Shown here one piece after another: positions 1 through 64,000 of a stretch of DNA of 64,000 nucleotides. How positions within the stretch are numbered: the first letter of the stretch is position 1; each line of letters starts with the position of its first letter. The notes beneath the pieces are model-generated. The model searched no databases. It was not told the DNA's origin and saw nothing but the letters and a program-made list of their open reading frames with translations. Location of the stretch: contig JAFWLT010000001.1 of NCBI GenBank assembly GCA_017510925.1, positions 1-64,000 of the forward strand, written 5' to 3'. Made by a program: the position numbers and the translations under genes. Source of the stretch: Candidatus Saccharimonadota bacterium (GTDB lineage Bacteria > Patescibacteriota > Saccharimonadia > Saccharimonadales > Saccharimonadaceae).

Positions 1-326
1 ATTTCGCAACCCCTTTAATAACTCTGGCCGTTAAACCGTATGGTTATCTTAAGGTTTAGGCTGTTCCAATTTCGCTCGCCACTACTTTCGGAATCATTGG
101 TTATTTTCTATTCCTGGACCTACTAAGATGATTCAGTTCGGTCAGTTCCCTTCCTCTACCCTATGTGTTCAGGTAGCGACAATGTGGTATAACCCACATT
201 AGGTTTCCCCATTCGGAAATCCCCGGATCATTTCTCGTTCTCAGATCCCCGAGGCTTATCGCAGAGTCCTACGTCCTTCATCGGTGTTGATTGTCAAGGC
301 ATCCACTATCAGTGCCCTTAATTACC
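1..326 (-). rRNA. rrl: 23S ribosomal RNA, 5' portion (gene runs off the left edge)
   Basis: Read on the minus strand, the segment begins GGTAATTAAGGGC near 326 and continues with the bacterial 23S 5' signature (TGGTGGATGCC-like, GATGAAGGACGT, CTGCGATAAGC, TTTCCGAATGGGGAAACC, AGTGGCGAGCGAAA). Only domain I is present. There is no 16S, tRNA or ITS immediately upstream: a protein gene ends at 544 and a consensus promoter lies between. The 23S gene therefore appears to be transcribed on its own. The exact mature 5' end is uncertain by a few bases. Confidence 0.97.
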
Positions 327-330
327 TTTT

Positions 331-522
331 TATGCATTGACATAACTAGCAATCGACGTTCGATTGCGATGCTACGTCTAAAAATCTTTTCATCGTTAAT
401 TTCAACTTGTTAATCAGAGAGTCTTCAAGATAGATTTTTCGGCCGTTTAAAACAACCTCAAATTATCCTCGCTTTCATCACTTTTTGGTAGAGGTTGCAA
501 AAAACGCAACTTACTTTAAACT
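331..522 (-). other. 23S rRNA leader with hairpins
   Basis: This is the roughly 195-nt transcribed leader between the predicted 23S start site and the mature 5' end. It holds a perfect 8-bp hairpin GCAATCGA-3nt-TCGATTGC (349-367), about 20 nt before the mature end, and a second small inverted repeat GTTGC/GCAAC (493-510). Such leader stems usually take part in rRNA processing; that role here is inferred. Confidence 0.55.
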
Positions 523-528
523 TCCTCT

Positions 529-557
529 ATTATAGCGCACTTTTTAGGCGATGTCAA
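529..557 (-). promoter_or_regulatory. Perfect consensus promoter for 23S rRNA
   Basis: TTGACA (557-552), exactly 17 bp, then TATAAT (534-529). The -35 lies inside the last codons of the upstream membrane-protein gene. The start site is expected near 522. The match to the sigma-70 consensus is exact. Confidence 0.85.
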
Positions 558-1506
558 CACCTTTTTTTAAGGAATTTTTACGATTTCTAGCACGCATCAC
601 CAACCAAGTAACAATAGCAACAATTACAAAGATAATGATAAAGAGTAGCCAGAGAGGACATTTGATTACAAGCTTAGTTACCTCTGTAGTTACCCCTTCA
701 AATTCTACAGTGTATTTTACATTAAAGATACCAATGGCTGGGGTCTGATCCCAAGAAGATTTATAGGTAAAGGTACGATTTGGCAGAATAGTTTTTACGT
801 CCGGATTTTCTTCGTTTGTGTAAACTTCTTCACTAGAAAATAGTGGGAATACCTGGAATTTATAAGTAGCACTACCATGGACATTACCAGTATTTTTAAT
901 AGTAGATTCTGCTGTAATGTTGCCGTCAAATAGAAAAGTTGGCACATTTACGTCAATCATCTCACCACCACGTTTAGTAGTACCAGCGATCTCGGCATAG
1001 ATAATATGAGCCATTGCAATGTTTTCATTCATTGCCACACCAGTATCGCCACTAGCACCACCATTTCTTTCATCAGATACTGAAGTCACCACGATAGCTG
1101 CATATTGGCCACCAGCTGGAGCATCTTTTGGTACATCTATAGTAAAACTAATCTTCTCAACATCGTTAACGGCGAGAGTCCCCGAAGTTTTACTAGTAGT
1201 GATCCAGTTTACAATTTGATTTAAGCCCTCAGTCTCTTCATAATATATATGATAGTTTTCATCGACATAAAAAGGCTTAACTTCTACTGTATAGTCAAAA
1301 TCAGTAGCATTCTCAACTCCATTAGAAATCGTAAAGTCACCCGTATATTTTTGGCCAGCATTCAAAATAATCTTTTGATTCGGTGGAGACATAGTAAAAC
1401 CAAGCCCGTAAGCGCTTGTCGTACCAAGAACCTGAGCAACTCCCAAGGTTAATATACCGATAACTGTCATTGCCCATCTCTTAAAATTATTTAATTTTAG
1501 TCTCAT
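544..1506 (-). CDS. Membrane-anchored DUF916/WxL-interacting-like surface protein
   Basis: A 320-aa protein with a signal peptide (about residues 1-35, ending near TSAYG) and an extracellular beta-rich region. The opening [17 protein letters not shown] and the later [17 protein letters not shown] resemble the DUF916 (WxL-interacting, peptidoglycan-binding) family. A second Ig-like part leads to one C-terminal membrane helix (about 285-307) and a basic cytoplasmic tail. A strong GGAGGAG site precedes the ATG. It lies in the same direction as a WxL-like secreted protein two genes upstream, as in Gram-positive Csc cell-surface clusters. The family link is by pattern only. Confidence 0.7.
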
Positions 1507-1534
1507 TTTCTCCTCCTTTTAGACTACTATTTTA

Positions 1535-2101
1535 TTACCTTTTGATCTCGCAGTCAAAACCTTGAGCCAAATATCCTCTCTTATACCCAGTTAAATTCTC
1601 TGGTACACTATCTAACATAAAATATTTAATCGTAGTTTCATCAAGCTCAGCTGCCTTAGCATAAAGCAACATTTGAGCTACATTTTTATCTTGAGAATAA
1701 GTCGCTCCGAGGGAATATGGATATATCCCTTTCTCTTGAAGGCTGATATTCATATTACCTTCATGGCTATCAGACATTAAACGAGCAGTCTGTTCATCGT
1801 TATATTTAGTTCTATGGACAAGAGAGATCGAGTCAAGTTTACTATCTGCGAAAACGGCAGTGATTTTCACCTCTGCACTAGATGGATCATCTCTATGGAA
1901 AAAACTGTAAGCAACATTCTTTTTAGCACATTCTAGAGATTGTGGAGAAGTATCGTTTGGATATTCGCCAGTAGTTTTTACGTCCCCCTTCATTAAAAGC
2001 CAAATAATAAAAATTATAAGTAAAATAATTCCAACTACTAGTATCAAAATATACCAATTTCTCTTAGAATTTTTCTTAGTCTTAATTGTATTCTCCTCCA
2101 T
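1535..2101 (-). CDS. Single-pass membrane protein, unknown function
   Basis: A 188-aa protein with a lysine-rich N-terminus, one membrane helix (about 16-38) and a roughly 150-aa extracellular domain with two cysteines (in LECAKK near the start and DCEIKR at the end) that could form a disulfide. I do not recognise the domain. It has its own -10 (TATAAT 2127-2122) and an AAAGGA site, and lies between the WxL-like and DUF916-like genes, so it may belong to the same surface assembly. Confidence 0.6.
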   Translation of the reverse strand: MEENTIKTKKNSKRNWYILILVVGIILLIIFIIWLLMKGDVKTTGEYPNDTSPQSLECAKKNVAYSFFHRDDPSSAEVKITAVFADSKLDSISLVHRTKYNDEQTARLMSDSHEGNMNISLQEKGIYPYSLGATYSQDKNVAQMLLYAKAAELDETTIKYFMLDSVPENLTGYKRGYLAQGFDCEIKR

Positions 2102-2121
2102 AAAATCCTTTCTTAATACCT

Positions 2122-2150
2122 ATTATATCAAAAATACGGTCCCACCCCAA
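2122..2150 (-). promoter_or_regulatory. Promoter overlapping the upstream terminator
   Basis: TATAAT (2127-2122) with a weak -35 TTGGGG (2150-2145) at 17 bp. The -35 falls in the loop of the terminator of the upstream gene, so termination and initiation signals are superimposed. Confidence 0.5.
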
Positions 2151-2162
2151 GACCGTATTTTT
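2130..2162 (-). terminator. Rho-independent terminator after the WxL-like gene
   Basis: A 12-bp stem AAAAATACGGTC / GACCGTATTTTT with a 9-nt loop, just past the stop at 2176. It has a T-run on both strands. Confidence 0.8.
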
Positions 2163-2175
2163 AATATTTTAACTA

Positions 2176-2853
2176 TTAGAGCTGTGCAGCAGTGTAAGTT
2201 GCAGTTGCTTTATAGGTACCAGAATCTTGCCCAGTGATAGCAAAGGCAGAGTAGGTTACGCTAAAGTCGTGACCATCTTCAGCGGAAGTCTTCTTGCTGA
2301 TGATATCGTTTGCAATATCAGAGTAGTTAGAGGTAGTACCGCCAGCAATGTCAGCATCGCTAGGAGTGATTCTCCAGTAAGATGCAGTTGCAGATGCTGG
2401 AGCAGTGATGGTACTAGTATAATCCCAAGGGTGAGCAGCAGCCTGGGAAGCATTACCGTTTGCTAACGAAGTAGTAGCAACAGTCACTTCATAACCATCG
2501 GTATCGTTACAAATTACATAGAATTTGGAGTGACCGAGAACGGTTTCAGTACCAGTTGCAGCTGCAGCTGGAGTTACGGTTACAGGGTCAAGAGTATCCG
2601 TACCAGGAGTTGCTGCTGAAGGACTTACGCTAGCGTCCGTGTCAATAGTCCAAAGCTCACCAGTTTGGTGATAATCTGCTACAGATGCAGTATGTGCTGC
2701 TTGTGAACCACGAGCGAAAGTACAAGATTCGCCGATAGTGGTTTGGATAATATCCACGAATGGACCACCAGAAAACGCTGCAAATGCGCCTACAACTGGC
2801 ATAGCAGCAAGAGCGACAGAAGCTGCACCAGCTGCGATTATTGATTTTTTCAT
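2176..2853 (-). CDS. Abundant secreted WxL-like surface protein (predicted)
   Basis: A 225-aa protein with a clear Sec signal peptide (about 1-26, AGAFA|AFSGG). The mature part is Ala/Thr-rich with one cysteine pair (SCTFARGS and YVICND) and a C-terminal strand SGTYKATATYTAAQL like the last strand of WxL-type beta-sandwiches. No membrane anchor is seen. It has a perfect consensus promoter, a GGAGGAG site and its own terminator, so it is probably a highly expressed monocistronic gene, as expected of a major surface protein. The family call is tentative; a pilin-like role is an alternative. Confidence 0.65.
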   Translation of the reverse strand: MKKSIIAAGAASVALAAMPVVGAFAAFSGGPFVDIIQTTIGESCTFARGSQAAHTASVADYHQTGELWTIDTDASVSPSAATPGTDTLDPVTVTPAAAATGTETVLGHSKFYVICNDTDGYEVTVATTSLANGNASQAAAHPWDYTSTITAPASATASYWRITPSDADIAGGTTSNYSDIANDIISKKTSAEDGHDFSVTYSAFAITGQDSGTYKATATYTAAQL

Positions 2854-2931
2854 TTTGTTTTTTCTCCTCCTGCTACTTTTTAGCAGAATTAATTTATATT
2901 TATGTTAAATGTATAACCTTTAACAACTCCT

Positions 2932-2960
2932 ATTATAGTTAAGAATAAGCGCCTTGTCAA
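2932..2960 (-). promoter_or_regulatory. Perfect consensus promoter
   Basis: TTGACA (2960-2955), 17 bp, TATAAT (2937-2932), giving an mRNA leader of about 70 nt that ends in a strong Shine-Dalgarno site before the WxL-like gene. The upstream TTAGTG resembles that at the 22.75-kb promoter. Confidence 0.85.
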
Positions 2961-2997
2961 CACTAATTTATAATGGAGTTTTCCACAGGCTTTGAGG

Positions 2998-3486
2998 CTA
3001 CTTTAAGTACTGATTTACCCAAGTTTCAAACGCTTCATATTGATTATATGCATCCGAATCTTCATCCGAATCGGCCTTCAACCACCCTATCACCTTACCA
3101 TCAGAGACAACAGCCACAGAAGGATAGTACTTTACAAAATCGTACATAGATGTTTTTCTCATATCACCATACATCATCTTATAAACCTTAATCCCCTTAT
3201 CTGTAGCAAAATCCTTTACAAACCCTTTTAGCGTATTTGCCGTAGAGCACCCTCCCTGATCTATCATTACTATAAAAGATTTTTTATTGGTTACCAGCTC
3301 CTCATATTCCTCCGGTTCTAGATCCATATAAGAGAATTCGCAACCCTCACAGATGTACTCCTCATCAAGAACTGCCTTGCTTTCGCCACTCCCAAAGCCC
3401 CCACTCACTCCTATAGCAAACAGTACTGAACCAGAAACTACCAAGACCAGCCCAACTACCAGCTGCCACACCTTTAATTTTTTCAT
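2998..3486 (-). CDS. Membrane-anchored thioredoxin-like protein with one active-site cysteine
   Basis: A 162-aa protein: N-terminal membrane helix (about 7-28), a CEGC motif near residue 46, then a thioredoxin-like core. SFIVMIDQGGCSTAN places one cysteine where CxxC would be, and KYYPSVAVVSDGKVIG matches the cis-Pro strand turn. The lack of the second active-site cysteine suggests a non-classical redox or binding role, possibly with CEGC supplying the partner. The start overlaps the stop of the rhodanese-like gene (ATGA), so the two are probably translated together. Confidence 0.65.
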   Translation of the reverse strand: MKKLKVWQLVVGLVLVVSGSVLFAIGVSGGFGSGESKAVLDEEYICEGCEFSYMDLEPEEYEELVTNKKSFIVMIDQGGCSTANTLKGFVKDFATDKGIKVYKMMYGDMRKTSMYDFVKYYPSVAVVSDGKVIGWLKADSDEDSDAYNQYEAFETWVNQYLK

Positions 3487-4169
3487 TTATTCTCCGTAAG
3501 CGTATAGAGATTAATATCGTGATATGGTACCTTATAAAAATCATAAACAGTCTTGCCATCGGCATTTACACGCTTTACTTCTACATTATTTGCTCCTTCA
3601 TAGAACCAATAACCACCTACATTGTAAATTTTAGACTCATCCCAACCAAGCGCCACCAACATTGCCTTCATCATCCCAGCATAGCCACCCCCACCACACA
3701 TCAAGAAAATATATTTATCTTTTGGAAATAGTGCCTCAAGGACTGCCATAGATTCTTTATAATTTGGTGTATATACCCCGTTAGTGTTGGTAAATAGAGT
3801 TTTTCCAGTGTAAGTCTCGCCCACTGGTTCTGGAAGCCCAGTCACATTCACGATATAAGGAAGTGGCACCACTTCAAATCCTTTTACAAACCCAGAAAGA
3901 TAAGAATCCCCAGAGATTGCCTCATAATTTCCAGGATCCTTTAGCATACGCATATCACGATAAACGGAATCAGTTCTACCCAAATACTGATCAATCGTAC
4001 TCTCATTTACATTTTTATCAATTCCGAATTCACCTCTTTGCCCCTCAGATAATTCTTGCTTAGGCAAAGCAGAAAGAGCAGTGTTTGGCAAAACATATCT
4101 TCCCAATAAAAATGCGCCAGCAATTAAAATCACTGCGCTAGAAATAACTAACCAAATATATTTTTTCAT
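3483..4169 (-). CDS. Membrane-anchored rhodanese-like protein
   Basis: A 228-aa protein from the start MKKYIWLV. This start is preferred because GGAGGT and an extended -10 lie directly upstream; the reading frame is open further 5' but would enter the nuclease gene. One N-terminal membrane helix is followed by a rhodanese-like domain whose loop FLMCGGGGYA contains the candidate catalytic cysteine, then YNVGGYWFYEG. It would act outside the membrane, perhaps in sulfur or redox transfer with the coupled thioredoxin-like protein. The substrate is unknown. Confidence 0.7.
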   Translation of the reverse strand: MKKYIWLVISSAVILIAGAFLLGRYVLPNTALSALPKQELSEGQRGEFGIDKNVNESTIDQYLGRTDSVYRDMRMLKDPGNYEAISGDSYLSGFVKGFEVVPLPYIVNVTGLPEPVGETYTGKTLFTNTNGVYTPNYKESMAVLEALFPKDKYIFLMCGGGGYAGMMKAMLVALGWDESKIYNVGGYWFYEGANNVEVKRVNADGKTVYDFYKVPYHDINLYTLTENK

Positions 4170-4180
4170 ATTACCTCCAC

Positions 4181-4879
4181 TTATGTCTCTATTATAGCAC
4201 GTTCTTCCGGACAAGTCGTAAGAATATCGAAAATCGCTGTTTTTTCTGCCTCTGTCACCCATAACTTATATTTATATTTTACCGACACCTGTCTAGCTAC
4301 ATACTGACATCGAAACTTCTTATTAGAGGGAAGCCATGTCGCTGCATCTCCATCAGATTTTCCCTGATTAGCCTTTCCATCCACAGCCAAAAGATTCAAA
4401 GGATCCGTTGCGATTCTATATCTCACCTCTTTATCCATATACTGCGCCCCTTTTTGCCACGCATCAGAGAGCGCCACTACGTGGTCTATCTGTATCCCCT
4501 TAGAAATCTCCTGTTTTGATTCAAATTTCAAATATTTACCAGTGTAAGGCTCCTCAAATTCCCCTTTTATTACGTCGCATCCATTTAATACTGCCGATTC
4601 TCCAAATTCTCTCTTAATAATCCTCTGTCTAAGGGAACACCCATCCACTGTTGGCCAGCCATTATAAAATTCCTCTCTAGAATATCCAGTTTTTGGCGCT
4701 CGCCCCTTTACCTCTAATTTTTCCAAAACATCAATCGCAAGGTCAGAAGAAGAAGCTACAGCTGGCGTTTCAGGGGTAAATAACTTATCATAGCTCGCCG
4801 GGTTAAACACTAACCACAAAATAGTAGCAGAAAGCGCTACCAGGGCCACCCCTATTCTCCTCCACTTCAATATCTTCAT
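4181..4879 (-). CDS. Secreted/membrane-anchored HNH nuclease (DUF1524-like)
   Basis: A 232-aa protein from MKILKWRR (AGAGGT site upstream). An N-terminal membrane helix or signal (about 6-26) is followed by an extracellular domain with the HNH core IQIDHVVALSDAWQKGAQ, RIATDPLNLLAVDGKANQGKSDGDAATWLP and a late RCQYVARQVSVK. His-Val-Val with downstream Asn and Asp matches the DUF1524/GmrSD-C type of HNH nuclease. In a nucleotide-scavenging epibiont it could degrade host or environmental DNA or help DNA uptake; this is inference. Four cysteines could form disulfides. Confidence 0.8.
   Translation of the reverse strand: MKILKWRRIGVALVALSATILWLVFNPASYDKLFTPETPAVASSSDLAIDVLEKLEVKGRAPKTGYSREEFYNGWPTVDGCSLRQRIIKREFGESAVLNGCDVIKGEFEEPYTGKYLKFESKQEISKGIQIDHVVALSDAWQKGAQYMDKEVRYRIATDPLNLLAVDGKANQGKSDGDAATWLPSNKKFRCQYVARQVSVKYKYKLWVTEAEKTAIFDILTTCPEERAIIET
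4191..4199 (-). promoter_or_regulatory. Extended -10 promoter (TGCTATAAT)
   Basis: TGCTATAAT lies 21 nt before the rhodanese-like ATG and inside the last codons of the nuclease gene. A GGAGGT site follows, so this transcript is leadered. Confidence 0.6.
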
Positions 4880-4886
4880 TACCTCT

Positions 4887-4915
4887 ATTTTACAAAATAC
4901 TTGCGTTTTTTGCAA
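4887..4915 (-). promoter_or_regulatory. Promoter of the nuclease gene
   Basis: TTGCAA (4915-4910), 17 bp, TAAAAT (4892-4887). It overlaps the divergent promoter of the gene at 4940. Confidence 0.5.
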
Positions 4916-4929
4916 ATCTGTGATATAAT
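4901..4929 (+). promoter_or_regulatory. Promoter giving a near-leaderless transcript
   Basis: TTGCGT (4901-4906), 17 bp, TATAAT (4924-4929) with an extended TGA. The ATG at 4940 is only 10 nt past the -10. Confidence 0.6.
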
Positions 4930-4939
4930 ATAAGTAATT

Positions 4940-5530
4940 ATGTGTAATCATAAGAGTGAGTTAAAGATGGTTTTGGTGGCATTATTTTTTGCTTTGCCCC
5001 TTTTAACTACCCCTGTCTATGCTGATGATACTATTGAAGAGCCTGGTACCGGCGCTGGTAGCGAATGGAGTGGTGAGATCGTAGATCCTACCCCTGCTCC
5101 AGCTCCTGCTCCTGCCCCTGAGCCACAGCCAACTCCTGCTCCAGCAACTCCAAGAACTGCTCCAAAAACCACTCCAAAAGCTACTCCAGTAGTTACCCCT
5201 GTTGTAGAGGAAGCTCCAGCAGAGACTCCAGAGGAAACCCCAGTAGAAACCCCTGTTGAAGAAACTCCAGAAGAGCCAAAAGAACAACCAAAGGAAGAAA
5301 CTAAAGAAGAAACCCCAGAAGTTCCAAAAACTTCTACTCCAGCCGAATCCGAAGAGAGCATCAAAAATAAAATTATTGCTCTCATTACGGCCACAGCTAG
5401 TGTTTTAGGTATTCTCCTTATCTGGGCCGTCGCCAAACTCTACCAGATTACCAAATTCGAAAAAATCTACAAAGAAGCCCTCAAAAAATCTCGCGAGGTC
5501 AAAAAAGCCAACATTAACCGTGCCGGCTAA
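4940..5530 (+). CDS. Pro/Glu-rich surface protein with C-terminal membrane helix
   Basis: A 196-aa protein: signal peptide (about 1-28, ending PVYA|DD), a long low-complexity stalk of Pro-Ala, Pro-Thr and Glu-Thr-Pro repeats (about 48-148), a membrane helix (about 150-172) and a basic cytoplasmic tail. It looks like a cell-wall-spanning spacer or stalk protein. An alternative start at 4967 has a GAGTGAG-like site. Its stop abuts the stop of the convergent metalloprotease gene with zero spacing. Confidence 0.65.
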   Translation: MCNHKSELKMVLVALFFALPLLTTPVYADDTIEEPGTGAGSEWSGEIVDPTPAPAPAPAPEPQPTPAPATPRTAPKTTPKATPVVTPVVEEAPAETPEETPVETPVEETPEEPKEQPKEETKEETPEVPKTSTPAESEESIKNKIIALITATASVLGILLIWAVAKLYQITKFEKIYKEALKKSREVKKANINRAG

Positions 5531-6505
5531 TTACTCAGGCCGAGTCACTTTTGCACTAGAATTTATCGTCATATTGAGAGCCTGCCCGTGAAGCAGGTTC
5601 TCATTATATTCAGATGCTAACGCATTATATTCGGTAGTCATTTTGCTGATTTCATCATAAAGCGAAGACAAAGCATCGCTTCTGGCGATCAACCCATTTC
5701 TTCTATTATTAAACACCCAGTTAGATGTAAAGCAATTTGGCGTATTTGCGCAATTATTAAACTCAGCGATATCAGAATTAAGTTTAGCTACCTCTGCCTC
5801 ATATTCGGCAGTCTTAGAAGCAATATTGGCATCGAGCACCTGCGCTTTCTCTAGAAGCTCAGATAATTTCTTTTCAATTTCTCTAAATATCGCAATGTAT
5901 CTCTGATAATACCCGGCGATCCTATCCTGATCCTTAAAAATCTCCCCATAATGTTTTTCTAATTCCTCTGGTAAATCCGTGATCTCGGTACCTACACGCA
6001 CATAAAGTTCCTCTTCCTTTTTATCATCAGCATAAATTTCAATCTCATCCCCAAGCGATTCTTTATTGTCCTCGTAAACCTTAAGCAAAGCATCCCTAAT
6101 TCCCCGTTTTTCATCTATATTCATCCGGTGGTATACGGCGTGCAAAAGCTCGTGCGCCGAAGTCGCTTCTCTTACCCCAATCAACTCATCAGCCGTAATA
6201 TCATAAACATACACCCTATCACCTCTATAACATCCCAAAATTGCATTCTCGCTCTCCTCATCTCTACAAATTTGGTTAAATTCGTCCTTTTCTTTAAGCT
6301 CCGGCAAAACGGCATTAAAAATTCGCGCACCTTTAGTTGTTAGCCCCAAACTATCTCTAATTTCATTCATTTCAGCGCTTGGGTGATATGTAATCCCCAC
6401 CATAATATCCCTAATCGTCCCAAAATTAAGCAAAAATAGCGTCACCACCCCCATCAAAATTACACTAGAAGCCACAAACAAAGTCATGTAAGATTTGTTT
6501 TTCAT
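5531..6505 (-). CDS. Membrane-anchored zinc metalloprotease-like protein
   Basis: A 324-aa protein from MKNKSYM; the upstream in-frame codons read through the promoter (Y-N-K-V is TATAATAAAGTC) and are not coding. One N-terminal membrane helix (about 8-28) is followed by a domain with HELLHAVYHR, a HExxH zinc-protease motif near residue 120, then a long coiled coil (about 210-310) with a Cys pair (NNCANTPNCF). It is probably a secreted-face peptidase; the family is not identified. Confidence 0.7.
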   Translation of the reverse strand: MKNKSYMTLFVASSVILMGVVTLFLLNFGTIRDIMVGITYHPSAEMNEIRDSLGLTTKGARIFNAVLPELKEKDEFNQICRDEESENAILGCYRGDRVYVYDITADELIGVREATSAHELLHAVYHRMNIDEKRGIRDALLKVYEDNKESLGDEIEIYADDKKEEELYVRVGTEITDLPEELEKHYGEIFKDQDRIAGYYQRYIAIFREIEKKLSELLEKAQVLDANIASKTAEYEAEVAKLNSDIAEFNNCANTPNCFTSNWVFNNRRNGLIARSDALSSLYDEISKMTTEYNALASEYNENLLHGQALNMTINSSAKVTRPE

Positions 6506-6511
6506 GACTTT

Positions 6512-6520
6512 ATTATAACA
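6512..6520 (-). promoter_or_regulatory. Leaderless extended -10 promoter
   Basis: TGTTATAAT ends 6 nt before the metalloprotease ATG. Confidence 0.7.
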
Positions 6521-6533
6521 TAGAGCCAATTTA

Positions 6534-6542
6534 TGATATAAT
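6534..6542 (+). promoter_or_regulatory. Leaderless extended -10 promoter for ychF
   Basis: TGATATAAT ends 7 nt before the ychF ATG. Two divergent promoters share a 44-bp gap. Confidence 0.7.
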
Positions 6543-6549
6543 AACAGAT

Positions 6550-7539
6550 ATGAATTTGAAGATCGGAATCGTAGGCCTTCCAAACGTCGGGAAATCGACG
6601 TTATTTAACGCGCTCACAAATGCTGGCGCACTTGCTGCCAACTATCCTTTTGCTACCATCGAGCCAAATGTCGGCATCGTTCCTGTGCCAGATGAAAGAT
6701 TAGATGTTCTTGGCAAAATGTACGAAACCGAAAAAATCGTTCCAGCCACAGTAGAATTCGTTGACATCGCCGGCCTCGTTGCTGGTGCTTCAAAAGGTGA
6801 GGGTCTCGGCAACAAATTCCTTGCCCACATCAGAGAGTGCCAAGCCATCTGCCACGTTGTAAGAGCTTTTATTAATGACGATATCGTCAGGGCCGACGAA
6901 AAAATCGAAACCGATATTCTAACTCAGGCCAAAGACGATATCGATATTATCAACCTAGAACTCCAACTCGCCGATGACGAAACCAAGGCTAAAATCGAAG
7001 CCAAAAGAAAAAAAGACCCGTCAGACGAAAATATTCCATTTCTTACCGATAAACCAGTTATCTATATGTTTAACGTAGACGAAGAAGGTCTTACGGATAA
7101 AGATTTGCAAGAAAAGCTAAAATCTCTCGTAGCTCCAAACGAAGCCATCTTCGTCAACGCCAAGCTAGAAGAAGAAATGTCCGGTATGAACAGAGACGAA
7201 CGAAAAGAATTTCTAGAAAGCTATGGTGTAAAAGACGACGCCCTTGGCGAGCTCATCAAAGCTGCCTACAAAACTCTCGGCCTCCAGTCTTTCCTTACTG
7301 CTGGCAAAAAAGAATGTCGTGCTTGGACCATCAAAAAAGGCGCCACTGCTCCAGAGGCTGCCGGCACTATCCATACAGATTTCGAACGTGGTTTTATCGC
7401 TGCCCAAATCGCAAACTACGATGATCTAAAAGAGCTCGGCTCCGAACAAGCTGTCAAAGCAGCCGGTAAACTCCGTACCGAGGGCAAAACTTATATTATG
7501 CAAGATGGCGACGTTGTAGAATTTAAATTCAACGTATAA
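6550..7539 (+). CDS. ychF: Redox-regulated ATPase YchF (OLA1 family)
   Basis: A 329-aa cytoplasmic TRAFAC P-loop protein. G1 GLPNVGKSTL (about 8-17), G3 VDIAGLV (about 72), and NVDE in place of NKxD, which is the family hallmark giving ATP preference. A helical insertion follows and a C-terminal TGS domain is present (AWTIKKGATAPEAAGTIH...YIMQDGDVVEFKF). It is somewhat shorter than the usual 363 aa. YchF binds ribosomes and is linked to stress and translation control. Its 3' end overlaps the convergent rnhB/yraN gene by 11 bp. Confidence 0.95.
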   Translation: MNLKIGIVGLPNVGKSTLFNALTNAGALAANYPFATIEPNVGIVPVPDERLDVLGKMYETEKIVPATVEFVDIAGLVAGASKGEGLGNKFLAHIRECQAICHVVRAFINDDIVRADEKIETDILTQAKDDIDIINLELQLADDETKAKIEAKRKKDPSDENIPFLTDKPVIYMFNVDEEGLTDKDLQEKLKSLVAPNEAIFVNAKLEEEMSGMNRDERKEFLESYGVKDDALGELIKAAYKTLGLQSFLTAGKKECRAWTIKKGATAPEAAGTIHTDFERGFIAAQIANYDDLKELGSEQAVKAAGKLRTEGKTYIMQDGDVVEFKFNV

Positions 7540-8479
7540 CCACAAAATCTTCTATTTCAAAATCACCATTCACCCCAGCTACAGCAAGAAGTGGATTGAG
7601 ATCACGATATTCTTTGTGATATTTCAAAAAACACTCAGCTGCAAATTGCATTTTTGATAACTTTTTCTTGTCTACAGCATAAAGTCCACTGTGGTTTTTA
7701 CGCGTCTTTACCTCAGTAAAATAGATTTTTCCATCATAAGAAGACACAATATCAATTTCATAGAGCTTAGTTTTGAAATTTCTCGCCAAAATCAAATGAC
7801 CCTTGCTCTCAAGATAAGAAGCTGTAGCATCCTCACCTTTTTTCCCTATAGATGTTGTATTTTTTACAACACTTACATCAGCACCAGGCCTTTCAAATTC
7901 CACCATACTTTTAATCGGCTCAAAGCTCTTTCTATGCTCTGGCGAAATCCCAAATTCAGAGATCGCCGCCATATGTTTAGCCGTTCCATAACCTACGTGA
8001 CTAGAAAATCCATATTCCGGATATTTAGAATCTAGTTCACACATATATTTATCTCTGGCTACTTTTGCAATAATCGATGCAGCCGAAACTTCCTTCACAA
8101 GGTCATCTGCTTTTACCACGGTAGTTACATAATCGGACAATTTCGTGCCAGAAAGAAAATTTACTTTTCCATCAATTACTATCTGAGAAAAAGGTACGTG
8201 AAGTTTTTGAACCGACTTCACAGCCCTTGAGCAAGCTAGCCTTAGAGCTTCAGAAATTCCTACTTCATCAAGTTCAGAAGCAAAAACCCAGCCAAGCCCA
8301 AAGGCAGGAGCTTCTTTTAAAATTAATTCAGATAGAGCTTCTCTCTTTTTAGCAGATAGCTTTTTAGAATCTTTTAGCTCAGAAACCCACTCTGGTTTAG
8401 GATCTGGCAAAATTACTGCGCCAACAACAAGTGGCCCGGCAAGCGGGCCACGTCCAACTTCATCAATCCCAAGGATCAT
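7529..8479 (-). CDS. rnhB: Ribonuclease HII fused to a YraN (UPF0102) nuclease-like domain
   Basis: A 316-aa fusion. Residues about 1-200 are RNase HII: GIDEVGRGPLAGPLVVGAV with the catalytic Asp-Glu, KDSKKLS, and DGKVNF and AASIIAKVARD motifs. It removes RNA from RNA-DNA hybrids. Residues about 208-316 are YraN-like: GKKGEDATASYLESKGH, then EIDIV and FTEVKTR, the Asp and Glu-x-Lys of the restriction-endonuclease fold. In many bacteria rplS, rnhB and yraN are neighbours, so fusion of the last two is a natural step. The start overlaps the rplS stop (TAATG). Confidence 0.9.
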   Translation of the reverse strand: MILGIDEVGRGPLAGPLVVGAVILPDPKPEWVSELKDSKKLSAKKREALSELILKEAPAFGLGWVFASELDEVGISEALRLACSRAVKSVQKLHVPFSQIVIDGKVNFLSGTKLSDYVTTVVKADDLVKEVSAASIIAKVARDKYMCELDSKYPEYGFSSHVGYGTAKHMAAISEFGISPEHRKSFEPIKSMVEFERPGADVSVVKNTTSIGKKGEDATASYLESKGHLILARNFKTKLYEIDIVSSYDGKIYFTEVKTRKNHSGLYAVDKKKLSKMQFAAECFLKYHKEYRDLNPLLAVAGVNGDFEIEDFVVIR

Positions 8480-8997
8480 TAAGCCTCAGCTGGTTTATCT
8501 TCTTCAGCTGGTGCTTCAGTTTCAGCTGGCTTCTCTTCAGCTTTTGGAGCTTCTTCAACTTTTTCTTCTTTCTCCACCGGAGCTTCCTTAGCTTCTTCAG
8601 CTGGAGCTTCTTCCTCTACCTTTACATCATTTACTGCAGCTCTATCAAAATCCTTACCGGCGAGACGAGCAGATTTACCTGAACGTTCACGAAGATAAGA
8701 AAGATTATTGCGACGAACTTTAGAGCGCTTAGTAATCTCAATCTTTTCTACTAGTGGTGAGTGGATAAGGAAAGATTTCTCTACGCCTACACCAGAAGTA
8801 ACTTTGCGAACTACGATTCTTGCAGTGTGAGATTCTTTGCGATCTACACGGATCACTACACCTTCAAAAACCTGCAAACGGAATTTGCCACCTTCTTTAA
8901 TTTTCTGGGTCACTCTCACGGTGTCACCAGAACGCACATCAACAACTTTCTTCTTTTTCTGAGCGTCACCAATTTGTTTTAAAATAGAAAAACTCAT
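8479..8997 (-). CDS. rplS: Ribosomal protein L19 with acidic Ala/Glu/Pro tail
   Basis: A 172-aa protein. Residues 1-115 match bL19 (SGDTVRVTQKIKEGGKFRLQVFEGVVI, RSKVRRNNLSYLRERSGKSARL). The remaining 57 residues are a low-complexity tail of EAPAEE/KPAE repeats not found in typical 115-aa L19. AAAGGT precedes the ATG, and a TATAAA -10 lies about 12-18 nt upstream. It is the first gene of rplS-rnhB/yraN. Confidence 0.95.
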   Translation of the reverse strand: MSFSILKQIGDAQKKKKVVDVRSGDTVRVTQKIKEGGKFRLQVFEGVVIRVDRKESHTARIVVRKVTSGVGVEKSFLIHSPLVEKIEITKRSKVRRNNLSYLRERSGKSARLAGKDFDRAAVNDVKVEEEAPAEEAKEAPVEKEEKVEEAPKAEEKPAETEAPAEEDKPAEA

Positions 8998-9056
8998 AAT
9001 TTACCTTTATTTATACAATTACACATAATTTTACCACAGTTTTTAAGAAAACGCAA

Positions 9057-9632
9057 CTATTTTTTAAGGGCTAATTTAATTCTTTCCTCTACAGGCAAAC
9101 TTTTGTCCACCCCTTCAAGCGCAAGCGAAGCTTCTTTAAGGCTAAAACCAAGTGCCATCAGAGCATCAAGCGCTTCATCTGGTTCTTTGGAAGTTGGCGC
9201 ACTAGAAACTTCCGAAGTCCCATATTTGGATGGCGCCCCTACTTTATCCCTAAGATCTACGATCACGCGTTCAGCAGATTTTTTACCTACCCCGGAAGCT
9301 TTCGAGATAAATGCCGAGTCGGCATTTGCAATTGCGTTTCTCACTTCTTCAGCGTCAGACAAAGACAAAATCGCAATCCCGGCCTTTGGCCCCACACCCT
9401 GTACAGATATCAAAAGTTCAAATAATCTCTTAGCTGTAAGAGAGGAAAAACCGTATAGTTCTTCAGTATTTTCCCTCACAGCGTGATAAGTAAAAAACTT
9501 TTTCTCCTCACCAAGTCTGGCATCTTCATAGTCAAGCGTTGGCACCATTATTTCGTACCCAACACCACTTACATCAACCACTACAGAATTTCCAAATTTT
9601 TCGTCAATTACACCTTTAATATGAGAAATCAT
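9057..9632 (-). CDS. ruvA: Holliday junction DNA helicase subunit RuvA
   Basis: A 191-aa protein. N-terminal OB domain (MISHIKGVIDEKFGNSVVVDVSGVGYEIMV), helix-hairpin-helix motifs VQGVGPKAGIAIL and ASGVGKKSAERVIVDLRDK, and a C-terminal UBA-like domain (DEALDALMALGFSLKEASLALE). RuvA binds four-way junctions and loads RuvB. Its ATG overlaps the ruvC stop. ruvB is not in this window. Confidence 0.96.
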   Translation of the reverse strand: MISHIKGVIDEKFGNSVVVDVSGVGYEIMVPTLDYEDARLGEEKKFFTYHAVRENTEELYGFSSLTAKRLFELLISVQGVGPKAGIAILSLSDAEEVRNAIANADSAFISKASGVGKKSAERVIVDLRDKVGAPSKYGTSEVSSAPTSKEPDEALDALMALGFSLKEASLALEGVDKSLPVEERIKLALKK

Positions 9633-10159
9633 AATTTAATTTTATCACCTTTCGTATTAGAAAATTTATATTCATCATTTTTGCCATTTCTATACAAGAA
9701 ACCACAAGTAATCGCTGCAGCAAGAGCATCTGCTGCATCATCTGGTTTTGGCTTCTTTTCAAGCGAAAGCTCCATTTTTACCATCTCTTGCATCTGACTC
9801 TTAGATGCCGTCCCATAGCCAGTCAAAGTCTTTTTAATTTCGTTTGGTGTATATTCATAAACCGGCACTTTATTTTGCTCTGCTACAAGAAGCACTACAC
9901 CACGAGCTTCTGCCACTGCAATTCCCGTGGTGATATTTTTTGCAAAGAATAATTTTTCTACTGCTACCACTTCTGGTTTAGTCTCAGAGAAAACCTGAGA
10001 AAGAGAATCATAAAGTTCCAAAAGCCTAGACGGCAGTGGCGCATCTACTTTGGTAGTTACTGCCCCAAAATCTAGTGCTTTCATAGAAGCCCCAGAAGTA
10101 AAATCAATCAACCCAAATCCACAAATTCCAATTCCTGGGTCAATTCCTAAAATTCTCAT
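9629..10159 (-). CDS. ruvC: Crossover junction endodeoxyribonuclease RuvC
   Basis: A 176-aa RNase-H-fold resolvase. GIDPGIGICGFGL carries the first catalytic Asp (D7), VAVEKLFFAKN the Glu, and KPDDAADALAAAI the C-terminal acidic pair. It cuts Holliday junctions. It overlaps both neighbours by 4 nt in radA-ruvC-ruvA, so the three are probably translated as a coupled unit. Confidence 0.96.
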   Translation of the reverse strand: MRILGIDPGIGICGFGLIDFTSGASMKALDFGAVTTKVDAPLPSRLLELYDSLSQVFSETKPEVVAVEKLFFAKNITTGIAVAEARGVVLLVAEQNKVPVYEYTPNEIKKTLTGYGTASKSQMQEMVKMELSLEKKPKPDDAADALAAAITCGFLYRNGKNDEYKFSNTKGDKIKL

Positions 10160-11505
10160 TTTACAAACCTAATTAAAGTTTCACGAAGATCTCTTACCGG
10201 CACTACAAATTTATCTTTTACAGTAGCCGGCCCAATCGCGTGTTTAAAGCCAAGTTTTTTAGCCTCAGCAATCCTTTGGTCTGCTCTAAATGCCGAACGT
10301 ATCTCACCACCAAGCCCAACCTCACCAAATACCACATATTCTTCGCCAAGTTTTCGCCCTGCCACAGCCGAAGCAATCGCAATTGCTACAGCCAGATCGG
10401 CTGCCGAATCATTGAGCTTCATTCCCCCTACCACATTAATAAATATATCTTTATCAGATAATTTTAGCTTGGTTCGTTTTTCAAGCACGGCAATCAAAAG
10501 ATTCAACCGATTAAGATCAAAACCAGACGCTGTGCGTTTAGGATACCCATAATTAGATGGCGTAGCCAGCGCTTGAATTTCTACCAAAATTGGCCGGTTT
10601 CCGTTAAGTGTAGCAAGAATTACCGAACCATCTGTGTTCATTCTTTCAGAAAGAAGTGCTGCCGAAGGATTTTCTACTTCAGAAAGCCCCTTATCTAGCA
10701 TCTCAAAAATTGCTACCTCGTTGGTAGAACCAAACCGGTTCTTTACTGCCCTTACTGTTTTGAACCCACCATATCTATCACCTTCAAAATTCAGCACCAC
10801 ATCCACTAAATGTTCAAGCACCTTTGGCCCAGCCAAAGTTCCCTCTTTGGTTACGTGACCCACTATTACTACGGCTGTATCCGTAGCTTTAGCAGCTCTA
10901 ATAATTAAATTTCCACAATTTGTTACTTGCGAAACCGTACCAGGAGCTGAAGCGATTTCTGAAATTGCCAAAGTCTGAATAGAATCTACAATCACAAGAT
11001 CAAATTCGCCAGTTTCAATCGTTTTTGCGATATCATTTCCAGACGTAGATGCAGCAAAATTAAGTTTATCGGATTTAGCCCCAAGTCTAGTAGCGCGAAG
11101 TTTTACCTGCCCTGCCGATTCCTCACCAGAAATATAAAGTACATTATTTTTCTTAGCCACAGCAGCACAAATTTGCATAAGGAGCGTAGATTTGCCAATC
11201 CCTGGCTGCCCAGCAAGCAGCATTACTGATCCCTTCAAAATTCCACCACCGAGCACGACATCAAGATCACTAAACGAGGTAGAAAGTCTAGCCTTAGCAT
11301 CCGAAGGGATAATTGAATCTATTTTTACAAAATCCAGTTTTTTGCCAGAACTTTTTGCCTTGTCTATTGTAAGTTTTTTATCAGCCGTATCTTCTATCGC
11401 CTGCTCGATAAGCGAATTCCATTCGCCACAATTAGAGCACTGCCCTACCCATTTAGTGTAGGTAGCACCACACTGCTGACAAACAAATTGACTCCTCGCT
11501 TTCAT
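10156..11505 (-). CDS. radA: DNA repair protein RadA (Sms)
   Basis: A 449-aa protein. N-terminal zinc finger CQQCGATYTKWVGQCSNC, RecA-like ATPase with Walker A GQPGIGKST, Walker B LVIVDS, the RadA-specific KNRFGSTNE motif, and a C-terminal Lon-like domain (NVVGGMKLNDSAADLAVAIAIASA). RadA is a hexameric helicase for branch migration, and it helps natural transformation in other bacteria. First gene of the radA-ruvC-ruvA unit. Confidence 0.97.
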   Translation of the reverse strand: MKARSQFVCQQCGATYTKWVGQCSNCGEWNSLIEQAIEDTADKKLTIDKAKSSGKKLDFVKIDSIIPSDAKARLSTSFSDLDVVLGGGILKGSVMLLAGQPGIGKSTLLMQICAAVAKKNNVLYISGEESAGQVKLRATRLGAKSDKLNFAASTSGNDIAKTIETGEFDLVIVDSIQTLAISEIASAPGTVSQVTNCGNLIIRAAKATDTAVVIVGHVTKEGTLAGPKVLEHLVDVVLNFEGDRYGGFKTVRAVKNRFGSTNEVAIFEMLDKGLSEVENPSAALLSERMNTDGSVILATLNGNRPILVEIQALATPSNYGYPKRTASGFDLNRLNLLIAVLEKRTKLKLSDKDIFINVVGGMKLNDSAADLAVAIAIASAVAGRKLGEEYVVFGEVGLGGEIRSAFRADQRIAEAKKLGFKHAIGPATVKDKFVVPVRDLRETLIRFVK

Positions 11506-11514
11506 ATACTATAT

Positions 11515-11523
11515 ATTATAGCA
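11515..11523 (-). promoter_or_regulatory. Extended -10 promoter of radA
   Basis: TGCTATAAT ends 9 nt before the radA ATG. No Shine-Dalgarno site fits between them. Confidence 0.65.
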
Positions 11524-11525
11524 TA

Positions 11526-14471
11526 CTAATATCTTGGGGCTAATTCGTGCTGATATGTAGTATTGAGCGTGTCACTTTCGCCGGAGCCAGACATAAACTC
11601 ACCCCACATCAACATTGTAGAATCATAGTCAAAGATTTCTGCTGCCGAACCATCTGCAGGTACACCAAATTGGTCAGTCCTACCACCTTGGTTTGCGGCT
11701 GAACCAAAGGTTCTACCAAGTGTAAGGTAATCCGTCATTACTGTACCAAATACTTTAAGTTGATTAGATCTAGCTGGATTACTTACATCACCACCACCAG
11801 AACAAGTATCAGTATGCCCACCTGGCGCAGTGATAAGAATTGCATCTACTTCATTTACGTTGCAGCCAATATAGAAGTTTTGCGCATAAATTATTACTTT
11901 TGGAATTGCCCCAATATGATCATAGGCGCCATTGTTGTATCTAAGATCGCCATTAATCGTCACCGAGCCACTAGCTTTCACCAGATATGTAGTATTTTGT
12001 GGAATATTGCCACTCACAAACAAATTTCCACCAGATACATAGTAAATATTTTTATTATTTGCACTTTCAAGTTTTCTACAAGTTCCACCCCAAACACTGC
12101 CACAAGAACCCTTATCAGTACCAGAGCCAATCCAATAGTTAATTAATTCTTGACGTTTTTGTGGATTTTGTATCATCTCACTATTAATCTTAGAGGCCCC
12201 AACTGTATTAGTACTAGAACAATTATTGGCAAAACTCAGTGGCGATCTAGCCCTACAAAATTCGCCCGTAGTGCCAGCACCAGCATAATTGGTGTTCAAC
12301 CCAGTTGCTGCACCAGATGCTACTGTAGAGGTTAAACCATCTCTTAAGATTACACTTTCTTCTACCCAAGAACCAAAGTTGATTGTAGCGATCGAGCCAC
12401 CACCTGTTATTGCAAAGCAAACGCTGCCACAAAGGTTGCTCTTACCAGAGAAATAACTACTATAAAGATTGCGTTTTGCGCCAACATACGCGTTAACGTT
12501 ACCTACCGAATAGAGGCTATCACCCCAAACTTGGAAAGTTGGTTTTTTAGAAATAATCTGACAATCTGGCATACCATATTTCCACATACCATCACCGGCA
12601 GAATCACCAGTTACATCATCTGCGCCACTAGTATATGGAGTCACAGCCGTCACAAAGCACATATAATCTCCAGCTGCTGCATCAAAGATATTATAAGTCC
12701 CTGCCATTCCTGGTACGTCTTCTGTAGAACCACCCAGATTACCACCTGCATTAAGATCTTTCATGGAGACTCTCATTATTTCCACACATTGCTTAGCATC
12801 AATCATATCGCAACCAGCCATACCAGATATAGCATCAGCCCCACCACCATCACTCTGATCGGTGACGTAAGCAAACAATGCTACATCTGCATACGGCACT
12901 ACCGTAGCATAATCGGCAATTGTTAAACTATTATATTTAGTACCTACAGTCACCCAGGCTCTATTTACAGTAATACCATACTCACCAGAGTATATATCAT
13001 TATGAGCTATTTCTACACCAGTAGTATTTTTAAAGTTATATGGAATTATTACTCTAGCCTTATCTCTAGCTATACCACCATCTACCGAAGCAGGTTTAAT
13101 CGCATTAGAAAATCTATTTGTACAAATCGGATCCCAATACGCACCACCCGGACCAGGACCATTAGGGTCATGACAAGTATGTGGGCCAGTACCGTTAGGA
13201 CCACACGGATAGTCATAATGATCTACCCAGTCATATATTACGTGCTCTGGCAAATCTTCCTCAATTTCTGCTTCCTTTGGTGAGCCAGTCCAAGCATTCT
13301 GCGTCAATATATTACCAGTATCACTACGTTTGGTGGTACCCATACCACGACCACCTTCTCTTTCAAAATCAGCTTGCCAAGTATACTTACCGGGGCCATA
13401 ATCACCACCAGCCGCGCCACCAAGATCTGCTCCTACTTCATATTTATTCTCCCACTTCCCAATATATCGCTCATAACCTTTGTATAGTTGCATATAACCA
13501 ACCGTTGGCGAATACCCCATACATTGATCTTCGTATACGAGTGACCTATATGGCTCATAAGACCAAGAATTTTCAGCCCCACCATTTACGAAAGTTCCAT
13601 TAATATCTGAAACATCAGTAAACGCCGTAGCTTGCACGCCTGGATAATAACAGCTATGCCATTCAATAAAGTCTGTCGGCATCGCATAAATCGGCCCAAT
13701 AAAATCTGGATTACCATTATCGTTGCCCTCTGGATTATCATGGTGCCAAGCCCCAGACATAGTATTACCAAACCTACCAGATGTATTTCTAACTTTTACC
13801 ACGATAGAAGTTCTACCATAATTCTCATTAGAATAGCGATATGAATTAGGCATCCAAACCTCACAGAGCGGCCCATGTATAATCTCCTCTTCCTCTTCAA
13901 TCAAATAAATATCCGTCCAATCATAGTCAGTACTGGCCCCATCACTGTGAGTACGTACAACTTTTACTTTCTTGTGATATATAATAGCGTTACCACGCTG
14001 GATTTTTTCTGCTACAGCTTTAAATCTTGCAATATCGAGAGTAGCTGACTTGGTGGTCACATTCCCCCACGGAGCTCCACGCGTAAAATTATCATAACCA
14101 GAAATAGAACCACCATCTTCTTCAATTCTCATTGCTGAAGATGTATCGGTCCTATCCGTACACATACCATAAAGACTCAGTGGCGCCGTAGCAGCACCCT
14201 TTGGCACCGTAATCCAAACTTCCGTTGAAACCGAGTCGCTAGCCGAACCCAACCATGAAGCGCAAGCGTTCTGGTTTCTATATGAAGCCTTTTGACAAGC
14301 GTACTGAATAGAAGGTAGGTGCCCTCTTCCACCACTGTTTGCGATACACCTATCATAGCCACCAGGATAAAACTGCCCGGCGTAGGCTGCATCACCCAAC
14401 GCAAAAATTACCCCCAATATAGAAAATACGAGAACCAAAGATACCCCCGGAATAATCTTTATTCTCGCCAT
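11526..14471 (-). CDS. 981-aa secreted Cys/Gly/Tyr-rich surface protein, unknown family
   Basis: Signal peptide about 1-31 (DAAYA|GQF) and no obvious C-terminal membrane anchor. The mature protein is rich in Gly, Asn, Tyr and Trp, with many scattered cysteines suited to disulfides, including a PNGTGPHTCHDPNGPGPGG-like loop. Near residues 820-900 a strand-rich segment (VKASGSVTINGDLRYN, IIYAQNFYIGCNVNEVDAILI) looks like a repetitive beta structure. The N-terminal codons overlap the upstream membrane protein gene by 13 nt, which suggests coupling. I do not recognise the family; an adhesin or appendage role is a guess. Confidence 0.6.
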   Translation of the reverse strand: MARIKIIPGVSLVLVFSILGVIFALGDAAYAGQFYPGGYDRCIANSGGRGHLPSIQYACQKASYRNQNACASWLGSASDSVSTEVWITVPKGAATAPLSLYGMCTDRTDTSSAMRIEEDGGSISGYDNFTRGAPWGNVTTKSATLDIARFKAVAEKIQRGNAIIYHKKVKVVRTHSDGASTDYDWTDIYLIEEEEEIIHGPLCEVWMPNSYRYSNENYGRTSIVVKVRNTSGRFGNTMSGAWHHDNPEGNDNGNPDFIGPIYAMPTDFIEWHSCYYPGVQATAFTDVSDINGTFVNGGAENSWSYEPYRSLVYEDQCMGYSPTVGYMQLYKGYERYIGKWENKYEVGADLGGAAGGDYGPGKYTWQADFEREGGRGMGTTKRSDTGNILTQNAWTGSPKEAEIEEDLPEHVIYDWVDHYDYPCGPNGTGPHTCHDPNGPGPGGAYWDPICTNRFSNAIKPASVDGGIARDKARVIIPYNFKNTTGVEIAHNDIYSGEYGITVNRAWVTVGTKYNSLTIADYATVVPYADVALFAYVTDQSDGGGADAISGMAGCDMIDAKQCVEIMRVSMKDLNAGGNLGGSTEDVPGMAGTYNIFDAAAGDYMCFVTAVTPYTSGADDVTGDSAGDGMWKYGMPDCQIISKKPTFQVWGDSLYSVGNVNAYVGAKRNLYSSYFSGKSNLCGSVCFAITGGGSIATINFGSWVEESVILRDGLTSTVASGAATGLNTNYAGAGTTGEFCRARSPLSFANNCSSTNTVGASKINSEMIQNPQKRQELINYWIGSGTDKGSCGSVWGGTCRKLESANNKNIYYVSGGNLFVSGNIPQNTTYLVKASGSVTINGDLRYNNGAYDHIGAIPKVIIYAQNFYIGCNVNEVDAILITAPGGHTDTCSGGGDVSNPARSNQLKVFGTVMTDYLTLGRTFGSAANQGGRTDQFGVPADGSAAEIFDYDSTMLMWGEFMSGSGESDTLNTTYQHELAPRY

Positions 14472-15019
14472 TCTATCCCCTTTTCATCAAGCATTTCATC
14501 AATACTTTTAATACTTGGGTCTCTATCTTTCGCGATTCCAATATATTGTTCATACGTAGCATAATCATGATAAGATAATGCTGTGGTCGCTACCATTTCT
14601 GCTGATCTAGCCGTCAGAAGCACATCGTTTGCTCTTATTAACCCATTCATAATTTCTTCTTTTTTTGTTTCGTCATCCGGGCCATAAGTTGCAAACATGG
14701 TGAGATAGTAGTCCTGCTCCAACATAGCCCTTGCACCTCTATTTTCAGCAGCGTCGATTTTCTCTTTTATCACTTTTAAAAGATCTTCACCTTCTAAATT
14801 TTCTTTAACAATTCTGTCAGCAATTTCTTCATTATCAACATAATAAGCAAACAACGTCTCATCATACTCATCGTTAACACTAGGCGCTATTTGAGGTTCG
14901 TTATTTCGAGTCACCAAAATCACTACAATAGCGACAACAAGTCCTACAATTATTACACCGAGGACAGAAAGCAAAACTACCCATTTTTTTCTATCCTCAC
15001 CCACTTTCTCCACTTTCAT
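14459..15019 (-). CDS. Single-pass membrane protein with helical extracellular domain
   Basis: A 186-aa protein with a basic N-terminus, a membrane helix (about 12-37) and a largely alpha-helical acidic outer domain (about 45-186) suggestive of TPR-like packing, not identified further. It overlaps the start of the 981-aa secreted protein and may help its export or anchoring. A TGCTAAAAT -10 ends 6 nt before the ATG. Confidence 0.6.
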   Translation of the reverse strand: MKVEKVGEDRKKWVVLLSVLGVIIVGLVVAIVVILVTRNNEPQIAPSVNDEYDETLFAYYVDNEEIADRIVKENLEGEDLLKVIKEKIDAAENRGARAMLEQDYYLTMFATYGPDDETKKEEIMNGLIRANDVLLTARSAEMVATTALSYHDYATYEQYIGIAKDRDPSIKSIDEMLDEKGIEWRE

Positions 15020-15025
15020 ACCCCC

Positions 15026-15034
15026 ATTTTAGCA
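15026..15034 (-). promoter_or_regulatory. Leaderless extended -10 promoter (TGCTAAAAT)
   Basis: It ends 6 nt before the ATG at 15019. A G-run between them could act as a weak Shine-Dalgarno site if transcription began earlier. Confidence 0.5.
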
Positions 15035-15059
15035 TAACTAAAATAATTTGACTATATTT

Positions 15060-16283
15060 TTATGCTATTTTTTTTCTAAGCCATTCATCGGCAGGCCCTG
15101 CCGTCATCAAAATCACCAAATAGCCATCATTATTATACTTAGAAATCTCATTCCAAAGCTCATCATTCATTTCTGCCGGCTCAGCCACTTCTGCATTATT
15201 AAGTCCATTAATAAAATCCATTGGCGTTAAAATTGGCAAACTCTCATCTTCACGCGTAAGGTAAGTTGGTAGCCAAAAAATTCTAGTAGCACCAATAAAC
15301 GCATCATAATAAAGATCCTGCACCTCGTGTTGGCGCGTATTTTGATGTGGCTGATATACCACAACCACACCCTTTTTGCCTTTAATATCCATTTCATCAA
15401 GCGCCACATCCATCGTTGCTTTAATTTCTTCTGGGTGATGTGCATAATCCGTATAAATTCCATCTGCTAATTTTTCAAACCTTCTTCCCACACCAGGAAA
15501 TTCATTTAGAACTTTTATAATCTCGTCATCAGAAATTTCAAGCCCCTCATTTTTAACAATTTTTTTCACGGCTTCAAATGCTAAACCAGCATCAAATCTT
15601 CTAGCCTCACCAGCCAATTTAAAATCTTCAAAATTACATTCAGAAATTATCATTTCACTCTGCGATTTAAATTGTTCAAATGCTGCTACATATTCTTCTG
15701 GTGTTTTATAAATATCCGGATGATCATAGCTTACACTCACAATCACGGCAAGCCAAGGATGAAACTTCAAGAAATTCCGGTCATACTCGTCAGCCTCATA
15801 GATAAAATATTTATCACCATCTTTATAGGACCCAGAAGTAGCAAATCCCAAAGTCGTCCCCACTACATACGATACCGGAAGGCCAAGTCTAATACATGTC
15901 CAAATAATCATAGAAGTAGTAGTAGTTTTGCCGTGTGTACCAGCTACACCAACCATCTTAAGCCCAAGTTTTTCTACCAAAAATTCCGTAAGATTATCAC
16001 GTTTAGAAATTCTAATTCCAGCTTCTTTTGCGATTTTCATTTCTGGAGCACCTAAAGGAAGCGCTGAAGTATGTACAAACCACTCCACGCCATCCTCGAT
16101 TTTGGATTTCAAAAACTCACCATCTTGCTCACCAATTTTTACATCTACGCCAGCATCAACAAGTTCTTGATAAATTGCGCCCTCATGAAGATCTGAGCCA
16201 CAAACAGAAATTCCAGCCTTTGCAGCCATCAAAGCTAGTGGTCCCATACCAGTTCCAGATATACCCGAAATATAAATTTTCAT
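15060..16283 (-). CDS. murC: Mur ligase, probably UDP-N-acetylmuramate--L-alanine ligase MurC
   Basis: A 407-aa protein from MKIYISG; the in-frame codons upstream are promoter sequence. N-terminal Rossmann-like GISGTGMGPLA, central ATPase GVAGTHGKTTTTSM, YEADEYDRNF and SYDHPDIY, then C-terminal YTDYAHHPEEIKATM and VYQPHQNTR. It ligates an amino acid to UDP-MurNAc in peptidoglycan synthesis. EADEYD is also typical of Mpl recycling ligases, so Mpl is the main alternative. murB lies at 35.7 kb. Confidence 0.88.
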   Translation of the reverse strand: MKIYISGISGTGMGPLALMAAKAGISVCGSDLHEGAIYQELVDAGVDVKIGEQDGEFLKSKIEDGVEWFVHTSALPLGAPEMKIAKEAGIRISKRDNLTEFLVEKLGLKMVGVAGTHGKTTTTSMIIWTCIRLGLPVSYVVGTTLGFATSGSYKDGDKYFIYEADEYDRNFLKFHPWLAVIVSVSYDHPDIYKTPEEYVAAFEQFKSQSEMIISECNFEDFKLAGEARRFDAGLAFEAVKKIVKNEGLEISDDEIIKVLNEFPGVGRRFEKLADGIYTDYAHHPEEIKATMDVALDEMDIKGKKGVVVVYQPHQNTRQHEVQDLYYDAFIGATRIFWLPTYLTREDESLPILTPMDFINGLNNAEVAEPAEMNDELWNEISKYNNDGYLVILMTAGPADEWLRKKIA

Positions 16284-16291
16284 GATATAAT
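16283..16291 (+). promoter_or_regulatory. Extended -10 promoter of tsaE
   Basis: TGATATAAT ends 9 nt before the tsaE ATG and begins within the murC start codon. Confidence 0.65.
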
Positions 16292-16292
16292 T

Positions 16293-16298
16293 ATTATA
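16293..16298 (-). promoter_or_regulatory. -10 promoter of murC
   Basis: TATAAT ends 9 nt before the murC ATG. The 17-bp gap between the two start codons holds both divergent -10 elements. Confidence 0.6.
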
Positions 16299-16300
16299 CA

Positions 16301-16696
16301 ATGAAAATCAATTCTGAACAAGAGATGATAGAGCTAGGCAACACCATAGATTTAAAATCTAATGTGATTGAATTAATTGGTGATGTTGGCGCCGGCAAAA
16401 CCACATTTGTACGTGGTTTAGCTAAAAGTTTAGGCGTAGAAGAAAATATCACTAGCCCAAGCTTTACTATCTCTAAGTCTTATGCTGGCAAATCAAAAAA
16501 TTTGATCCATTACGATTTTTATCGTCTAGATGATCCTGGTATTATGGCTGAAGATTTAGAAGAAAATATCAAAGATCCTAATAATATTGTAGTCATAGAA
16601 TGGTCCGATACCGTTAAAAATCTTTTGCCAGAAAATCATATGATCGTAAATATTAAATACAATGATGATGATACTCGTGAGGTAGAAATATCATGA
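16301..16696 (+). CDS. tsaE: tRNA t6A synthesis ATPase TsaE
   Basis: A 131-aa P-loop protein: Walker A GDVGAGKTTFVRGLA, switch SPSFTISKSY, HYDFYRLDDP and a late VIEWSD. TsaE drives the TsaBDE complex that makes N6-threonylcarbamoyl-adenosine on ANN-decoding tRNAs. The stop overlaps the start of the tsaB-like gene (ATGA). Confidence 0.95.
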   Translation: MKINSEQEMIELGNTIDLKSNVIELIGDVGAGKTTFVRGLAKSLGVEENITSPSFTISKSYAGKSKNLIHYDFYRLDDPGIMAEDLEENIKDPNNIVVIEWSDTVKNLLPENHMIVNIKYNDDDTREVEIS

Positions 16697-17001
16697 AATT
16701 ATATCTAGATACATCCACCGATACTGTAATTCTAAAGTTAGACGATAAAGTTTACGAGCAAACTTTTGGCCGTGATATGGCCGAAAAATTACTTGGCTTC
16801 GTTCACGAAAAGTTACAAGAAAACGGCAAAGACTTTAAAGACATAGAAGCAATAGAATTCAACGAAGGCCCCGGCTCTTTCACTGGTCTTAGAATCGGCG
16901 CAGCCATCGTCAATACCCTCATTCACGAACTAAATCTAAATCAACCTTTAGTAATTCCAAACTACGGCAAAGGTGCCAATATCACTAAACCAGTTAAATA
17001 A
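16693..17001 (+). CDS. tsaB: Short TsaB-like protein (N-terminal lobe only)
   Basis: A 102-aa protein matching the first half of TsaB: LYLDTSTDTVIL, then IEAIEFNEGPGSFTGLRIGAAIVNTL, the TsaB signature. TsaB is normally about 220-240 aa with a second ASKHA lobe, absent here; the frame ends at a normal stop that abuts the convergent clpP stop. It may still bind TsaD through the N-terminal dimer face. Either a minimal family form or a truncation. Confidence 0.85.
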   Translation: MKLYLDTSTDTVILKLDDKVYEQTFGRDMAEKLLGFVHEKLQENGKDFKDIEAIEFNEGPGSFTGLRIGAAIVNTLIHELNLNQPLVIPNYGKGANITKPVK

Positions 17002-17586
17002 TTACTTAATTATTTCGTCAATAATACCGTATTTTTTGGCGTCTTCTGCACTCATCCAATTGTCACGGTCCATATCTTTTTCAACTTGCGCCAAACTTTT
17101 TCCGGTATTTTTTGCAAAAATTTCAGCAAGGCGTTTTTTAAGAAATACACCTTCTCTAAGCATAATTTCTTGATCGGTAATTTTACCTTCTGTGCCAGAA
17201 GATGGTTGGTGAATCATAATCCTAGCATTTGGTAGACAATATCTCTTGCCTTTAGCACCAGAAGATAGAAGCATCGCGCCCATTGAAGCTTGAAGCCCAA
17301 TACCAATAGTTTCTACATCTGGCTCAATATAATTCATCGTGTCAATAATTGCAAGACCATCATACACAGAACCACCAGGAGAATTAATATAAAGTTTAAT
17401 TGGTTTCTTTGAATCTTCGTGTGCAAGGTAAAGAAGCTGTGCCACTACCAAATTTGCTGTGTGCGCGTTTACATCTTCACCAAGAAACACGATTCTGTCA
17501 TTTAAAAGCCTAGAATAAATATCGTAAGCTCTCTCACCTTTATTAGTTTCTTCTACTACTGTTGGAACTAAATAGTTTTTTGTCAT
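17002..17586 (-). CDS. clpP: ATP-dependent Clp protease proteolytic subunit ClpP
   Basis: A 194-aa serine peptidase. [35 protein letters not shown], nucleophile [14 protein letters not shown], His in [10 protein letters not shown] and an Asp in [11 protein letters not shown]. It forms the barrel that pairs with ClpC. The GGAG site is inside the last codons of clpC, one base away from it, so it is co-transcribed. Confidence 0.97.
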
Positions 17587-17587
17587 A

Positions 17588-20059
17588 TTACTCCTTTACT
17601 AATTTTAAATTTTTACCAATTTTCTTCAAAGTTACCATATCACCTTTTACTAATTTTTCGGAAATAATTTCTTCAGAAAGTAGCGATTCTACTTCATCTT
17701 CAATTTTACGTCTAAGAGGCCTTGCGCCATTCTTTGGATCATAACCTGTAGAAATCAAATAATCCTTAGCTTCTGGCGAAATCTTTAAACCGATTCCTTT
17801 AGTAGATAGACGCTTCCTAAGATCATCAATCAAATTATCAAAAATCTTTTCTACGTTTTCACGTGTCAAAGCATGGAATACTAACACAGAATCTAATCTA
17901 TTAATTAGTTCTGGGCGCATTGCCTTTTTTAGAGCCTTCATCGCATAGGATTTATTTTCCTCATATTCTTCAGCAAGCGCTTTTTTATCTTTTTTGGTCT
18001 TAGCCGTAAAGCCAAGCTCACCTTCTCTATACATATCAGCAGAGCCCAAATTAGAAGTTAGAATCACAATTGTATTATTAAATTTTACTTTATTTCCTTG
18101 TCCGTCCGTAAGAACTCCGTCTTCCAAAATTTGGAGTAGCAAATTAAATACATCTGGGTGTGCTTTTTCGATTTCATCAAACAAAATCACAGAATATGGT
18201 TTTCTGCGCACGGCCTCTGTAAGTTTGCCACCATCTTCATAGCCCACATAACCAGCTGGCGCACCCACAAGTCTAGATACATTGTGTTTCTCGCCAAATT
18301 CGCTCATATCAATTTTAATCAGCGCATTTTCACCACCAAATACTTCGCGCGCAATTACACGAGCAAGCTCAGTTTTGCCCACGCCAGTAGGCCCCATAAA
18401 GATAAACGAACCAATTGGTCTCCTAGGATCTGCAATTCCAGAACGTCCCCTTCTAATTGCTTTAGACACAGCAGAAACTGCTTCGTCTTGCCCCACAATA
18501 GATTCTTTAATATGAGACTCAAGATCGAGAAGCATTTTCATTTCACTTCCGTGTACTTTAGAAACTGGAATACCAGTCTTTAGAGACACTGCTGTAGCTA
18601 AATTTTCTTCTGTAAGAACCGGTGCTTTTTCTAATTTCTTTACGCCAGCTTTTTCTAATTTTTTTATTTCTTTTTCGAGCCTAATAAGCTCCGTCTTAAG
18701 TGTAGCTGCTTTTTCGTAATCTTCAGCCTCAGCTGCCTCATTCATTTTTTCTTCAAGTGAAGCTTTTTGAATCTTCATCTTTTTATATTTACCACCGTCT
18801 TTTTTGTCTGCTGAAACTTTACAAATTGCCGAAGCTTCATCAATAATATCAATCACCTTGTCCGGCATAAATCTATCATTAATATAACGCTGACTCATTA
18901 CAATTGCTGTTTCCAAAATTTCATCCGGAATCACCACGCCATGATGATCTTCATAATGCTTTTTAATTCCCTTCAAAATTCTAAACGTAATTGTAGGCGA
19001 AGGTTCTTCTACCATTACTGTCTGGAAACGACGAGAAAGCGCCTTATCTTTTTCGATCGTTTTTCTATATTCATCAAGAGTAGTCGCGCCAATTAAGTGC
19101 AAAGAATTTCTAGCAAGTTCTGGTTTCAAAATATTTGCAGCGTCCATAGAACCTTCCGAATTCCCAGCACCACAAAGAAGATGAATCTCATCAATAAACA
19201 GAAGCACCGAATCATCAGCTACTGCTTCATCAATAATACCTTTAATTCTTTCTTCAAATTCGCCACGGAATTTAGTACCAGCCACCACGCTGGACAAATC
19301 TACCTGATAAATATGTTTGCCAATCAGATTCCCTGGCACATTCTGCTCAGCAATCCTAGAAGCAAGTCCTTCTACAATTGCAGTTTTACCAACACCAGCT
19401 TCACCAATTAAAACTGGATTAGATTTAGTTCTACGAGAAAGCACCGTCACCACGCGCTCAATTTCATTTTCACGCCCAATTACTGTATCAAGATGCCCAG
19501 CTCTAGCCTCCTCCGTCAAATCTTTTCCATATTTTTTCAAAAACTTAAGATTTGAAGTTTTAGCAAATTCAGCTTTTTTAGCCTTAATTTTTTCATCTTC
19601 GGTTTGTTTCTCTACTAAGTCTTCAATCTCGGCTAACATCTTTTCTGTGTCAGCTTTAAGTTCAATTAAAATGAGAGATGCTCTAGAATTTGGTTGGGTC
19701 AAAATTGCATATAATATATGCTCAGTGCCAATTACCGAAAGCCCCTCTTCGTTTACAAAGTTTTGTGCCATCCTAAGGGTTAACACCACTGCTTCAGATA
19801 ATGACATCATTGCCATGTCCGAACCCGGCACCTCTACAGCTACTTTGTTTAAAAGTTTTTCTACATCACTTAAAGTTACACCTTCACGCCGAATCATCTC
19901 GGCGCCAGTACAAGTGTCTTGAGCCAGAATTCCCATCAAGAGATGTTCTGTGCCCATATAACCATTGTTATATTTTTTACTATAAAAATCAGCCTTCTGA
20001 AGCGCAAACTTGGCGTTTTCAGATAAACGATTCATTATCTCACTAAACTCAGCTTGCAT
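17588..20059 (-). CDS. clpC: ATP-dependent Clp protease ATP-binding subunit ClpC
   Basis: An 823-aa Hsp100 unfoldase. Double Clp N-domain (about 5-150), AAA+ 1 with [15 protein letters not shown], a UVR-like coiled middle domain (about 425-475), AAA+ 2 with [15 protein letters not shown], and a ClpB-D2-like C-terminus. It unfolds substrates for ClpP, encoded next. The promoter TTGACT-17-TAAAAT overlaps a CIRCE operator, predicting HrcA heat-shock control. Confidence 0.97.
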
Positions 20060-20068
20060 AATACCCCC

Positions 20069-20106
20069 ATTTTATCAAACTAGCACTCATTAGTCAAGAG
20101 TGCTAA
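20069..20106 (-). promoter_or_regulatory. CIRCE (HrcA) operator over the clpC promoter
   Basis: TAGCACTC (20081-20088), 9-nt spacer, GAGTGCTAA (20098-20106) matches CIRCE (TTAGCACTC-N9-GAGTGCTAA) at 17 of 18 positions. The spacer contains the -35 TTGACT (20097-20092), 17 bp from TAAAAT (20074-20069). The operator also covers the galU stop codon. Confidence 0.9.
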
Positions 20107-20939
20107 TCTTTACCACCGGCTACTACATCGTTTGCATGCACCCAGCCCTCTACAGTGCCACCATCGAGATATTCACCTTCAACTTTTGCAGCTCTCATAA
20201 TACCACCTTTTTTAATATAGGTAGCAAATGGATCAGTAATCATGTATTCCTGATCAGTTGGGCCAAAATCATTAGAGTTTACATATTCTACAATTTCCTT
20301 GAGCATGGAAGGGGAAAGAATATATTTACTTACAGACGCAAGCCCAGTTACCTGTTCTGGCGCTGGCTTCTCGGTAATCTTAGTAATTTTTTCGTCTTCA
20401 ATTGTAAGTGCGCCACCATTTAGAAGAGCTTCGTATGGATGATCAATCGCACAAAGTGCTGATTCATCTTCTCCCTTAATAGATTCAAGCAGCATCTGTG
20501 CCGAAGATTTGCCACCAGGATTCCAAATAAAATCATCGCCCATAAACACCAAAACTGGTTCATCAATATTATATTCTTCTACAACAAGAGCTACAGGTAC
20601 AGCCGTACCATATTTTGCTGATGGATCTTGTGCTACATAGTGGATAGTTACATCATCAGGAAGCGTCTTAGCCTTTTCTAGCTTATCTTCCTTACCACGT
20701 TCACGAAGATAAAGATTAAGTGCCAAATTGTCCTGATAAAATGCTCTCACCTGGCAAGGCTCCACATTGGAAACCACCATATATATATCTTTTACTCCAG
20801 CCTCAATCAGCTCCTGTACCGAGTAGTCTACCAGAGGTCTATTACCTACTGGAAGCATTGATTTTTCAATAATTTTAGTAATAGGAAGCCGACGTGTCCC
20901 CCAGCCAGCCACCGGAATAATAGCTTTTCTAATTTCCAT
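20103..20939 (-). CDS. galU: UTP--glucose-1-phosphate uridylyltransferase
   Basis: A 278-aa nucleotidyltransferase. IIPVAGWGTRRLPITKIIEKSMLPVGNRPLVDY is the GalU substrate-binding start; VFMGDDFIW and GGALTIEDEKITKITEKP follow. It makes UDP-glucose for cell-surface glycans. An extended -10 (TGCTATAAT) ends 9 nt before the ATG. Confidence 0.94.
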   Translation of the reverse strand: MEIRKAIIPVAGWGTRRLPITKIIEKSMLPVGNRPLVDYSVQELIEAGVKDIYMVVSNVEPCQVRAFYQDNLALNLYLRERGKEDKLEKAKTLPDDVTIHYVAQDPSAKYGTAVPVALVVEEYNIDEPVLVFMGDDFIWNPGGKSSAQMLLESIKGEDESALCAIDHPYEALLNGGALTIEDEKITKITEKPAPEQVTGLASVSKYILSPSMLKEIVEYVNSNDFGPTDQEYMITDPFATYIKKGGIMRAAKVEGEYLDGGTVEGWVHANDVVAGGKD

Positions 20940-20948
20940 AATACCAAT

Positions 20949-20957
20949 ATTATAGCA
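20949..20957 (-). promoter_or_regulatory. Extended -10 promoter of galU
   Basis: TGCTATAAT, 9 nt before the ATG, with no Shine-Dalgarno site. Confidence 0.65.
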
Positions 20958-20962
20958 TAAAA

Positions 20963-22726
20963 CTAGTCAAAGTTTTCAATAAATTCCATCTTGCGACGGA
21001 TGTAGAATTTATTTACCAAATAGACTATTACAAACACTGCTACGGCTGCAATTATTAAAGTTTTCACTGCGTCAAAGTCAGATTCTTTGTTATCTTTTGC
21101 TGTATCTTTGATAGCATTGGTAGATTCCTTAGAAACTGCACCGGCTTTTGGTCTAAGCATCAAGCTCATACCATCAGTAGTACCAGCTGCATCTACAATA
21201 ATAAATCTCTTGGTACCGTCTTCGTTTTGATTTACTGAAATAATACCGTTAGCTTCACCATCTTCCCAGGTAATCTTAATTGCGTGTTCACCAGCCGACA
21301 AAGCTTGTGAAAATGCGTTTGAGATAATTAGTGATGTAGCTCCACCTTCAGAAATCTTAAAGTAATCTGCAGGAATTATTTCTTCGTCAATTACAAGTTC
21401 TTTGAACTTGCTGTAGTCTGCAGAAGTTCTAAACATAATTCTTTCACCTACACCAAAAACCTCACCAGAGTTAAGAATTGGATAAATCTTAGACCAAACG
21501 GCAAGAATCTTAAGATTTAGTGGGCCATCCACGCCAACCTCTAGTTGATCACCAGCCTTAGCTAGCATATCGTCTTTACCTTCAAGTCTCCAGCCTCTAA
21601 AGATATAACCTTCTTTTTCTGGTACCTTGTCGGTAATTACAAATGTACAAGTACCCATAAAGGTTTCACATCTTTGTGGTTCTGGAATATCCTTTACATC
21701 TTCTACTACATATTCCAAAGTAAACACCGTGATTGGATTCCAGTTAGCAATCAAGATAGTAGAAGTTTCTGTCACGGTAATTTCTGTACCTGGCATTACT
21801 ACTTCTTTACCCTTTTGCCAGTTCATAAATTCAAAAGCAGATCTGGTTGGCATTGTGTCTGGAACCTTAAATTTACAAGAGCCAGTTGCACTCTTACATT
21901 CTTGTGCAGTTGGAGCACCACTACCACCATTACCTTCAAATACAAGTGTATAGGTTCTAATTTCTGCCCATACAGCTTTAAGTTTCAAAGTTAGAAGATA
22001 TGAACGAGTTCTTACACTTGCGCCTGGAGCATAAGTCATAGAATTATCGTCAACTTTTTGCCAACCCATAAACTCATAACCTTCTCTAGTTGGAGTTTCG
22101 TCAGAAATCTTATAATCGCAAGTCTTAATGCGAGATTTACAGGTATCAGTCTCTGGGCCGCCTACACCACCATTTGCATCATATTCAACTGCAAAAGTTC
22201 TTTCTACATCAAATTCTGCAGTAAGTTCCAAAACTTTGTTTTCAGTGTTTAGAACAATTGCTTCAGTAGAATTTGGAAGATAAGTTTTTTCGTTCTTGGC
22301 ATCATACCAATAAATAAACTCGCCATCACCAGTTGGGATTTCGTCAATCAGAGCAAAAGTCTTTTCAGTTTCTGTACCAGTATAAGTGCTCTCTCTAAAC
22401 AAAGTCTTGTCGATATAAACTTCACCAGTATCTTGATCAAGTTTTTCTTCTGCGATTACATATTTTACTGCAAAAGTATTTTGCTCTGGCTCCGGATCAG
22501 TAGCTGGATCAGTTGGATCAGTTGGATCGGTTGCTGGATCGGTTGGGTCAGTGACTGGATCTGTATTAAGACCAGTTGCATCAATCCCCGTGCCAGGATC
22601 ACCACCTGGAGTAGTAGTGTCATCTGCATTAGATCCTACCTGAAATACAAAAACACCTGAAATAACTAAAACTGCGCCAAACACAGCCAATAATTTAGTA
22701 AAAATCCCCTTCTCTCTTTTCATCAT
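20963..22726 (-). CDS. Surface protein with InlB-type (Listeria-Bacteroides) repeats
   Basis: A 587-aa protein: signal or membrane helix (about 9-30), a Thr-Asp-Pro repeat stalk (TDPTDPATDP, about 55-80), then four beta-grasp InlB B-type repeats ending in ...GWQK/...WA-like strands (YDANGG, FEGNGGSG, MNWQKG, FRGWRLEG). Three of the repeats carry a Cys-x5-7-Cys insertion (CKSRIKTC, CKSATGSC, CETFMGTC). A C-terminal membrane helix (about 555-577) and a basic tail anchor it. It is likely an adhesion or spacer protein. It has a perfect consensus promoter. Confidence 0.8.
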   Translation of the reverse strand: MMKREKGIFTKLLAVFGAVLVISGVFVFQVGSNADDTTTPGGDPGTGIDATGLNTDPVTDPTDPATDPTDPTDPATDPEPEQNTFAVKYVIAEEKLDQDTGEVYIDKTLFRESTYTGTETEKTFALIDEIPTGDGEFIYWYDAKNEKTYLPNSTEAIVLNTENKVLELTAEFDVERTFAVEYDANGGVGGPETDTCKSRIKTCDYKISDETPTREGYEFMGWQKVDDNSMTYAPGASVRTRSYLLTLKLKAVWAEIRTYTLVFEGNGGSGAPTAQECKSATGSCKFKVPDTMPTRSAFEFMNWQKGKEVVMPGTEITVTETSTILIANWNPITVFTLEYVVEDVKDIPEPQRCETFMGTCTFVITDKVPEKEGYIFRGWRLEGKDDMLAKAGDQLEVGVDGPLNLKILAVWSKIYPILNSGEVFGVGERIMFRTSADYSKFKELVIDEEIIPADYFKISEGGATSLIISNAFSQALSAGEHAIKITWEDGEANGIISVNQNEDGTKRFIIVDAAGTTDGMSLMLRPKAGAVSKESTNAIKDTAKDNKESDFDAVKTLIIAAVAVFVIVYLVNKFYIRRKMEFIENFD

Positions 22727-22752
22727 AATATATATGACCTTTCTTGCTAACC

Positions 22753-22781
22753 ATTATAAAGGGTAAAACTGCTTATGTCAA
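22753..22781 (-). promoter_or_regulatory. Perfect consensus promoter of the InlB-repeat gene
   Basis: TTGACA (22781-22776), 17 bp, TATAAT (22758-22753), preceded by TAGTG as at the 2.93-kb promoter. AAAGGT lies before the ATG. Confidence 0.85.
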
Positions 22782-22796
22782 CACTAAAAACAAAAA

Positions 22797-23147
22797 CTAT
22801 AAGCCAAATTGTGAGTCAGAAAGTGCCCCTGCGTCAAACGGATTCTGATAATCGTCTAAAGCATCAATCTCAATTTGGAGTTTCTTCAAATATTCTTCTA
22901 GAACCTCTTTGTTGATTGGTCCAGTCTTTGCAAAATCATAGTCACCTTCTTCATCTTCTTCTTCGTCTTCCACTTCTTCGTTATCAGGAAGATAACCTGG
23001 TCTAGATCTATCTAGATAAATATCACCAGAATAGTGATAAATCGCAAGCGACACCGTGGTAAGACAAAGTGTAATAAAAATCGATATTATACAAAGTAAT
23101 ATCAACTTCTTTCCACCAACGTTTTTCGCTTCTTCGTTATTGTCCAT
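22797..23147 (-). CDS. Small single-pass membrane protein, unknown
   Basis: A 116-aa protein: short N-terminus, membrane helix (about 14-37), a very acidic stretch (EEVEDEEEDEEGDYD) and a helical tail. The first codons overlap the upstream gene by 11 nt. No family recognised. Confidence 0.55.
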   Translation of the reverse strand: MDNNEEAKNVGGKKLILLCIISIFITLCLTTVSLAIYHYSGDIYLDRSRPGYLPDNEEVEDEEEDEEGDYDFAKTGPINKEVLEEYLKKLQIEIDALDDYQNPFDAGALSDSQFGL

Positions 23148-23664
23148 CTTTTAGATTCTCCACTAGTTTCACCTGTTCATCAGTCAAAGCTCTAAGTTTA
23201 GTCACGTCTTTATTTACGGCTTGACGTTTTTCTCTTGCTGTTAACAGCCTTTCATAAAATTTATCTGGTTCGCTTTTACAATTTGTATTTACTAATTCTT
23301 CCAATGCCTGTTGATACACAATGAAATTATTTACAAAATTAGTTCTTTTGTTTGCAAAATTCGTCTGATTCTCAAGAAGCCCTGGATTAGAAATGTTATT
23401 TTCCACTAATCTCAAGTTTAGTGGCGTGATAAAATTCGTCAAAATCGTTTCATAATATCTGCCAAGATAAACTCTGGTTCTAGAATCTACTCTCTGAAGT
23501 GATTTAAGATTGTCTCTCATTGCATCGCAATGATCTATAATTGTTTCTCTCTGAGTATCGGTTATAATAGGCTGATCTTCTTCACCTTCTGCAAAAGCTT
23601 TAAAGCCAAAAGAGCCAACACAAATTACGGCGACAACCAAAACCAAAACTTTCAGTTTCTTCAT
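23137..23664 (-). CDS. Secreted helical protein, unknown
   Basis: A 175-aa protein with a signal peptide (about 1-25, KAFA|EGE) and an all-helical, charged mature part with two cysteines. TGCTATAAT ends 7 nt before the ATG, predicting a leaderless start. It overlaps the next gene and probably works with it. Confidence 0.6.
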   Translation of the reverse strand: MKKLKVLVLVVAVICVGSFGFKAFAEGEEDQPIITDTQRETIIDHCDAMRDNLKSLQRVDSRTRVYLGRYYETILTNFITPLNLRLVENNISNPGLLENQTNFANKRTNFVNNFIVYQQALEELVNTNCKSEPDKFYERLLTAREKRQAVNKDVTKLRALTDEQVKLVENLKDGQ

Positions 23665-23671
23665 ATAATAT

Positions 23672-23680
23672 ATTATAGCA
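23672..23680 (-). promoter_or_regulatory. Leaderless extended -10 promoter
   Basis: TGCTATAAT ends 7 nt before the ATG at 23664. Confidence 0.65.
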
Positions 23681-23683
23681 CGA

Positions 23684-24787
23684 TTATTGTTGGCTAATTG
23701 TGGTATCGTCGAATTTGATGTAGTTATCTGCGTTAGTCAACATTTCTTTTACAAGGAGATAGCTTTCTACCCACCAGCTCATTTCTGTTTCAGAAGCTTC
23801 TGGCTCACTTGTTGGGCCTTGGTAATAATAATTGTAATAATCGTCGTACCAAATGAGACGGCCAGCTGCAGCACGTTCATATCTTGGAATTCTTGTTACA
23901 ATACCAAGTGCGTTAGCGTTCTTAGATTGCTTAGCAAAATCTGGCGTATAATTAGCACCACTTTCTTTTCTAGCACCCCAAATTAGAACCTTGGAATATC
24001 CATCTTCATTCTCATCATAGTCAAACGAGATATGCTCAAGACCACTTATAATCTTGATCTTCATATTCCAATCTTTAAGATAAACGTATTCACCGTCTAC
24101 TTGGTTCTCATGATCAGAAGAGTTTACAATTTGAGTAGCAAGTTCTAGGGTAGCTTTATTTTGATTTACCATCGCTACAGCGCCAAATACTACTGCGCCA
24201 AGTGCAACTATCACAAGAGCAGCAAGCGCAAATGTCATTTTCTTCTGCTTAGACTCTAGAGCAGTTAATTGTACTTGTGTTTTATGATCAACAGATTTTT
24301 CTGCTTTTACAACTTTTTTGGCTTCCTTAAATTCGGCATCAGCTTTTTTGGCTCTCTCAGCTTTCTCAGCCTTTTCAATTTCGGACTTCTTGCCTTCGAT
24401 TTTATTAACTTCTTTTGCTGTTACATTATCAACATTCTGGCGCATTGGTTCTACATCTACAGTAAGTACGCCTTCGTCTACTGGCATAGCTGTTTTGCCT
24501 TCGGCCTTGATCTCTTTTACTTCTGGCTTAGCTGGAGCTTCTTCGTCAATATCATCCAGCATATCATCGTCCATCACGTCATCATCAGGAGTAGCGCCCA
24601 TTTTCACCTCTATCTCAGCTTCAGCCTTGATAGTTTCTTCGTCTTTTTCACGCTCATCTGGGAATTTATCATCCACAGATTTCATCGCCCACACCAAAGG
24701 ATCAGCACTAGCTGCTTTTAACTGTGCTTTTCTTTTATCTTCCTCAGTCGGCATCGGTCTCACGTGTTCACGACGTCTTCTACGCAT
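23684..24787 (-). CDS. Membrane protein with acidic cytoplasmic N-domain
   Basis: A 367-aa protein from MRRRRREHVRP, which has a GGGAG site. The earlier in-frame codons are promoter. A basic start, then a long acidic and Ala/Glu/Lys coiled-coil-like cytoplasmic part (about 15-185), one membrane helix (about 187-210) and an extracellular domain with Tyr-rich YDDYYNYYYQG. No family recognised. It heads a three-gene cluster of membrane or secreted proteins. Confidence 0.6.
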   Translation of the reverse strand: MRRRRREHVRPMPTEEDKRKAQLKAASADPLVWAMKSVDDKFPDEREKDEETIKAEAEIEVKMGATPDDDVMDDDMLDDIDEEAPAKPEVKEIKAEGKTAMPVDEGVLTVDVEPMRQNVDNVTAKEVNKIEGKKSEIEKAEKAERAKKADAEFKEAKKVVKAEKSVDHKTQVQLTALESKQKKMTFALAALVIVALGAVVFGAVAMVNQNKATLELATQIVNSSDHENQVDGEYVYLKDWNMKIKIISGLEHISFDYDENEDGYSKVLIWGARKESGANYTPDFAKQSKNANALGIVTRIPRYERAAAGRLIWYDDYYNYYYQGPTSEPEASETEMSWWVESYLLVKEMLTNADNYIKFDDTTISQQ

Positions 24788-24811
24788 TAAAATCTCCCTT
24801 ATGTTTACCCC

Positions 24812-24820
24812 ATTATAACA
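24812..24820 (-). promoter_or_regulatory. Extended -10 promoter (TGTTATAAT)
   Basis: 24 nt before the ATG at 24787, with a GGGAG site in between: a leadered case. Confidence 0.6.
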
Positions 24821-24842
24821 CAAGCAAAATCAAAAATGCAAG

Positions 24843-26615
24843 TTAATTTCGTTTTAACATCACAGTGAATGCTTCTGGTGGAATATCAATTTTGCCAAAA
24901 CGTTTCATTCTGGCTTTACCACGTTTCTGCTTTTCTAGTAGTTTGGCTTTTCTGTCTCTATCACCCGTATGAATTTTGACGAGCACATCTTTTCTATACG
25001 CGCCAATTGTTTCCCTTGCGATAATTCTAGCCCCAATCGCAGCCTGCAATGCCACTTCAAAGTTTTGCCTTGGAATTACTTCTTTTAATTTTTTGGTTAC
25101 TTCCCGGCCAATTGCTTCTGCTTCAGTTTTATGCGCCATTACAGAAAGCGCGTCCATTTTTTCGCCAGCTACTAGAAAATCAATCCTCACCAAATCCTCA
25201 GCCTTGTAACCATTCAGCTCGTAATTAAAAGAAGCATATCCAGAAGTTGCAGATTTTAATTGATCATAAAAATCCGTCAAGAGATTTGCCATTGGCGCTT
25301 CAAAATCAATTACAGCTCGTTCTTCAATATAGCTTAAATTGGTTTGATATCCACGCTTCTCATTAATAAGATTAAGAACGTTCCCAATCATTTCGCGTGG
25401 CACAATAATTTCACCTTTTACCCACGGTTCGCGAATCTCGGCAATTTCTGTCATATCCGGAAGATCCGACGCAGATTTAATTTCAATTAATTCCCCAGTA
25501 TTTAGAAGAACTTCATAATTTGTAGAAGGATTAGTAATAATTAAATCAAGATTAAATTCTCGTTCTAATCTTTCTTTAATAATGTCCATATGAAGAAGCC
25601 CTAAAAATCCAATTCTAAGGCCAAATCCCAAAACTGGCGAATTCTCCGGTGCAAATTGGAGCGCCGAATCAGAAAGGCTTAATTTCTCAATCGCCTCTTT
25701 TAAATCTTTGTATTGATCATTTGAAACTGGGAAAAAACCAGCATACACAAACGGCAAAACATTTTTATAACCCGGCAAAGGCTGAATAGCTGGATTTTTA
25801 GTAAGCGTCACCGTATCACCAACTTTTGCCTCACGCGTAGTTTTAAGGTTTGTCACAATATAACCAATTTCACCAGCTTTAAGAGAATCTTTTGGCGTCA
25901 TTTTTGGCGTCAAAATTCCCACTTCAAGCGCCAAGCCTTTAGCCTCTGCCGCCATCATCAAAATCTCAGAATTTTTGTCAATCTCTCCCTCAAACACGCG
26001 AACATATAAAACCACCCCACGATAATCATCAAAATAGCTATCAAAGATTAGTGCTTTTGTCGCGCAATTTGTATCAGTATCAATTTTGATATCAAGATTA
26101 ATTAATCTATCCAAAATCTTGTCTATATTAAGTCCAGTCTTACCTGAAACTTCAATAATATCTTCGCGTTTACAACCAAGTAGATTAATAATTTGCTTAG
26201 CTACACCCTCTACATCAGCTGCCGGAAGATCAATTTTATTAATCACCGGAATAATCGTCAAATCTTGTTCCAAAGCAAGATAAACATTTGCCAAAGTCTG
26301 TGCTTGAATCCCTTGCGTAGCATCTACTACGAGAACTGCCGTTTCCACAGCCTGTAGCGACCTTGATACTTCATAAGAAAAATCCACGTGCCCCGGCGTA
26401 TCGATCAAATTTAACGTGTAGCCTTTCCAATGCATCGTTACCGGCGCCAATTTAATAGTAATACCTTTTTCACGCTCAAGATCCATAGAATCAAGAAGCT
26501 GCGACTTCATCTCACGTTTAGACACCGTCCCAGTAATTTCCATCATTCTATCTGCAATGGTGGATTTGCCATGATCAATATGCGCGATAATACAAAAATT
26601 CCGGATTTTTTCCAT
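24843..26615 (-). CDS. lepA: Elongation factor 4 (LepA)
   Basis: A 590-aa translational GTPase: G1 AHIDHGKSTIADR, G3 DTPGHVDF, G4 NKID, then domains II and III, EF-G-like domain V and the LepA-specific C-terminus (GDRDRKAKLLEKQKRGKARMK...GKIDIPPEAF). It acts on stalled or mistranslocated ribosomes. A -10 (TATAAT) lies 11 nt upstream, with no Shine-Dalgarno site. Confidence 0.97.
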   Translation of the reverse strand: MEKIRNFCIIAHIDHGKSTIADRMMEITGTVSKREMKSQLLDSMDLEREKGITIKLAPVTMHWKGYTLNLIDTPGHVDFSYEVSRSLQAVETAVLVVDATQGIQAQTLANVYLALEQDLTIIPVINKIDLPAADVEGVAKQIINLLGCKREDIIEVSGKTGLNIDKILDRLINLDIKIDTDTNCATKALIFDSYFDDYRGVVLYVRVFEGEIDKNSEILMMAAEAKGLALEVGILTPKMTPKDSLKAGEIGYIVTNLKTTREAKVGDTVTLTKNPAIQPLPGYKNVLPFVYAGFFPVSNDQYKDLKEAIEKLSLSDSALQFAPENSPVLGFGLRIGFLGLLHMDIIKERLEREFNLDLIITNPSTNYEVLLNTGELIEIKSASDLPDMTEIAEIREPWVKGEIIVPREMIGNVLNLINEKRGYQTNLSYIEERAVIDFEAPMANLLTDFYDQLKSATSGYASFNYELNGYKAEDLVRIDFLVAGEKMDALSVMAHKTEAEAIGREVTKKLKEVIPRQNFEVALQAAIGARIIARETIGAYRKDVLVKIHTGDRDRKAKLLEKQKRGKARMKRFGKIDIPPEAFTVMLKRN

Positions 26616-26643
26616 ATATATTATATATTATACAACATTTACA

Positions 26644-28587
26644 CTATTTAGCAATGCACCGGACGTAATTACCACTAGAACGATAGCCACTTCTATTAGC
26701 AGCATCCAAAGCAGACCCATCCCATCTTATGAGGTAATATTGCATACTGGTACCGTACTCAGACGACCATTGCCACCCATATATAGTGTCAGTTCTTTGT
26801 TTATTTTTCCAGTATCCACCCAACACGCCATTATACAAACTTGCATAACTTACTATACCAGTCTGTTCTGAATGGGTAGCCAGTCTCCACCCACTTGGGC
26901 ATACATCGTAGCTAGCTTTTCTAGTAATATTAGAAGAACCGGCAATATCCCCAGCAGTAGCAGCTGCATAATTGTACCACGCCCCATAAGTGGCAGAACA
27001 CTCTATGAGTGGATTAATATAGTCGTCACCGACCGAAGAAAGGCTACTAGCAGGAGTTGTCCAATTCGAAGATACATTAGATGTGGCCGGGGTAAGTTCT
27101 ATAGGAGCGATAGTGTCGCCATACGCCGTATTAGCACCATTACATCCAATAGCAAGATTTCTGGTCATCCAAACTTTTCCGTTAATCTTTGCTACAGTAT
27201 ATCTCTGTCCATCACGGATATCAGTAAGCGTAGCTGTAGAGTTATTCGCCGTGTTCGCTATTATATTACTATTAATATCCTGCATATAAGTAATATCAGA
27301 AATAGTACGAGTATCCTTCAATATACAACGAATAGGTATGCCATAACGGTTATAATTATGATTTGTCGGGTAAACACCCTGCGTCATATTAAAAAATAAG
27401 TCATACATTTCATCATCATCATACCTAGTAGACGACCAGATGCGAGCGTCCGTGCCTTGATAAACTGGTGTCGTATCGAAACTCCCGGCAAGAGCGAAGG
27501 CCGCACCACCGTTTGCTATAGAAGCCCTCATTTTAGTATTAGTGTTGTAAGCAGATTGTTCGTATAATTTTTGAATTTCACCAGTTGAGCCACCAGTAGG
27601 AAGCCTCCAACCCACCGGACAAATGTCATAAGTTGCATTAGATGAATTAGGATTCGAACAGATAGTGCCAGCAGAAGCAGCACAAAAATTATACAAGGTA
27701 CCATACGGAGTCTGAGAAACTGGATCAGTGTCCAAGCCGTTACTGGTATTAGATGTATTTAATGGAATAAATTCAGCAGTGGTGAGTGTCTGGGTGCCAA
27801 CAGTTTTTTTCCAACTGTTGAATGTAACCGCCGTGATCGTATCTTGCAAGTTAGTATTGCTAGTAGTGAGATCTGTTTCGAGATCTACAGCCCCCAAATT
27901 TAGGTTGGTCATCATCCAGCAGTTCCCATCAGCTAGTCTCTGAATGGTGTATTCTTGCATATCACGATTATCTAACACGGTCATAGGAGCAGTAGTACAA
28001 AATGTTGGGTTTAGATCTTGCATATAATACATCATTGGATTAGCTACGCCAGTGAGTACTAGAGCTAGCTCATAAGACCCAGCAGCCTGATTATAATTAA
28101 TCTTAGAAGCAAAAGAAAGAGTAGTTTCGTCTTTGTTGGTAGCATATTTGTTTTCTAGAAGTTTGGTGTTAGATACATATGGAATAAAGTTACCAGAATC
28201 TTTTTTGTAGCCCCAAGTATTGTCTGTGAGTGAAGCTGCAGTAGCACCTGCTTCACTAGATAATGTTGGAATTACTGCGTTCTTACCATCTGCAGTATTA
28301 TCTCTTACTAGATCTGTAGCATCACCAGCAGAAGACATAGTTAGTTGGTATCCAGTCATATTATTAGTGGATACTTTAATATTAAGGTCTTTACTGTCAC
28401 TGGTCTTAGTATTAGGATTTAGGTCTAATACTACATTATTAGAAGAAAGGGTAATATTAAGGCTTGGTGCTACGTTTACAATATAATCTACCGTATCTGC
28501 ATTGGCAGAGTTACCGGAAAAGACCAAAATTGAGAACGCAAATAACAAGCATACGCAACAAATCAGATTACGCACAACCTTAAGCAT
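26644..28587 (-). CDS. Secreted FISUMP-domain surface protein, copy 1
   Basis: A 647-aa protein from MLKVVRNL; upstream in-frame WYNKV is the promoter. A signal peptide (about 1-30) is followed by a beta-rich N-terminal domain (about 31-185; NITLSSNNVVLDLNPNTKTSDSKD, MTGYQLTMSS, NTWGYKKDSG) that is almost the same in the copy at 51.3 kb. Two FISUMP domains follow (MQDLNPTFCTT...CWMMTNLNLG...CPVGWRLPT...WSSTRYDD and MQDINSNI...VWMTRNLAIGC...CPSGWRLAT...WSSEYG...YVRCIAK), each with paired cysteines. Likely surface recognition; role unproven. Confidence 0.85.
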   Translation of the reverse strand: MLKVVRNLICCVCLLFAFSILVFSGNSANADTVDYIVNVAPSLNITLSSNNVVLDLNPNTKTSDSKDLNIKVSTNNMTGYQLTMSSAGDATDLVRDNTADGKNAVIPTLSSEAGATAASLTDNTWGYKKDSGNFIPYVSNTKLLENKYATNKDETTLSFASKINYNQAAGSYELALVLTGVANPMMYYMQDLNPTFCTTAPMTVLDNRDMQEYTIQRLADGNCWMMTNLNLGAVDLETDLTTSNTNLQDTITAVTFNSWKKTVGTQTLTTAEFIPLNTSNTSNGLDTDPVSQTPYGTLYNFCAASAGTICSNPNSSNATYDICPVGWRLPTGGSTGEIQKLYEQSAYNTNTKMRASIANGGAAFALAGSFDTTPVYQGTDARIWSSTRYDDDEMYDLFFNMTQGVYPTNHNYNRYGIPIRCILKDTRTISDITYMQDINSNIIANTANNSTATLTDIRDGQRYTVAKINGKVWMTRNLAIGCNGANTAYGDTIAPIELTPATSNVSSNWTTPASSLSSVGDDYINPLIECSATYGAWYNYAAATAGDIAGSSNITRKASYDVCPSGWRLATHSEQTGIVSYASLYNGVLGGYWKNKQRTDTIYGWQWSSEYGTSMQYYLIRWDGSALDAANRSGYRSSGNYVRCIAK

Positions 28588-28593
28588 AACTTT

Positions 28594-28602
28594 ATTATAC
28601 CA
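28594..28602 (-). promoter_or_regulatory. Leaderless extended -10 promoter
   Basis: TGGTATAAT ends 6 nt before the FISUMP gene ATG. Confidence 0.7.
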
Positions 28603-28623
28603 TAAACCATAAATGTAAAACAC

Positions 28624-28658
28624 AAAAATAGTGTTGTAAAATTTACAACACTATTTTT
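28624..28658 (-). terminator. AT-rich palindromic terminator (repeat copy 1)
   Basis: A perfect 17-bp inverted repeat AAAAATAGTGTTGTAAA / TTTACAACACTATTTTT with T-runs on both strands, after the pnp stop. It is identical to 53297-53331 and close to 51305-51336. Confidence 0.75.
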
Positions 28659-28672
28659 ATTATGACGAGTGA

Positions 28673-29155
28673 TTATTTTACGCCAATCATAGAAAGAGAT
28701 AATTTCCCTCTTTCAATTGCTACCAAACGTACCTTTACCTTATCACCTACGTGCAAGACTTCTTCTACAGACTTTAATCTTTTGCCTTCCACAATTTGCG
28801 AAATATGAAGCATCCCATCAATACCAGGCAAGATATTTATAAATGCGCCAAAGTCTTTAATAGAAACTACGGTACCATTATAAATCTTGCCAACTTCTGG
28901 TTCTTCAGTGAGTCCCTTCACCCATTCAAGAGCTTTTTCAATAGACTCAGAGTTAGACCCGGAAATTGTCACGAGACCATCCTCAGCAATATCTACACCA
29001 GCACCAGTTTCACTCGTAATCTTATTAATCATTTCCCCACCTTTACCAATCACAGCGCCAATTTTGTCTTTAGAAATCTTAATCTTTTCAATTCTAGGTG
29101 CAAATTCAGAAATCTTTTTTCTTGGTTCTGGAATTACAGAAAGCAAGTGTTTCAA
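28673..29155 (-). CDS. pnp: Polynucleotide phosphorylase, C-terminal KH-S1 part (split pnp)
   Basis: A 160-aa product matching the last part of PNPase: IPEPRKKISEFAPRIEK linker, KH domain (IKISKDKIGAVIGKGGEMINKITSETGAGVDIAEDG) and S1 domain (GKIYNGTVVSIKDFGAFINILPGIDGMLHISQI). The first codon is TTG, overlapping the TGA of the upstream part (TTGA). Adding one T there would rejoin the frame to read GRMFILKHLLS, as in ordinary PNPase. Either a one-base frameshift or translation as two subunits. Confidence 0.85.
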   Translation of the reverse strand: MKHLLSVIPEPRKKISEFAPRIEKIKISKDKIGAVIGKGGEMINKITSETGAGVDIAEDGLVTISGSNSESIEKALEWVKGLTEEPEVGKIYNGTVVSIKDFGAFINILPGIDGMLHISQIVEGKRLKSVEEVLHVGDKVKVRLVAIERGKLSLSMIGVK

Positions 29156-30846
29156 ATAAACATCCTACCTTCGTGGCTTTGCTTGATAGCCTTTTCAAGA
29201 ATCTCTACTGGAAGACCGTGCACTTTCATATCCATTTGAAGAGCCGTGATACCTTCAGTAGTACCAGTTACTTTAAAGTCCATATCGCCAGCAAAATCTT
29301 CTGCATCCATAAGGTCGGTAAGTACATATGCCTTATCTACATCAGAAGCTTCAATTGGCTGACCTTTTGGCACATCTACCATGAGACCCATTGCTACACC
29401 AGATACTGGGCGCTTAAGAGGAACACCTGCATCCATCAGGGCCATACAAGAAGAACAAGTTGCAGCCATAGAAGTAGAACCGTTCTGAGACATAATTTCA
29501 GTTACGCTTCTAATTGCATATGGAAAATCTTCTTCAGAAGGAAGAACTGGAAGCAGTGCTCTCTCAGCCAAGTAACCATGGCCAATTTCACGACGTCCAG
29601 GAGAGCCTAGTCTACCTGGTTCACCCACGGTATAAGAAGGTGCATTATAATGATGCATGTAACGACGCTTGCCGTCAGTCACTTCCATTGTATCTACGTC
29701 TTGAGCATAAGAAAGTGGTGCAAGAGTCACAATATTCATAGCCTGAGTTACACCACGAGTAAATAGAGAGGAGCCGTGAACACGAGGCAAAATTCCAACT
29801 TGAGATGAAAGTGGGCGAACTTCAGTAAGTTTTCTACCGTCTGGCCTTATGCCTTCTTCGAGAATTCCACGACGCACTTCTTTATGAACGGCAAGTTCAA
29901 ATGCCTGATCGTAAACATCGCGCAAGTTTTCATCATACCATTTAACCTTTTCGTTATCGGTTTCGCCTTGCCCTTTTGAAAGTGCAAATTCATCGTGCAT
30001 AGCATATTTCATGTCATCAAGAAGATGGGCCCACTCCATTACATTGCCACGGATCTTGGAACCGAATTTACCATCAGTCCATTTTTCTACTTCTTTAATC
30101 ACTTCTTCGTCAGGAAGTACCAATTCGTATTCTTGCTCTGGCGCATTTACAGTTTTAGCAAGTTGTCTTTGAAGATCTAGAGCCGGTTGCACATTTTCTA
30201 CTGCCCAGTGCATAGCTTCGATAATAGTATCTTCTGGCACTTCATTAGCACCAGCTTCCACCATTACTACTTTGCCATCTTTACAAGCTACCACGAGATC
30301 AAGTGGAGACTTCTCACGTTCTTCTGGAGATAGGAAACCTTTAAATTCCCCACCGATTCTACCAATTCTAATACCAGCTACTGGCCCATCAAATGGAACC
30401 CCAGCATTCATAAGAGCAGCAGATGCAGCAATCATTGCTACACAGTCTGGTCTAAATGATGGATCCATAGAAAGCACAGTACATACTACCTGTACTTCCT
30501 GTCTATAACCCTTAGGAAAGAGTGGACGAATTGGGCGATCAATGAGACGTCCTACAAGCACTGCCTCATCAGCAGGTTTGCCCTCTCTTTTAATAAATCT
30601 AGAAGCCGAAATTTTGCCAGCTGCATAAAACTTCTCTTCGTAATCAATTGATAGTGGGAAGAAATCTTGCACCACTGGTTTAGTACCAACCACTACAGAA
30701 CCAAGCACCACGGTATCACCGTAAGTTACAAGTACCGAAGAGGTAGTTCTAAAACCAACCCGGTTTACTTCCAAAGTCAATTTCCGGCCAAGCCAATCAC
30801 AAGACACAGAAATTGTCTTTTTACCGTTAGGGTTTATTATTTCCAT
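29152..30846 (-). CDS. pnp: Polynucleotide phosphorylase, RNase PH part (split pnp)
   Basis: A 564-aa product from MEIINPNGKK (GAAAGGAT site). It holds both RNase PH domains (VLVTYGDTVVLGSVV, KRELIDRPIRPLFPKG-like, RPDGRKLTEVRPLSSQVGILPRVHGSSLFTRG, GVAMGLM) with the linker helix domain. It degrades RNA 3' to 5' by phosphorolysis. It ends at GRMFI-TGA, exactly where normal PNPase would continue into KH-S1. Confidence 0.92.
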   Translation of the reverse strand: MEIINPNGKKTISVSCDWLGRKLTLEVNRVGFRTTSSVLVTYGDTVVLGSVVVGTKPVVQDFFPLSIDYEEKFYAAGKISASRFIKREGKPADEAVLVGRLIDRPIRPLFPKGYRQEVQVVCTVLSMDPSFRPDCVAMIAASAALMNAGVPFDGPVAGIRIGRIGGEFKGFLSPEEREKSPLDLVVACKDGKVVMVEAGANEVPEDTIIEAMHWAVENVQPALDLQRQLAKTVNAPEQEYELVLPDEEVIKEVEKWTDGKFGSKIRGNVMEWAHLLDDMKYAMHDEFALSKGQGETDNEKVKWYDENLRDVYDQAFELAVHKEVRRGILEEGIRPDGRKLTEVRPLSSQVGILPRVHGSSLFTRGVTQAMNIVTLAPLSYAQDVDTMEVTDGKRRYMHHYNAPSYTVGEPGRLGSPGRREIGHGYLAERALLPVLPSEEDFPYAIRSVTEIMSQNGSTSMAATCSSCMALMDAGVPLKRPVSGVAMGLMVDVPKGQPIEASDVDKAYVLTDLMDAEDFAGDMDFKVTGTTEGITALQMDMKVHGLPVEILEKAIKQSHEGRMFI

Positions 30847-30873
30847 AAAAATCCTTTCCTTCGGAGAAAACAT

Positions 30874-30910
30874 CAGAGATGAATCCACTAAACTAGCAAA
30901 CTCGTCTCTG
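30874..30910 (-). promoter_or_regulatory. Hairpin in the pnp leader
   Basis: CAGAGATGA (30874-30882) pairs with TCGTCTCTG (30902-30910), 9 bp with one G-U, in a roughly 95-nt 5' leader. In E. coli pnp is autoregulated through a leader hairpin cut by RNase III; a similar use here is inferred from position. Confidence 0.45.
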
Positions 30911-30941
30911 CCGTCTTCTCCACTTAGTTTGTTATATCTCT

Positions 30942-30950
30942 ATTATATCA
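30942..30950 (-). promoter_or_regulatory. Extended -10 promoter of pnp (TGATATAAT)
   Basis: TATAAT (30947-30942) lies just upstream of the pnp leader and partly within the gap after the truB stop. Confidence 0.65.
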
Positions 30951-31673
30951 CATTTCGGGTAGTTTTTCGGCGTCTTTTACGTCGTATTCGCCGATTTTTA
31001 GCCGTCTCAAACTTTCACAATAAGCACCTGTACCAAGTGCTTCCCCAATGTCTTCTGCCAACGTCCGAATGTAAGTTCCACTAGACACGTGACAGCGAAT
31101 TTTAAGAGTTGGGTAATCATATTCCAGAATCTCTATATTATATATGGTAACTTTTCGACTTGGCATCTCAAAATCTGCACCTTTCCTAGCCAATTTATAC
31201 GCCCTCTGCCCATTAATTTTAATCGCTGAGAACTTTGGTGGCGTCTGTTCAATCTCACCCGTGAAATTTTGAAGTATAGATTCAAGAGTGTTCAATTGAA
31301 GGGCTTTCGGAGGCTGCTGCCGAGAATGAGCGCGCTCGCCCCGTGAAGACGGGCGCGAGCGACGCGTCCCCGAAATTGAATACTCTTGAATCTCCCCCTC
31401 AATATCACCAGTAGTAGAAACAAACCCCAACTTAATTGTCGCCTCATAGACCTTATCAAGCTTCAAAAATTCGCTAGACTTCTTGGTATTTTTCCCAGAA
31501 AGCAAAATCAAAAGCCCAGTCGCAAACGGATCGAGCGTCCCCGTATGTCCCACTTTCACCTTATGTCCAAATTCATCTCTAAGTTTTCGCCTCACTCTAG
31601 CCACTACGCCAAAACTACTCATAGAAGCCGGCTTATCAATCAAAATTACTCTATCCTCAGAATTGCTATTCAC
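30948..31673 (-). CDS. truB: tRNA pseudouridine-55 synthase TruB carrying an in-frame insertion
   Basis: A 241-aa protein: IDKPASMSSFGVVARVRRKL, catalytic GHTGTLDPFATG, TGEIEQTPPKFSAIKINGQRAYKLARKG and SSGTYIRTLAEDIG. It makes pseudouridine 55 in the tRNA T-loop. Between GEIQEY and NTLESIL lies a Ser/Arg-rich segment (SGTRRSRPSSRGERAHSRQQ) encoded by a GC-rich foldback element. The start is GTG (31673-31671), 6 nt after TGGTATAAT, so probably leaderless. Confidence 0.93.
   Translation of the reverse strand: MNSNSEDRVILIDKPASMSSFGVVARVRRKLRDEFGHKVKVGHTGTLDPFATGLLILLSGKNTKKSSEFLKLDKVYEATIKLGFVSTTGDIEGEIQEYSISGTRRSRPSSRGERAHSRQQPPKALQLNTLESILQNFTGEIEQTPPKFSAIKINGQRAYKLARKGADFEMPSRKVTIYNIEILEYDYPTLKIRCHVSSGTYIRTLAEDIGEALGTGAYCESLRRLKIGEYDVKDAEKLPEM
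31279..31392 (-). repeat. 114-bp in-frame foldback element in truB
   Basis: Outer arms of 19 bp (GATTCAAGAGTATTCAATT and its complement, 18/19 matching) enclose a GC-rich core. Inside are nested stems TTTCGGGG/CCTCCGAAA and a central CCGT-CTTC-ACGG hairpin. It has the same total length as the element in recX, and both cores encode SRPSSR. The arms are gene-specific. Confidence 0.85.
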
Positions 31674-31679
31674 CCCTTG

Positions 31680-31688
31680 ATTATACCA
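31680..31688 (-). promoter_or_regulatory. Leaderless extended -10 promoter of truB
   Basis: TGGTATAAT ends 6 nt before the GTG start. Confidence 0.65.
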
Positions 31689-31696
31689 TACATTTG

Positions 31697-31705
31697 TGCT
31701 ATAAT
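31697..31705 (+). promoter_or_regulatory. Extended -10 promoter of rpsO
   Basis: TGCTATAAT ends 9 nt before the rpsO ATG and is divergent from the truB promoter. Confidence 0.7.
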
Positions 31706-31714
31706 AGACTCACT

Positions 31715-31981
31715 ATGATAACAAAAGAGAATAAAGACAAGGCTATTGCCAGTGTCGCTCGCAATAAGAACGATGTTGGTTCTCCTGAAGTTCAAGTGGC
31801 TATTCTCACGGCTCGCATCAAAGAGGTGACTGAGCACGTCAAGAATAACAAACATGACTTTATGGCTAAACGTGGTTTAATTCAAATGGTAGGTAAGCGC
31901 AAAAAATTGCTTAAATACCTCGAAGAAACCGACTTTGAGCTGTACAAGAAAACTGTTGCCAAACTTGGTCTCAGAAAATAG
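31715..31981 (+). CDS. rpsO: Ribosomal protein S15
   Basis: An 88-aa protein from MITKENKDKAIA (upstream in-frame codons are promoter). It matches uS15: VGSPEVQVAILTARIKEVTEHVKNNKHDFMAKRGLIQMVGKRKKLLKYL. It binds the central domain of 16S rRNA. A strong terminator follows. Confidence 0.97.
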   Translation: MITKENKDKAIASVARNKNDVGSPEVQVAILTARIKEVTEHVKNNKHDFMAKRGLIQMVGKRKKLLKYLEETDFELYKKTVAKLGLRK

Positions 31982-31990
31982 TTAACAATA

Positions 31991-32019
31991 AAAAGCCCGG
32001 GACAATGTCCCGGGTTTTT
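31991..32019 (+). terminator. Bidirectional Rho-independent terminator
   Basis: CCCGGGAC-AAT-GTCCCGGG stem with flanking A and T runs, between convergent rpsO and the alarmone synthetase gene. Confidence 0.92.
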
Positions 32020-32031
32020 GTTGAAAAAGGC

Positions 32032-32673
32032 TCAACCGATTTTGTCGTAATCACGAAGCTGCATCGCAACTTCATCAAACGCAGTCAGGATCTCAGACAT
32101 CTTCTTGAAGTAAGTCTCTGCTTCCGGATCATGATTGTTTTTCTTGTACTTCACAATATGTTCCACAGAGGCCCAAAGATTCATCGACTTATCGCGAATC
32201 TGTACTTCAATCGGTATCAACTTGCTGCCCTCGTCAGGAGAATAAATCTCCACCTGGACACCCAGGTGTAGACTAGAATATCCATTGTCTTTCGGATTTT
32301 TTACGTAATCCTCTCTTGAGACAATGTTTATCCCAGGAATCTTTGCAAGAAGCGTAGCTACCTGCTCGATCTCATCCTGAAATATGGTAATAATCCTGAT
32401 TCCGGCCACATCCAGTACGTTTTTCTTGATTGCGTCGATCGAAAGATCATAGTTCTTTCTGATACACTTTTTAACTGTGCTGTCGAAAGTCTTGATCCTC
32501 CCTTCAATGCGATCGAATGGATCGTATTTCGATGGATCCATAGTGATTATCCTTCTAGCATTCTCAATCCTGACCATTGCTAGATCAAGCGCCGACTGGC
32601 ACTCCGTTGCATACTGGTCAAACTGATACTGCAAAATAGAATTATCACTTAGAATTGACGATTTTTTAGCCAT
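32032..32673 (-). CDS. Small alarmone synthetase (RelA/SpoT synthetase domain)
   Basis: A 213-aa single-domain GTP pyrophosphokinase: DPFDRIEGRIKTFDSTVKK, VLDVAGIRIITIFQDEIEQVATLL, NPKDNGYSSLHLGVQVE, IPIEVQIRDKSMNLWASVEHIVKYK with the ExQIR and conserved Tyr-Ser-Ser-Leu-His motifs. It makes (p)ppGpp-type alarmones; no hydrolase domain is present. A GGGGTAG site and a TTGACT-17-TATAAT promoter are present. GC content and codon use look higher than in its neighbours, and the promoter style is shared with the 43-46 kb units, so acquisition is likely. Confidence 0.9.
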   Translation of the reverse strand: MAKKSSILSDNSILQYQFDQYATECQSALDLAMVRIENARRIITMDPSKYDPFDRIEGRIKTFDSTVKKCIRKNYDLSIDAIKKNVLDVAGIRIITIFQDEIEQVATLLAKIPGINIVSREDYVKNPKDNGYSSLHLGVQVEIYSPDEGSKLIPIEVQIRDKSMNLWASVEHIVKYKKNNHDPEAETYFKKMSEILTAFDEVAMQLRDYDKIG

Positions 32674-32720
32674 TTTCTACCCCCTATTTATTAAAGTGCT
32701 AATTTTTAGTTCCATCATTA

Positions 32721-32749
32721 ATTATAGCACAAAACGCCAAAAAAGTCAA
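32721..32749 (-). promoter_or_regulatory. Promoter of the alarmone synthetase gene
   Basis: TTGACT (32749-32744), 17 bp, TATAAT (32726-32721) with an extended TGC. The upstream TAAACATA is shared with the promoter at 45.66 kb. Confidence 0.75.
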
Positions 32750-32769
32750 TATGTTTATGGCAAAATTCA

Positions 32770-32778
32770 TGCTATAAT
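32770..32778 (+). promoter_or_regulatory. Leaderless extended -10 promoter
   Basis: TGCTATAAT ends 6 nt before the ATG at 32785. Confidence 0.7.
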
Positions 32779-32784
32779 GAAAAT

Positions 32785-33396
32785 ATGTTGATCTATAATT
32801 CCAGATTACTCAATATGGCTGTTTTAAGTGTACAGGATTCTGGTAAAATTGGCACTATCACAAATACTATCGTAGATCCAGATTCCCTAAAAATCATCGC
32901 TTTTAGAGTTCATGGGGCTATTGGATCAGATGGAGGCAATATTCTAGACGCAAATTCTATCCGTGAATACTCCTCTGAATTTGGCCTAGTTATAGATTCT
33001 ACAGATGAGCTTGTAAAAGATGATGATGTCGTCAAGATTAAAAACGTCCTAGAGCTCAATTTTAGTCTAATCGGTCTCAAAGTAGAAACCAAAAAAGGCT
33101 CCAAGCTAGGCAAAGTATTAGATTTCACCGTCACAGAAGACAATTTATCTGTCCAGCAAATTATTGTTAAACGCCCTACCGTCAAAAGTTTCTTTGATTC
33201 TGAGCTTATTATTCCTCGTTCCGAAATCGTAGAAATCACCGATTACAAAATAATTGTAAGAGACGAAGAAAAAGTCATCAGAGAGCGCGCTCTAAAAGAA
33301 GATTTTGTACCTAATTTTGTAAATCCGTTCCGTAAGACTGAACAAGCTCCTGCACCAGATCATATTGAAACCCCTGCCGACATAGATAAGCAATAA
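32785..33396 (+). CDS. PRC-barrel domain protein
   Basis: A 203-aa protein with two PRC-barrel-like units (about 8-75, SGKIGTITNTIVDPDSLKIIAFRV; and about 95-165, GSKLGKVLDFTVTEDNLSVQQIIV) and a charged tail. PRC barrels are small beta domains in RimM and photosynthetic reaction centres; the function here is unknown. The last 86 bp overlap the convergent recX gene. Confidence 0.75.
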   Translation: MLIYNSRLLNMAVLSVQDSGKIGTITNTIVDPDSLKIIAFRVHGAIGSDGGNILDANSIREYSSEFGLVIDSTDELVKDDDVVKIKNVLELNFSLIGLKVETKKGSKLGKVLDFTVTEDNLSVQQIIVKRPTVKSFFDSELIIPRSEIVEITDYKIIVRDEEKVIRERALKEDFVPNFVNPFRKTEQAPAPDHIETPADIDKQ

Positions 33397-34018
33397 GTTT
33401 TTCATCATCCGAATAACGAGATCGCTTTTTTGCGATCATTTTTTTAAGTTCTTCTTCGTCATTCCTATCTGAGCCAGCCAAAACTTCCTCGATAATTTCT
33501 TTTGACACTCCCTTTTTAAGAAGCTCCATCTTGAGTCGCTTGGTAGACACACCCTTCTTTACAAATCTATTTTCTACATAATACTCAGCAAACCTCTGAT
33601 CATCTAGATACCCCCGGTCTTTGAGACGTTGGATGATGGTAGAAGAAAGCTTCGCGATGTCTTCTGAGGGGCATCCACAGTTGCTACGAGGACGCAGTGA
33701 GGAGTCCCGTGAAGACGGACGCGACGAACGTCCCGAAGAAGACATACGGAGCTTTCTGTACAAATAGTCGTTCGTTTCCCTAATACTACGAGGCCTCACC
33801 AACACCCATTCGAGAGCCCTTTGGTATAACTTTCCAAATTCGCTAGCTTTTTTGAATTCCTCCAAATCCGAAGCAGAAATCTCCATTCCCACCTTAATTC
33901 CAAAATCCACCACCTGCGAAACATCCAAAGAAAAAGCAAATTTAGAGTTTATATATACGTTCACACGATTCGGATTTCTTACCCCCTGTTTTAGATCTGT
34001 AATTTTATAAGTATCCAT
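33311..34018 (-). CDS. recX: Recombination regulator RecX carrying an in-frame insertion
   Basis: A 235-aa protein from MDTYKITDL (start at 34048 also possible). RecX repeats are seen: ALEWVLVRPRSIRETNDYLYRKL, IIQRLKDRGYLDDQRFAEYYVENR, and YLCRQGFQYDLVQELV. It modulates RecA filaments and lies downstream of recA. Between YRKLRM and EDIAKLS lies an inserted Ser/Arg segment (SSGRSSRPSSRDSSLRPRS) from a foldback element like that in truB. Confidence 0.88.
   Translation of the reverse strand: MDTYKITDLKQGVRNPNRVNVYINSKFAFSLDVSQVVDFGIKVGMEISASDLEEFKKASEFGKLYQRALEWVLVRPRSIRETNDYLYRKLRMSSSGRSSRPSSRDSSLRPRSNCGCPSEDIAKLSSTIIQRLKDRGYLDDQRFAEYYVENRFVKKGVSTKRLKMELLKKGVSKEIIEEVLAGSDRNDEEELKKMIAKKRSRYSDDEKLIAYLCRQGFQYDLVQELVQSYGTDLQN
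33644..33757 (-). repeat. 114-bp in-frame foldback element in recX
   Basis: The outer arms (AGAAAGCT...ATGTCTTC and GAAGACAT...AGCTTTCT, two 8-bp blocks each) encode RKLRMSS and EDIAKLS. The core shares TCGGGACG and CGTCCGTCTTCACGGGA-like sequence with the truB element, and the total length is identical (114 bp). Confidence 0.85.
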
Positions 34019-34562
34019 ACATTCTAAACCACTCTTCAAGAAGCCCAAAAGTTAGCGCGTCCTCTTTGAGGGGCGCCTTAGCAAATTCTCGCCGAAATTC
34101 GGTAGTTTGATCAAATGGTACCCATCTTACTTCCGAAACTTCCTTGTCGTCAAAGTGAAAATCCTCTTCTTTATTAGTCCAATCTACTGCAAATACCCAA
34201 GCAAAACGATTTTTATTAAAACCTCGCTCAGTCACAAAATAAAGATCCGAGGCCGTGATTTCTGCACCAATTTCTTCTCGTGTCTCCCTAATTGCTGCTT
34301 CCACCAAACTCTCGCCAAGATTTATGTGACCACCTGCCGAAATATCATAATCCCCAGGGTAACGATCAATCTTATCCGAACGTTTTTGCCACAAAAGCTC
34401 TAAAATTCCATCAGAATTTTTGCGAAACAAAAACACTACTGCCACCCCCACTATTTCGGAAGCACCGGTTTTTTCCGGATTATTTAGAACCGAATCCCAC
34501 CCAGTGCCAACTACCGGTTCGCCATTCGGCCGATAAACTTGCCACATTTCATCTGTATGCAT
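34005..34562 (-). CDS. NUDIX hydrolase
   Basis: A 185-aa protein with the Nudix box GGHINLGESLVEAAIRETREEIG (GX5EX7REUXEEXGU), preceded by WQVYRPNGEPVVG. It resembles the Idi/YfcD-type subgroup. It cleaves a nucleoside-diphosphate-linked substrate of unknown identity. It sits between recA and recX, 6 nt after recA, so it is probably co-transcribed with them. Confidence 0.88.
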   Translation of the reverse strand: MHTDEMWQVYRPNGEPVVGTGWDSVLNNPEKTGASEIVGVAVVFLFRKNSDGILELLWQKRSDKIDRYPGDYDISAGGHINLGESLVEAAIRETREEIGAEITASDLYFVTERGFNKNRFAWVFAVDWTNKEEDFHFDDKEVSEVRWVPFDQTTEFRREFAKAPLKEDALTFGLLEEWFRMYGYL

Positions 34563-34568
34563 AAAACT

Positions 34569-35594
34569 CTAAATTCCTAATTTTTCGCGTACTTCGCCTT
34601 CAATCTTAGCCATTAATTCTGGCTTTTCGGCAAAGAGTTTCTTCACGGCTTCACGCCCCTGACCAATTGTCTCACCATTGTATTTAATAAAGGCACCGGC
34701 TTTCTCTAGTATTCCGTTAGCTACAGCAAGATCTAATACATCGCCAGTCTTAGAAATACCTTCGTTATACATAATATCAAATTCTGCTGTTCTAAATGGC
34801 GCAGCAATCTTGTTTTTTACTACCTTAATTTTGGTACGGTTACCAGATACAGAATCGCCCTCTTTGATCTGACCGATTCTACGAATATCTACACGTACTG
34901 AAGCATAGAATTTAAGTGCATTACCACCAGTGGTGGTTTCTGGATTGCCAAACATCACACCAATCTTCATACGAATCTGGTTGATAAAGATCACGGTGGC
35001 TTTAGACTTAGAGATAATACCAGTGAGTTTTCTCATAGCCTGAGACATCAAGCGTGCCTGAAGACCCATCTGGGCATCACCCATATCGCCATCAATTTCT
35101 GCTTGTGGTACGAGCGCTGCCACAGAGTCTACAACAATCAAATCCACTGCATTAGAGCGCACCAATGTCTCACAAATCTCAAGCGCTTGTTCTCCATTGT
35201 CCGGCTGAGAAATAAGCAAATTATTAGTGTCTACACCAATTTTTTTGGCATAAGCTGGATCAAGCGCGTGCTCTGCATCGATAAATGCTGCCTGCCCACC
35301 TTGCTTTTGAATCTCTGCGATCGCATGAAGTGCTAAAGTAGTTTTACCAGAAGATTCTGGCCCATAAATTTCAATAATTCTACCTTTTGGCCAACCACCA
35401 CCAAGCGCAAGATCAAGAGATAAAGACCCAGAAGGAAGTAATTGTACGTCCATTTTTGGCGTCTCGCCAAGTTTCATAATAGAACCATCACCAAATTGCT
35501 TAGTAATTTGTGCAATTGCAAGCTTTAAAGCCTCATTCTTGCCGTCATCAGATTTTTTATTTTCCACACCCTTATCAGTATCTTTTTTAGCCAT
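34569..35594 (-). CDS. recA: Recombinase RecA
   Basis: A 341-aa protein: [10 protein letters not shown], Walker [53 protein letters not shown] and [37 protein letters not shown]. It drives strand exchange and SOS or uptake recombination. A GGAG site precedes the ATG. A palindrome over the -35 may be an SOS-type operator. Confidence 0.98.
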
Positions 35595-35620
35595 ATTTTC
35601 TCCACTTTATAGTTATTAAT

Positions 35621-35666
35621 ATTGTAGCATAAGTTTGCCAAAATAGAAACGCACGCGTTCGTTTCT
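35621..35666 (-). promoter_or_regulatory. recA promoter with a palindromic operator candidate
   Basis: -10 TACAAT (35626-35621) with extended TGC. AGAAACG-8nt-CGTTTCT (35645-35666) is a perfect 7-bp inverted repeat at the -35. Its position suits a LexA-like repressor, though it does not match the Gram-positive GAAC-N4-GTTC box. Confidence 0.55.
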
Positions 35667-35732
35667 GCCACCCCTTGTAGCATATCGCAAATTTCAAATC
35701 AACCCCCCACCCCTAGCTTATGCTTAAAAATA

Positions 35733-35741
35733 TGCTATAAT
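35733..35741 (+). promoter_or_regulatory. Leaderless extended -10 promoter of murB
   Basis: TGCTATAAT ends 6 nt before the murB ATG. Confidence 0.7.
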
Positions 35742-35747
35742 TAAGCT

Positions 35748-36773
35748 ATGAAATCTTACGAAAATATCTTTATTTCTAGTTTAACTACTATGCGTATTGG
35801 TGGTATCGCACGCCACGTTTTAGAAATAGAAAATGATAAAGATATCCCAGAAGCTTATGATTTTGCCAGCGCCTATTGGTACCCTACCTATATTATTAGT
35901 GGTGGCGCCAACACTATCGGTAGAGACGAAGGGCTAGACGGCGTTATTCTTTTAAATCGTCTCCGTGGTTTTAGCGACAACGACGGCACTCTCACTATTA
36001 TGGCCGGCGAAAACTGGGACAACATCGTAGATTACGCTTGCGAAAAGGGCTACACCGGCATCGAAGCTCTCTCTCGCATTCCAGGCCTAGTTGGTGCAGC
36101 ACCAGCTCAAAACATCGGTGCCTATGGCCAAGATCTTTCTGGCGTTTTCAAATCTGCCACAGCCTACGACACAGCTTCTCGCAAATTTATCACCCTAGAA
36201 AAGAAAGATATGCAATTTGCTTACAGAAAAAGCATAATGAACACCACTATGAAAGGTCGTTTCTTTATCACTTCTGTCACTTTGGAGCTAAAAAAGGGAG
36301 AAATGCAACGTCCATTCTATAATTCAATGGAAAAATACATAGAAGATTACGGCTGCACCGATTTTTCGCCAAAAGGCATCAGAGAAATCGTCACCACTAT
36401 TCGTGCCGATAAACTCCCAGACCCTAAAGAGAAAGCCAGCTCCGGTTCATTCTTCAAAAATGTTTATCTAGACCCAATCGAGTCCGAAAAAGCTATGGAA
36501 AAAGGTTATCCAGTTCATCACGGCAAAGACGGCAGCAAGATTAATTCTGCCTGGTTTATCGAACAATGTGGTTTTAAAGGTCAACTACTTTATGGTATGC
36601 GCGTCAACGCCAAAGCTCCTCTCGTCCTTATCAACGAGTCTGCTGGCACTTATGCCAACCTCGCTCGCGCTCGTGGCCAAATCACCAGTACCGTTTACGA
36701 TAAATTTGGCTACTGGCTAGAACAAGAGCCAATCGAAATCATCAACACTAAAAATCGTGGAGCTAGATTATAA
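35748..36773 (+). CDS. murB: UDP-N-acetylenolpyruvoylglucosamine reductase MurB
   Basis: A 341-aa FAD enzyme, type I: TTMRIGGIARHVLEI, SGGANTIGRDEGLDGVIL, GIEALSRIPGLVGAAPAQNIGAYGQDL, SGSFFKN with the catalytic Ser, and INSAWFIEQCGFKG. It reduces enolpyruvyl-UDP-GlcNAc to UDP-MurNAc for peptidoglycan. Its stop overlaps the folD ATG (TAATG). Confidence 0.95.
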   Translation: MKSYENIFISSLTTMRIGGIARHVLEIENDKDIPEAYDFASAYWYPTYIISGGANTIGRDEGLDGVILLNRLRGFSDNDGTLTIMAGENWDNIVDYACEKGYTGIEALSRIPGLVGAAPAQNIGAYGQDLSGVFKSATAYDTASRKFITLEKKDMQFAYRKSIMNTTMKGRFFITSVTLELKKGEMQRPFYNSMEKYIEDYGCTDFSPKGIREIVTTIRADKLPDPKEKASSGSFFKNVYLDPIESEKAMEKGYPVHHGKDGSKINSAWFIEQCGFKGQLLYGMRVNAKAPLVLINESAGTYANLARARGQITSTVYDKFGYWLEQEPIEIINTKNRGARL

Positions 36774-37558
36774 TGTCAAAGACCAAAATTTTAGACGGGC
36801 GGGAACTTGCCGGTTTTATTAAAGAACGCCAGGCCAGCACCGTCAGAGGAATGGCAAAAAAGCCCACGCTTCTAATTATCCGTGATAGCGACAATCCCGT
36901 CATCACTAAATACGTTAATCTCAAAATCAAATACGGCGAAGATATCGGCGCAAATGTCATAGACTACTGCGCTAAAGATTCAAAAGATATAGAATCAAAA
37001 ATCAAAGAGGCTAATGACGATCCAAATATTAACGGCATTATCTTGCAACTCCCAATTTTAGAAAAAGAAAAAACCGACGAACTCACTAATTTAATCAACC
37101 CATCAAAAGACGTAGATGGCCTAGGCAAGAATCCTAAGTTTGAATCTGCCACTGCTACTGCTATTTTGTGGCTACTTGCTGGCTATGATATCAATCTCAA
37201 AGAAAAATCTATTGCATTAGTTGGTCGTGGCAAGCTCGTTGGTGCCCCACTCTACAAAATGTTTACAGCCTCAAACTATCACGTGGATATTTTCCACCAC
37301 GGTTCAGACTTGACAAAACTTAGAGACTATGATATAATAATTACTGCAACCGGCAAACCCGGTCTGATTCTTGATGAGTACGTAAAACCAGGTGCAATTA
37401 TTGTTGACGCTGGCACAGCATCAGAAGACGGCGTCTTAAAAGGTGATTTGTCCCCAACAGTTCGCGAAAGAAACGACCTTACCGCCATCACTCCAGAAAA
37501 AGGTGGCGTTGGCCCCCTCACCATCACCTGCCTTTTTGATCATTTGCTTCAAGCTTAA
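36773..37558 (+). CDS. folD: Methylenetetrahydrofolate dehydrogenase/cyclohydrolase FolD
   Basis: A 261-aa protein: NPVITKYVNLKIKYGEDIGANV with the catalytic Tyr/Lys pair, GIILQLPIL, INPSKDVDGLG, VGRGKLVGAPLYKMF and TPEKGGVGPLTITCLFDHLL. It interconverts 5,10-methylene- and 10-formyl-THF. Translationally coupled to murB. Confidence 0.94.
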   Translation: MSKTKILDGRELAGFIKERQASTVRGMAKKPTLLIIRDSDNPVITKYVNLKIKYGEDIGANVIDYCAKDSKDIESKIKEANDDPNINGIILQLPILEKEKTDELTNLINPSKDVDGLGKNPKFESATATAILWLLAGYDINLKEKSIALVGRGKLVGAPLYKMFTASNYHVDIFHHGSDLTKLRDYDIIITATGKPGLILDEYVKPGAIIVDAGTASEDGVLKGDLSPTVRERNDLTAITPEKGGVGPLTITCLFDHLLQA

Positions 37559-37569
37559 TTTATTTATTC

Positions 37570-40500
37570 TTAAATACCTGCGCCATCTTGGAAGGTACCA
37601 CCACCATTGTTCTGGTTTCTGGAAAGATTTTCTAGACTATCTGCGGCCCTTCTTAGATTTTCTGCCTGTTCAGTGGCCTGCTGTTGCGCAGCCACAACCC
37701 TGTCTACTTCTGCATTTTCTAATAGTGCTCGTTCATGGGTGTAATTCATAATAGCTCTATTCACGTCGGCTTGGTTAGACCAGTTGCCAGTATACCCACC
37801 AGCAATTGCTTCGAGTGTAGCTCTCTTATCTTTGTCAGACTGAATACCAGATTGGATAGTTGGGTCAGTACTACTAAGAATACTTCTTGCCATCTGAGCA
37901 TCAAACCCACCGTTCGCGGCAGCACGTTGAATTGTGCCGTTGCTCTGAGTAGCCCAGTCTTTCATCTGGGTAGCAATACCATTATTTGCTGCGTGAGCAG
38001 CCACATTCTGACGTGTACCGTTTACATAACCACCACCAGAAAGCATTTGGAACACATCCGAAGCTTTATTTTGCATTGCACCAGCAAGTGCTGAATTTTG
38101 CAACATATTGGCCTGGAGTGCATTAAATGATTTAGCCATATTATCATTAGCAAAGTTACCACCAGAGAAGACATTTTTATTAGCCATACTATTAGCTATC
38201 TGACTTACGCCACCAGGACCATGTCTAGACACAATCACGTTAGTGAGTGCATCCATTCTGTCAGTATCACCACCATCAAACGCAGTGTTCCAGTCAGTCA
38301 TCAAATCATCAAGGGATCTGCCAGCATACTCTTTCTCAGTAAGTATAGTTCTAGCAGCCTGGTCCTCAAGCCCAAGCTTTCTTTGGGTCTCGTGTGCCCT
38401 AGCCAATCTCCTAGTTTGCACAGCATCAAGTTCACCACCATTATCTTTAATTTGTTGCAATCTATCAATTGTCCTTTGAGAAGACTGTAATTGGCGATTT
38501 CTAGCAGCTTCAATTTGCCTATTCTTGAATGCTTCTGTATTTCTAGCCCCAGTCACTGCAGCATTGCCAAGATTCCTCGCTCCACCTCGCACTGTTTGAC
38601 CCATATTAGCCATTGCCCCACCAAGTTTGCCAAGTGCGCCAATTGCTTCCTTTAAGAGCATTGGCAAGAAGAAGAACCCAACAAATGGCAGCACCATTAG
38701 TACAGCCTTAGTCCCAATCCCTACATCAGAACCAGCAAAGATATCCTTTAGAATATAGCTAATTCCACTTACCACGCCACAAATCGGGAAAATAATAATT
38801 GCCGCCTTAAAGAGATTCCACCATTTTTTAAACAAGTTTTGCGTGTTTGGCAAAACAAACGCTGCGAAAGCCAGTGGCGATATTAATACGCAAAATACTA
38901 TAATAATTTCTCTTGCCCCTAACATCAAGTAAAGTATCATTATGGCCACTATCACTACTAGTACCAACACTATTGCTGCAATCAAAATTGCCACTACTAA
39001 TGGCGCGCCAAGTGTAGCTGCAATACCACCAGCCCCTACTGCAGCACCACCACCAATACCGGCTGCACTAAACAAGCCTACAACTGCGTTACTCACAAAA
39101 CCGGTATTAGCATCTACAGCGCCACCAGAAAGACCTGCACCTATCCCACCAAATATATCTCTAAGTCCTGTACCAGCTATATTAGAAAGATCAATCGCGA
39201 GCGCACAAATATAAAAACTCAAATTCACCACAATCGCCATCACTACCAACCTTGGTAGCATCTTCTTAATACCATAGTTATCAATACCAAAACCAGTGAG
39301 CTGTGAAAAGATGATAATCAACAAGAAAATCACCATTGCTACGTTTGCGAGATCTCTTACCTTAGTCCACGCTTCTTCAGTTTTTGACCCAGGCCCATAG
39401 AAATTACTTCTTACTTCTAGCATATCCTGGCTCATATTATCAATCCAGTTAGCAGTATAGGTAGTATTGTTTAGAGTCGGGCAGAGTACCCATTGCATTG
39501 CTCCAACACCAGCACCACCAGTTCCTTCGTCTACGAGATCATCACAAAAACCTTCATCTACCGTAGTAACTGATGTAGCGCCCGGCTGACCACCGTTATT
39601 GCCGTTATTATTATTGCCACCACCATTATTAGAGTTAGCATTACAAAGACCTCTATTATCAATATCATCAAAAGGTCCCATTGAATTAAGCGCGTCAACA
39701 GCACCCTGCAAAGTTACTGTTGCCGTAAAATGCAAACCGGAGTCTAGCCCGTATACATTAGCAAGCCCTTGTTGCGCACCAGTCATATTCACTTTGTAAT
39801 TTTTGTCAGTACATAAGTTTACATCTACACCCTCATAACCATTCGCACCCTCTGCCACTACTTTCGCCATAAACACATCAACGATATAGTAATAATAAAG
39901 ATCAAAAACTTCCTGCTTAGTAAATTTCAAGCTTCCATAATCGGTTAGTCCACTCACCTTGTAGCCTACACCGTTACGATCATTTAAGCCCTTGAGCATA
40001 CCAATTGATGATCCAACCCAAGTCAACTTATAGTCTGTAATTTGAGTACTACTAGCTGTTGGGTGAGTAATGGTCTGATCGATGTTTAATTGACCACCGT
40101 AGATACCGTAAGCTCGCAAAGTGGCCGGTGCAGAATCTAATTCAGCCCCATCAGAACCACTACCATAAGCAAGCCGGTTCTCAGCTCCTTCCATTAGTAC
40201 GCCGTATTCAAAATCAGCACCCTCGAGTTTCTGTATCATGATTGTCATCTGATCGCAAGTAGTAAAGTAATAAGTCTCACCACCATTCCTCGGCACATTA
40301 GCAATATCACTTGATTGTATAGACTGCAATTTGCCTGTCTCTGTTGCTACAACTGCTGGGAAAATAATTGCGTTACTTTCCCCTATCTTAGTATTATTAA
40401 GATCATAAATGGTAAATTTAGGGTTTGTTTCTCCACTTGGACAAGTGACATTACTACCAGCAATTTCATATTTTATCTGCACAGTATTACCAGAGTTTTC

Positions 40501-41004
40501 ATATACCGGTGTGGCCTCATAACCAATCCCACCTACAGTTTGTCCACCAATAGCACCAGCACCAGCAGCCGGGAGACCGTTACTGCCAACAGTAGTTCCA
40601 GCAAAAAAGCTTTTTACGACAGTAACATTTGCATTAGGCGCTTTCACGTCACTTGTGATGAAGCCATTCCTGAGGCCATCTTTATTACCCTGATTAAACC
40701 CAAACATAATTTGTTTACAATCTGTATTATTATCAGTAGCATCCGTAAGCCCATACGGCAATTTAACCGTTTCCCCACCCAAAGAATTAAGTATAAAATT
40801 TTCTTTTTCACTAGCCATAAAACTAGCCCTAAAGGCCCCACCTTTAAAACATTGATAAATGCCCTCAAATGCAGCCTTTGCTTTAATGCTCGACCCACTA
40901 CTACCTATACCTACTGCTGCCGAAGCGCTACTAGTGAGACCAAGAGAAACTCCAAAAAACAATACCAACCCCAATACAATTTTTCGCAAAATCCCCTTAC
41001 TCAT
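37570..41004 (-). CDS. VirB6/TrbL-like polytopic protein of a type IV secretion-like system
   Basis: A 1144-aa protein: signal peptide (about 1-29), a large extracytoplasmic region (about 30-560) with an Asn/Gly linker (about 470-490), a block of six to seven membrane helices (about 570-830, including a long Ala/Gly/Ile/Val segment and VFCVLISPLAFAAFVLP), then a roughly 310-aa cytoplasmic helical Gln/Ala/Asn-rich tail. The helix block resembles VirB6/TrbL channel subunits that CPR bacteria use in T4SS-like or pilus machines; this is inferred from topology. It overlaps its upstream partner by 8 nt. Confidence 0.7.
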   Translation of the reverse strand: MSKGILRKIVLGLVLFFGVSLGLTSSASAAVGIGSSGSSIKAKAAFEGIYQCFKGGAFRASFMASEKENFILNSLGGETVKLPYGLTDATDNNTDCKQIMFGFNQGNKDGLRNGFITSDVKAPNANVTVVKSFFAGTTVGSNGLPAAGAGAIGGQTVGGIGYEATPVYENSGNTVQIKYEIAGSNVTCPSGETNPKFTIYDLNNTKIGESNAIIFPAVVATETGKLQSIQSSDIANVPRNGGETYYFTTCDQMTIMIQKLEGADFEYGVLMEGAENRLAYGSGSDGAELDSAPATLRAYGIYGGQLNIDQTITHPTASSTQITDYKLTWVGSSIGMLKGLNDRNGVGYKVSGLTDYGSLKFTKQEVFDLYYYYIVDVFMAKVVAEGANGYEGVDVNLCTDKNYKVNMTGAQQGLANVYGLDSGLHFTATVTLQGAVDALNSMGPFDDIDNRGLCNANSNNGGGNNNNGNNGGQPGATSVTTVDEGFCDDLVDEGTGGAGVGAMQWVLCPTLNNTTYTANWIDNMSQDMLEVRSNFYGPGSKTEEAWTKVRDLANVAMVIFLLIIIFSQLTGFGIDNYGIKKMLPRLVVMAIVVNLSFYICALAIDLSNIAGTGLRDIFGGIGAGLSGGAVDANTGFVSNAVVGLFSAAGIGGGAAVGAGGIAATLGAPLVVAILIAAIVLVLVVIVAIMILYLMLGAREIIIVFCVLISPLAFAAFVLPNTQNLFKKWWNLFKAAIIIFPICGVVSGISYILKDIFAGSDVGIGTKAVLMVLPFVGFFFLPMLLKEAIGALGKLGGAMANMGQTVRGGARNLGNAAVTGARNTEAFKNRQIEAARNRQLQSSQRTIDRLQQIKDNGGELDAVQTRRLARAHETQRKLGLEDQAARTILTEKEYAGRSLDDLMTDWNTAFDGGDTDRMDALTNVIVSRHGPGGVSQIANSMANKNVFSGGNFANDNMAKSFNALQANMLQNSALAGAMQNKASDVFQMLSGGGYVNGTRQNVAAHAANNGIATQMKDWATQSNGTIQRAAANGGFDAQMARSILSSTDPTIQSGIQSDKDKRATLEAIAGGYTGNWSNQADVNRAIMNYTHERALLENAEVDRVVAAQQQATEQAENLRRAADSLENLSRNQNNGGGTFQDGAGI

Positions 41005-42088
41005 TTTCGACCTCCATCATCATTGGTTTCCCGTGCAACATATTATTGATATAATACACACCCCCCACAAAGTTGTCTGCTTGATCATAATAGTCTACAA
41101 CCGCGCTAGACAACGAAGCCACGTTGCTACCAATTTCCGACAAAGTATTTTTGAGCGCTTCATCATTTTTATTCGCCATACACTCCATATCAATAACATC
41201 GTTGAATACACAGCCATTGTCTTTATAAAGCTTCACTTGTGCGATCAGGGCATCAATCCACTCACCATACGTCTCTAGAAAACTTTTCGCATAGCTATTG
41301 TCGCCAAGATCATTGAAATTATAACGATTCATCAAATTTTGTTTAGCTTTAGTGTCGCCATTTTTAATTATAGCCATCATTGCTGTTGAATAGTAAACCT
41401 TATCACCAAGATCTACCACATACATAAAGTCAAATTGCTCTTTGGTAGACTTTACTAATTTATTCAAAGCATCATTTTCGCCATCTTTATATTTAGCCAC
41501 AAAATTATCCATCAAAGTTTTTGTCGTATCATAAACTTGTTTTTTCTGATCTTTATCTTCCCAAGTATTCAAGAAATAATAATTAGCCATCGCATCATAA
41601 TCGTCATTCACGTCCGTCTTTAATTCTTGGCCACTCGTTACATAGTTAATCAATTCATTAAAACTAGAACCGACGCCTCCATTTCCCCCACCTTTCCCCA
41701 TCAAAGCTACCACTGCCAAAACTACGATCAAAATTACAGCAAAAGCCAAAGCTCCGATCACCAAAAACTTTTTCTTAGACGATCTTTCTTCTCCGTCAGT
41801 TCCGGCAAGCATAATTGGCGCAGCGCTAGGAGCGACACTGTGAGTAGCACCAGAAGTATTCATCTTTCTCTTGCCAAGCAAAGAAGAAATTCTGGATCTC
41901 CCTGAATCACCAAGTGACATTGGTGTAGTTGGCGTTGCTACAGGCGTATTTACTGGCGCATCAGCAGGATCTGGACCACTTGCAATCACGCCTGGCTTTG
42001 TGCCTGGCGTACCAAGATTGCCCGTACCAATACTGCCTGGTTGCCCACCAGCATTAGACCCACTACCGTTATTGTATGACGGATTCAT
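40997..42088 (-). CDS. Membrane protein partnered with the VirB6-like gene
   Basis: A 363-aa protein from MNPSYNNGSG; upstream in-frame codons are promoter. A Gly/Pro/Thr-rich cytoplasmic part (about 1-105), one membrane helix (about 106-130), a Gly-rich linker (GKGGGNGG) and an alpha-helical extracellular domain with a Cys pair (GCVFNDVIDMEC). No family recognised; the overlap with the VirB6-like gene suggests one complex. Confidence 0.62.
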   Translation of the reverse strand: MNPSYNNGSGSNAGGQPGSIGTGNLGTPGTKPGVIASGPDPADAPVNTPVATPTTPMSLGDSGRSRISSLLGKRKMNTSGATHSVAPSAAPIMLAGTDGEERSSKKKFLVIGALAFAVILIVVLAVVALMGKGGGNGGVGSSFNELINYVTSGQELKTDVNDDYDAMANYYFLNTWEDKDQKKQVYDTTKTLMDNFVAKYKDGENDALNKLVKSTKEQFDFMYVVDLGDKVYYSTAMMAIIKNGDTKAKQNLMNRYNFNDLGDNSYAKSFLETYGEWIDALIAQVKLYKDNGCVFNDVIDMECMANKNDEALKNTLSEIGSNVASLSSAVVDYYDQADNFVGGVYYINNMLHGKPMMMEVENE

Positions 42089-42094
42089 ATTCCT

Positions 42095-42103
42095 ATTATA
42101 ACA
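42095..42103 (-). promoter_or_regulatory. Leaderless extended -10 promoter
   Basis: TGTTATAAT ends 6 nt before the ATG at 42088. Confidence 0.65.
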
Positions 42104-42138
42104 TAAGCACCAAAAAAACAAGCATAAAAACAAACACA

Positions 42139-42172
42139 AAAACAAGCCCCAATTTTACAAAAAGGGGCTTGC
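42139..42172 (-). terminator. Rho-independent terminator after the DUF11-like gene
   Basis: CAAGCCCC / GGGGCTTG stem with a 13-nt loop, followed on the minus strand by TTTTTGTG. Confidence 0.85.
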
Positions 42173-42211
42173 TTTGATCTGAGTTCTTTAAGCTTAGAAG
42201 CGGTCTAGAAC

Positions 42212-43450
42212 TTAGAATTTTCTCCGGCTAACAACAGCGTAGCTTACGATAGACACAAGACCACCAGCACCGAGGGCGCTAATAAGTACCATATCAGAAG
42301 CACCAGTTGCAACAATTTTGTTGGTGTTTGGTACTACTGGAGTATCATTACAGGTCTTAGCAACCATCACAGAAGCGTCATCTTTAGTTACTTTACCAAG
42401 AACAGTAGATGCAGCCCAGTTTACGAGTTGGTTTTTACCACAAGCGATAGATTTATCAACTACCTTAGCAGTAAAACGAACATAGGCGTTACCTTTAGTT
42501 TTGTAAGCACCAATGTTAAGACCAGTAGTAGTCAAAGTGTTTTCTGGGAGAAGAATACCATCTTTATGATTTGAGTTATAAAGATAAGTAGAGTTCTCTA
42601 CGTATTCCAAGTTATTTGGAAGTACGTCACGGATCATTACATCCTTTACTTCGTCTTGAAGTAGGTTCACATATTCAATCTGAAATTCTACTTCGTCACC
42701 AACGTTAGCTTCTACAGATTCAGCGAACTTAGCGCCAGAACCCTTGATACGCACGGTTTTGGAAACTTTAGCATTTACAGATTTGTGAACTTTAACTTGA
42801 ATGGTAGCCTCACCATCGTATTTGAAACAACCAGGGATTTCACCATTCATAGAGGTATAACCAATTAAGGTTTTACCATTGATTACGGTATCAGCCAATT
42901 TGAAGGTACCGTTTTCGTTTCTATATTGAGCAGAACCCTCTACATATTCGATGTAAAAATCATCAGAAGAGTTAAGGGTTACTTCATCAAAGTAACGAGT
43001 TGGGGTTGCTGGAGCATCAGCATCAAGATAACCAACAATGGTTTGAGACTTAGCTACGGCAGTAGGAAGAGCAAAGCTTACACCTACACCTTTAGCAACA
43101 CCATCAGTGCCTTTAGGGCTGTTATTGTGAACGTAAAGACGGATAGTATAAACTTCACCATCTTCTACGTCGATAGAGTTAGCATTGTAGACAGTAGCGT
43201 TACCATTGGTTTTTCTAGCGCCTACAAAGTTTCTTTCATCACCAATTTTGCCATCGTTGACAATGGAGTTGAAAGTAATTTTGTCACCAAGTTCACCAGC
43301 GTTGATTTGATCAAGCGTGTAAACTGGACGACCTTCCTTAGTACCAGTGTTATCGCCATAAGCGCTAACAAGACCAGCAGGAATAAGTGTAGCAGTTGCT
43401 ACAATAGCAGCAGCAGATACACTAAGAATAGATTTAGCAAATTTATTCAT
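42212..43450 (-). CDS. Surface protein with DUF11-like domain and C-terminal sorting-like tail
   Basis: A 412-aa protein: signal peptide (about 1-30, VSA|YGD), beta-rich domains, a DUF11-like part (EANVGDEVEFQIEYVNLLQD...MIRDVLPNNLEYVENSTYL, about 245-345), and a tail KIVATGAS plus a hydrophobic helix plus RRKF. The tail has the layout of a sortase signal (ATG in place of LPxTG). It is likely wall-attached or membrane-anchored. AAGAAAGGA precedes the ATG and the gene has its own promoter and terminator. Confidence 0.75.
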   Translation of the reverse strand: MNKFAKSILSVSAAAIVATATLIPAGLVSAYGDNTGTKEGRPVYTLDQINAGELGDKITFNSIVNDGKIGDERNFVGARKTNGNATVYNANSIDVEDGEVYTIRLYVHNNSPKGTDGVAKGVGVSFALPTAVAKSQTIVGYLDADAPATPTRYFDEVTLNSSDDFYIEYVEGSAQYRNENGTFKLADTVINGKTLIGYTSMNGEIPGCFKYDGEATIQVKVHKSVNAKVSKTVRIKGSGAKFAESVEANVGDEVEFQIEYVNLLQDEVKDVMIRDVLPNNLEYVENSTYLYNSNHKDGILLPENTLTTTGLNIGAYKTKGNAYVRFTAKVVDKSIACGKNQLVNWAASTVLGKVTKDDASVMVAKTCNDTPVVPNTNKIVATGASDMVLISALGAGGLVSIVSYAVVSRRKF

Positions 43451-43465
43451 AATATCCTTTCTTAA

Positions 43466-43493
43466 ATAATAGAAATTAGAGTTTTTAATTCAA
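43466..43493 (-). promoter_or_regulatory. Putative promoter of the DUF11-like gene
   Basis: TTGAAT (43493-43488), 16 bp, TATTAT (43471-43466), shortly before the AAAGGA site. Confidence 0.5.
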
Positions 43494-43547
43494 AAACAGA
43501 AAACTACTTTATTGCTAGCCGAATTGTTAAATTCCATCTAGTTTTAA

Positions 43548-43679
43548 AACAACCAAATCATCTCAAATTTCAATAGGATAGGTGAGGCCCGGCAGCTTAA
43601 AAGCTGCCAGGCGATATAAAGTACTTGAGCTTATCTCAATCGACCCAGCTCACGGGTCCCCACCGTTTTGCCTATATAT
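43548..43679. repeat. Left inverted-repeat block of accessory unit 1, with hairpin
   Basis: 26 bp at 43548-43573 (AACAACCAAATCATCTCA then AATTTCAA) is the inverse of 45580-45605 with 2 mismatches; 13 bp at 43667-43679 (TTTGCCTATATAT) is the inverse of 45553-45565. Between them is a perfect hairpin GGCAGCTT-AA-AAGCTGCC (43590-43607). No gene is seen in 43494-43685. Confidence 0.75.
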
Positions 43680-43685
43680 AAACGA

Positions 43686-44924
43686 TCAGTCTGAGGGGCC
43701 GTCCCAAGCCTCCCCAGGCGGTTCGTCCGATACACTGGACTCTTGCACTTCTGTAGGTTTGTCGGCTTCGCCGGCGTTTGAGTCCACGTGTGTATCCGGA
43801 TCAGGTTGCACTGTTGGAGTGTCGCCTCCCCCGGCACTCTCGTTGGCATCCTTCATCTCCTGGATTGTTTCTTTGTACTCTTGCTGAGTCTGTGTTGTAC
43901 TGGCATTTTCAGGCTCTTTGGTTGAATGGTTCGGATTGTCCGGATTATTCGTATTCTCTCCATGTCCCGGATCGTCATTCGGAAGCACAGGTGTTCCCTC
44001 AGTGGGATCCTTCTTCGGCTTCGGATCGGGTTTCGGGGTTGGAGTCGGCGTCGGGTTCGGCCCCGGTGTCGGACCAGGATTTGGTCCACCACCAGTAATG
44101 GTAGGCTTCGGCTTCGCCGTAGTGACCGGCTTAGGACCGCCAGTAGAACGTGGTGTCGGCTTAATTTTCATAATCTCTGCCACGTTCGTAGGCTGGAATC
44201 CACATTCAATCCTGTAGGCAACTTCTTTCTTGGTTGTTCCCTTAATAATAAAGGTGTAAACCAGGAATTTCCCTTCGTGCTTGTCTGTTTCCATAACAAT
44301 AATGTCGGGAATGCCATCTACAGTATGAGGATTCATGTACATTTGGTCCGTCAGGCTCTTCTGATCTCGTATTTCCACAGAAACTGCTTCATCGAGATAT
44401 TCAAAGAACGCGTCCAGCCTAGTGAAATAATCATCCGGGTCATCAATCCATTCGGTTTTGGCTTTGTTCATTGCAGCATCCCATTCTTCGTCACACTCAT
44501 CATAAAATAATCCGAGATAACGAGTTTTGAGAGTGGCATCAAACCAAGCCATATCTGCAGCACCCAGCGCAGGGTCCCGTCTCAGTCTGTTTCTAAAGAT
44601 TAAATCCATTGCTTCAGGATCAATCTCAGCACCAGCTTCGGCATCGGGATTTATCTCGCGCATATCCGGCATAGGGCCAAAGTTGAAGTCATTTTCTTCA
44701 TCCCCGTCGTCCTCCTGGAGGTCGAGGTTATAGAAATGCCATTCATACTTAGGTTCCTCAGGTATTGGTGTCGGGTCAGGACTCGTCACCACTTTCTGGG
44801 GGGTGGGCTCTACCGATTCGGGGGCTGTAGCTTGTACATCTGTCGGTTTCGCCAGCACGATACTAACAATCACGAGCGCGATCGCAAGTATTGCTGTAGT
44901 TATAATCGTTATAACCTTCTTCAT
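43686..44924 (-). CDS. Accessory Pro-rich single-pass membrane/secreted protein
   Basis: A 412-aa protein: N-terminal hydrophobic signal or anchor (about 4-25), an acidic folded part (about 60-250) with DIIVMETDKHEGKFLVYTFII, then a long Pro/Thr/Lys-rich stalk (TPGPNPTPTPTPKPDPKP) and a disordered acidic end. An AGGAGGT site precedes it. Base composition is clearly more GC-rich than the core genes. No family recognised. It overlaps the upstream gene by 62 nt. Confidence 0.6.
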   Translation of the reverse strand: MKKVITIITTAILAIALVIVSIVLAKPTDVQATAPESVEPTPQKVVTSPDPTPIPEEPKYEWHFYNLDLQEDDGDEENDFNFGPMPDMREINPDAEAGAEIDPEAMDLIFRNRLRRDPALGAADMAWFDATLKTRYLGLFYDECDEEWDAAMNKAKTEWIDDPDDYFTRLDAFFEYLDEAVSVEIRDQKSLTDQMYMNPHTVDGIPDIIVMETDKHEGKFLVYTFIIKGTTKKEVAYRIECGFQPTNVAEIMKIKPTPRSTGGPKPVTTAKPKPTITGGGPNPGPTPGPNPTPTPTPKPDPKPKKDPTEGTPVLPNDDPGHGENTNNPDNPNHSTKEPENASTTQTQQEYKETIQEMKDANESAGGGDTPTVQPDPDTHVDSNAGEADKPTEVQESSVSDEPPGEAWDGPSD

Positions 44925-45468
44925 CGCTCCACCACCTCCTTAAAACTTCGAGTACGGGTTCAGAACATTCGTCATCCTCGTCATCTTCACCGTATTCATA
45001 CAGATACTCGTTAAGATCAAATTCATCCGATCTCAATTTTTCCTCGAATATCATTCTGTTTAAGATAAAGAATCCTATCGATAATACGAATGCTACTGCA
45101 GGCAACGCTCTAATTAATCCTATCAACCATCTCACATCTGTAAGATTAAGGATTCTAGCTGCGGCCGAAAGCCCTACCCACATCAACATCAGATCCATCA
45201 ATGCAAACACGATCATTTCTTTCCAGGTACTACCATTCTGCTTCCACCACAGTGCTATAAACACCATAAATGTTAAATCAGCAGCAAGTAGTATCATAGC
45301 TACCCACGCCGGTGCTTTAGGTGCTAACCTTATTAAGGCAGCTCCAACACCAAGCGCTACGGCATTTACTACACGAAACTTCAGTTTTACTCCGAGCATT
45401 CTTCCAGCAGTTAAGGCCAAAAAGGTCATTACTGCCAATTGAAATAAACAAGCAAACATTACGAGCAT
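44863..45468 (-). CDS. Accessory multi-pass membrane protein
   Basis: A 201-aa protein with about five membrane helices (about 1-22, 32-50, 54-75, 84-105, 113-140) and a very acidic C-terminal tail (YEYGEDDEDDECSE). A strong GGAGGTG site precedes the ATG. It is first in the unit, under a perfect consensus promoter. No family recognised; transfer is likely from its composition and its isolation in a non-core island. Confidence 0.6.
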   Translation of the reverse strand: MLVMFACLFQLAVMTFLALTAGRMLGVKLKFRVVNAVALGVGAALIRLAPKAPAWVAMILLAADLTFMVFIALWWKQNGSTWKEMIVFALMDLMLMWVGLSAAARILNLTDVRWLIGLIRALPAVAFVLSIGFFILNRMIFEEKLRSDEFDLNEYLYEYGEDDEDDECSEPVLEVLRRWWSDEEGYNDYNYSNTCDRARDC

Positions 45469-45552
45469 ACTCGCACCTCCTTCTATGAATGGGGACCACG
45501 TCCCCGTTGACTTTTACAAGTTACGTTGGGACGTAGCACCCCCAGGGGTGCA

Positions 45553-45605
45553 ATATATAGGCAAACAGGTCTCAATCGCTTGAAACCTGAGATGATTTGG
45601 TTGTT
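45553..45605. repeat. Right inverted-repeat block of accessory unit 1
   Basis: Inverse counterparts of the left block, in mirrored order (13 bp at 45553-45565, 26 bp at 45580-45605). Next to it are hairpins GGGGAC-CAC-GTCCCC (about 45490-45505) and GCACCCCCAGGGGTGC (about 45536-45551) in the leader of the unit. The gap 45469-45765 holds no gene. Confidence 0.75.
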
Positions 45606-45653
45606 AATGGTCTTCTTGTTTTGAAAACACTACCCAAAACTCAGACTACTTTC

Positions 45654-45682
45654 ATTATATCACACATAAGCTTTTTTGTCAA
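45654..45682 (-). promoter_or_regulatory. Perfect consensus promoter of accessory unit 1
   Basis: TTGACA (45682-45677), 17 bp, TATAAT (45659-45654) with extended TGA. The upstream TAAACATA is as at 32.75 kb. The leader is about 180 nt and structured. Confidence 0.85.
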
Positions 45683-45722
45683 TATGTTTACCATATTTTA
45701 CTGCTTATGGCAAACAAAAGAA

Positions 45723-45744
45723 AACCCCGACTTTCGTCGGGGTT
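45723..45744 (-). terminator. Rho-independent terminator of accessory unit 2
   Basis: AACCCCGAC-TTTC-GTCGGGGTT stem, with a T-rich tract on the minus strand, after the stop at 45766. Confidence 0.9.
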
Positions 45745-45758
45745 CTCAAGGTACTGAT

Positions 45759-45774
45759 ATGTAGTTTAAACAGG
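45759..45774. repeat. Left inverted repeat of accessory unit 2
   Basis: ATGTAGTTTAAACAGG; the inverse of 46592-46609 (which has two extra A). It spans the end of the coding region at 45766. Confidence 0.65.
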
Positions 45775-46551
45775 CATATATTTGGTAACTTCTTCTTTGG
45801 TAAGTTCGTGATCGATCTTGCCATCTTTGTAGATGACCCAGATCTTTCTCCAGGAACCCGGGAAAAGCTGTTCTGCTGCACTTACTTCAGGTACGAGCAC
45901 TTTCTTCCCAGAATCGGGATCGTAGCACTCGTAGACTGCTGCCAGTCCGTTCCTGCCAGTGCCGGCCAAGCCTTTAGCTTTGTTCTTCTCGAGTTCTTCC
46001 TGAGCCTTCTTGGCTTCTTCAGCCTTGCGAGCCTCTTCAGCCTTTCTGGCTTCCTCTTCAGCTTTCGCTTTCCTCTGAGCTTCAGCTCTGAGAAGTTTGA
46101 TCTGCTCCTTCCTGACAACTATCTGTTCAGCGATCTTCTTCTGAGCCTGCTCGATTCCATCCTCATATTCCTTAGCCTTAGCTTCCAGTTCTTCAGAGGT
46201 TAAATCGGCATACTTCGCCAGGTAGTCTCTCTGGGATTTAGCTTTGGCTTCAGCCTCATCATCAGATTTGGCCATAGCTTCACCTTTCTTTCCCATCGGG
46301 ATCACATCGATCTTCGGAGCTTCCTTCTTGGGCTCGTCTTCCTTCGGTGCAGCCTCTTTCGGGGCCTCCTTCGGAGCAGCCTCCTTCGGAGCTTCCTTCT
46401 GTGCATCAGCGATTGCTTTCAGTAACTCATCGGCTTCTTTTGCCTGATCTTCCGGAGTCGGTTCTTCGGGAATTATAGGGTCAAACTTTTTGTTAGTCCC
46501 CTTCTTCTCTCTTGACTCCATTTCTCTTGCTATTTCGCGTCTTTTTGCCAT
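45766..46551 (-). CDS. Accessory coiled-coil protein with KEAP-type repeats
   Basis: A 261-aa protein from MAKRREIARE, which has a GGAGG site. A charged N-terminus, Ala-Pro-Lys-Glu repeats (about 60-90), a long Ala/Glu/Lys/Arg coiled coil (about 110-205) and a small C-terminal beta domain (VYECYDPDSGKKVLVPEV...WRKIWVIYKDGKIDHELTKEEV). Soluble; no signal. GC-rich compared with core genes. No family recognised. Confidence 0.6.
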   Translation of the reverse strand: MAKRREIAREMESREKKGTNKKFDPIIPEEPTPEDQAKEADELLKAIADAQKEAPKEAAPKEAPKEAAPKEDEPKKEAPKIDVIPMGKKGEAMAKSDDEAEAKAKSQRDYLAKYADLTSEELEAKAKEYEDGIEQAQKKIAEQIVVRKEQIKLLRAEAQRKAKAEEEARKAEEARKAEEAKKAQEELEKNKAKGLAGTGRNGLAAVYECYDPDSGKKVLVPEVSAAEQLFPGSWRKIWVIYKDGKIDHELTKEEVTKYMPV

Positions 46552-46591
46552 ATTCTCACCCTCCTTTGGTATTTTTTCCTGAAAAATGGCA

Positions 46592-46609
46592 CCTGTTTTT
46601 AAACTACAT
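46592..46609. repeat. Right inverted repeat of accessory unit 2
   Basis: CCTGTTTTTAAACTACAT, just downstream of the unit 2 start site on the minus strand, complementary to 45759-45774. Confidence 0.65.
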
Positions 46610-46615
46610 GACCCC

Positions 46616-46644
46616 ATTATAGCATAGTTTATTTAAAATGTCAA
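46616..46644 (-). promoter_or_regulatory. Perfect consensus promoter of accessory unit 2
   Basis: TTGACA (46644-46639), 17 bp, TATAAT (46621-46616), with extended TGC. Confidence 0.85.
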
Positions 46645-46670
46645 TGGTTATAACATAAATCAATAAAAAA

Positions 46671-46745
46671 TGGTGCGGGTAGAGATAGTCGAAATCTCAT
46701 CTCAAGTTTGGAAAACTTGCATACTAGCCGTTGTACTATACCCGC
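46671..46745 (-). tRNA. tRNA-Gly (TCC)
   Basis: Acceptor GCGGGTA/TACCCGC, anticodon stem CAAGT/ACTTG with loop TTTCCAA (anticodon TCC), T-arm, discriminator A and an encoded CCA. The 3' end faces the accessory region. Confidence 0.96.
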
Positions 46746-46760
46746 AACGCAATTAATCTA

Positions 46761-46838
46761 TGGGGTGGGATATCGGGATCGAACCGACGACCTTCTGGAC
46801 CACAATCAGACGCTCTAACCATCTGAGCTAATCCCACC
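46761..46838 (-). tRNA. tRNA-His (GTG)
   Basis: Acceptor GTGGGAT/ATCCCAC with an extra 5' G(-1) opposite C73, anticodon loop TTGTGGT (GTG), a T-arm GGTTCGATCC and an encoded CCA. It shares one transcript with tRNA-Gly. Confidence 0.96.
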
Positions 46839-46857
46839 ATAAAATACTCCCGTTATT

Positions 46858-46866
46858 ATTATATCA
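46858..46866 (-). promoter_or_regulatory. tRNA operon promoter (TGATATAAT)
   Basis: An extended -10 about 20 nt before tRNA-His, overlapping the stop of the gene at 46864. Confidence 0.65.
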
Positions 46867-47154
46867 TTTTTTCAGAGAAATGCCAGGGTTTTTTGGTGGC
46901 ATCATCGGCCTAGCAGAGGCAGCATCTTTGGCAGCCTTTGGCATTTGATTCCTCAAACCACTCATAATTTCCGAATCACCATACCCCTTAATATTCTGGC
47001 GATTTTCGTTGATTTTTACTCTTACCTGATAACTTTCAGAAGATGCAGCTCCAATACCACCACCGTTCTGTGCCTTAGCATAAGCCGAAGAATGAAAAAT
47101 ATCTTCTTTGTTATCTTTCATTACGTATTTCAAAAATGGATTTTTTTGCACCAC
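46864..47154 (-). CDS. Small basic protein, unknown
   Basis: A 96-aa protein with a GTG start preceded by AAGGAGT in the end of the upstream gene. It lacks a signal or membrane segment. It is Gly/Ala/Lys/Pro rich with a disordered C-terminus (SARPMMPPKNPGISLKK). Last gene of tpiA-47163-46864. No family recognised. Confidence 0.55.
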   Translation of the reverse strand: MVQKNPFLKYVMKDNKEDIFHSSAYAKAQNGGGIGAASSESYQVRVKINENRQNIKGYGDSEIMSGLRNQMPKAAKDAASARPMMPPKNPGISLKK

Positions 47155-47162
47155 TTTACTCC

Positions 47163-47861
47163 TTATTTTGGTAATAATAAGAACGCTACTGTACCTGCTG
47201 CTGCGCCTAGGATAATAGTAAGAATAATAGCAATAATAAGCCCTGCTTTAGAATCCTTCTCTGGTTTAGCAATAATCTTCTCTGGAGCCTTTGGCTTCTC
47301 TGGGGCTTTTGGCACAATAATCGGTTTTTTACGAGCAGTGGCAGCAGACAAAGGCCGTTTTTCTATCTTATTAGTATTGATGAATTTAGCTCTTTGTCCA
47401 AGTGGTGCTGGTCTCTTAGGAGTTACTGGTTTTGCAGGGATGGCTGGTTTTGCTGTAGTAGCCGCCTTAGCAATCGCAGCTGCTGCGATCTCTTCTGGGG
47501 CCATCTCAGGTTTTACGGCTGGTTTAACCACCTTTGCGCTAGATACTTTAGAAACGGCCTTAGATGCACCCAGAGGGCGTTTTTTTACATTTGTCTTTAC
47601 AAAATTAGGCCGTGCAGCTGGTTTCGGAGCCTTTTTTGGCTCTTCTTTCTCTGCAAAAATCTCTTCAATTTCAATTTCTTCATCAAGTAGTGGATTTGCC
47701 GGTGGGATTCTTCTGGTGATCTTCTTTACTGGCTTTTTCTCTGGCTTTGGTGCCGGTTTTTCTACTACTTTTTCCGTTACTTTTATAGATTTAGCCTTAG
47801 CAATACCCCCTTTTGGAATATCCTTCTTAGCCGGTACAAAATCTATGTAACGTTTGTTCAT
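47163..47861 (-). CDS. Tail-anchored Lys/Pro/Ala-rich protein with internal repeat
   Basis: A 232-aa protein that is mostly disordered and basic-acidic patterned, with a duplicated motif (RPNFVKTNVKKRPLGA and RAKFINTNKIEKRPLSA, about 75 residues apart) and a single C-terminal membrane helix (about 205-229). It is tail-anchored with its bulk in the cytoplasm, by the positive-inside rule. Its ATG overlaps the tpiA stop (TAATG). Confidence 0.6.
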   Translation of the reverse strand: MNKRYIDFVPAKKDIPKGGIAKAKSIKVTEKVVEKPAPKPEKKPVKKITRRIPPANPLLDEEIEIEEIFAEKEEPKKAPKPAARPNFVKTNVKKRPLGASKAVSKVSSAKVVKPAVKPEMAPEEIAAAAIAKAATTAKPAIPAKPVTPKRPAPLGQRAKFINTNKIEKRPLSAATARKKPIIVPKAPEKPKAPEKIIAKPEKDSKAGLIIAIILTIILGAAAGTVAFLLLPK

Positions 47862-48628
47862 TATTTCACTCTCTTAGCTATGTCAATTATATCAGTAAAT
47901 TGTTCCAATATCAAGCTTGCCCCACCGATTAAAAGCCCATTAATTCCAGGGGTAGTGAGGTATGCACCAGCATTTGTAGGCTTTACGCTGCCACCAAAGA
48001 GAACCGGCACCTCCTCAGAAGTTTTTGCCCCATAAACTTCTTTCAAATTCTTCCTAATCATCTCTGTTACTTCAGCAATTTCATCAGGGGTAGCAATTTT
48101 TGCATCCTTAGTAGAAGAAATCGCCCAAACTGGCTCATAGGCCACAATCACCTTACTCACATCCTCGGCGCCTATCTCTGATAAACCACCAAGTAGCTGA
48201 TCACGAATCACATCGGCTGTCTCACCAAATGCGCGTTCGCTCTCCGTTTCACCAATGCAAAGAATAGGGGTGATTTTGTGCCTGATTGCTGCAGCAACCT
48301 TCTTGGCAACCATCTTGTCATCCTCGTGAAAAATGTATCTTCTCTCTGAATGCCCTACGATACAGTATTTAACCAAACCATTAAGCTCTGCAAAGGAAAT
48401 TTCCCCTGTAAATGCCCCAAAATCCTGATAAAACGCATTTTGCGCACCTAATTTGATTTTAGAACGATCTAACTGTAAAGATAGTGACTGAAGACATAAC
48501 GCAGTTGGCGCTACTACCACCTCTATATCTCTGTAATTCGCAATTTTTTTCTGTAATTTATGTAGATAAACCGAGGCTTCGCCTACGTTAAAGTTTAGTT
48601 TCCAGTTGCCCACAATATAAGTTTTCAT
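47861..48628 (-). CDS. tpiA: Triosephosphate isomerase
   Basis: A 255-aa TIM barrel: GNWKLN (Lys), IVGHSERRYIF (His), VIVAYEPVWAIS (Glu), VLFGGSVKPTNAGAYL and GLLIGGASL phosphate loops. It interconverts DHAP and GAP. TGATATAAT ends 6 nt before the ATG. Confidence 0.97.
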   Translation of the reverse strand: MKTYIVGNWKLNFNVGEASVYLHKLQKKIANYRDIEVVVAPTALCLQSLSLQLDRSKIKLGAQNAFYQDFGAFTGEISFAELNGLVKYCIVGHSERRYIFHEDDKMVAKKVAAAIRHKITPILCIGETESERAFGETADVIRDQLLGGLSEIGAEDVSKVIVAYEPVWAISSTKDAKIATPDEIAEVTEMIRKNLKEVYGAKTSEEVPVLFGGSVKPTNAGAYLTTPGINGLLIGGASLILEQFTDIIDIAKRVK

Positions 48629-48634
48629 ATCTAG

Positions 48635-48643
48635 ATTATATCA
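48635..48643 (-). promoter_or_regulatory. Leaderless extended -10 promoter of tpiA
   Basis: TGATATAAT, 6 nt before the ATG. Confidence 0.7.
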
Positions 48644-48649
48644 TAATTA

Positions 48650-48658
48650 TGATATACT
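48650..48658 (+). promoter_or_regulatory. Leaderless extended -10 promoter (TGATATACT)
   Basis: It ends 6 nt before the ATG at 48665 and is divergent from the tpiA promoter in a 36-bp gap. Confidence 0.6.
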
Positions 48659-48664
48659 TTAAGT

Positions 48665-49429
48665 ATGAAAAAAGTACTTGCATTCGACATAGATCAAACT
48701 TTAAACGTGGCAAAGACCCCAATCACCGACGATGTCGCTGATTTATTGGTTAAATGCCTCGATCACTTCGAAATTTGCCCCATTTCGGGCCAAAAATTCG
48801 ACCAATTCCTAATTCAAATCGTAAACAGGCTCCCTCAGCCTACTCCAGAACAACTATCTCACCTACACCTATTTGTAGCCCAAGGAACGCAATATTACAG
48901 ATTCAACACAGAAAAAAACGACTGGGAACTCGTATATAACTACCCACTTACAGATGAGCAAGTCGCAAAAATTAGTGAAACTATCGAAAAATCAGCTAAA
49001 GAGCTCGGCTACTGGGAAGAAGACAAATTGCAACCAGGTGATGAAATTATCGAAAATCGCCTCAGTCAGGTGACTTTCTCGGCTCTCGGTCAAAAAGCCG
49101 GCACCGAAGAAAAATACGCTTGGGACCCAGATTGCAAAAAACGCGAAGCGATCGTAAAAAGATGCAAAGAGCTCGCTCCAGAATTTGACTACGAAATCGG
49201 TGGCACTACCTCCATTAACGCCATCACCCCTGGCATGAACAAAGAATTCGGTATGACTCACCTTCTAGAGGAACTAAACGTCAGAAAAGAAGATATTCTC
49301 TATTTTGGCGATATGACCCAACCAGGTGGTAACGATTACCCAGTCGTCAAAATGGGTATCGATACCATTACTGTTAGAAGTCACGAAGACACAGCCTATG
49401 CCTTACGCGGCATTCTCGGCATTATTTAA
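48665..49429 (+). CDS. HAD-IIB hydrolase of the eukaryote-type phosphomannomutase family
   Basis: A 254-aa protein. FDIDQTLNVAKTPI (nucleophile D8, acid D10), SGQ, RLSQVTFSALGQKAG, GGTTSINAITPGMNKEFGMTHLLEEL and YFGDMTQPGGNDYPVVKMG align with the motifs of alpha-PMM (VSPIGR, GGQISFDVFP-like, GDKTMPGGND). It probably interconverts or dephosphorylates sugar phosphates (mannose 6-P/1-P). Its last 27 bp overlap the convergent aldolase fusion gene. Confidence 0.82.
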   Translation: MKKVLAFDIDQTLNVAKTPITDDVADLLVKCLDHFEICPISGQKFDQFLIQIVNRLPQPTPEQLSHLHLFVAQGTQYYRFNTEKNDWELVYNYPLTDEQVAKISETIEKSAKELGYWEEDKLQPGDEIIENRLSQVTFSALGQKAGTEEKYAWDPDCKKREAIVKRCKELAPEFDYEIGGTTSINAITPGMNKEFGMTHLLEELNVRKEDILYFGDMTQPGGNDYPVVKMGIDTITVRSHEDTAYALRGILGII

Positions 49430-51268
49430 AGCTTTTACGTTTTCTGTTAATCTATCAAATAGTGCGCCCTGGGCAGCTTCCTTGTTGGCGTTATCACCAG
49501 CCCAAGCTTCTAATGCTGGCCCCTGTAAAGCTCTAGAAAATGAGAAGGAAATTGGCCATGCAAATGGTTGTTGGCGCATAATAGCAGCAAGATTTGCTGT
49601 AGCCTGTTCTGGCGTTTGTCCACCAGAGAGGAATACGATACCAGCAAGTTCCAAAGGCACATTTGCTCTAAGTACTCTCATTGTAGCTCTAGCTACTTCC
49701 TCAGGATTAGATTCATTCACAAATTGTTTTCCAGCCATCACCATATTGCATTTAAGGATACAGGCCTTCAAGTTTACCCCGTGTCTATCTAGAGCTTTAA
49801 ATAATTCATCTAATACCTTGGCAGTAATTCTACTACAAGTATCAATATCATAATTTCCATCATATACTACCTCTGGTTCTACAATTGGCACTAATCCAGC
49901 AGATTGTGAAGCTGCAGCGTATTCTGCCAAAATCCGACAATTTTCTACGATTGCTGCTGTAGTAGGAGTAACTAATTCCCCATCACGTCCTAATCTAATT
50001 TCAAAAGCAGCACGCCATTTAGAAAATCTTAGGCCCATCTGATAATATTCACGTAGTCTAGCTGGAAGATCTTCAAGACCTTTAGTATAAGTTTCTTCAC
50101 CATTAGCTTCTGGAATATCTTTGATTCTAGCCAAACCTTGATCTACTTTGATTCCTGGTACCAAACCTCTAGAAATCAAATATGCTGGAATTGTTTGCCC
50201 ATCGAAAGTGGTATCTCTAGCTGTTTCATCAAACAAAATCACACCCGTGAGAAATTCTTCTATCCCTGGAGTAGAAAGTAAAATTTCTCTATAATCGTGT
50301 CTGTTTTCAGCAGTATCAGCAATCCCTAACGCCTCAAATTTCTTCTTAATTGAGCCACCAGATTCGTCGGCAGCCAAGATACCTTTATGAGGAGCCATTA
50401 ATGTAGCAGCAATCATTTCCATATTACTTTCAGAGGTAGAAGTTGCAATACTTTCGAGTTCTTCTAGGCTCAAAGTAGAATCAAGTGTAGCATTTTCTAC
50501 GTTAATTCTAGCCATCTTTAAGGCATACTCTACGGTTTTGCCAATAATAAAACCACCAAGCACCGTAGCAGACATAATAGAATATGCAGAAAGATGAGTT
50601 AATCTATCAATTCTAGAAACAGCGATATTCTCTCTGTAATCCATATAACCAAGATATCTCTCTGATACTTTAATTATCTTCTCTTGTGGATAGCCTTCTA
50701 GGACCTGTTTTGCTGTATAAAGTGGTGCATCTTCTTCAAGGAAAATCAAACTTGCGTGTCTTACTAACCCTGCAGCCTCCTCGGCAGCAGAAGTTTTGAT
50801 ATAAAGCACCAATTTAGTTTTCTTGTAATAATCAAGATAAGCTGCAATTTTATCTACTACAGCCGGAGTAAGGTGTGCAGATCTATCTACATAGAGATAA
50901 TCTACAGATTCGGTAGGCGTAGTAAACGAAGATTTTTGTTGAGCTGAAGGCACCATATAAGCCGTGCCATTATCAGAAGTAAGAATGTATCTATAAGTAC
51001 TGGTTGGCCCACTAATTACCGGACCACCTTCATCAAAATGAAAAGTCGTATCAGAAATATCACTAGATAACCCCATTTTTTGAAGAACTTCAAGAGTAAT
51101 TGCTGCCCCACCAAAGCTACTGGTACGGTTAAAATAGTGATGCTCAGAAGCATCAAAACTAAAATCAAGCCACTCTTTACCAGAGTTATCGCGCTCAAAA
51201 TTTTCGGTTCTACTATCTAGATTTAGGTAAACGTCCTTAAGAACATTGCCCACTACCAATATATGCAT
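49403..51268 (-). CDS. Fusion of PfkB-like kinase domain (degenerate) and class I fructose-bisphosphate aldolase
   Basis: A 621-aa protein from MHILVVGN; upstream in-frame WYNKL is promoter. Residues 1-265 have the PfkB fold (VVGNVLKDVYLNL, SSFGGAAITLEVLQKMGL) but the catalytic GAGD motif is replaced (HLSAYSIMSATVLGGF, about 225-240), so kinase activity is doubtful. Residues about 285-621 are class I aldolase with intact residues: GILAADESGGSIKKKF, RFSKWRAAF, PIVEPEV, and the Schiff-base lysine in ILKCNMV (K506). It cleaves fructose 1,6-bisphosphate. Confidence 0.88.
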   Translation of the reverse strand: MHILVVGNVLKDVYLNLDSRTENFERDNSGKEWLDFSFDASEHHYFNRTSSFGGAAITLEVLQKMGLSSDISDTTFHFDEGGPVISGPTSTYRYILTSDNGTAYMVPSAQQKSSFTTPTESVDYLYVDRSAHLTPAVVDKIAAYLDYYKKTKLVLYIKTSAAEEAAGLVRHASLIFLEEDAPLYTAKQVLEGYPQEKIIKVSERYLGYMDYRENIAVSRIDRLTHLSAYSIMSATVLGGFIIGKTVEYALKMARINVENATLDSTLSLEELESIATSTSESNMEMIAATLMAPHKGILAADESGGSIKKKFEALGIADTAENRHDYREILLSTPGIEEFLTGVILFDETARDTTFDGQTIPAYLISRGLVPGIKVDQGLARIKDIPEANGEETYTKGLEDLPARLREYYQMGLRFSKWRAAFEIRLGRDGELVTPTTAAIVENCRILAEYAAASQSAGLVPIVEPEVVYDGNYDIDTCSRITAKVLDELFKALDRHGVNLKACILKCNMVMAGKQFVNESNPEEVARATMRVLRANVPLELAGIVFLSGGQTPEQATANLAAIMRQQPFAWPISFSFSRALQGPALEAWAGDNANKEAAQGALFDRLTENVKALNNAENAA

Positions 51269-51274
51269 AAGCTT

Positions 51275-51283
51275 ATTATACCA
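51275..51283 (-). promoter_or_regulatory. Leaderless extended -10 promoter
   Basis: TGGTATAAT ends 6 nt before the fusion gene ATG. Confidence 0.7.
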
Positions 51284-51304
51284 TAACAAATACAAAATCA
51301 ATAA

Positions 51305-51336
51305 AAAAATAGTGTTGTAGAATTTACAACACTATC
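51305..51336 (-). terminator. AT-rich palindromic terminator (repeat copy 3, variant)
   Basis: TAGTGTTGTA/TACAACACTA stem with an upstream A-run (T-run on the minus strand). The arm includes the stop codon of the FISUMP gene. Confidence 0.7.
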
Positions 51337-53260
51337 TAGCAACGCAACGAATATTATACCCAAGGTAACGAACATCACGGCTAGGGAAATGAAAATTAGA
51401 GGTTGAACCAAGATAATAAATTAGGTAGCGATATTGGGTAGTGTTATTGCTGTACGTTGCTGGCGTAGCAGACCACCATCCAGCATCTGCCGTAGAGATA
51501 ATATTCCCACTAGAATAATACCCATTGACAGGGAGTGGGTTGAATTCAGAAAGATGCCCATCGACTAAACCTTCGATTTGCGCATAACTAGGCAACGTCC
51601 AGCCTTTTGGACAAATATTATAAACATCTGTGTTAGTATTTGAAGAACCAGTAATAGTGTTAGCTGTAGCTGCAGCATAATTATACCAAGCACCTATCGT
51701 TGGGTTACATTGCATAGCTGCAGTAGTAAAGCCAGAGCTAGAGCCACTGTTAGCAGCTGTAGAAAGTAAAGCAGTAGGGGTAGAAAAGCTAGCAGAAGAA
51801 GCAATATTTGAAGTAGAAGCATTTAGTGCAGTAGCAGCAGGGGCAGTACCAGCAGCATTACAACCAATTGCAAGGTTTTTTATCATCCAAAGATCATTAC
51901 CAATTTTCTTAACTGTATATTCTCTGTTATCACGAGTATCAATAAGAGTTTTTGTAGCTCCACCAGTAGTATTTGTCACAATATCGCGATCCATCTCTTG
52001 CATATTAGTAATATCGTCAAGAGTCCTAGGAGTCTTAGCCACGCAACGAATGCTAAGCCCTGCTGAACGGCCACCACTAGTAACATTAGCATAATAAGGA
52101 GTTAGCGTACTTGTATCTGACGCAGAGAGATACCAACGATATGTAGCATTATATGGAGTAGAAGAAGACCAAACCCCAACACCTGCAGAGAAAGTACCAT
52201 TTCCATAATAATAGCCTTCTAGAGCCATATTATATTCAGTGGTATATGCCACAACGCTCTCTTGTTCTGTATGAGTAGGTAGTCTCCACCCAGCCGGGCA
52301 AATATCATAAGCTGCATCCACGGAATTAGATGTCCCTGTAATAGTCATAGCAGAGGCAAGAGCATAGTTGTATAGTGCCCCTTTTGTACCACTCCCATCA
52401 TAATGCATCTTTGCTGCAGTTAGAGAACTGCCACCAGTACTCAAATCAGTATAGCTGATGCTTAATGGGTTGGTCGTAGTGTAAGAACTTTCTACGTTTG
52501 AAGTTTCAGAATTTAGAGTCATAGTTCCAGCCGGATCATCAGCTTTACCAATAAAGCGCAAATTTTGCGTCATCCAACAAGTTCCATTAATCCAGCGCAC
52601 AGTATATTCTTGACTATCACGTAGATCCATCACGGTATAATCAGCAGTTGACGCTTCTCTTTGACATATTTCTGGAGTGATATTCTGGATATGAGGAATT
52701 GTTGGATTCGTAGTAGCAGCAAGATTAAGTCCTATCGTGTAAGTACCAGCTGCTTGAGAATAATTAATTTTTGAAGCAAAAGAAAGCGTGGTAGTATCTT
52801 CATTGGTTGCTACATTATTTTCTAGGAGTTTAACACCAGAAACATATGGAATAAAGTTACCAGAATCTTTTTTATAGCCCCAAGTGTTGTCTGTGAGTGA
52901 AGAGGCAGTAGCACCTGCTTCTGCAGAGAGAGTAGGGATTGTTGCATTCTTGCCATCTGCTGTATTGTCTCTAACTAGATCTGTAGCATCATTTGAAGAA
53001 GACATAGTAAGTTGATAACCGGTCATATTATTAGTAGATACTTTGATATTTAGATCTTTGCTATCACTTGTTTTAGTATTTGGATTAAGATTTAGTACTA
53101 CATTATTAGAAGAAAGGGTAATATTAAGGCTTGGTGCTACGTTTACGATGTAATCTACATCAGCAGCACTAGCGTTTGATAAACTTCCTAAAAGCAAGAA
53201 GGAGCACGCAAAAACAATACATACACAAAGAAACAGATTACGCACCAACCTCGTTAGCAT
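51332..53260 (-). CDS. Secreted FISUMP-domain surface protein, copy 2
   Basis: A 642-aa protein from MLTRLVRNL. It has a signal peptide, the same N-terminal beta domain as copy 1 (nearly identical from VDYIVNVAPSLNITLSSN through NTWGYKKDSGNFIPYVS), then two FISUMP domains with different sequences (CWMTQNLRFIG...CPAGWRLPT...WSSSTPY and LWMIKNLAIGC...CPKGWTLPS...WWSATPA...NIRCVAR). Conserved stalk with variable heads suggests divergent binding specificities. Confidence 0.85.
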   Translation of the reverse strand: MLTRLVRNLFLCVCIVFACSFLLLGSLSNASAADVDYIVNVAPSLNITLSSNNVVLNLNPNTKTSDSKDLNIKVSTNNMTGYQLTMSSSNDATDLVRDNTADGKNATIPTLSAEAGATASSLTDNTWGYKKDSGNFIPYVSGVKLLENNVATNEDTTTLSFASKINYSQAAGTYTIGLNLAATTNPTIPHIQNITPEICQREASTADYTVMDLRDSQEYTVRWINGTCWMTQNLRFIGKADDPAGTMTLNSETSNVESSYTTTNPLSISYTDLSTGGSSLTAAKMHYDGSGTKGALYNYALASAMTITGTSNSVDAAYDICPAGWRLPTHTEQESVVAYTTEYNMALEGYYYGNGTFSAGVGVWSSSTPYNATYRWYLSASDTSTLTPYYANVTSGGRSAGLSIRCVAKTPRTLDDITNMQEMDRDIVTNTTGGATKTLIDTRDNREYTVKKIGNDLWMIKNLAIGCNAAGTAPAATALNASTSNIASSASFSTPTALLSTAANSGSSSGFTTAAMQCNPTIGAWYNYAAATANTITGSSNTNTDVYNICPKGWTLPSYAQIEGLVDGHLSEFNPLPVNGYYSSGNIISTADAGWWSATPATYSNNTTQYRYLIYYLGSTSNFHFPSRDVRYLGYNIRCVAR

Positions 53261-53266
53261 AACCTT

Positions 53267-53275
53267 ATTATACCA
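53267..53275 (-). promoter_or_regulatory. Leaderless extended -10 promoter
   Basis: TGGTATAAT ends 6 nt before the ATG at 53260. The region is near-identical to that of copy 1. Confidence 0.7.
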
Positions 53276-53296
53276 TAAACCATAAGTAGAAAACAC

Positions 53297-53331
53297 AAAA
53301 ATAGTGTTGTAAAATTTACAACACTATTTTT
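53297..53331 (-). terminator. AT-rich palindromic terminator (repeat copy 2)
   Basis: The same 35-bp sequence as 28624-28658, here after ppa. Confidence 0.75.
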
Positions 53332-53345
53332 AAATCACCTATGAA

Positions 53346-53873
53346 TTATTTGCCATAGCGAGCAATTGCATCAGCAATTACTTTCTTAGCTACATCAGCG
53401 CCTTCAAATGCCACCACCTTAGTAGTACCAGGCTTTTTAAGATCTTTGTAGTGGTTGAAGTGGAATTCAATTTGTTCCAAAGTTCTCTTTGGCAAATCTT
53501 CAAGAGTCTGATATTTGTCACCATTGTTTCTATCATCTTCTGGTACACAAATAATCTTGTCGTCTACTTCCCCGTCATCTACAAACTTCATTACACCAAG
53601 GATACGACCTTTCATCCAAATGCCAGTGGTAAGTGGCTGATCGGTAATCATAAGAACATCAAGTTCGTCGCCATCTTCATCAAGAGTTTGTGGAATAAAA
53701 CCATAGTTGCAAGGTTTTGCAAAAGCAATTGGCTCTACACGATCTAGCATAAAACAAGCACGTTCTCTATCCCATTCAATCTTGTGGTTAGAGCCGGTAG
53801 GAATCTCGATTACTACATTAAGCTCACCATTTTCATAATCGCCTGGAGTTAAAACTTTATTAAAATCTGCCAT
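53346..53873 (-). CDS. ppa: Inorganic pyrophosphatase (family I)
   Basis: A 175-aa protein: EIPTGSNHKIEWDRERACFMLDR, YGFIPQTLDEDGDELDVLMI (metal-binding Asp cluster) and KDLKKPGTTKV. It hydrolyses PPi to drive biosynthesis. An AAAGGAG site is present, with TGATATAAT upstream. Confidence 0.97.
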   Translation of the reverse strand: MADFNKVLTPGDYENGELNVVIEIPTGSNHKIEWDRERACFMLDRVEPIAFAKPCNYGFIPQTLDEDGDELDVLMITDQPLTTGIWMKGRILGVMKFVDDGEVDDKIICVPEDDRNNGDKYQTLEDLPKRTLEQIEFHFNHYKDLKKPGTTKVVAFEGADVAKKVIADAIARYGK

Positions 53874-53898
53874 AAAAATATCTCCTTTTTATCCCCCA

Positions 53899-53907
53899 AT
53901 TATATCA
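53899..53907 (-). promoter_or_regulatory. Extended -10 promoter of ppa
   Basis: TGATATAAT, 25 nt before the ATG, with a Shine-Dalgarno site between. Confidence 0.6.
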
Positions 53908-53912
53908 CAAAA

Positions 53913-55256
53913 TTATAATTCCGAAATAAGAACTCTTACCTGTTCGGTAGTGTCGCGATCCCTAATCGTTACAGAGTTATCCGTAAGTGAGTCAAAATCT
54001 ACTACTACGCATTTTGGCGTACCAATCTCATCTTGCTTGCGATAGCGTTTGCCAATATTACCAGAGTCATCCCAAGTCACATTCCCATACTTAGCACGAA
54101 GTAGATCATAAACCTCACGTGCCTTTTCTACGAGCTCCGGTTTGTTTTTAAGTAGTGGTGAAACACAAAACCTATATGGCGCCAAATTCTCTGGTAATCT
54201 AAGAACTGTACGTTTCTCACCATTTACTTCATCCTCGGTATATGCGTTAGAAAGCACAGCAAGGAACAATCTTTCTACCCCAATCGATGGCTCAATCACG
54301 TGTGGCACATAAGTCTCACCCGTAACCTTATCACGATATTCCATCGACTTGCCAGATTCGCGAGCAATATTTGAAAGATCAAAATCGGTTCTATAAGCTA
54401 GCCCCATCAATTCCTCAGCGCCATTAGGATAATCAAACATAAAATCAATTGTGCGCTTAGAATAATGTGCGCGATCTTCCGGAGCTACTTCAAGTTCATG
54501 GATAGAATCACCATTGAGCCCCATCACTTTTTCTAGAAATTCGTGTTGAAGCCCACGCAAATTTTCAAAACTTGCTTCCCATTCATCTGGTTTCACAAAA
54601 TATTCAATTTCCATTTGTGAACATTCACGATCTCTAAGAATAAAATCGCGTGGCGAAATTTCGTTTCTAAATGCCTTACCTTGTTGCGCCAAACCAAATG
54701 GAATTGATGGATAAAAAGTATCCACCACATTTTTGTAATTTACAAAAATCCCTTGAGCCGTTTCTGGCCGGAGGTATGCTACGGATTTATCGGCAAGCTC
54801 AGCATCATCATCAGGAAGCACTGCACCTACGTGTGTAGCAAACATCATGTTAAACTTGCGAATCGGCCCCCAATTTTCTTTACCACAAACCGGGCATTTT
54901 ACGTGCAAATCCCAAAATTCTTCAGAAGATACGCTTTCATTAATACCGTCGGCGATTTTATCAGCACGAAAACGTGATTTACATTCCTTACATTCTACCA
55001 AAGGATCTGCAAAAGTTGCTGTATGCCCAGATGCTACCCAAGTTTTAGGATTCATCAAAATTGCTGCATCAATTCCATACATATCATCGCGTGACTCTAC
55101 AAAGAATTCCCACCAAGCATCCATAATTTTTTTCTTAAGGATTACACCAAGTGGGCCAAAATCCCAAGTTCCGGCAAAACCACCATAAACGTCAGACCCA
55201 GGAAAAACAAACCCACGTCTTTTGCATAAACTCACAATATCATCTAATTTGCTCAT
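53913..55256 (-). CDS. glyS: Glycyl-tRNA synthetase (alpha2 type)
   Basis: A 447-aa class II synthetase: CKRRGFVFPGSDVYGGFAGTWDFGPLG, motif 2 FRNEISPRDFILRDRECSQMEIEYF, motif 3 IEPSIGVERLFLAVL and an anticodon-binding domain. Zn-type CxxC pairs (CKECKS, CPVCGK) occur in the insertion. TGATATAAT ends 6 nt before the ATG. Confidence 0.96.
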   Translation of the reverse strand: MSKLDDIVSLCKRRGFVFPGSDVYGGFAGTWDFGPLGVILKKKIMDAWWEFFVESRDDMYGIDAAILMNPKTWVASGHTATFADPLVECKECKSRFRADKIADGINESVSSEEFWDLHVKCPVCGKENWGPIRKFNMMFATHVGAVLPDDDAELADKSVAYLRPETAQGIFVNYKNVVDTFYPSIPFGLAQQGKAFRNEISPRDFILRDRECSQMEIEYFVKPDEWEASFENLRGLQHEFLEKVMGLNGDSIHELEVAPEDRAHYSKRTIDFMFDYPNGAEELMGLAYRTDFDLSNIARESGKSMEYRDKVTGETYVPHVIEPSIGVERLFLAVLSNAYTEDEVNGEKRTVLRLPENLAPYRFCVSPLLKNKPELVEKAREVYDLLRAKYGNVTWDDSGNIGKRYRKQDEIGTPKCVVVDFDSLTDNSVTIRDRDTTEQVRVLISEL

Positions 55257-55262
55257 ATAATT

Positions 55263-55271
55263 ATTATATCA
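55263..55271 (-). promoter_or_regulatory. Leaderless extended -10 promoter of glyS
   Basis: TGATATAAT, 6 nt before the ATG, partly within the 3' gap of the next gene. Confidence 0.7.
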
Positions 55272-55275
55272 CAAA

Positions 55276-55809
55276 CTACTCTGTAACTCGTGGTTTTACG
55301 TAGCCTTCGCCGTAATCCAAAATCAAAGCATCAATTTCTTTCAAAAGTTCTCTACTTGCTTTCAAATCTTCTACTGTCATATTTTCGTATTGTGATTTGT
55401 TCACATCAAACACTACAAACTTACCGCTAATTCTCTTACCACTAGCAGAAGGCCCAAGATCTAGATGCTTATAAGCCTCTTCGGCTTCTGACTCTGTAGC
55501 ATATTCATAAAAAGCTCTTGCTCCAATAATCTTATTGCCCTCATAATAATACACTACGTGCGTTACATCAGACTCCCATTCGCTATCGTCTAGAGCCGAC
55601 ATTTCCTTGCTCATAGTAAGCACTATTTTGCCGTCAGCATCGTGAAAATAACTACTGTCGAATTTTTCATTCTGACTAAATTTCAAAATCGCCATAATTA
55701 CAATCATTAAAGCAACGAGTGCCAAACCTACCCAAATTGTAGTTTTGTAATCAAAAGGTTTTTCAACCTTCTTAGTCTTTGCAGTTTTTTTCTTAAGCTT
55801 TGTGCCCAT
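55276..55809 (-). CDS. Single-pass membrane protein, unknown
   Basis: A 177-aa protein: Lys-rich cytoplasmic N-terminus, membrane helix (about 25-44) and a roughly 130-aa extracellular alpha/beta domain (IVLTMSKEMSAL, VTHVVYYYEGNKIIGARAFYEYATESEAEEAYKHL). AAAGGAG site. No family recognised; several similar one-helix proteins occur in the window. Confidence 0.6.
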   Translation of the reverse strand: MGTKLKKKTAKTKKVEKPFDYKTTIWVGLALVALMIVIMAILKFSQNEKFDSSYFHDADGKIVLTMSKEMSALDDSEWESDVTHVVYYYEGNKIIGARAFYEYATESEAEEAYKHLDLGPSASGKRISGKFVVFDVNKSQYENMTVEDLKASRELLKEIDALILDYGEGYVKPRVTE

Positions 55810-55851
55810 TTACTCTCCTTTTCTTTATTTTATCACCTTTTTCAAAAAAAT

Positions 55852-56517
55852 TTAAAAAGCTTTAGAAATTTCCAAAATCACTGGCGCATATTCGGAAATA
55901 TTTTTAATTCTAAAAATCACATCTAATTTGGAAGAAACCAAAAGTCTCAAAATTTTAATTGTATTTGCGTCAATTTCACCCTCTTCATCCACATAAAAAA
56001 CTTTTTCAAAATTATTCCAGCTATATTTAGTATCAACATTTAGTTTGTTGCCATCGGCATCAAAATACAAATTTATTTCCTCACCCATCACACGCGCCAA
56101 ATTTAACGAAAACCACGCATAAATCAAATTTGTATCTAGGCCAGCATCAAGAGATGATAGACAAATGTCCACAATCTCAAAAAATTCCGACGAGTCTACC
56201 GAATCAGAAGCCTTACTTACTTTTTTGAGAATTTCTGAAGCTAGTTCCATCCTAGAAAGATCTTTCAAAATTTCTCCATAGAATTTCTCCATTTTAGAAG
56301 ATGTAAGAACAGCCATCTCACTTTTGCCGAAATGCAAATTTACTAAGATCAAAGAAAACATTTCAATCCCACCAGCTAGCTTAGACTTGGGTTTTCTTAC
56401 CCCCTTCGCCATCACCGAAATTTTGCCTACCGGCGTAATTAAATTCAAAATTCTATCAGCCTCACCATAATTAGTGCGCCTAAGTACATACGCGTGGGTT
56501 TTGAGATCTTTAGGCAT
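55852..56517 (-). CDS. recO: DNA repair protein RecO
   Basis: A 221-aa protein from MPKDLKTHAY (a start at 56529 is also open). OB-fold start KTHAYVLRRTNYGEADRILNLITPVGKISVMAKGVRKPKSKLAGGIEMFSLILVNL, then the helical RecO domain. It loads RecA on SSB-coated DNA. It overlaps the response-regulator gene, forming a kinase-like/receiver/recO unit. Confidence 0.9.
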   Translation of the reverse strand: MPKDLKTHAYVLRRTNYGEADRILNLITPVGKISVMAKGVRKPKSKLAGGIEMFSLILVNLHFGKSEMAVLTSSKMEKFYGEILKDLSRMELASEILKKVSKASDSVDSSEFFEIVDICLSSLDAGLDTNLIYAWFSLNLARVMGEEINLYFDADGNKLNVDTKYSWNNFEKVFYVDEEGEIDANTIKILRLLVSSKLDVIFRIKNISEYAPVILEISKAF

Positions 56518-56860
56518 ATTCTCTAGCATACGAAAGAGTCTCCTTTGGCTTTATTTTGTTTTTGTCTAGAACCCCTACCACGTTATATTCAGAAAGATCA
56601 AAACCAGAAAAATCTTTTTCCGATACAATCACAATCGGCACATCAAGCGTATCAGCGTAAGATGCCATTTCGTTAAGAAAAGTAAATCCATCCGGCCCAG
56701 TCAAAATCGGATCAAGAAATACCAAACTCGGTGCTTCTTCAGAAATGTCATTAATCGCAACAATTGCGTTATTAGACAAATGTCCATCAAATCCATTTTT
56801 TTTCAAAGTCTCAAGAATACATTTGCCAAACACTTCATCGCTGTCTACCACCAAAATCAT
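56510..56860 (-). CDS. Stand-alone response-regulator receiver domain
   Basis: A 116-aa CheY-like protein: ILVVDSDEVF (acidic pair D6/D8), phospho-acceptor D50 in LVFLDPILTGPDGFTFL, VPIVIVSEKD (Ser switch) and VLDKNKIKP (Lys). No output domain. It abuts the upstream kinase-like gene with no spacing. Confidence 0.87.
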   Translation of the reverse strand: MILVVDSDEVFGKCILETLKKNGFDGHLSNNAIVAINDISEEAPSLVFLDPILTGPDGFTFLNEMASYADTLDVPIVIVSEKDFSGFDLSEYNVVGVLDKNKIKPKETLSYAREYA

Positions 56861-57541
56861 TTAATTCCCCCACATATTAATTTGATGTGGCACTGGAATT
56901 TTTACAAAAAAGCTTGCACCATCACGATGTCTTACTGCGCCAACTTCAGCATTCATATATTTAGAAAATTTAGAAGCGATGTAGAGCCCTAACGCTGAAG
57001 ATCCCGGGCGCATCGCAATATCACGAGGCGTCATCAAATTCCCTTTTACTTCTTGCCATACATCAAATGGTAAGCTCGGCCCGAAGTCTCTCACATTAAT
57101 TTCTACCATTCCAGACGCTTCTTTGATCCTAAGTTCTGTTTTCATTTCTTCGTCTGTATAATTCGCAGCATTAAGCAAAAAATTATAAACCACCGAAGAC
57201 AAAAGTTCTGGATTTGCCACCACTAGTCTAGAACGATTAGAATATCTCACTGTCATTTCGCCTTTTTTACCATCAAAAAGTTCCGAAATTTCCGATATTA
57301 CATCATCACAAAGCGCTCTCACAGCCACTGGCCCCATTTCAAACCCACCAGAAGCTAGACGCTCCATTTTGGCAAGGTCATTCACTTGCCTAATTGCCAT
57401 ATCAGCTACCGAAATCATCTGCTGACGAATTTTTTCATCACCCACACCATTACCATCAAAACCAAAAGCGAGTTGCCTTAATTCCAAAAGTGGCCGCTTC
57501 AGTTCGCGCGCCACCACCATCGCTCCATCAACCTCCAACAT
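56861..57541 (-). CDS. Soluble histidine-kinase-like protein lacking the phospho-acceptor His
   Basis: A 226-aa protein. Residues 5-60 align with a HisKA dimerisation helix, but HELxxPL reads ARELKRPL, with Arg12 in place of His. The HATPase region has an N box (VYNFLLNAANYTDE), G1 (VRDFGPSLP) and G2 (SSALGLYIASKFSKYM). No sensor or membrane segment. It may act as a phosphatase, or as an ATP-binding partner of the receiver encoded next. A leaderless promoter precedes it. Confidence 0.82.
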   Translation of the reverse strand: MLEVDGAMVVARELKRPLLELRQLAFGFDGNGVGDEKIRQQMISVADMAIRQVNDLAKMERLASGGFEMGPVAVRALCDDVISEISELFDGKKGEMTVRYSNRSRLVVANPELLSSVVYNFLLNAANYTDEEMKTELRIKEASGMVEINVRDFGPSLPFDVWQEVKGNLMTPRDIAMRPGSSALGLYIASKFSKYMNAEVGAVRHRDGASFFVKIPVPHQINMWGN

Positions 57542-57548
57542 TAAGTCT

Positions 57549-57557
57549 ATTATATCA
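57549..57557 (-). promoter_or_regulatory. Leaderless extended -10 promoter
   Basis: TGATATAAT ends 7 nt before the ATG at 57541. Confidence 0.68.
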
Positions 57558-57559
57558 CA

Positions 57560-58432
57560 CTAGGCGTTGAAGCGAACGGATGAGAGTAACTTGTCGTAAT
57601 CCTTTTGGAACAAAACAGTGTCGGTTTGGATCACTGCTGTTTTATCGCGAATCTTAAATATTACTACGATACCATTCAATTCTGTACCTGGCATTTTACC
57701 AGTATAACGGTTTGCTGTAATGTTGTTGTCTTTACCAATAGTCACAGACTCAAGCTGAAGTGCTGGCTGATCGCCTTCTAATTCTCTTTGATATTCTTCG
57801 GCTACTTCATCAAAGCCTTCGTCTTTTACAGCAACTCTTAGTGCATTTACGGTTTCATCAGAAACTTCAAATACTTCTACTGGGTTTAGATATGCTTCAA
57901 AGTCACCACGTTGAGCAGCATCTTTTGCTACATATACGCTCCAAGTCTTTGGATATTCAAATGTAAGTTCACCATAATCTGCTGGCCCAGCAAAAGTCTT
58001 GTATGGATATTTTTCACGTTCGGCGAATTCATTTTCTAGCTTAGTAGTGTTTTCATCTACAGCTTTTACCACGGCATCTGCAATTTGACCATCTACATCG
58101 GTCTTTGCAGCATCATATTCATTTTGTTTCCAAATAAACAGACCAATAAATGTTACCAAAAATAGTGACAACGTGATAATTGCAATGGTCATAATTAGAT
58201 ACTTAAGATCTTTTTTATTGTTTGGCACTGCTGGTGCTGGTGCCTGCATAATCATTGGTTGCCCAGTAGTTGGGTTACTTGCAATAGCTTGTGGCTGCAT
58301 TGGTTGTGCTGCCTGAGCTGGACCTACTGGTTGGCTCATATCTGCACCTTGTGGCGAATTAGCCGGCTGCGTAAATACAGCAGTAAGTGGCTGCCCAGGA
58401 TTAGAACCAGGATTAGGCTGTTTGTTATCCAT
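57560..58432 (-). CDS. Membrane protein with Pro/Gln-rich cytoplasmic tail and PsbP-like outer domain
   Basis: A 290-aa protein: disordered Pro/Gln/Ala N-terminus (1-72), membrane helix (about 78-101), then an extracellular domain (LTFEYPKTWSVYVAKDAAQRGDFEAYLNP, VTIGKDNNITANRYTGKMPG, TAVIQTDTVLFQKDYDKLLSSVRF) of a lipoprotein/PsbP-like pattern common in Patescibacteria. Function unknown. Confidence 0.62.
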   Translation of the reverse strand: MDNKQPNPGSNPGQPLTAVFTQPANSPQGADMSQPVGPAQAAQPMQPQAIASNPTTGQPMIMQAPAPAVPNNKKDLKYLIMTIAIITLSLFLVTFIGLFIWKQNEYDAAKTDVDGQIADAVVKAVDENTTKLENEFAEREKYPYKTFAGPADYGELTFEYPKTWSVYVAKDAAQRGDFEAYLNPVEVFEVSDETVNALRVAVKDEGFDEVAEEYQRELEGDQPALQLESVTIGKDNNITANRYTGKMPGTELNGIVVIFKIRDKTAVIQTDTVLFQKDYDKLLSSVRFNA

Positions 58433-58438
58433 AACCGT

Positions 58439-58447
58439 ATTATATCA
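58439..58447 (-). promoter_or_regulatory. Leaderless extended -10 promoter
   Basis: TGATATAAT ends 6 nt before the ATG at 58432 and overlaps the end of xseB. Confidence 0.68.
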
Positions 58448-58639
58448 CTTTGAAAAATCTACGTCCAGTACTTCTACTTCGTTTTTCAAGTTTTTTAAAT
58501 CTTTTTCAATCTCTTCTGCAAGCTTTAAAGCTTCTTTATATTTTTCCATTGCTTTATCGAGCTCAAAATCAGAAGAAGAAAACCATTCTACCTTTTTATC
58601 TAAATCTTTGATTTTTTGATTTAAACTTTTTTCTACCAT
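58445..58639 (-). CDS. xseB: Exodeoxyribonuclease VII small subunit
   Basis: A 64-aa helical protein: LDKKVEWFSSSDFELDKAMEKYKEALKLAEEIEKDLKN, the XseB pattern. AAGGAGG site. It pairs with XseA, encoded 15 nt upstream. Confidence 0.9.
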   Translation of the reverse strand: MVEKSLNQKIKDLDKKVEWFSSSDFELDKAMEKYKEALKLAEEIEKDLKNLKNEVEVLDVDFSK

Positions 58640-58654
58640 TGGTCCTCCTTAAAT

Positions 58655-59668
58655 TTATTTCCTTTCCTTAACTTTTTTAATTTCTGCTTCAATTTCCTTC
58701 TCAAATGTTGTAATTTTTACAACACTACCAACGGAGGTATCACCAGCCAAAATCGCATAACCTTGCTTTAAAATCTTTTCCGGATTTAGCACCTCTAGAA
58801 TCCTCATTTTTTGTGAAATTTCAGATTCTAGATTTCTAATTTCCAGCTCAATCCTCTGTCTGATTATTCCAATTTTCTCAGCTAATTTTTCGGACTTCCT
58901 ATCACGCGTAAGGAGTTCTGCTGCATTAGATGGCGTAGAAGCTCTTACATCACACGCAAGATCGCATAGGCTTTCGTCTACTTCGTGCCCAATCCCACAA
59001 ACTACCGGGATTTTAGAAGCAGCCACGGCACGTACTAAGGCTTCATCATTAAAACAAGAGAGGTCATCAGCGCTTCCACCACCACGAATTAATACAATCG
59101 CTTGTACGTCCGTTCTTTCGTTAAAATATTTCAGTGCCTTAATCATCTGTTCTGGCGCATCTAGTCCCTGCACCTGTGTATGGGCTGTCAAAACTTTTAG
59201 TCCACCCCATCTAGCATTGATAATTTTTATAAAATCAGCATACCCAGCTGCTTGTGTAGAAGAAATTACGCCAATTTTAGAAAGATCTTCCGGCAAACTT
59301 CTTTTGCGAGCAGGATCAAACAAACCCTCGTCAGCTAATTTCTTTTTTAACATTTCAAAAGCTTTTTTTAGTGAGCCTTCACCTACCGGCGCTACTTTAG
59401 AGACCGTAAAAGAAAACTTACCCCACTTAGTTACTTTAGGAATTCCACGAACCACCACTTTCATTCCATCTTCAATTGGCTGATGAAGTCCCCACAAAGT
59501 CATAAAACAAGGAACCGAAGTCTCTTCGTCTTTTACATTAAAAAATACCCATTTACCTTGGTTTACTTTAAATTCACTCACTTCCCCCACAATTGTCACC
59601 GACGAATACGCGTATTCCAGCGTTTGATTTACATATGCTACAAATTCACTAGGAGTTAGATTGTCCAT
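58655..59668 (-). CDS. xseA: Exodeoxyribonuclease VII large subunit
   Basis: A 337-aa protein: N-terminal OB domain (VTIVGEVSEFKVNQGKWVFFNVKDEE), catalytic region (IGVISSTQAAGYADFI, VLIRGGGSADDLSCFNDEALVRAVAASKIPVVCGIGHEVDESLCDLACDVRASTPSNAAELL), a short coiled coil and C-terminal HIL-like GYAIL. It is shorter than the usual 400-450 aa because of the reduced coiled coil. It degrades ssDNA. Its start overlaps the upstream gene by 20 nt. Confidence 0.95.
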   Translation of the reverse strand: MDNLTPSEFVAYVNQTLEYAYSSVTIVGEVSEFKVNQGKWVFFNVKDEETSVPCFMTLWGLHQPIEDGMKVVVRGIPKVTKWGKFSFTVSKVAPVGEGSLKKAFEMLKKKLADEGLFDPARKRSLPEDLSKIGVISSTQAAGYADFIKIINARWGGLKVLTAHTQVQGLDAPEQMIKALKYFNERTDVQAIVLIRGGGSADDLSCFNDEALVRAVAASKIPVVCGIGHEVDESLCDLACDVRASTPSNAAELLTRDRKSEKLAEKIGIIRQRIELEIRNLESEISQKMRILEVLNPEKILKQGYAILAGDTSVGSVVKITTFEKEIEAEIKKVKERK

Positions 59669-60716
59669 CTTTTTTGCCTCTAATCGCCTGCTGATACGGC
59701 CAATATCCAGTAAGAATCGTAAAGATAAGAGAAAGCGCCCTTGCCATCACTACTGTGATTACAGAAATCGCAATTGCTTCTTCCGTGCCACCTAAGAGAA
59801 TTCCCATCACGCCAGCCATACCTAGTTCATATGGCCCATATGGCACAATTCCATCAAATACCGAACCAATTGCTTCACCTACCATAATTACTGGCAAAAT
59901 TTCTGGCCGGCCCATTGCGCAAGCCACAATCCAATATACTCCAATTTCACAAAGGCTATAAATAAATCCCCACATCGTAGGTTTTAGCAAAGATTTTTTG
60001 TCTTTTTTAACAATCACTACGCAGTCGTGAATAGAAAGGAAATAATCTTGTACTTTTTCTCGTCTAAATAAACTCTTTTTATGCCCAAATGTTACTGTTC
60101 TCACCACAAAGGCAATAAATTTTCCAACCAACATTGCAAACCATTCAATACGTTTTTTGGAACTTGCTACATAAATAATCAAACCTAAAATTGTAAATAC
60201 ACCCATATTCATTAGAAGCGACACCCAAATAATCCACGTAGCTTCTGCTGGAATTGATCCAAGCGCAAATAAAATCAAAACGGCGATCAATGCCTGCACA
60301 TAATTTACTACTGTAGTAATTCCAAATCTAAAAATATAAAGAAAGCTAGCCTGTCCAGCCGTTACGTCAAAAGAACGTAATCTATAAGTAAGATAAGCAA
60401 GGCCACCAAGAGCACCTGCCGGCACTGCCCGGTTTACAAAGTTTAATTCTGTAGAAATTTTTAGTTTTTCTTTCTTTGAGAAAATTTTGTGATATTTAGT
60501 CTCAAGATACGAGAAAAAAATCTGCCCACAAGCATAGTACATAAATAGTTGCTCTGGCACAAGTAAGAGAATCACAAAAATATTAGTATGATTAAGATTT
60601 TCAAAAGTTTCTACAAACCCATCCCAGTTTTGATAAATTACATAACCTACTAAGCCAAAAGTCGCGATCGAAATAATCGTGCGCCACGGAAAACTAAACT
60701 TGCGCTTCTTAGCCAT
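59649..60716 (-). CDS. LPG-synthase-TM/UPF0104-like polytopic membrane protein
   Basis: A 355-aa protein from MAKKRKF; the longer frame begins in the promoter. About eight membrane helices; ELNFVNRAVPAGALGGLAYLTYRL and GIVPYGPYELGMAGVMGILL match the lysylphosphatidylglycerol synthase TM / flippase-like family (PF03706). It may flip or modify a lipid-linked glycan; the substrate is unknown. TGGTATAAT ends 6 nt before the ATG. Confidence 0.8.
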   Translation of the reverse strand: MAKKRKFSFPWRTIISIATFGLVGYVIYQNWDGFVETFENLNHTNIFVILLLVPEQLFMYYACGQIFFSYLETKYHKIFSKKEKLKISTELNFVNRAVPAGALGGLAYLTYRLRSFDVTAGQASFLYIFRFGITTVVNYVQALIAVLILFALGSIPAEATWIIWVSLLMNMGVFTILGLIIYVASSKKRIEWFAMLVGKFIAFVVRTVTFGHKKSLFRREKVQDYFLSIHDCVVIVKKDKKSLLKPTMWGFIYSLCEIGVYWIVACAMGRPEILPVIMVGEAIGSVFDGIVPYGPYELGMAGVMGILLGGTEEAIAISVITVVMARALSLIFTILTGYWPYQQAIRGKKDGQSNS

Positions 60717-60722
60717 AACCAA

Positions 60723-60731
60723 ATTATACCA
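60723..60731 (-). promoter_or_regulatory. Leaderless extended -10 promoter
   Basis: TGGTATAAT overlaps the last codons of tyrS. Confidence 0.68.
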
Positions 60732-61989
60732 CTATTGCAAACTTATTTTTGCCCTTTTTAATAATTGCCGTCTGATTTACTGGCATATCGTCAGTAACTT
60801 TTACACCATTAATAGAAATTGCGCCCTGTGCTATAAATTCACGTGCCTTTTTCTTGGATTCAGCAAGACCAGTCTCAACAATCACATCAAGAAGTTGAGT
60901 TCCTTTAGCTTTTACTGGCAGATATGCAGAAAATTCTGAAATTTCGTCTTCAGAAAATTCTGAAAAATCTGTTTCTTTTGAGAATAAAGTATTAGATAAA
61001 TTCTCTACTGCCTCAGCACATCCTGCACCGTGTACTACTTTAGTTGCTCCATAGGCCAAGGCTTTTTGAGCAATTCTCATTTCTGGATGTTCTCTGTGTC
61101 TAGCCAAAATGTCATCAATCTCAGCTGGCTCTAAGAGCGTATAGATTTTAAGCAAGCTCTCTACTGCTTCATCTGGCTGATTCATCCAGAATTGATAAAA
61201 ATCAAAGATAGATGTGTAGTTGCCAGAACCATTGTCAGTAGCAGCTAGCCAAATAGCATTACCTTCAGACTTACCAAATTTTTTGCCAGTTACTGGGTCA
61301 ATTACTAGTGGTGTACTCCATACATCAGCCTTGGCGTTTTCAAGCCGAGAAATCAAATGAATACCACTTGTACAGTTGCCATATTGATCTGCTCCACAAA
61401 GTTGCAAACTCACTCCGTATTCACGGAAAAGATGCAAGAAATCATAGCCCTGGATCAAAGTATAAGAAAACTCTGCATAAGAGATGCCAGAACCACCAGC
61501 CCCAATCCTATTTTGTACAAATTGCCTATCAAGAAGTTGAGTCATCGAAAAATTCTTGCCAATTTCGCGCAAGAATGCAAGGTAGTTCATATTCTTAAAC
61601 CAATCTAGGTTGTCTACCATTGTAAGGCCAGGAGTTACATAATCTCGCACCTCACCATCACCAGCGTTAATTACCTTTTCGATTTGAATTCTAATGCAAT
61701 CCTTGTTGTGTTCTACCTCTTCTAGAGACTTTAGATCGCGTTCGCCGTTTTCTTTTGGATCGCCAATTTGGCCAGTCGCCCCACCAACAAGAAGATATGG
61801 TTCGTAACCGTGACGCACAAAACAAGCACACATCATTAGTGCTGCAAGATTACCAATTGTGAGAGAATCTGCTGATGGATCTGCACCCCAATAAAATTTC
61901 TTAGATTCCCGGGTGTCTAAATCTTCTGGGTTTTTAATGGTAGTTTCGGCCGTAAAGCCACGATAGATTAGTTCCTCTGATAATTTCAT
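60724..61989 (-). CDS. tyrS: Tyrosyl-tRNA synthetase
   Basis: A 421-aa class I synthetase: FYWGADPSADSLTIGNLAALMM (HIGH-type variant SLTIGNL), GGATGQIGDP, YAEFSYTLIQGYDFLHL, QLCGADQYGNCTSGIHLI, KFGKSEGNAIW (KMSKS variant) and a C-terminal S4 domain (AREFIAQGAISINGVKV). TGGTATAAT ends 6 nt before the ATG. Confidence 0.96.
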   Translation of the reverse strand: MKLSEELIYRGFTAETTIKNPEDLDTRESKKFYWGADPSADSLTIGNLAALMMCACFVRHGYEPYLLVGGATGQIGDPKENGERDLKSLEEVEHNKDCIRIQIEKVINAGDGEVRDYVTPGLTMVDNLDWFKNMNYLAFLREIGKNFSMTQLLDRQFVQNRIGAGGSGISYAEFSYTLIQGYDFLHLFREYGVSLQLCGADQYGNCTSGIHLISRLENAKADVWSTPLVIDPVTGKKFGKSEGNAIWLAATDNGSGNYTSIFDFYQFWMNQPDEAVESLLKIYTLLEPAEIDDILARHREHPEMRIAQKALAYGATKVVHGAGCAEAVENLSNTLFSKETDFSEFSEDEISEFSAYLPVKAKGTQLLDVIVETGLAESKKKAREFIAQGAISINGVKVTDDMPVNQTAIIKKGKNKFAIVV

Positions 61990-61995
61990 ATTTAT

Positions 61996-62004
61996 ATTAT
62001 ACCA
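61996..62004 (-). promoter_or_regulatory. Leaderless extended -10 promoter of tyrS
   Basis: TGGTATAAT, 6 nt before the ATG. Confidence 0.7.
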
Positions 62005-62006
62005 TA

Positions 62007-62015
62007 TGATATAAT
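62007..62015 (+). promoter_or_regulatory. Leaderless extended -10 promoter
   Basis: TGATATAAT ends 6 nt before the ATG at 62022. A divergent promoter pair lies in a 32-bp gap. Confidence 0.7.
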
Positions 62016-62021
62016 TTAGTT

Positions 62022-63104
62022 ATGTATTTAGCAGTGCTCGGCCGAGAGCCGGAATTATCAAATGTAGAGCTAGAATCACTTTTTGGTAAAATCACCCATC
62101 TTACCAATAATTTATCTCTGTTCAATAGCAAAACCACGCCAGACATCAATCGTCTTGGCGGTTCCCTCAAGCTTGCCGAAAAATTATCCGAAAGACCTCT
62201 AGAATTCTTAAGTAAAATCGAAGATGGCAAAATCACCATCGGCATTTCAGACTACTCTAAAGGCGCTTCCAAAAAATCCACCACGCTCGAGGCAATGAAA
62301 CTAAAAAAGATTCTCACCCGCCACGGCAGAAGTGTCCGCGTAGTTTTAGGTGATGACGCTGTGCTTTCTACCGCCACTTCCCTTCACAACGGTCTTTCTG
62401 GCAAAAACCTAAGAAAAGTTGAATTCATCAAAGTAGATAATGATTATTACAGAGTAATTGGCGTTCAAGATATTGATGCCTACTCTCGCCGCGACCAAGG
62501 TCGCCCAGCAAGAGATGCCAAAGTCGGTATGCTCCCACCAAAACTCGCCCAAATTTTAATTAATCTCTGCGGTCCATTAAGGCAAGGTTCCGTTATTTTA
62601 GACCCCTTCTGTGGCACTGGCGTTTTACTCCAAGAAGCTCTTCTTATGGGCTACTCCGCCTACGGCACCGACATCAGCGACCGCATTGTTGGCTTTGCAA
62701 AAAAGAATCTAGATTATTTCAAATTCACAGATTATAAATTAGAAGTTGGAGATGCTACAAATCACAAATGGAATCCAATTGACGCCATCGCTTGCGAAGG
62801 CTATCTTGGCAAACCTATGTCAAACATTCCTTCCGAAATAGAGTTAAAAGAACAAAAACAAGAATGCTCCTCTATTATTTTGGGCTTTTTAAAGAATTTA
62901 TCAGGCCAAATCTCAAAAAACACTCCAGTAGTGATTGCTGCCCCTGCCTGGCTTCGTGAAAATGGCGAATATTCCAGGCTAGAAATACTTGACCAAATAG
63001 AGAATATGGGGTATAATGTAGAGAATAAATCGCGCGAGGGTCTTTTTTATCACAGAGAAGGGCAAATCGTAGCGAGAGATATAATAATATTAAGGAAAGT
63101 TTAA
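62022..63104 (+). CDS. Trm11/Trm-G10-like tRNA guanine-N2 methyltransferase
   Basis: A 360-aa protein: N-terminal domain of THUMP-like proteins (about 1-165), SAM motif I VILDPFCGTGVLLQEALLMG, YGTDISDRIVGFAKKNL, and motif IV AIACEGYLGKPM where bacterial MTases have D/NPPY. EG-x-LGKP is the pattern of the archaeal/eukaryal Trm11/TRMT11 group. Likely tRNA G10 methylation. Its stop abuts the rpmA ATG. Confidence 0.8.
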   Translation: MYLAVLGREPELSNVELESLFGKITHLTNNLSLFNSKTTPDINRLGGSLKLAEKLSERPLEFLSKIEDGKITIGISDYSKGASKKSTTLEAMKLKKILTRHGRSVRVVLGDDAVLSTATSLHNGLSGKNLRKVEFIKVDNDYYRVIGVQDIDAYSRRDQGRPARDAKVGMLPPKLAQILINLCGPLRQGSVILDPFCGTGVLLQEALLMGYSAYGTDISDRIVGFAKKNLDYFKFTDYKLEVGDATNHKWNPIDAIACEGYLGKPMSNIPSEIELKEQKQECSSIILGFLKNLSGQISKNTPVVIAAPAWLRENGEYSRLEILDQIENMGYNVENKSREGLFYHREGQIVARDIIILRKV

Positions 63105-63377
63105 ATGTCACACGTAAAAGCTGGAGGTACCTCCAAGAATATCCACAATAACCCTGGTCAAAGACTTGGTGTTAAGCGTTTTGGTGGCCAAAAGGTTAAA
63201 AACGGTGAAGTTATCGTTCGCCAAACAGGCGCTACCAAGATTGCCGGCCCTGGCACTTATATGTCTCGTAATTTCACTATTCACGCTGCCAAAGATGGCG
63301 TAGTTACCTTTGTTAAAACCAAAAAGACTCACTTCTCTGGCAAATCTTTGCCACGCATCCGCGTAGAAGTCCGCTAA
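63105..63377 (+). CDS. rpmA: Ribosomal protein L27
   Basis: A 90-aa protein: SHVKAGGTSKNIHNNPGQRLGVKRFGGQKVKNGEVIVRQTGATKIAGPGTYMSRNFTIHAAKDGVV is bL27. The N-terminal MSHVKAGG is mature-like, with no cleavable Firmicutes-type extension. Co-transcribed with the methyltransferase gene; a terminator follows. Confidence 0.97.
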   Translation: MSHVKAGGTSKNIHNNPGQRLGVKRFGGQKVKNGEVIVRQTGATKIAGPGTYMSRNFTIHAAKDGVVTFVKTKKTHFSGKSLPRIRVEVR

Positions 63378-63386
63378 AAAGACATC

Positions 63387-63416
63387 AAAATAACCCCATA
63401 AATGGGGTTATTTTTT
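63387..63416 (+). terminator. Bidirectional Rho-independent terminator
   Basis: AAATAACCCCA-TAAA-TGGGGTTATTT stem followed by T6, between convergent rpmA and the FISUMP gene. Confidence 0.9.
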
Positions 63417-63428
63417 GTTCTGGCTAAA

Positions 63429-64000
63429 TTATTTAGGAACGCAACGGATATAGAACCCAGCATCTATTGGACCATAATCTCCATTAGGAGTATAAAGTGT
63501 ACCATTATTATTACCAAGCCAATAACGCCCAGTAGAACTATATTTAGTAGAACTCCAATAGATGCCATATGTAGTGTATCCAAATCCATTATTCGTGCCA
63601 GATATAAATCCATCGTCATAATAACGTCCACCAAGAGTTGCTTTAAGCAAACTTTGATTGCCAATAACATTAGAAATTTCAGTACTATTTGGCATTCTCC
63701 AACCAAGTGGGCAGATATCGTATGTAGCATCATTATTATTTGTCGGTCCAAGAATAGTCCCACCAGTAGCTGCAACATAATTATACCAAGCACCATATGT
63801 GGCATCACAAGTTTGTTCTGGGTCAGTATCGGAATATGCCCAAACACCAGTAGAAGTAGTGTGATTTGCTGCTATGTTTGTATCGCCAGGAGTTAAAGTT
63901 CTAGCAGTTGGTGTTGCGCTATAAGTAGTACCGGAACCATCGCAGCCGATAGCTAGATTTCTTGTCATCCAAACTTTGCTGCCAATCTTTGCAATAGAAT
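63429..64000 (-). CDS. FISUMP-domain surface protein, copy 3 (3' end only; runs off the right edge)
   Basis: The C-terminal 190 aa of a FISUMP protein: VWMTRNLAIGCDGSG, CDATYGAWYNYVAATGG, DICPLGWRMPNSTEI, GIYWSSTKY, YIRCVPK. The frame stays open to the window edge (SIAKIGSKVW before MTRN), so the Met at 63968 is internal. It is a third paralogue of the proteins at 26.6 and 51.3 kb. Confidence 0.87.
   Translation of the reverse strand, partial: SIAKIGSKVWMTRNLAIGCDGSGTTYSATPTARTLTPGDTNIAANHTTSTGVWAYSDTDPEQTCDATYGAWYNYVAATGGTILGPTNNNDATYDICPLGWRMPNSTEISNVIGNQSLLKATLGGRYYDDGFISGTNNGFGYTTYGIYWSSTKYSSTGRYWLGNNNGTLYTPNGDYGPIDAGFYIRCVPK

Follow-up and report, generated by a model that had tools for sequence, protein, structure and literature searches.

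In one family of Saccharibacteria, a domain derived from a PfkB-type sugar kinase precedes a class I fructose-bisphosphate (FBP) aldolase in a single protein and has lost its ATP-side motifs, among them GAGD, the anion hole and catalytic base. The reading we favour, with a probability of roughly 0.6, is that this domain is a pseudokinase derived from the paralogue PfkB2, joined to the class I FBP aldolase (FBA) in one family and kept for a non-catalytic job. The dead domain stays conserved, in a few relatives even where the aldolase is gone or inactivated, and for this reason a new, non-catalytic job is probable.

Saccharibacteria are tiny parasitic bacteria and are often said to lack phosphofructokinase (PFK). 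The gene described here lies in a window of 64,000 nucleotides, the whole stretch of DNA that was analysed, from a Candidatus Saccharimonadota bacterium.

The fusion gene and its neighbourhood

The minus strand encodes the fusion in a single uninterrupted reading frame of 621 codons, with its ATG at 51268 and a stop codon ending at 49403. The following features were assigned in and around it:

49403 to 51268, minus strand: complete fusion gene, PfkB-derived pseudokinase and class I FBP aldolase, 621 aa (translation)
50440 to 51268, minus strand: N-terminal pseudokinase domain, residues 1 to about 276 (hhalign to PfkB2, ribokinase fold)
49427 to 50422, minus strand: class I fructose-bisphosphate aldolase domain, residues 283-614 (PF00274, NF033379, fold)
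51275 to 51280, minus strand: TATAAT -10 box, 6 nt before the fusion ATG (sequence)
51302 to 51333, minus strand: terminator-like hairpin and T-run behind the upstream gene (sequence, read by eye)
47861 to 48628, minus strand: triosephosphate isomerase (TPI), the next glycolytic gene on the strand of the fusion (PF00121, E 2.6e-78)
48665 to 49429, plus strand: HAD-IIB hydrolase, convergent, overlapping the fusion by 27 nt (TIGR01484, E 1.6e-21)

An earlier note, made from the sequence alone, had proposed a survey of related genomes for the fusion and for another pfk. The fusion protein (P0001) had a match in 55 of the 60 genomes of the genus, spanning both domains in 47 of them, so the fusion is no assembly artefact; the other candidate pfk found was PfkB1, and PfkA was absent. 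A separate aldolase translated from an internal start was considered and rejected: the Met at 282/284 varies among relatives.

The TATAAT box and its spacing are repeated in most of the relatives compared from g1, the genus of the window, and from g8. Given this box 6 nt before the ATG, the fusion transcript is probably leaderless. The GAGD-bearing fusions L062 and L063 of g6 have instead a strong AGGAGG Shine-Dalgarno sequence, unlike the arrangement in the genus and g8. The terminator-like hairpin after the upstream gene suggests that the fusion is likely to form its own transcription unit.

In the genus, most fusion loci have the HAD-IIB hydrolase gene as a neighbour. Its product also matches the eukaryotic-type phosphomannomutase family PF03332 (9.5e-11) and is 81-94% identical within the genus. 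The neighbouring gene at 51332-53296 (minus strand) encodes two Fib_succ_major stretches (PF09603) and a signal-peptide-like start; like the fusion, it carries an in-frame LWYNKVM pattern ahead of a possible internal ATG.

The C-terminal half is an intact class I aldolase

Residues 283-614 matched NF033379 with E 1.2e-114 (382 bits, cut-off 250) and PF00274 with E 1.3e-101 (340 bits, cut-off 22), and a structure search with the full-length model recovered the aldolase fold, with Z 50 against rabbit aldolase. The key residues D301, K374, K417, R419, E464, E466, K506, S548 and R579 are all present, as the earlier note had read for this half, Schiff-base lysine included.

49751 to 49753, minus strand: K506, the Schiff-base lysine, in the motif ILKCNM, invariant in 44 aligned sequences

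K506 corresponds to K229 of rabbit aldolase. Catalytic residues and fold are the same as in class I FBP aldolases (PF00274, NF033379), from which the fusion differs by the added PfkB-derived N-terminal domain; compared with the animal enzymes, it is without the C-terminal Tyr tail. We infer that this half is the active FBP aldolase of the genome, in place of the class II enzyme that these lineages lack.

The N-terminal domain descends from PfkB2 and has lost the ATP-side motifs

Residues 1-275 gave no match in Pfam or NCBIfam, and PF00294 was without a match even at E<1. PF00294 detected 5 of the 44 aligned members, which equals the number of GAGD-bearing fusions in the alignment. Pfam is blind to the domain because ATP-side motifs besides GAGD have been lost.

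Ancestry was queried with a profile of 52 degenerate N-terminal domains, that is, with the domain's own relatives. This profile aligned with that of the intact paralogue PfkB2 over 258 columns (hhalign probability 99.4%, E 4.7e-21), compared with a probability of 21% for PfkB1 and of 1.8% for aldolase, the negative control. The AlphaFold2 model of the full-length protein had a pLDDT of 88.0; since the structure search with it returned aldolases only, the N-terminal domain was also folded alone (pLDDT 87.4, pTM 0.86). The resulting model showed a ribokinase-like alpha/beta fold (VIA-align Z 19.9, Foldseek probability 1.00), which the model alignment A2 may favour, as it contained five active-type PfkBs. 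The PfkB type first assigned to this domain by eye agrees with both lines of evidence. Sister fusions from related genera, in which GAGD is still present, point to the same origin.

50579 to 50590, minus strand: S227-A-Y-S230, former site of GAGD, the anion hole / catalytic base (profile alignment)

The SAYS reading of the GAGD site, also made in the earlier note, was reproduced exactly in the profile alignment. GAGD occurs in all 21 PfkB2 kinases and is absent from all 52 degenerate domains and from five more added later. NxxE (Mg/phosphate) and DGxxG (nucleotide loop) are gone from the window's domain and eroded across the 52, while the PfkB2 kinases keep NxxE, DGxxG and GAGD in 20-21 of 21. 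The profile alignment also places a deletion of the MGDD..G segment in the window's domain. In GGxxxN the Asn is lost (I57 in the window; Ile, Val or Leu among the 52) and the second Gly of GG, G54, is kept in 52 of 52. The HLSAYS segment is conserved within the genus and variable between genera.

Compared with the PfkB/ribokinase kinases (PF00294; E. coli Pfk-2, ribokinase), the domain shares fold, homology, D12 and the second Gly of GG; it differs by the absence of GAGD, NxxE, DGxxG and the Asn of GGxxxN and by falling below Pfam detection. Judged from its sequence, the N-terminal domain is PfkB-derived and has lost its ATP-side motifs.

The degenerate domain is conserved, with or without a working aldolase

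Within the degenerate clade G7, K11, D12, D27, F38, R48, G54, R93 and Y94 are near-invariant. Several of them are new with respect to PfkB2:

51233 to 51238, minus strand: K11-D12; new Lys K11 in 51 of 52 (Thr in all PfkB2), former sugar-binding Asp D12 in 52 of 52
51125 to 51127, minus strand: R48, in 49 of 52; the equivalent PfkB2 stretch has Val/Asp/Ile
50987 to 50992, minus strand: R93-Y94, in 52 of 52 of the degenerate clade; the Arg is new (Tyr, Trp or His in PfkB2)

Conservation peaks on the sugar/lid side (3.3 and 2.7-2.9 bits) and drops to 1.6-1.9 bits in the loops that once served ATP. The helix that stands in place of the GAGD region is conserved too (2.8 bits), so the ATP side has not simply been abandoned.

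For most measurable pairs within the window's genus and g8, dN/dS (Nei-Gojobori) was 0.07-0.14 in the N-terminal domain and 0.06-0.11 in the aldolase, rough values, as dS was high in most pairs; in one distant genus the ratios were 0.21 and 0.17. These ratios indicate that the dead domain is under purifying selection and is not decaying.

Four relatives, all of the window's genus, separate the domain from a working aldolase. In G005 and G042 the N-terminal domain is encoded alone and ends at the linker, the aldolase being missing. In G039 (L152) and G052 (L153) it precedes an aldolase without the Schiff-base Lys, LSGG and most other catalytic residues. The signature residues are intact in all four genomes, with K11R in G005 as the sole change; the domain thus outlives the aldolase. 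No class II FBA was found in these four draft assemblies, which are 79-97% complete. A search for a PF00294 kinase found none in G005 (g1) or in G448 (g8), 97-98% complete, both of which keep the pseudokinase domain. The reading frames of the L152 and L153 pseudo-aldolases are open, with zero stop codons.

As far as these gene sequences indicate, the domain is retained independently of a working aldolase. Since it persists both unfused and next to an inactivated aldolase, its role must exceed the regulation of the aldolase attached to it.

On the reading we favour, a PfkB2-type sugar kinase would have been fused with a class I FBP aldolase in a single Saccharibacteria family, its domain would have lost the ability to bind ATP and to transfer phosphoryl groups, and selection would have kept the pseudokinase for a non-catalytic binding or scaffold job of its own. 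With less weight, the pseudokinase may use its former sugar-binding/lid side (K11, D12, D27, R48, R93, Y94) to bind either a protein partner or a small anion, most obviously a sugar phosphate, and may serve for regulation or docking, also when it stands alone. A narrower proposal is tentative: the domain could be a free-functioning sugar-phosphate receptor, with K11, D12, R48, R93 and Y94 as a rebuilt pocket, controlling the aldolase and, in some relatives that have lost this enzyme, signalling to other targets. The earlier note had suggested a regulatory sugar-phosphate sensor on the aldolase. The invariant residues are compatible with such a sensor, but the domain is kept without a working aldolase in the four relatives above, so regulating that enzyme cannot be its only job.

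Regulatory sugar-kinase pseudoenzymes are known mainly from eukaryotes (Gal3p; FLN1/2 as proposed); the domain described here belongs to a bacterial lineage. Gal3p is a sugar-kinase pseudoenzyme with a regulatory role, and plant FLN1/2 are PfkB-type proteins that form part of the RNA polymerase complex of plastids as subunits (PMC3409070). The known role of FLN1 and FLN2, which are PfkB-type like the domain described here, lies in a protein complex; they differ in being stand-alone, eukaryotic, involved in transcription and free of any glycolytic fusion, and represent a separate evolutionary event. FLN1 (8w9z) gave a weak phmmer match with the domain of a GAGD-bearing relative (E 8.8e-4).

A purely structural role, in which the pseudokinase shapes or stabilises the aldolase oligomer and binds no ligand, is rather unlikely. 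Class I aldolases are tetramers and PfkB proteins are dimers, and lid residues of the ribokinase fold, which also form dimer interfaces, are its typical dimer contacts; the invariants of the N-terminal domain may therefore be structural. The presence of both domains in one polypeptide and the purifying selection would also fit a scaffold. However, the same residues are kept in genomes with no aldolase or an inactivated one, so stabilising it is not the whole role, and other members of the phylum, as well as L104 in the family, have the aldolase without this domain.

Metabolic context and the source of fructose bisphosphate

A single PF00294 match was found in the window's genome: PfkB1, at C1:20531-21319, with GAGD intact. 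It lies on one strand with gap, rpiB and rpe, and behind them; gap and rpiB are pointers from a coarse PROSITE-pattern scan (genes are split at stretch ends and degenerate motifs missed), the positions of rpe and pfkB1 were read from L004, and key enzymes were rechecked by profile searches. PfkA (PF00365) was absent from this genome and from all 164 good genomes of the family, in agreement with the earlier statement that a standard PFK is lacking. The same note had named a canonical pfk elsewhere, with kinase activity, as counting against its proposals; the canonical PfkB with GAGD at C1:20531-21319 answers to this in part, its kinase activity being predicted.

Profile searches found no class II FBA, transaldolase or transketolase in the window's genome. 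Among 100 genomes, class II FBA was absent from all 23 with the degenerate fusion and kept in all five with a GAGD-bearing fusion. Since the genomes are related, this pattern should be counted more nearly as a single event than as 28 independent ones; it is in keeping with a replacement of the class II enzyme by the fused one. PfkB1 was kept in 22 of the 23 genomes with the degenerate fusion.

The FBP would probably be made by the separate canonical PfkB1. The PFK proposed for TM7x is a glucose-induced PfkB whose gene adjoins that of FBA (PMC12815258). This protein, TM7x_02415 of Nanosynbacter lyticus, resembles the family's PfkB1 in lying beside FBA; it is a stand-alone kinase, the counterpart of PfkB1 and not of the fused domain, and was matched by gene order only. 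The assignment of PfkB1 as PFK is weakened by G017, G047 and G051 of the genus, in which PfkB1 is present and no FBA of any kind was detected. With transketolase, transaldolase, class II FBA and PfkA missing from the window's genus, PfkB1 and the fused aldolase are the only visible upper-glycolysis route in the genomes searched.

The domain might alternatively position the aldolase by docking onto some component of the cell, such as PfkB1 or TPI. TPI is encoded nearby, PfkB1 is nearly always kept in genomes with the degenerate fusion, and FLN1/2 provide a precedent (PMC3409070). This is nevertheless improbable: co-conservation singles out no partner, and G005 keeps the domain without PfkB1 and FBA.

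Far less likely still is an altered active kinase, in which another residue replaces the GAGD aspartate and the domain makes FBP for the aldolase, the other possibility raised in the earlier note. The conservation of HLSAYS in the genus and the absence of PfkA would be in its favour. Yet NxxE, DGxxG and the GDD..G segment are lost as well and a canonical PfkB is present elsewhere in the genome, which together make a kinase feeding the aldolase unlikely; moreover, HLSAYS differs between genera and the domain persists where no working aldolase is left.

Distribution and origin of the fusion

In the wider phylum the class I aldolase mostly occurs alone. At L042 a PfkB gene follows an unfused aldolase gene on the same strand, and at L054 a PfkB2-like gene lies nearby on the opposite strand. 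Many other genera of the family encode both PfkB1, in most cases next to class II FBA, and a second PfkB kinase, PfkB2. GAGD-bearing PfkB-aldolase fusions were found in g6 (four genomes) and in g270 (G369); that of G369 is part-eroded, with GAGD kept, NKEE changed to NTSI and DGxxG lost. The lineage thus shows separate or adjacent genes, a GAGD-bearing fusion, a part-eroded one, a dead but conserved domain, and a domain that outlives its aldolase.

In the aldolase tree the family's fused forms make up one clade (SH-aLRT 99), within which the degenerate clade (95) has the GAGD-bearing fusions as its sister group (96); one secondarily unfused aldolase, L104, falls among the degenerate forms. This tree supports a single origin of the fusion. 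In the kinase-domain tree the degenerate domains group together at the end of a very long stem branch (3.4 changes per column), and the domain of g6 falls within the stand-alone PfkB2, a placement that carries a long-branch warning; an independent fusion or a domain replacement may have taken place in g6. More than one fusion event may thus have occurred.

That the domain is a decaying, functionless relic is hardly credible: the long stem, its faster evolution than the aldolase across genera and the part-eroded fusion of G369 would suit such a relic, but the low dN/dS (0.07-0.14), the residues invariant across 52 sequences and the frames kept open even without an aldolase contradict it.

The g6 fusions L062, L063, L064 and L065, of about 664-672 aa, combine a PfkB with GAGD, NxxE and DGxxG and a class I FBA. 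The GAGD-bearing fusion (G249 and kin) and these g6 proteins are candidate bifunctional phosphofructokinase-aldolases, a type of fusion of which no description was found in the literature searched.

At L067, L069, L074, L080 and L086 a conserved in-frame stretch of about 170 aa (MAKFLQDLL...), with no Pfam match, precedes the stand-alone PfkB2 of other genera; this stretch may be part of a further PfkB2 fusion, or else a gene that adjoins PfkB2 in frame.
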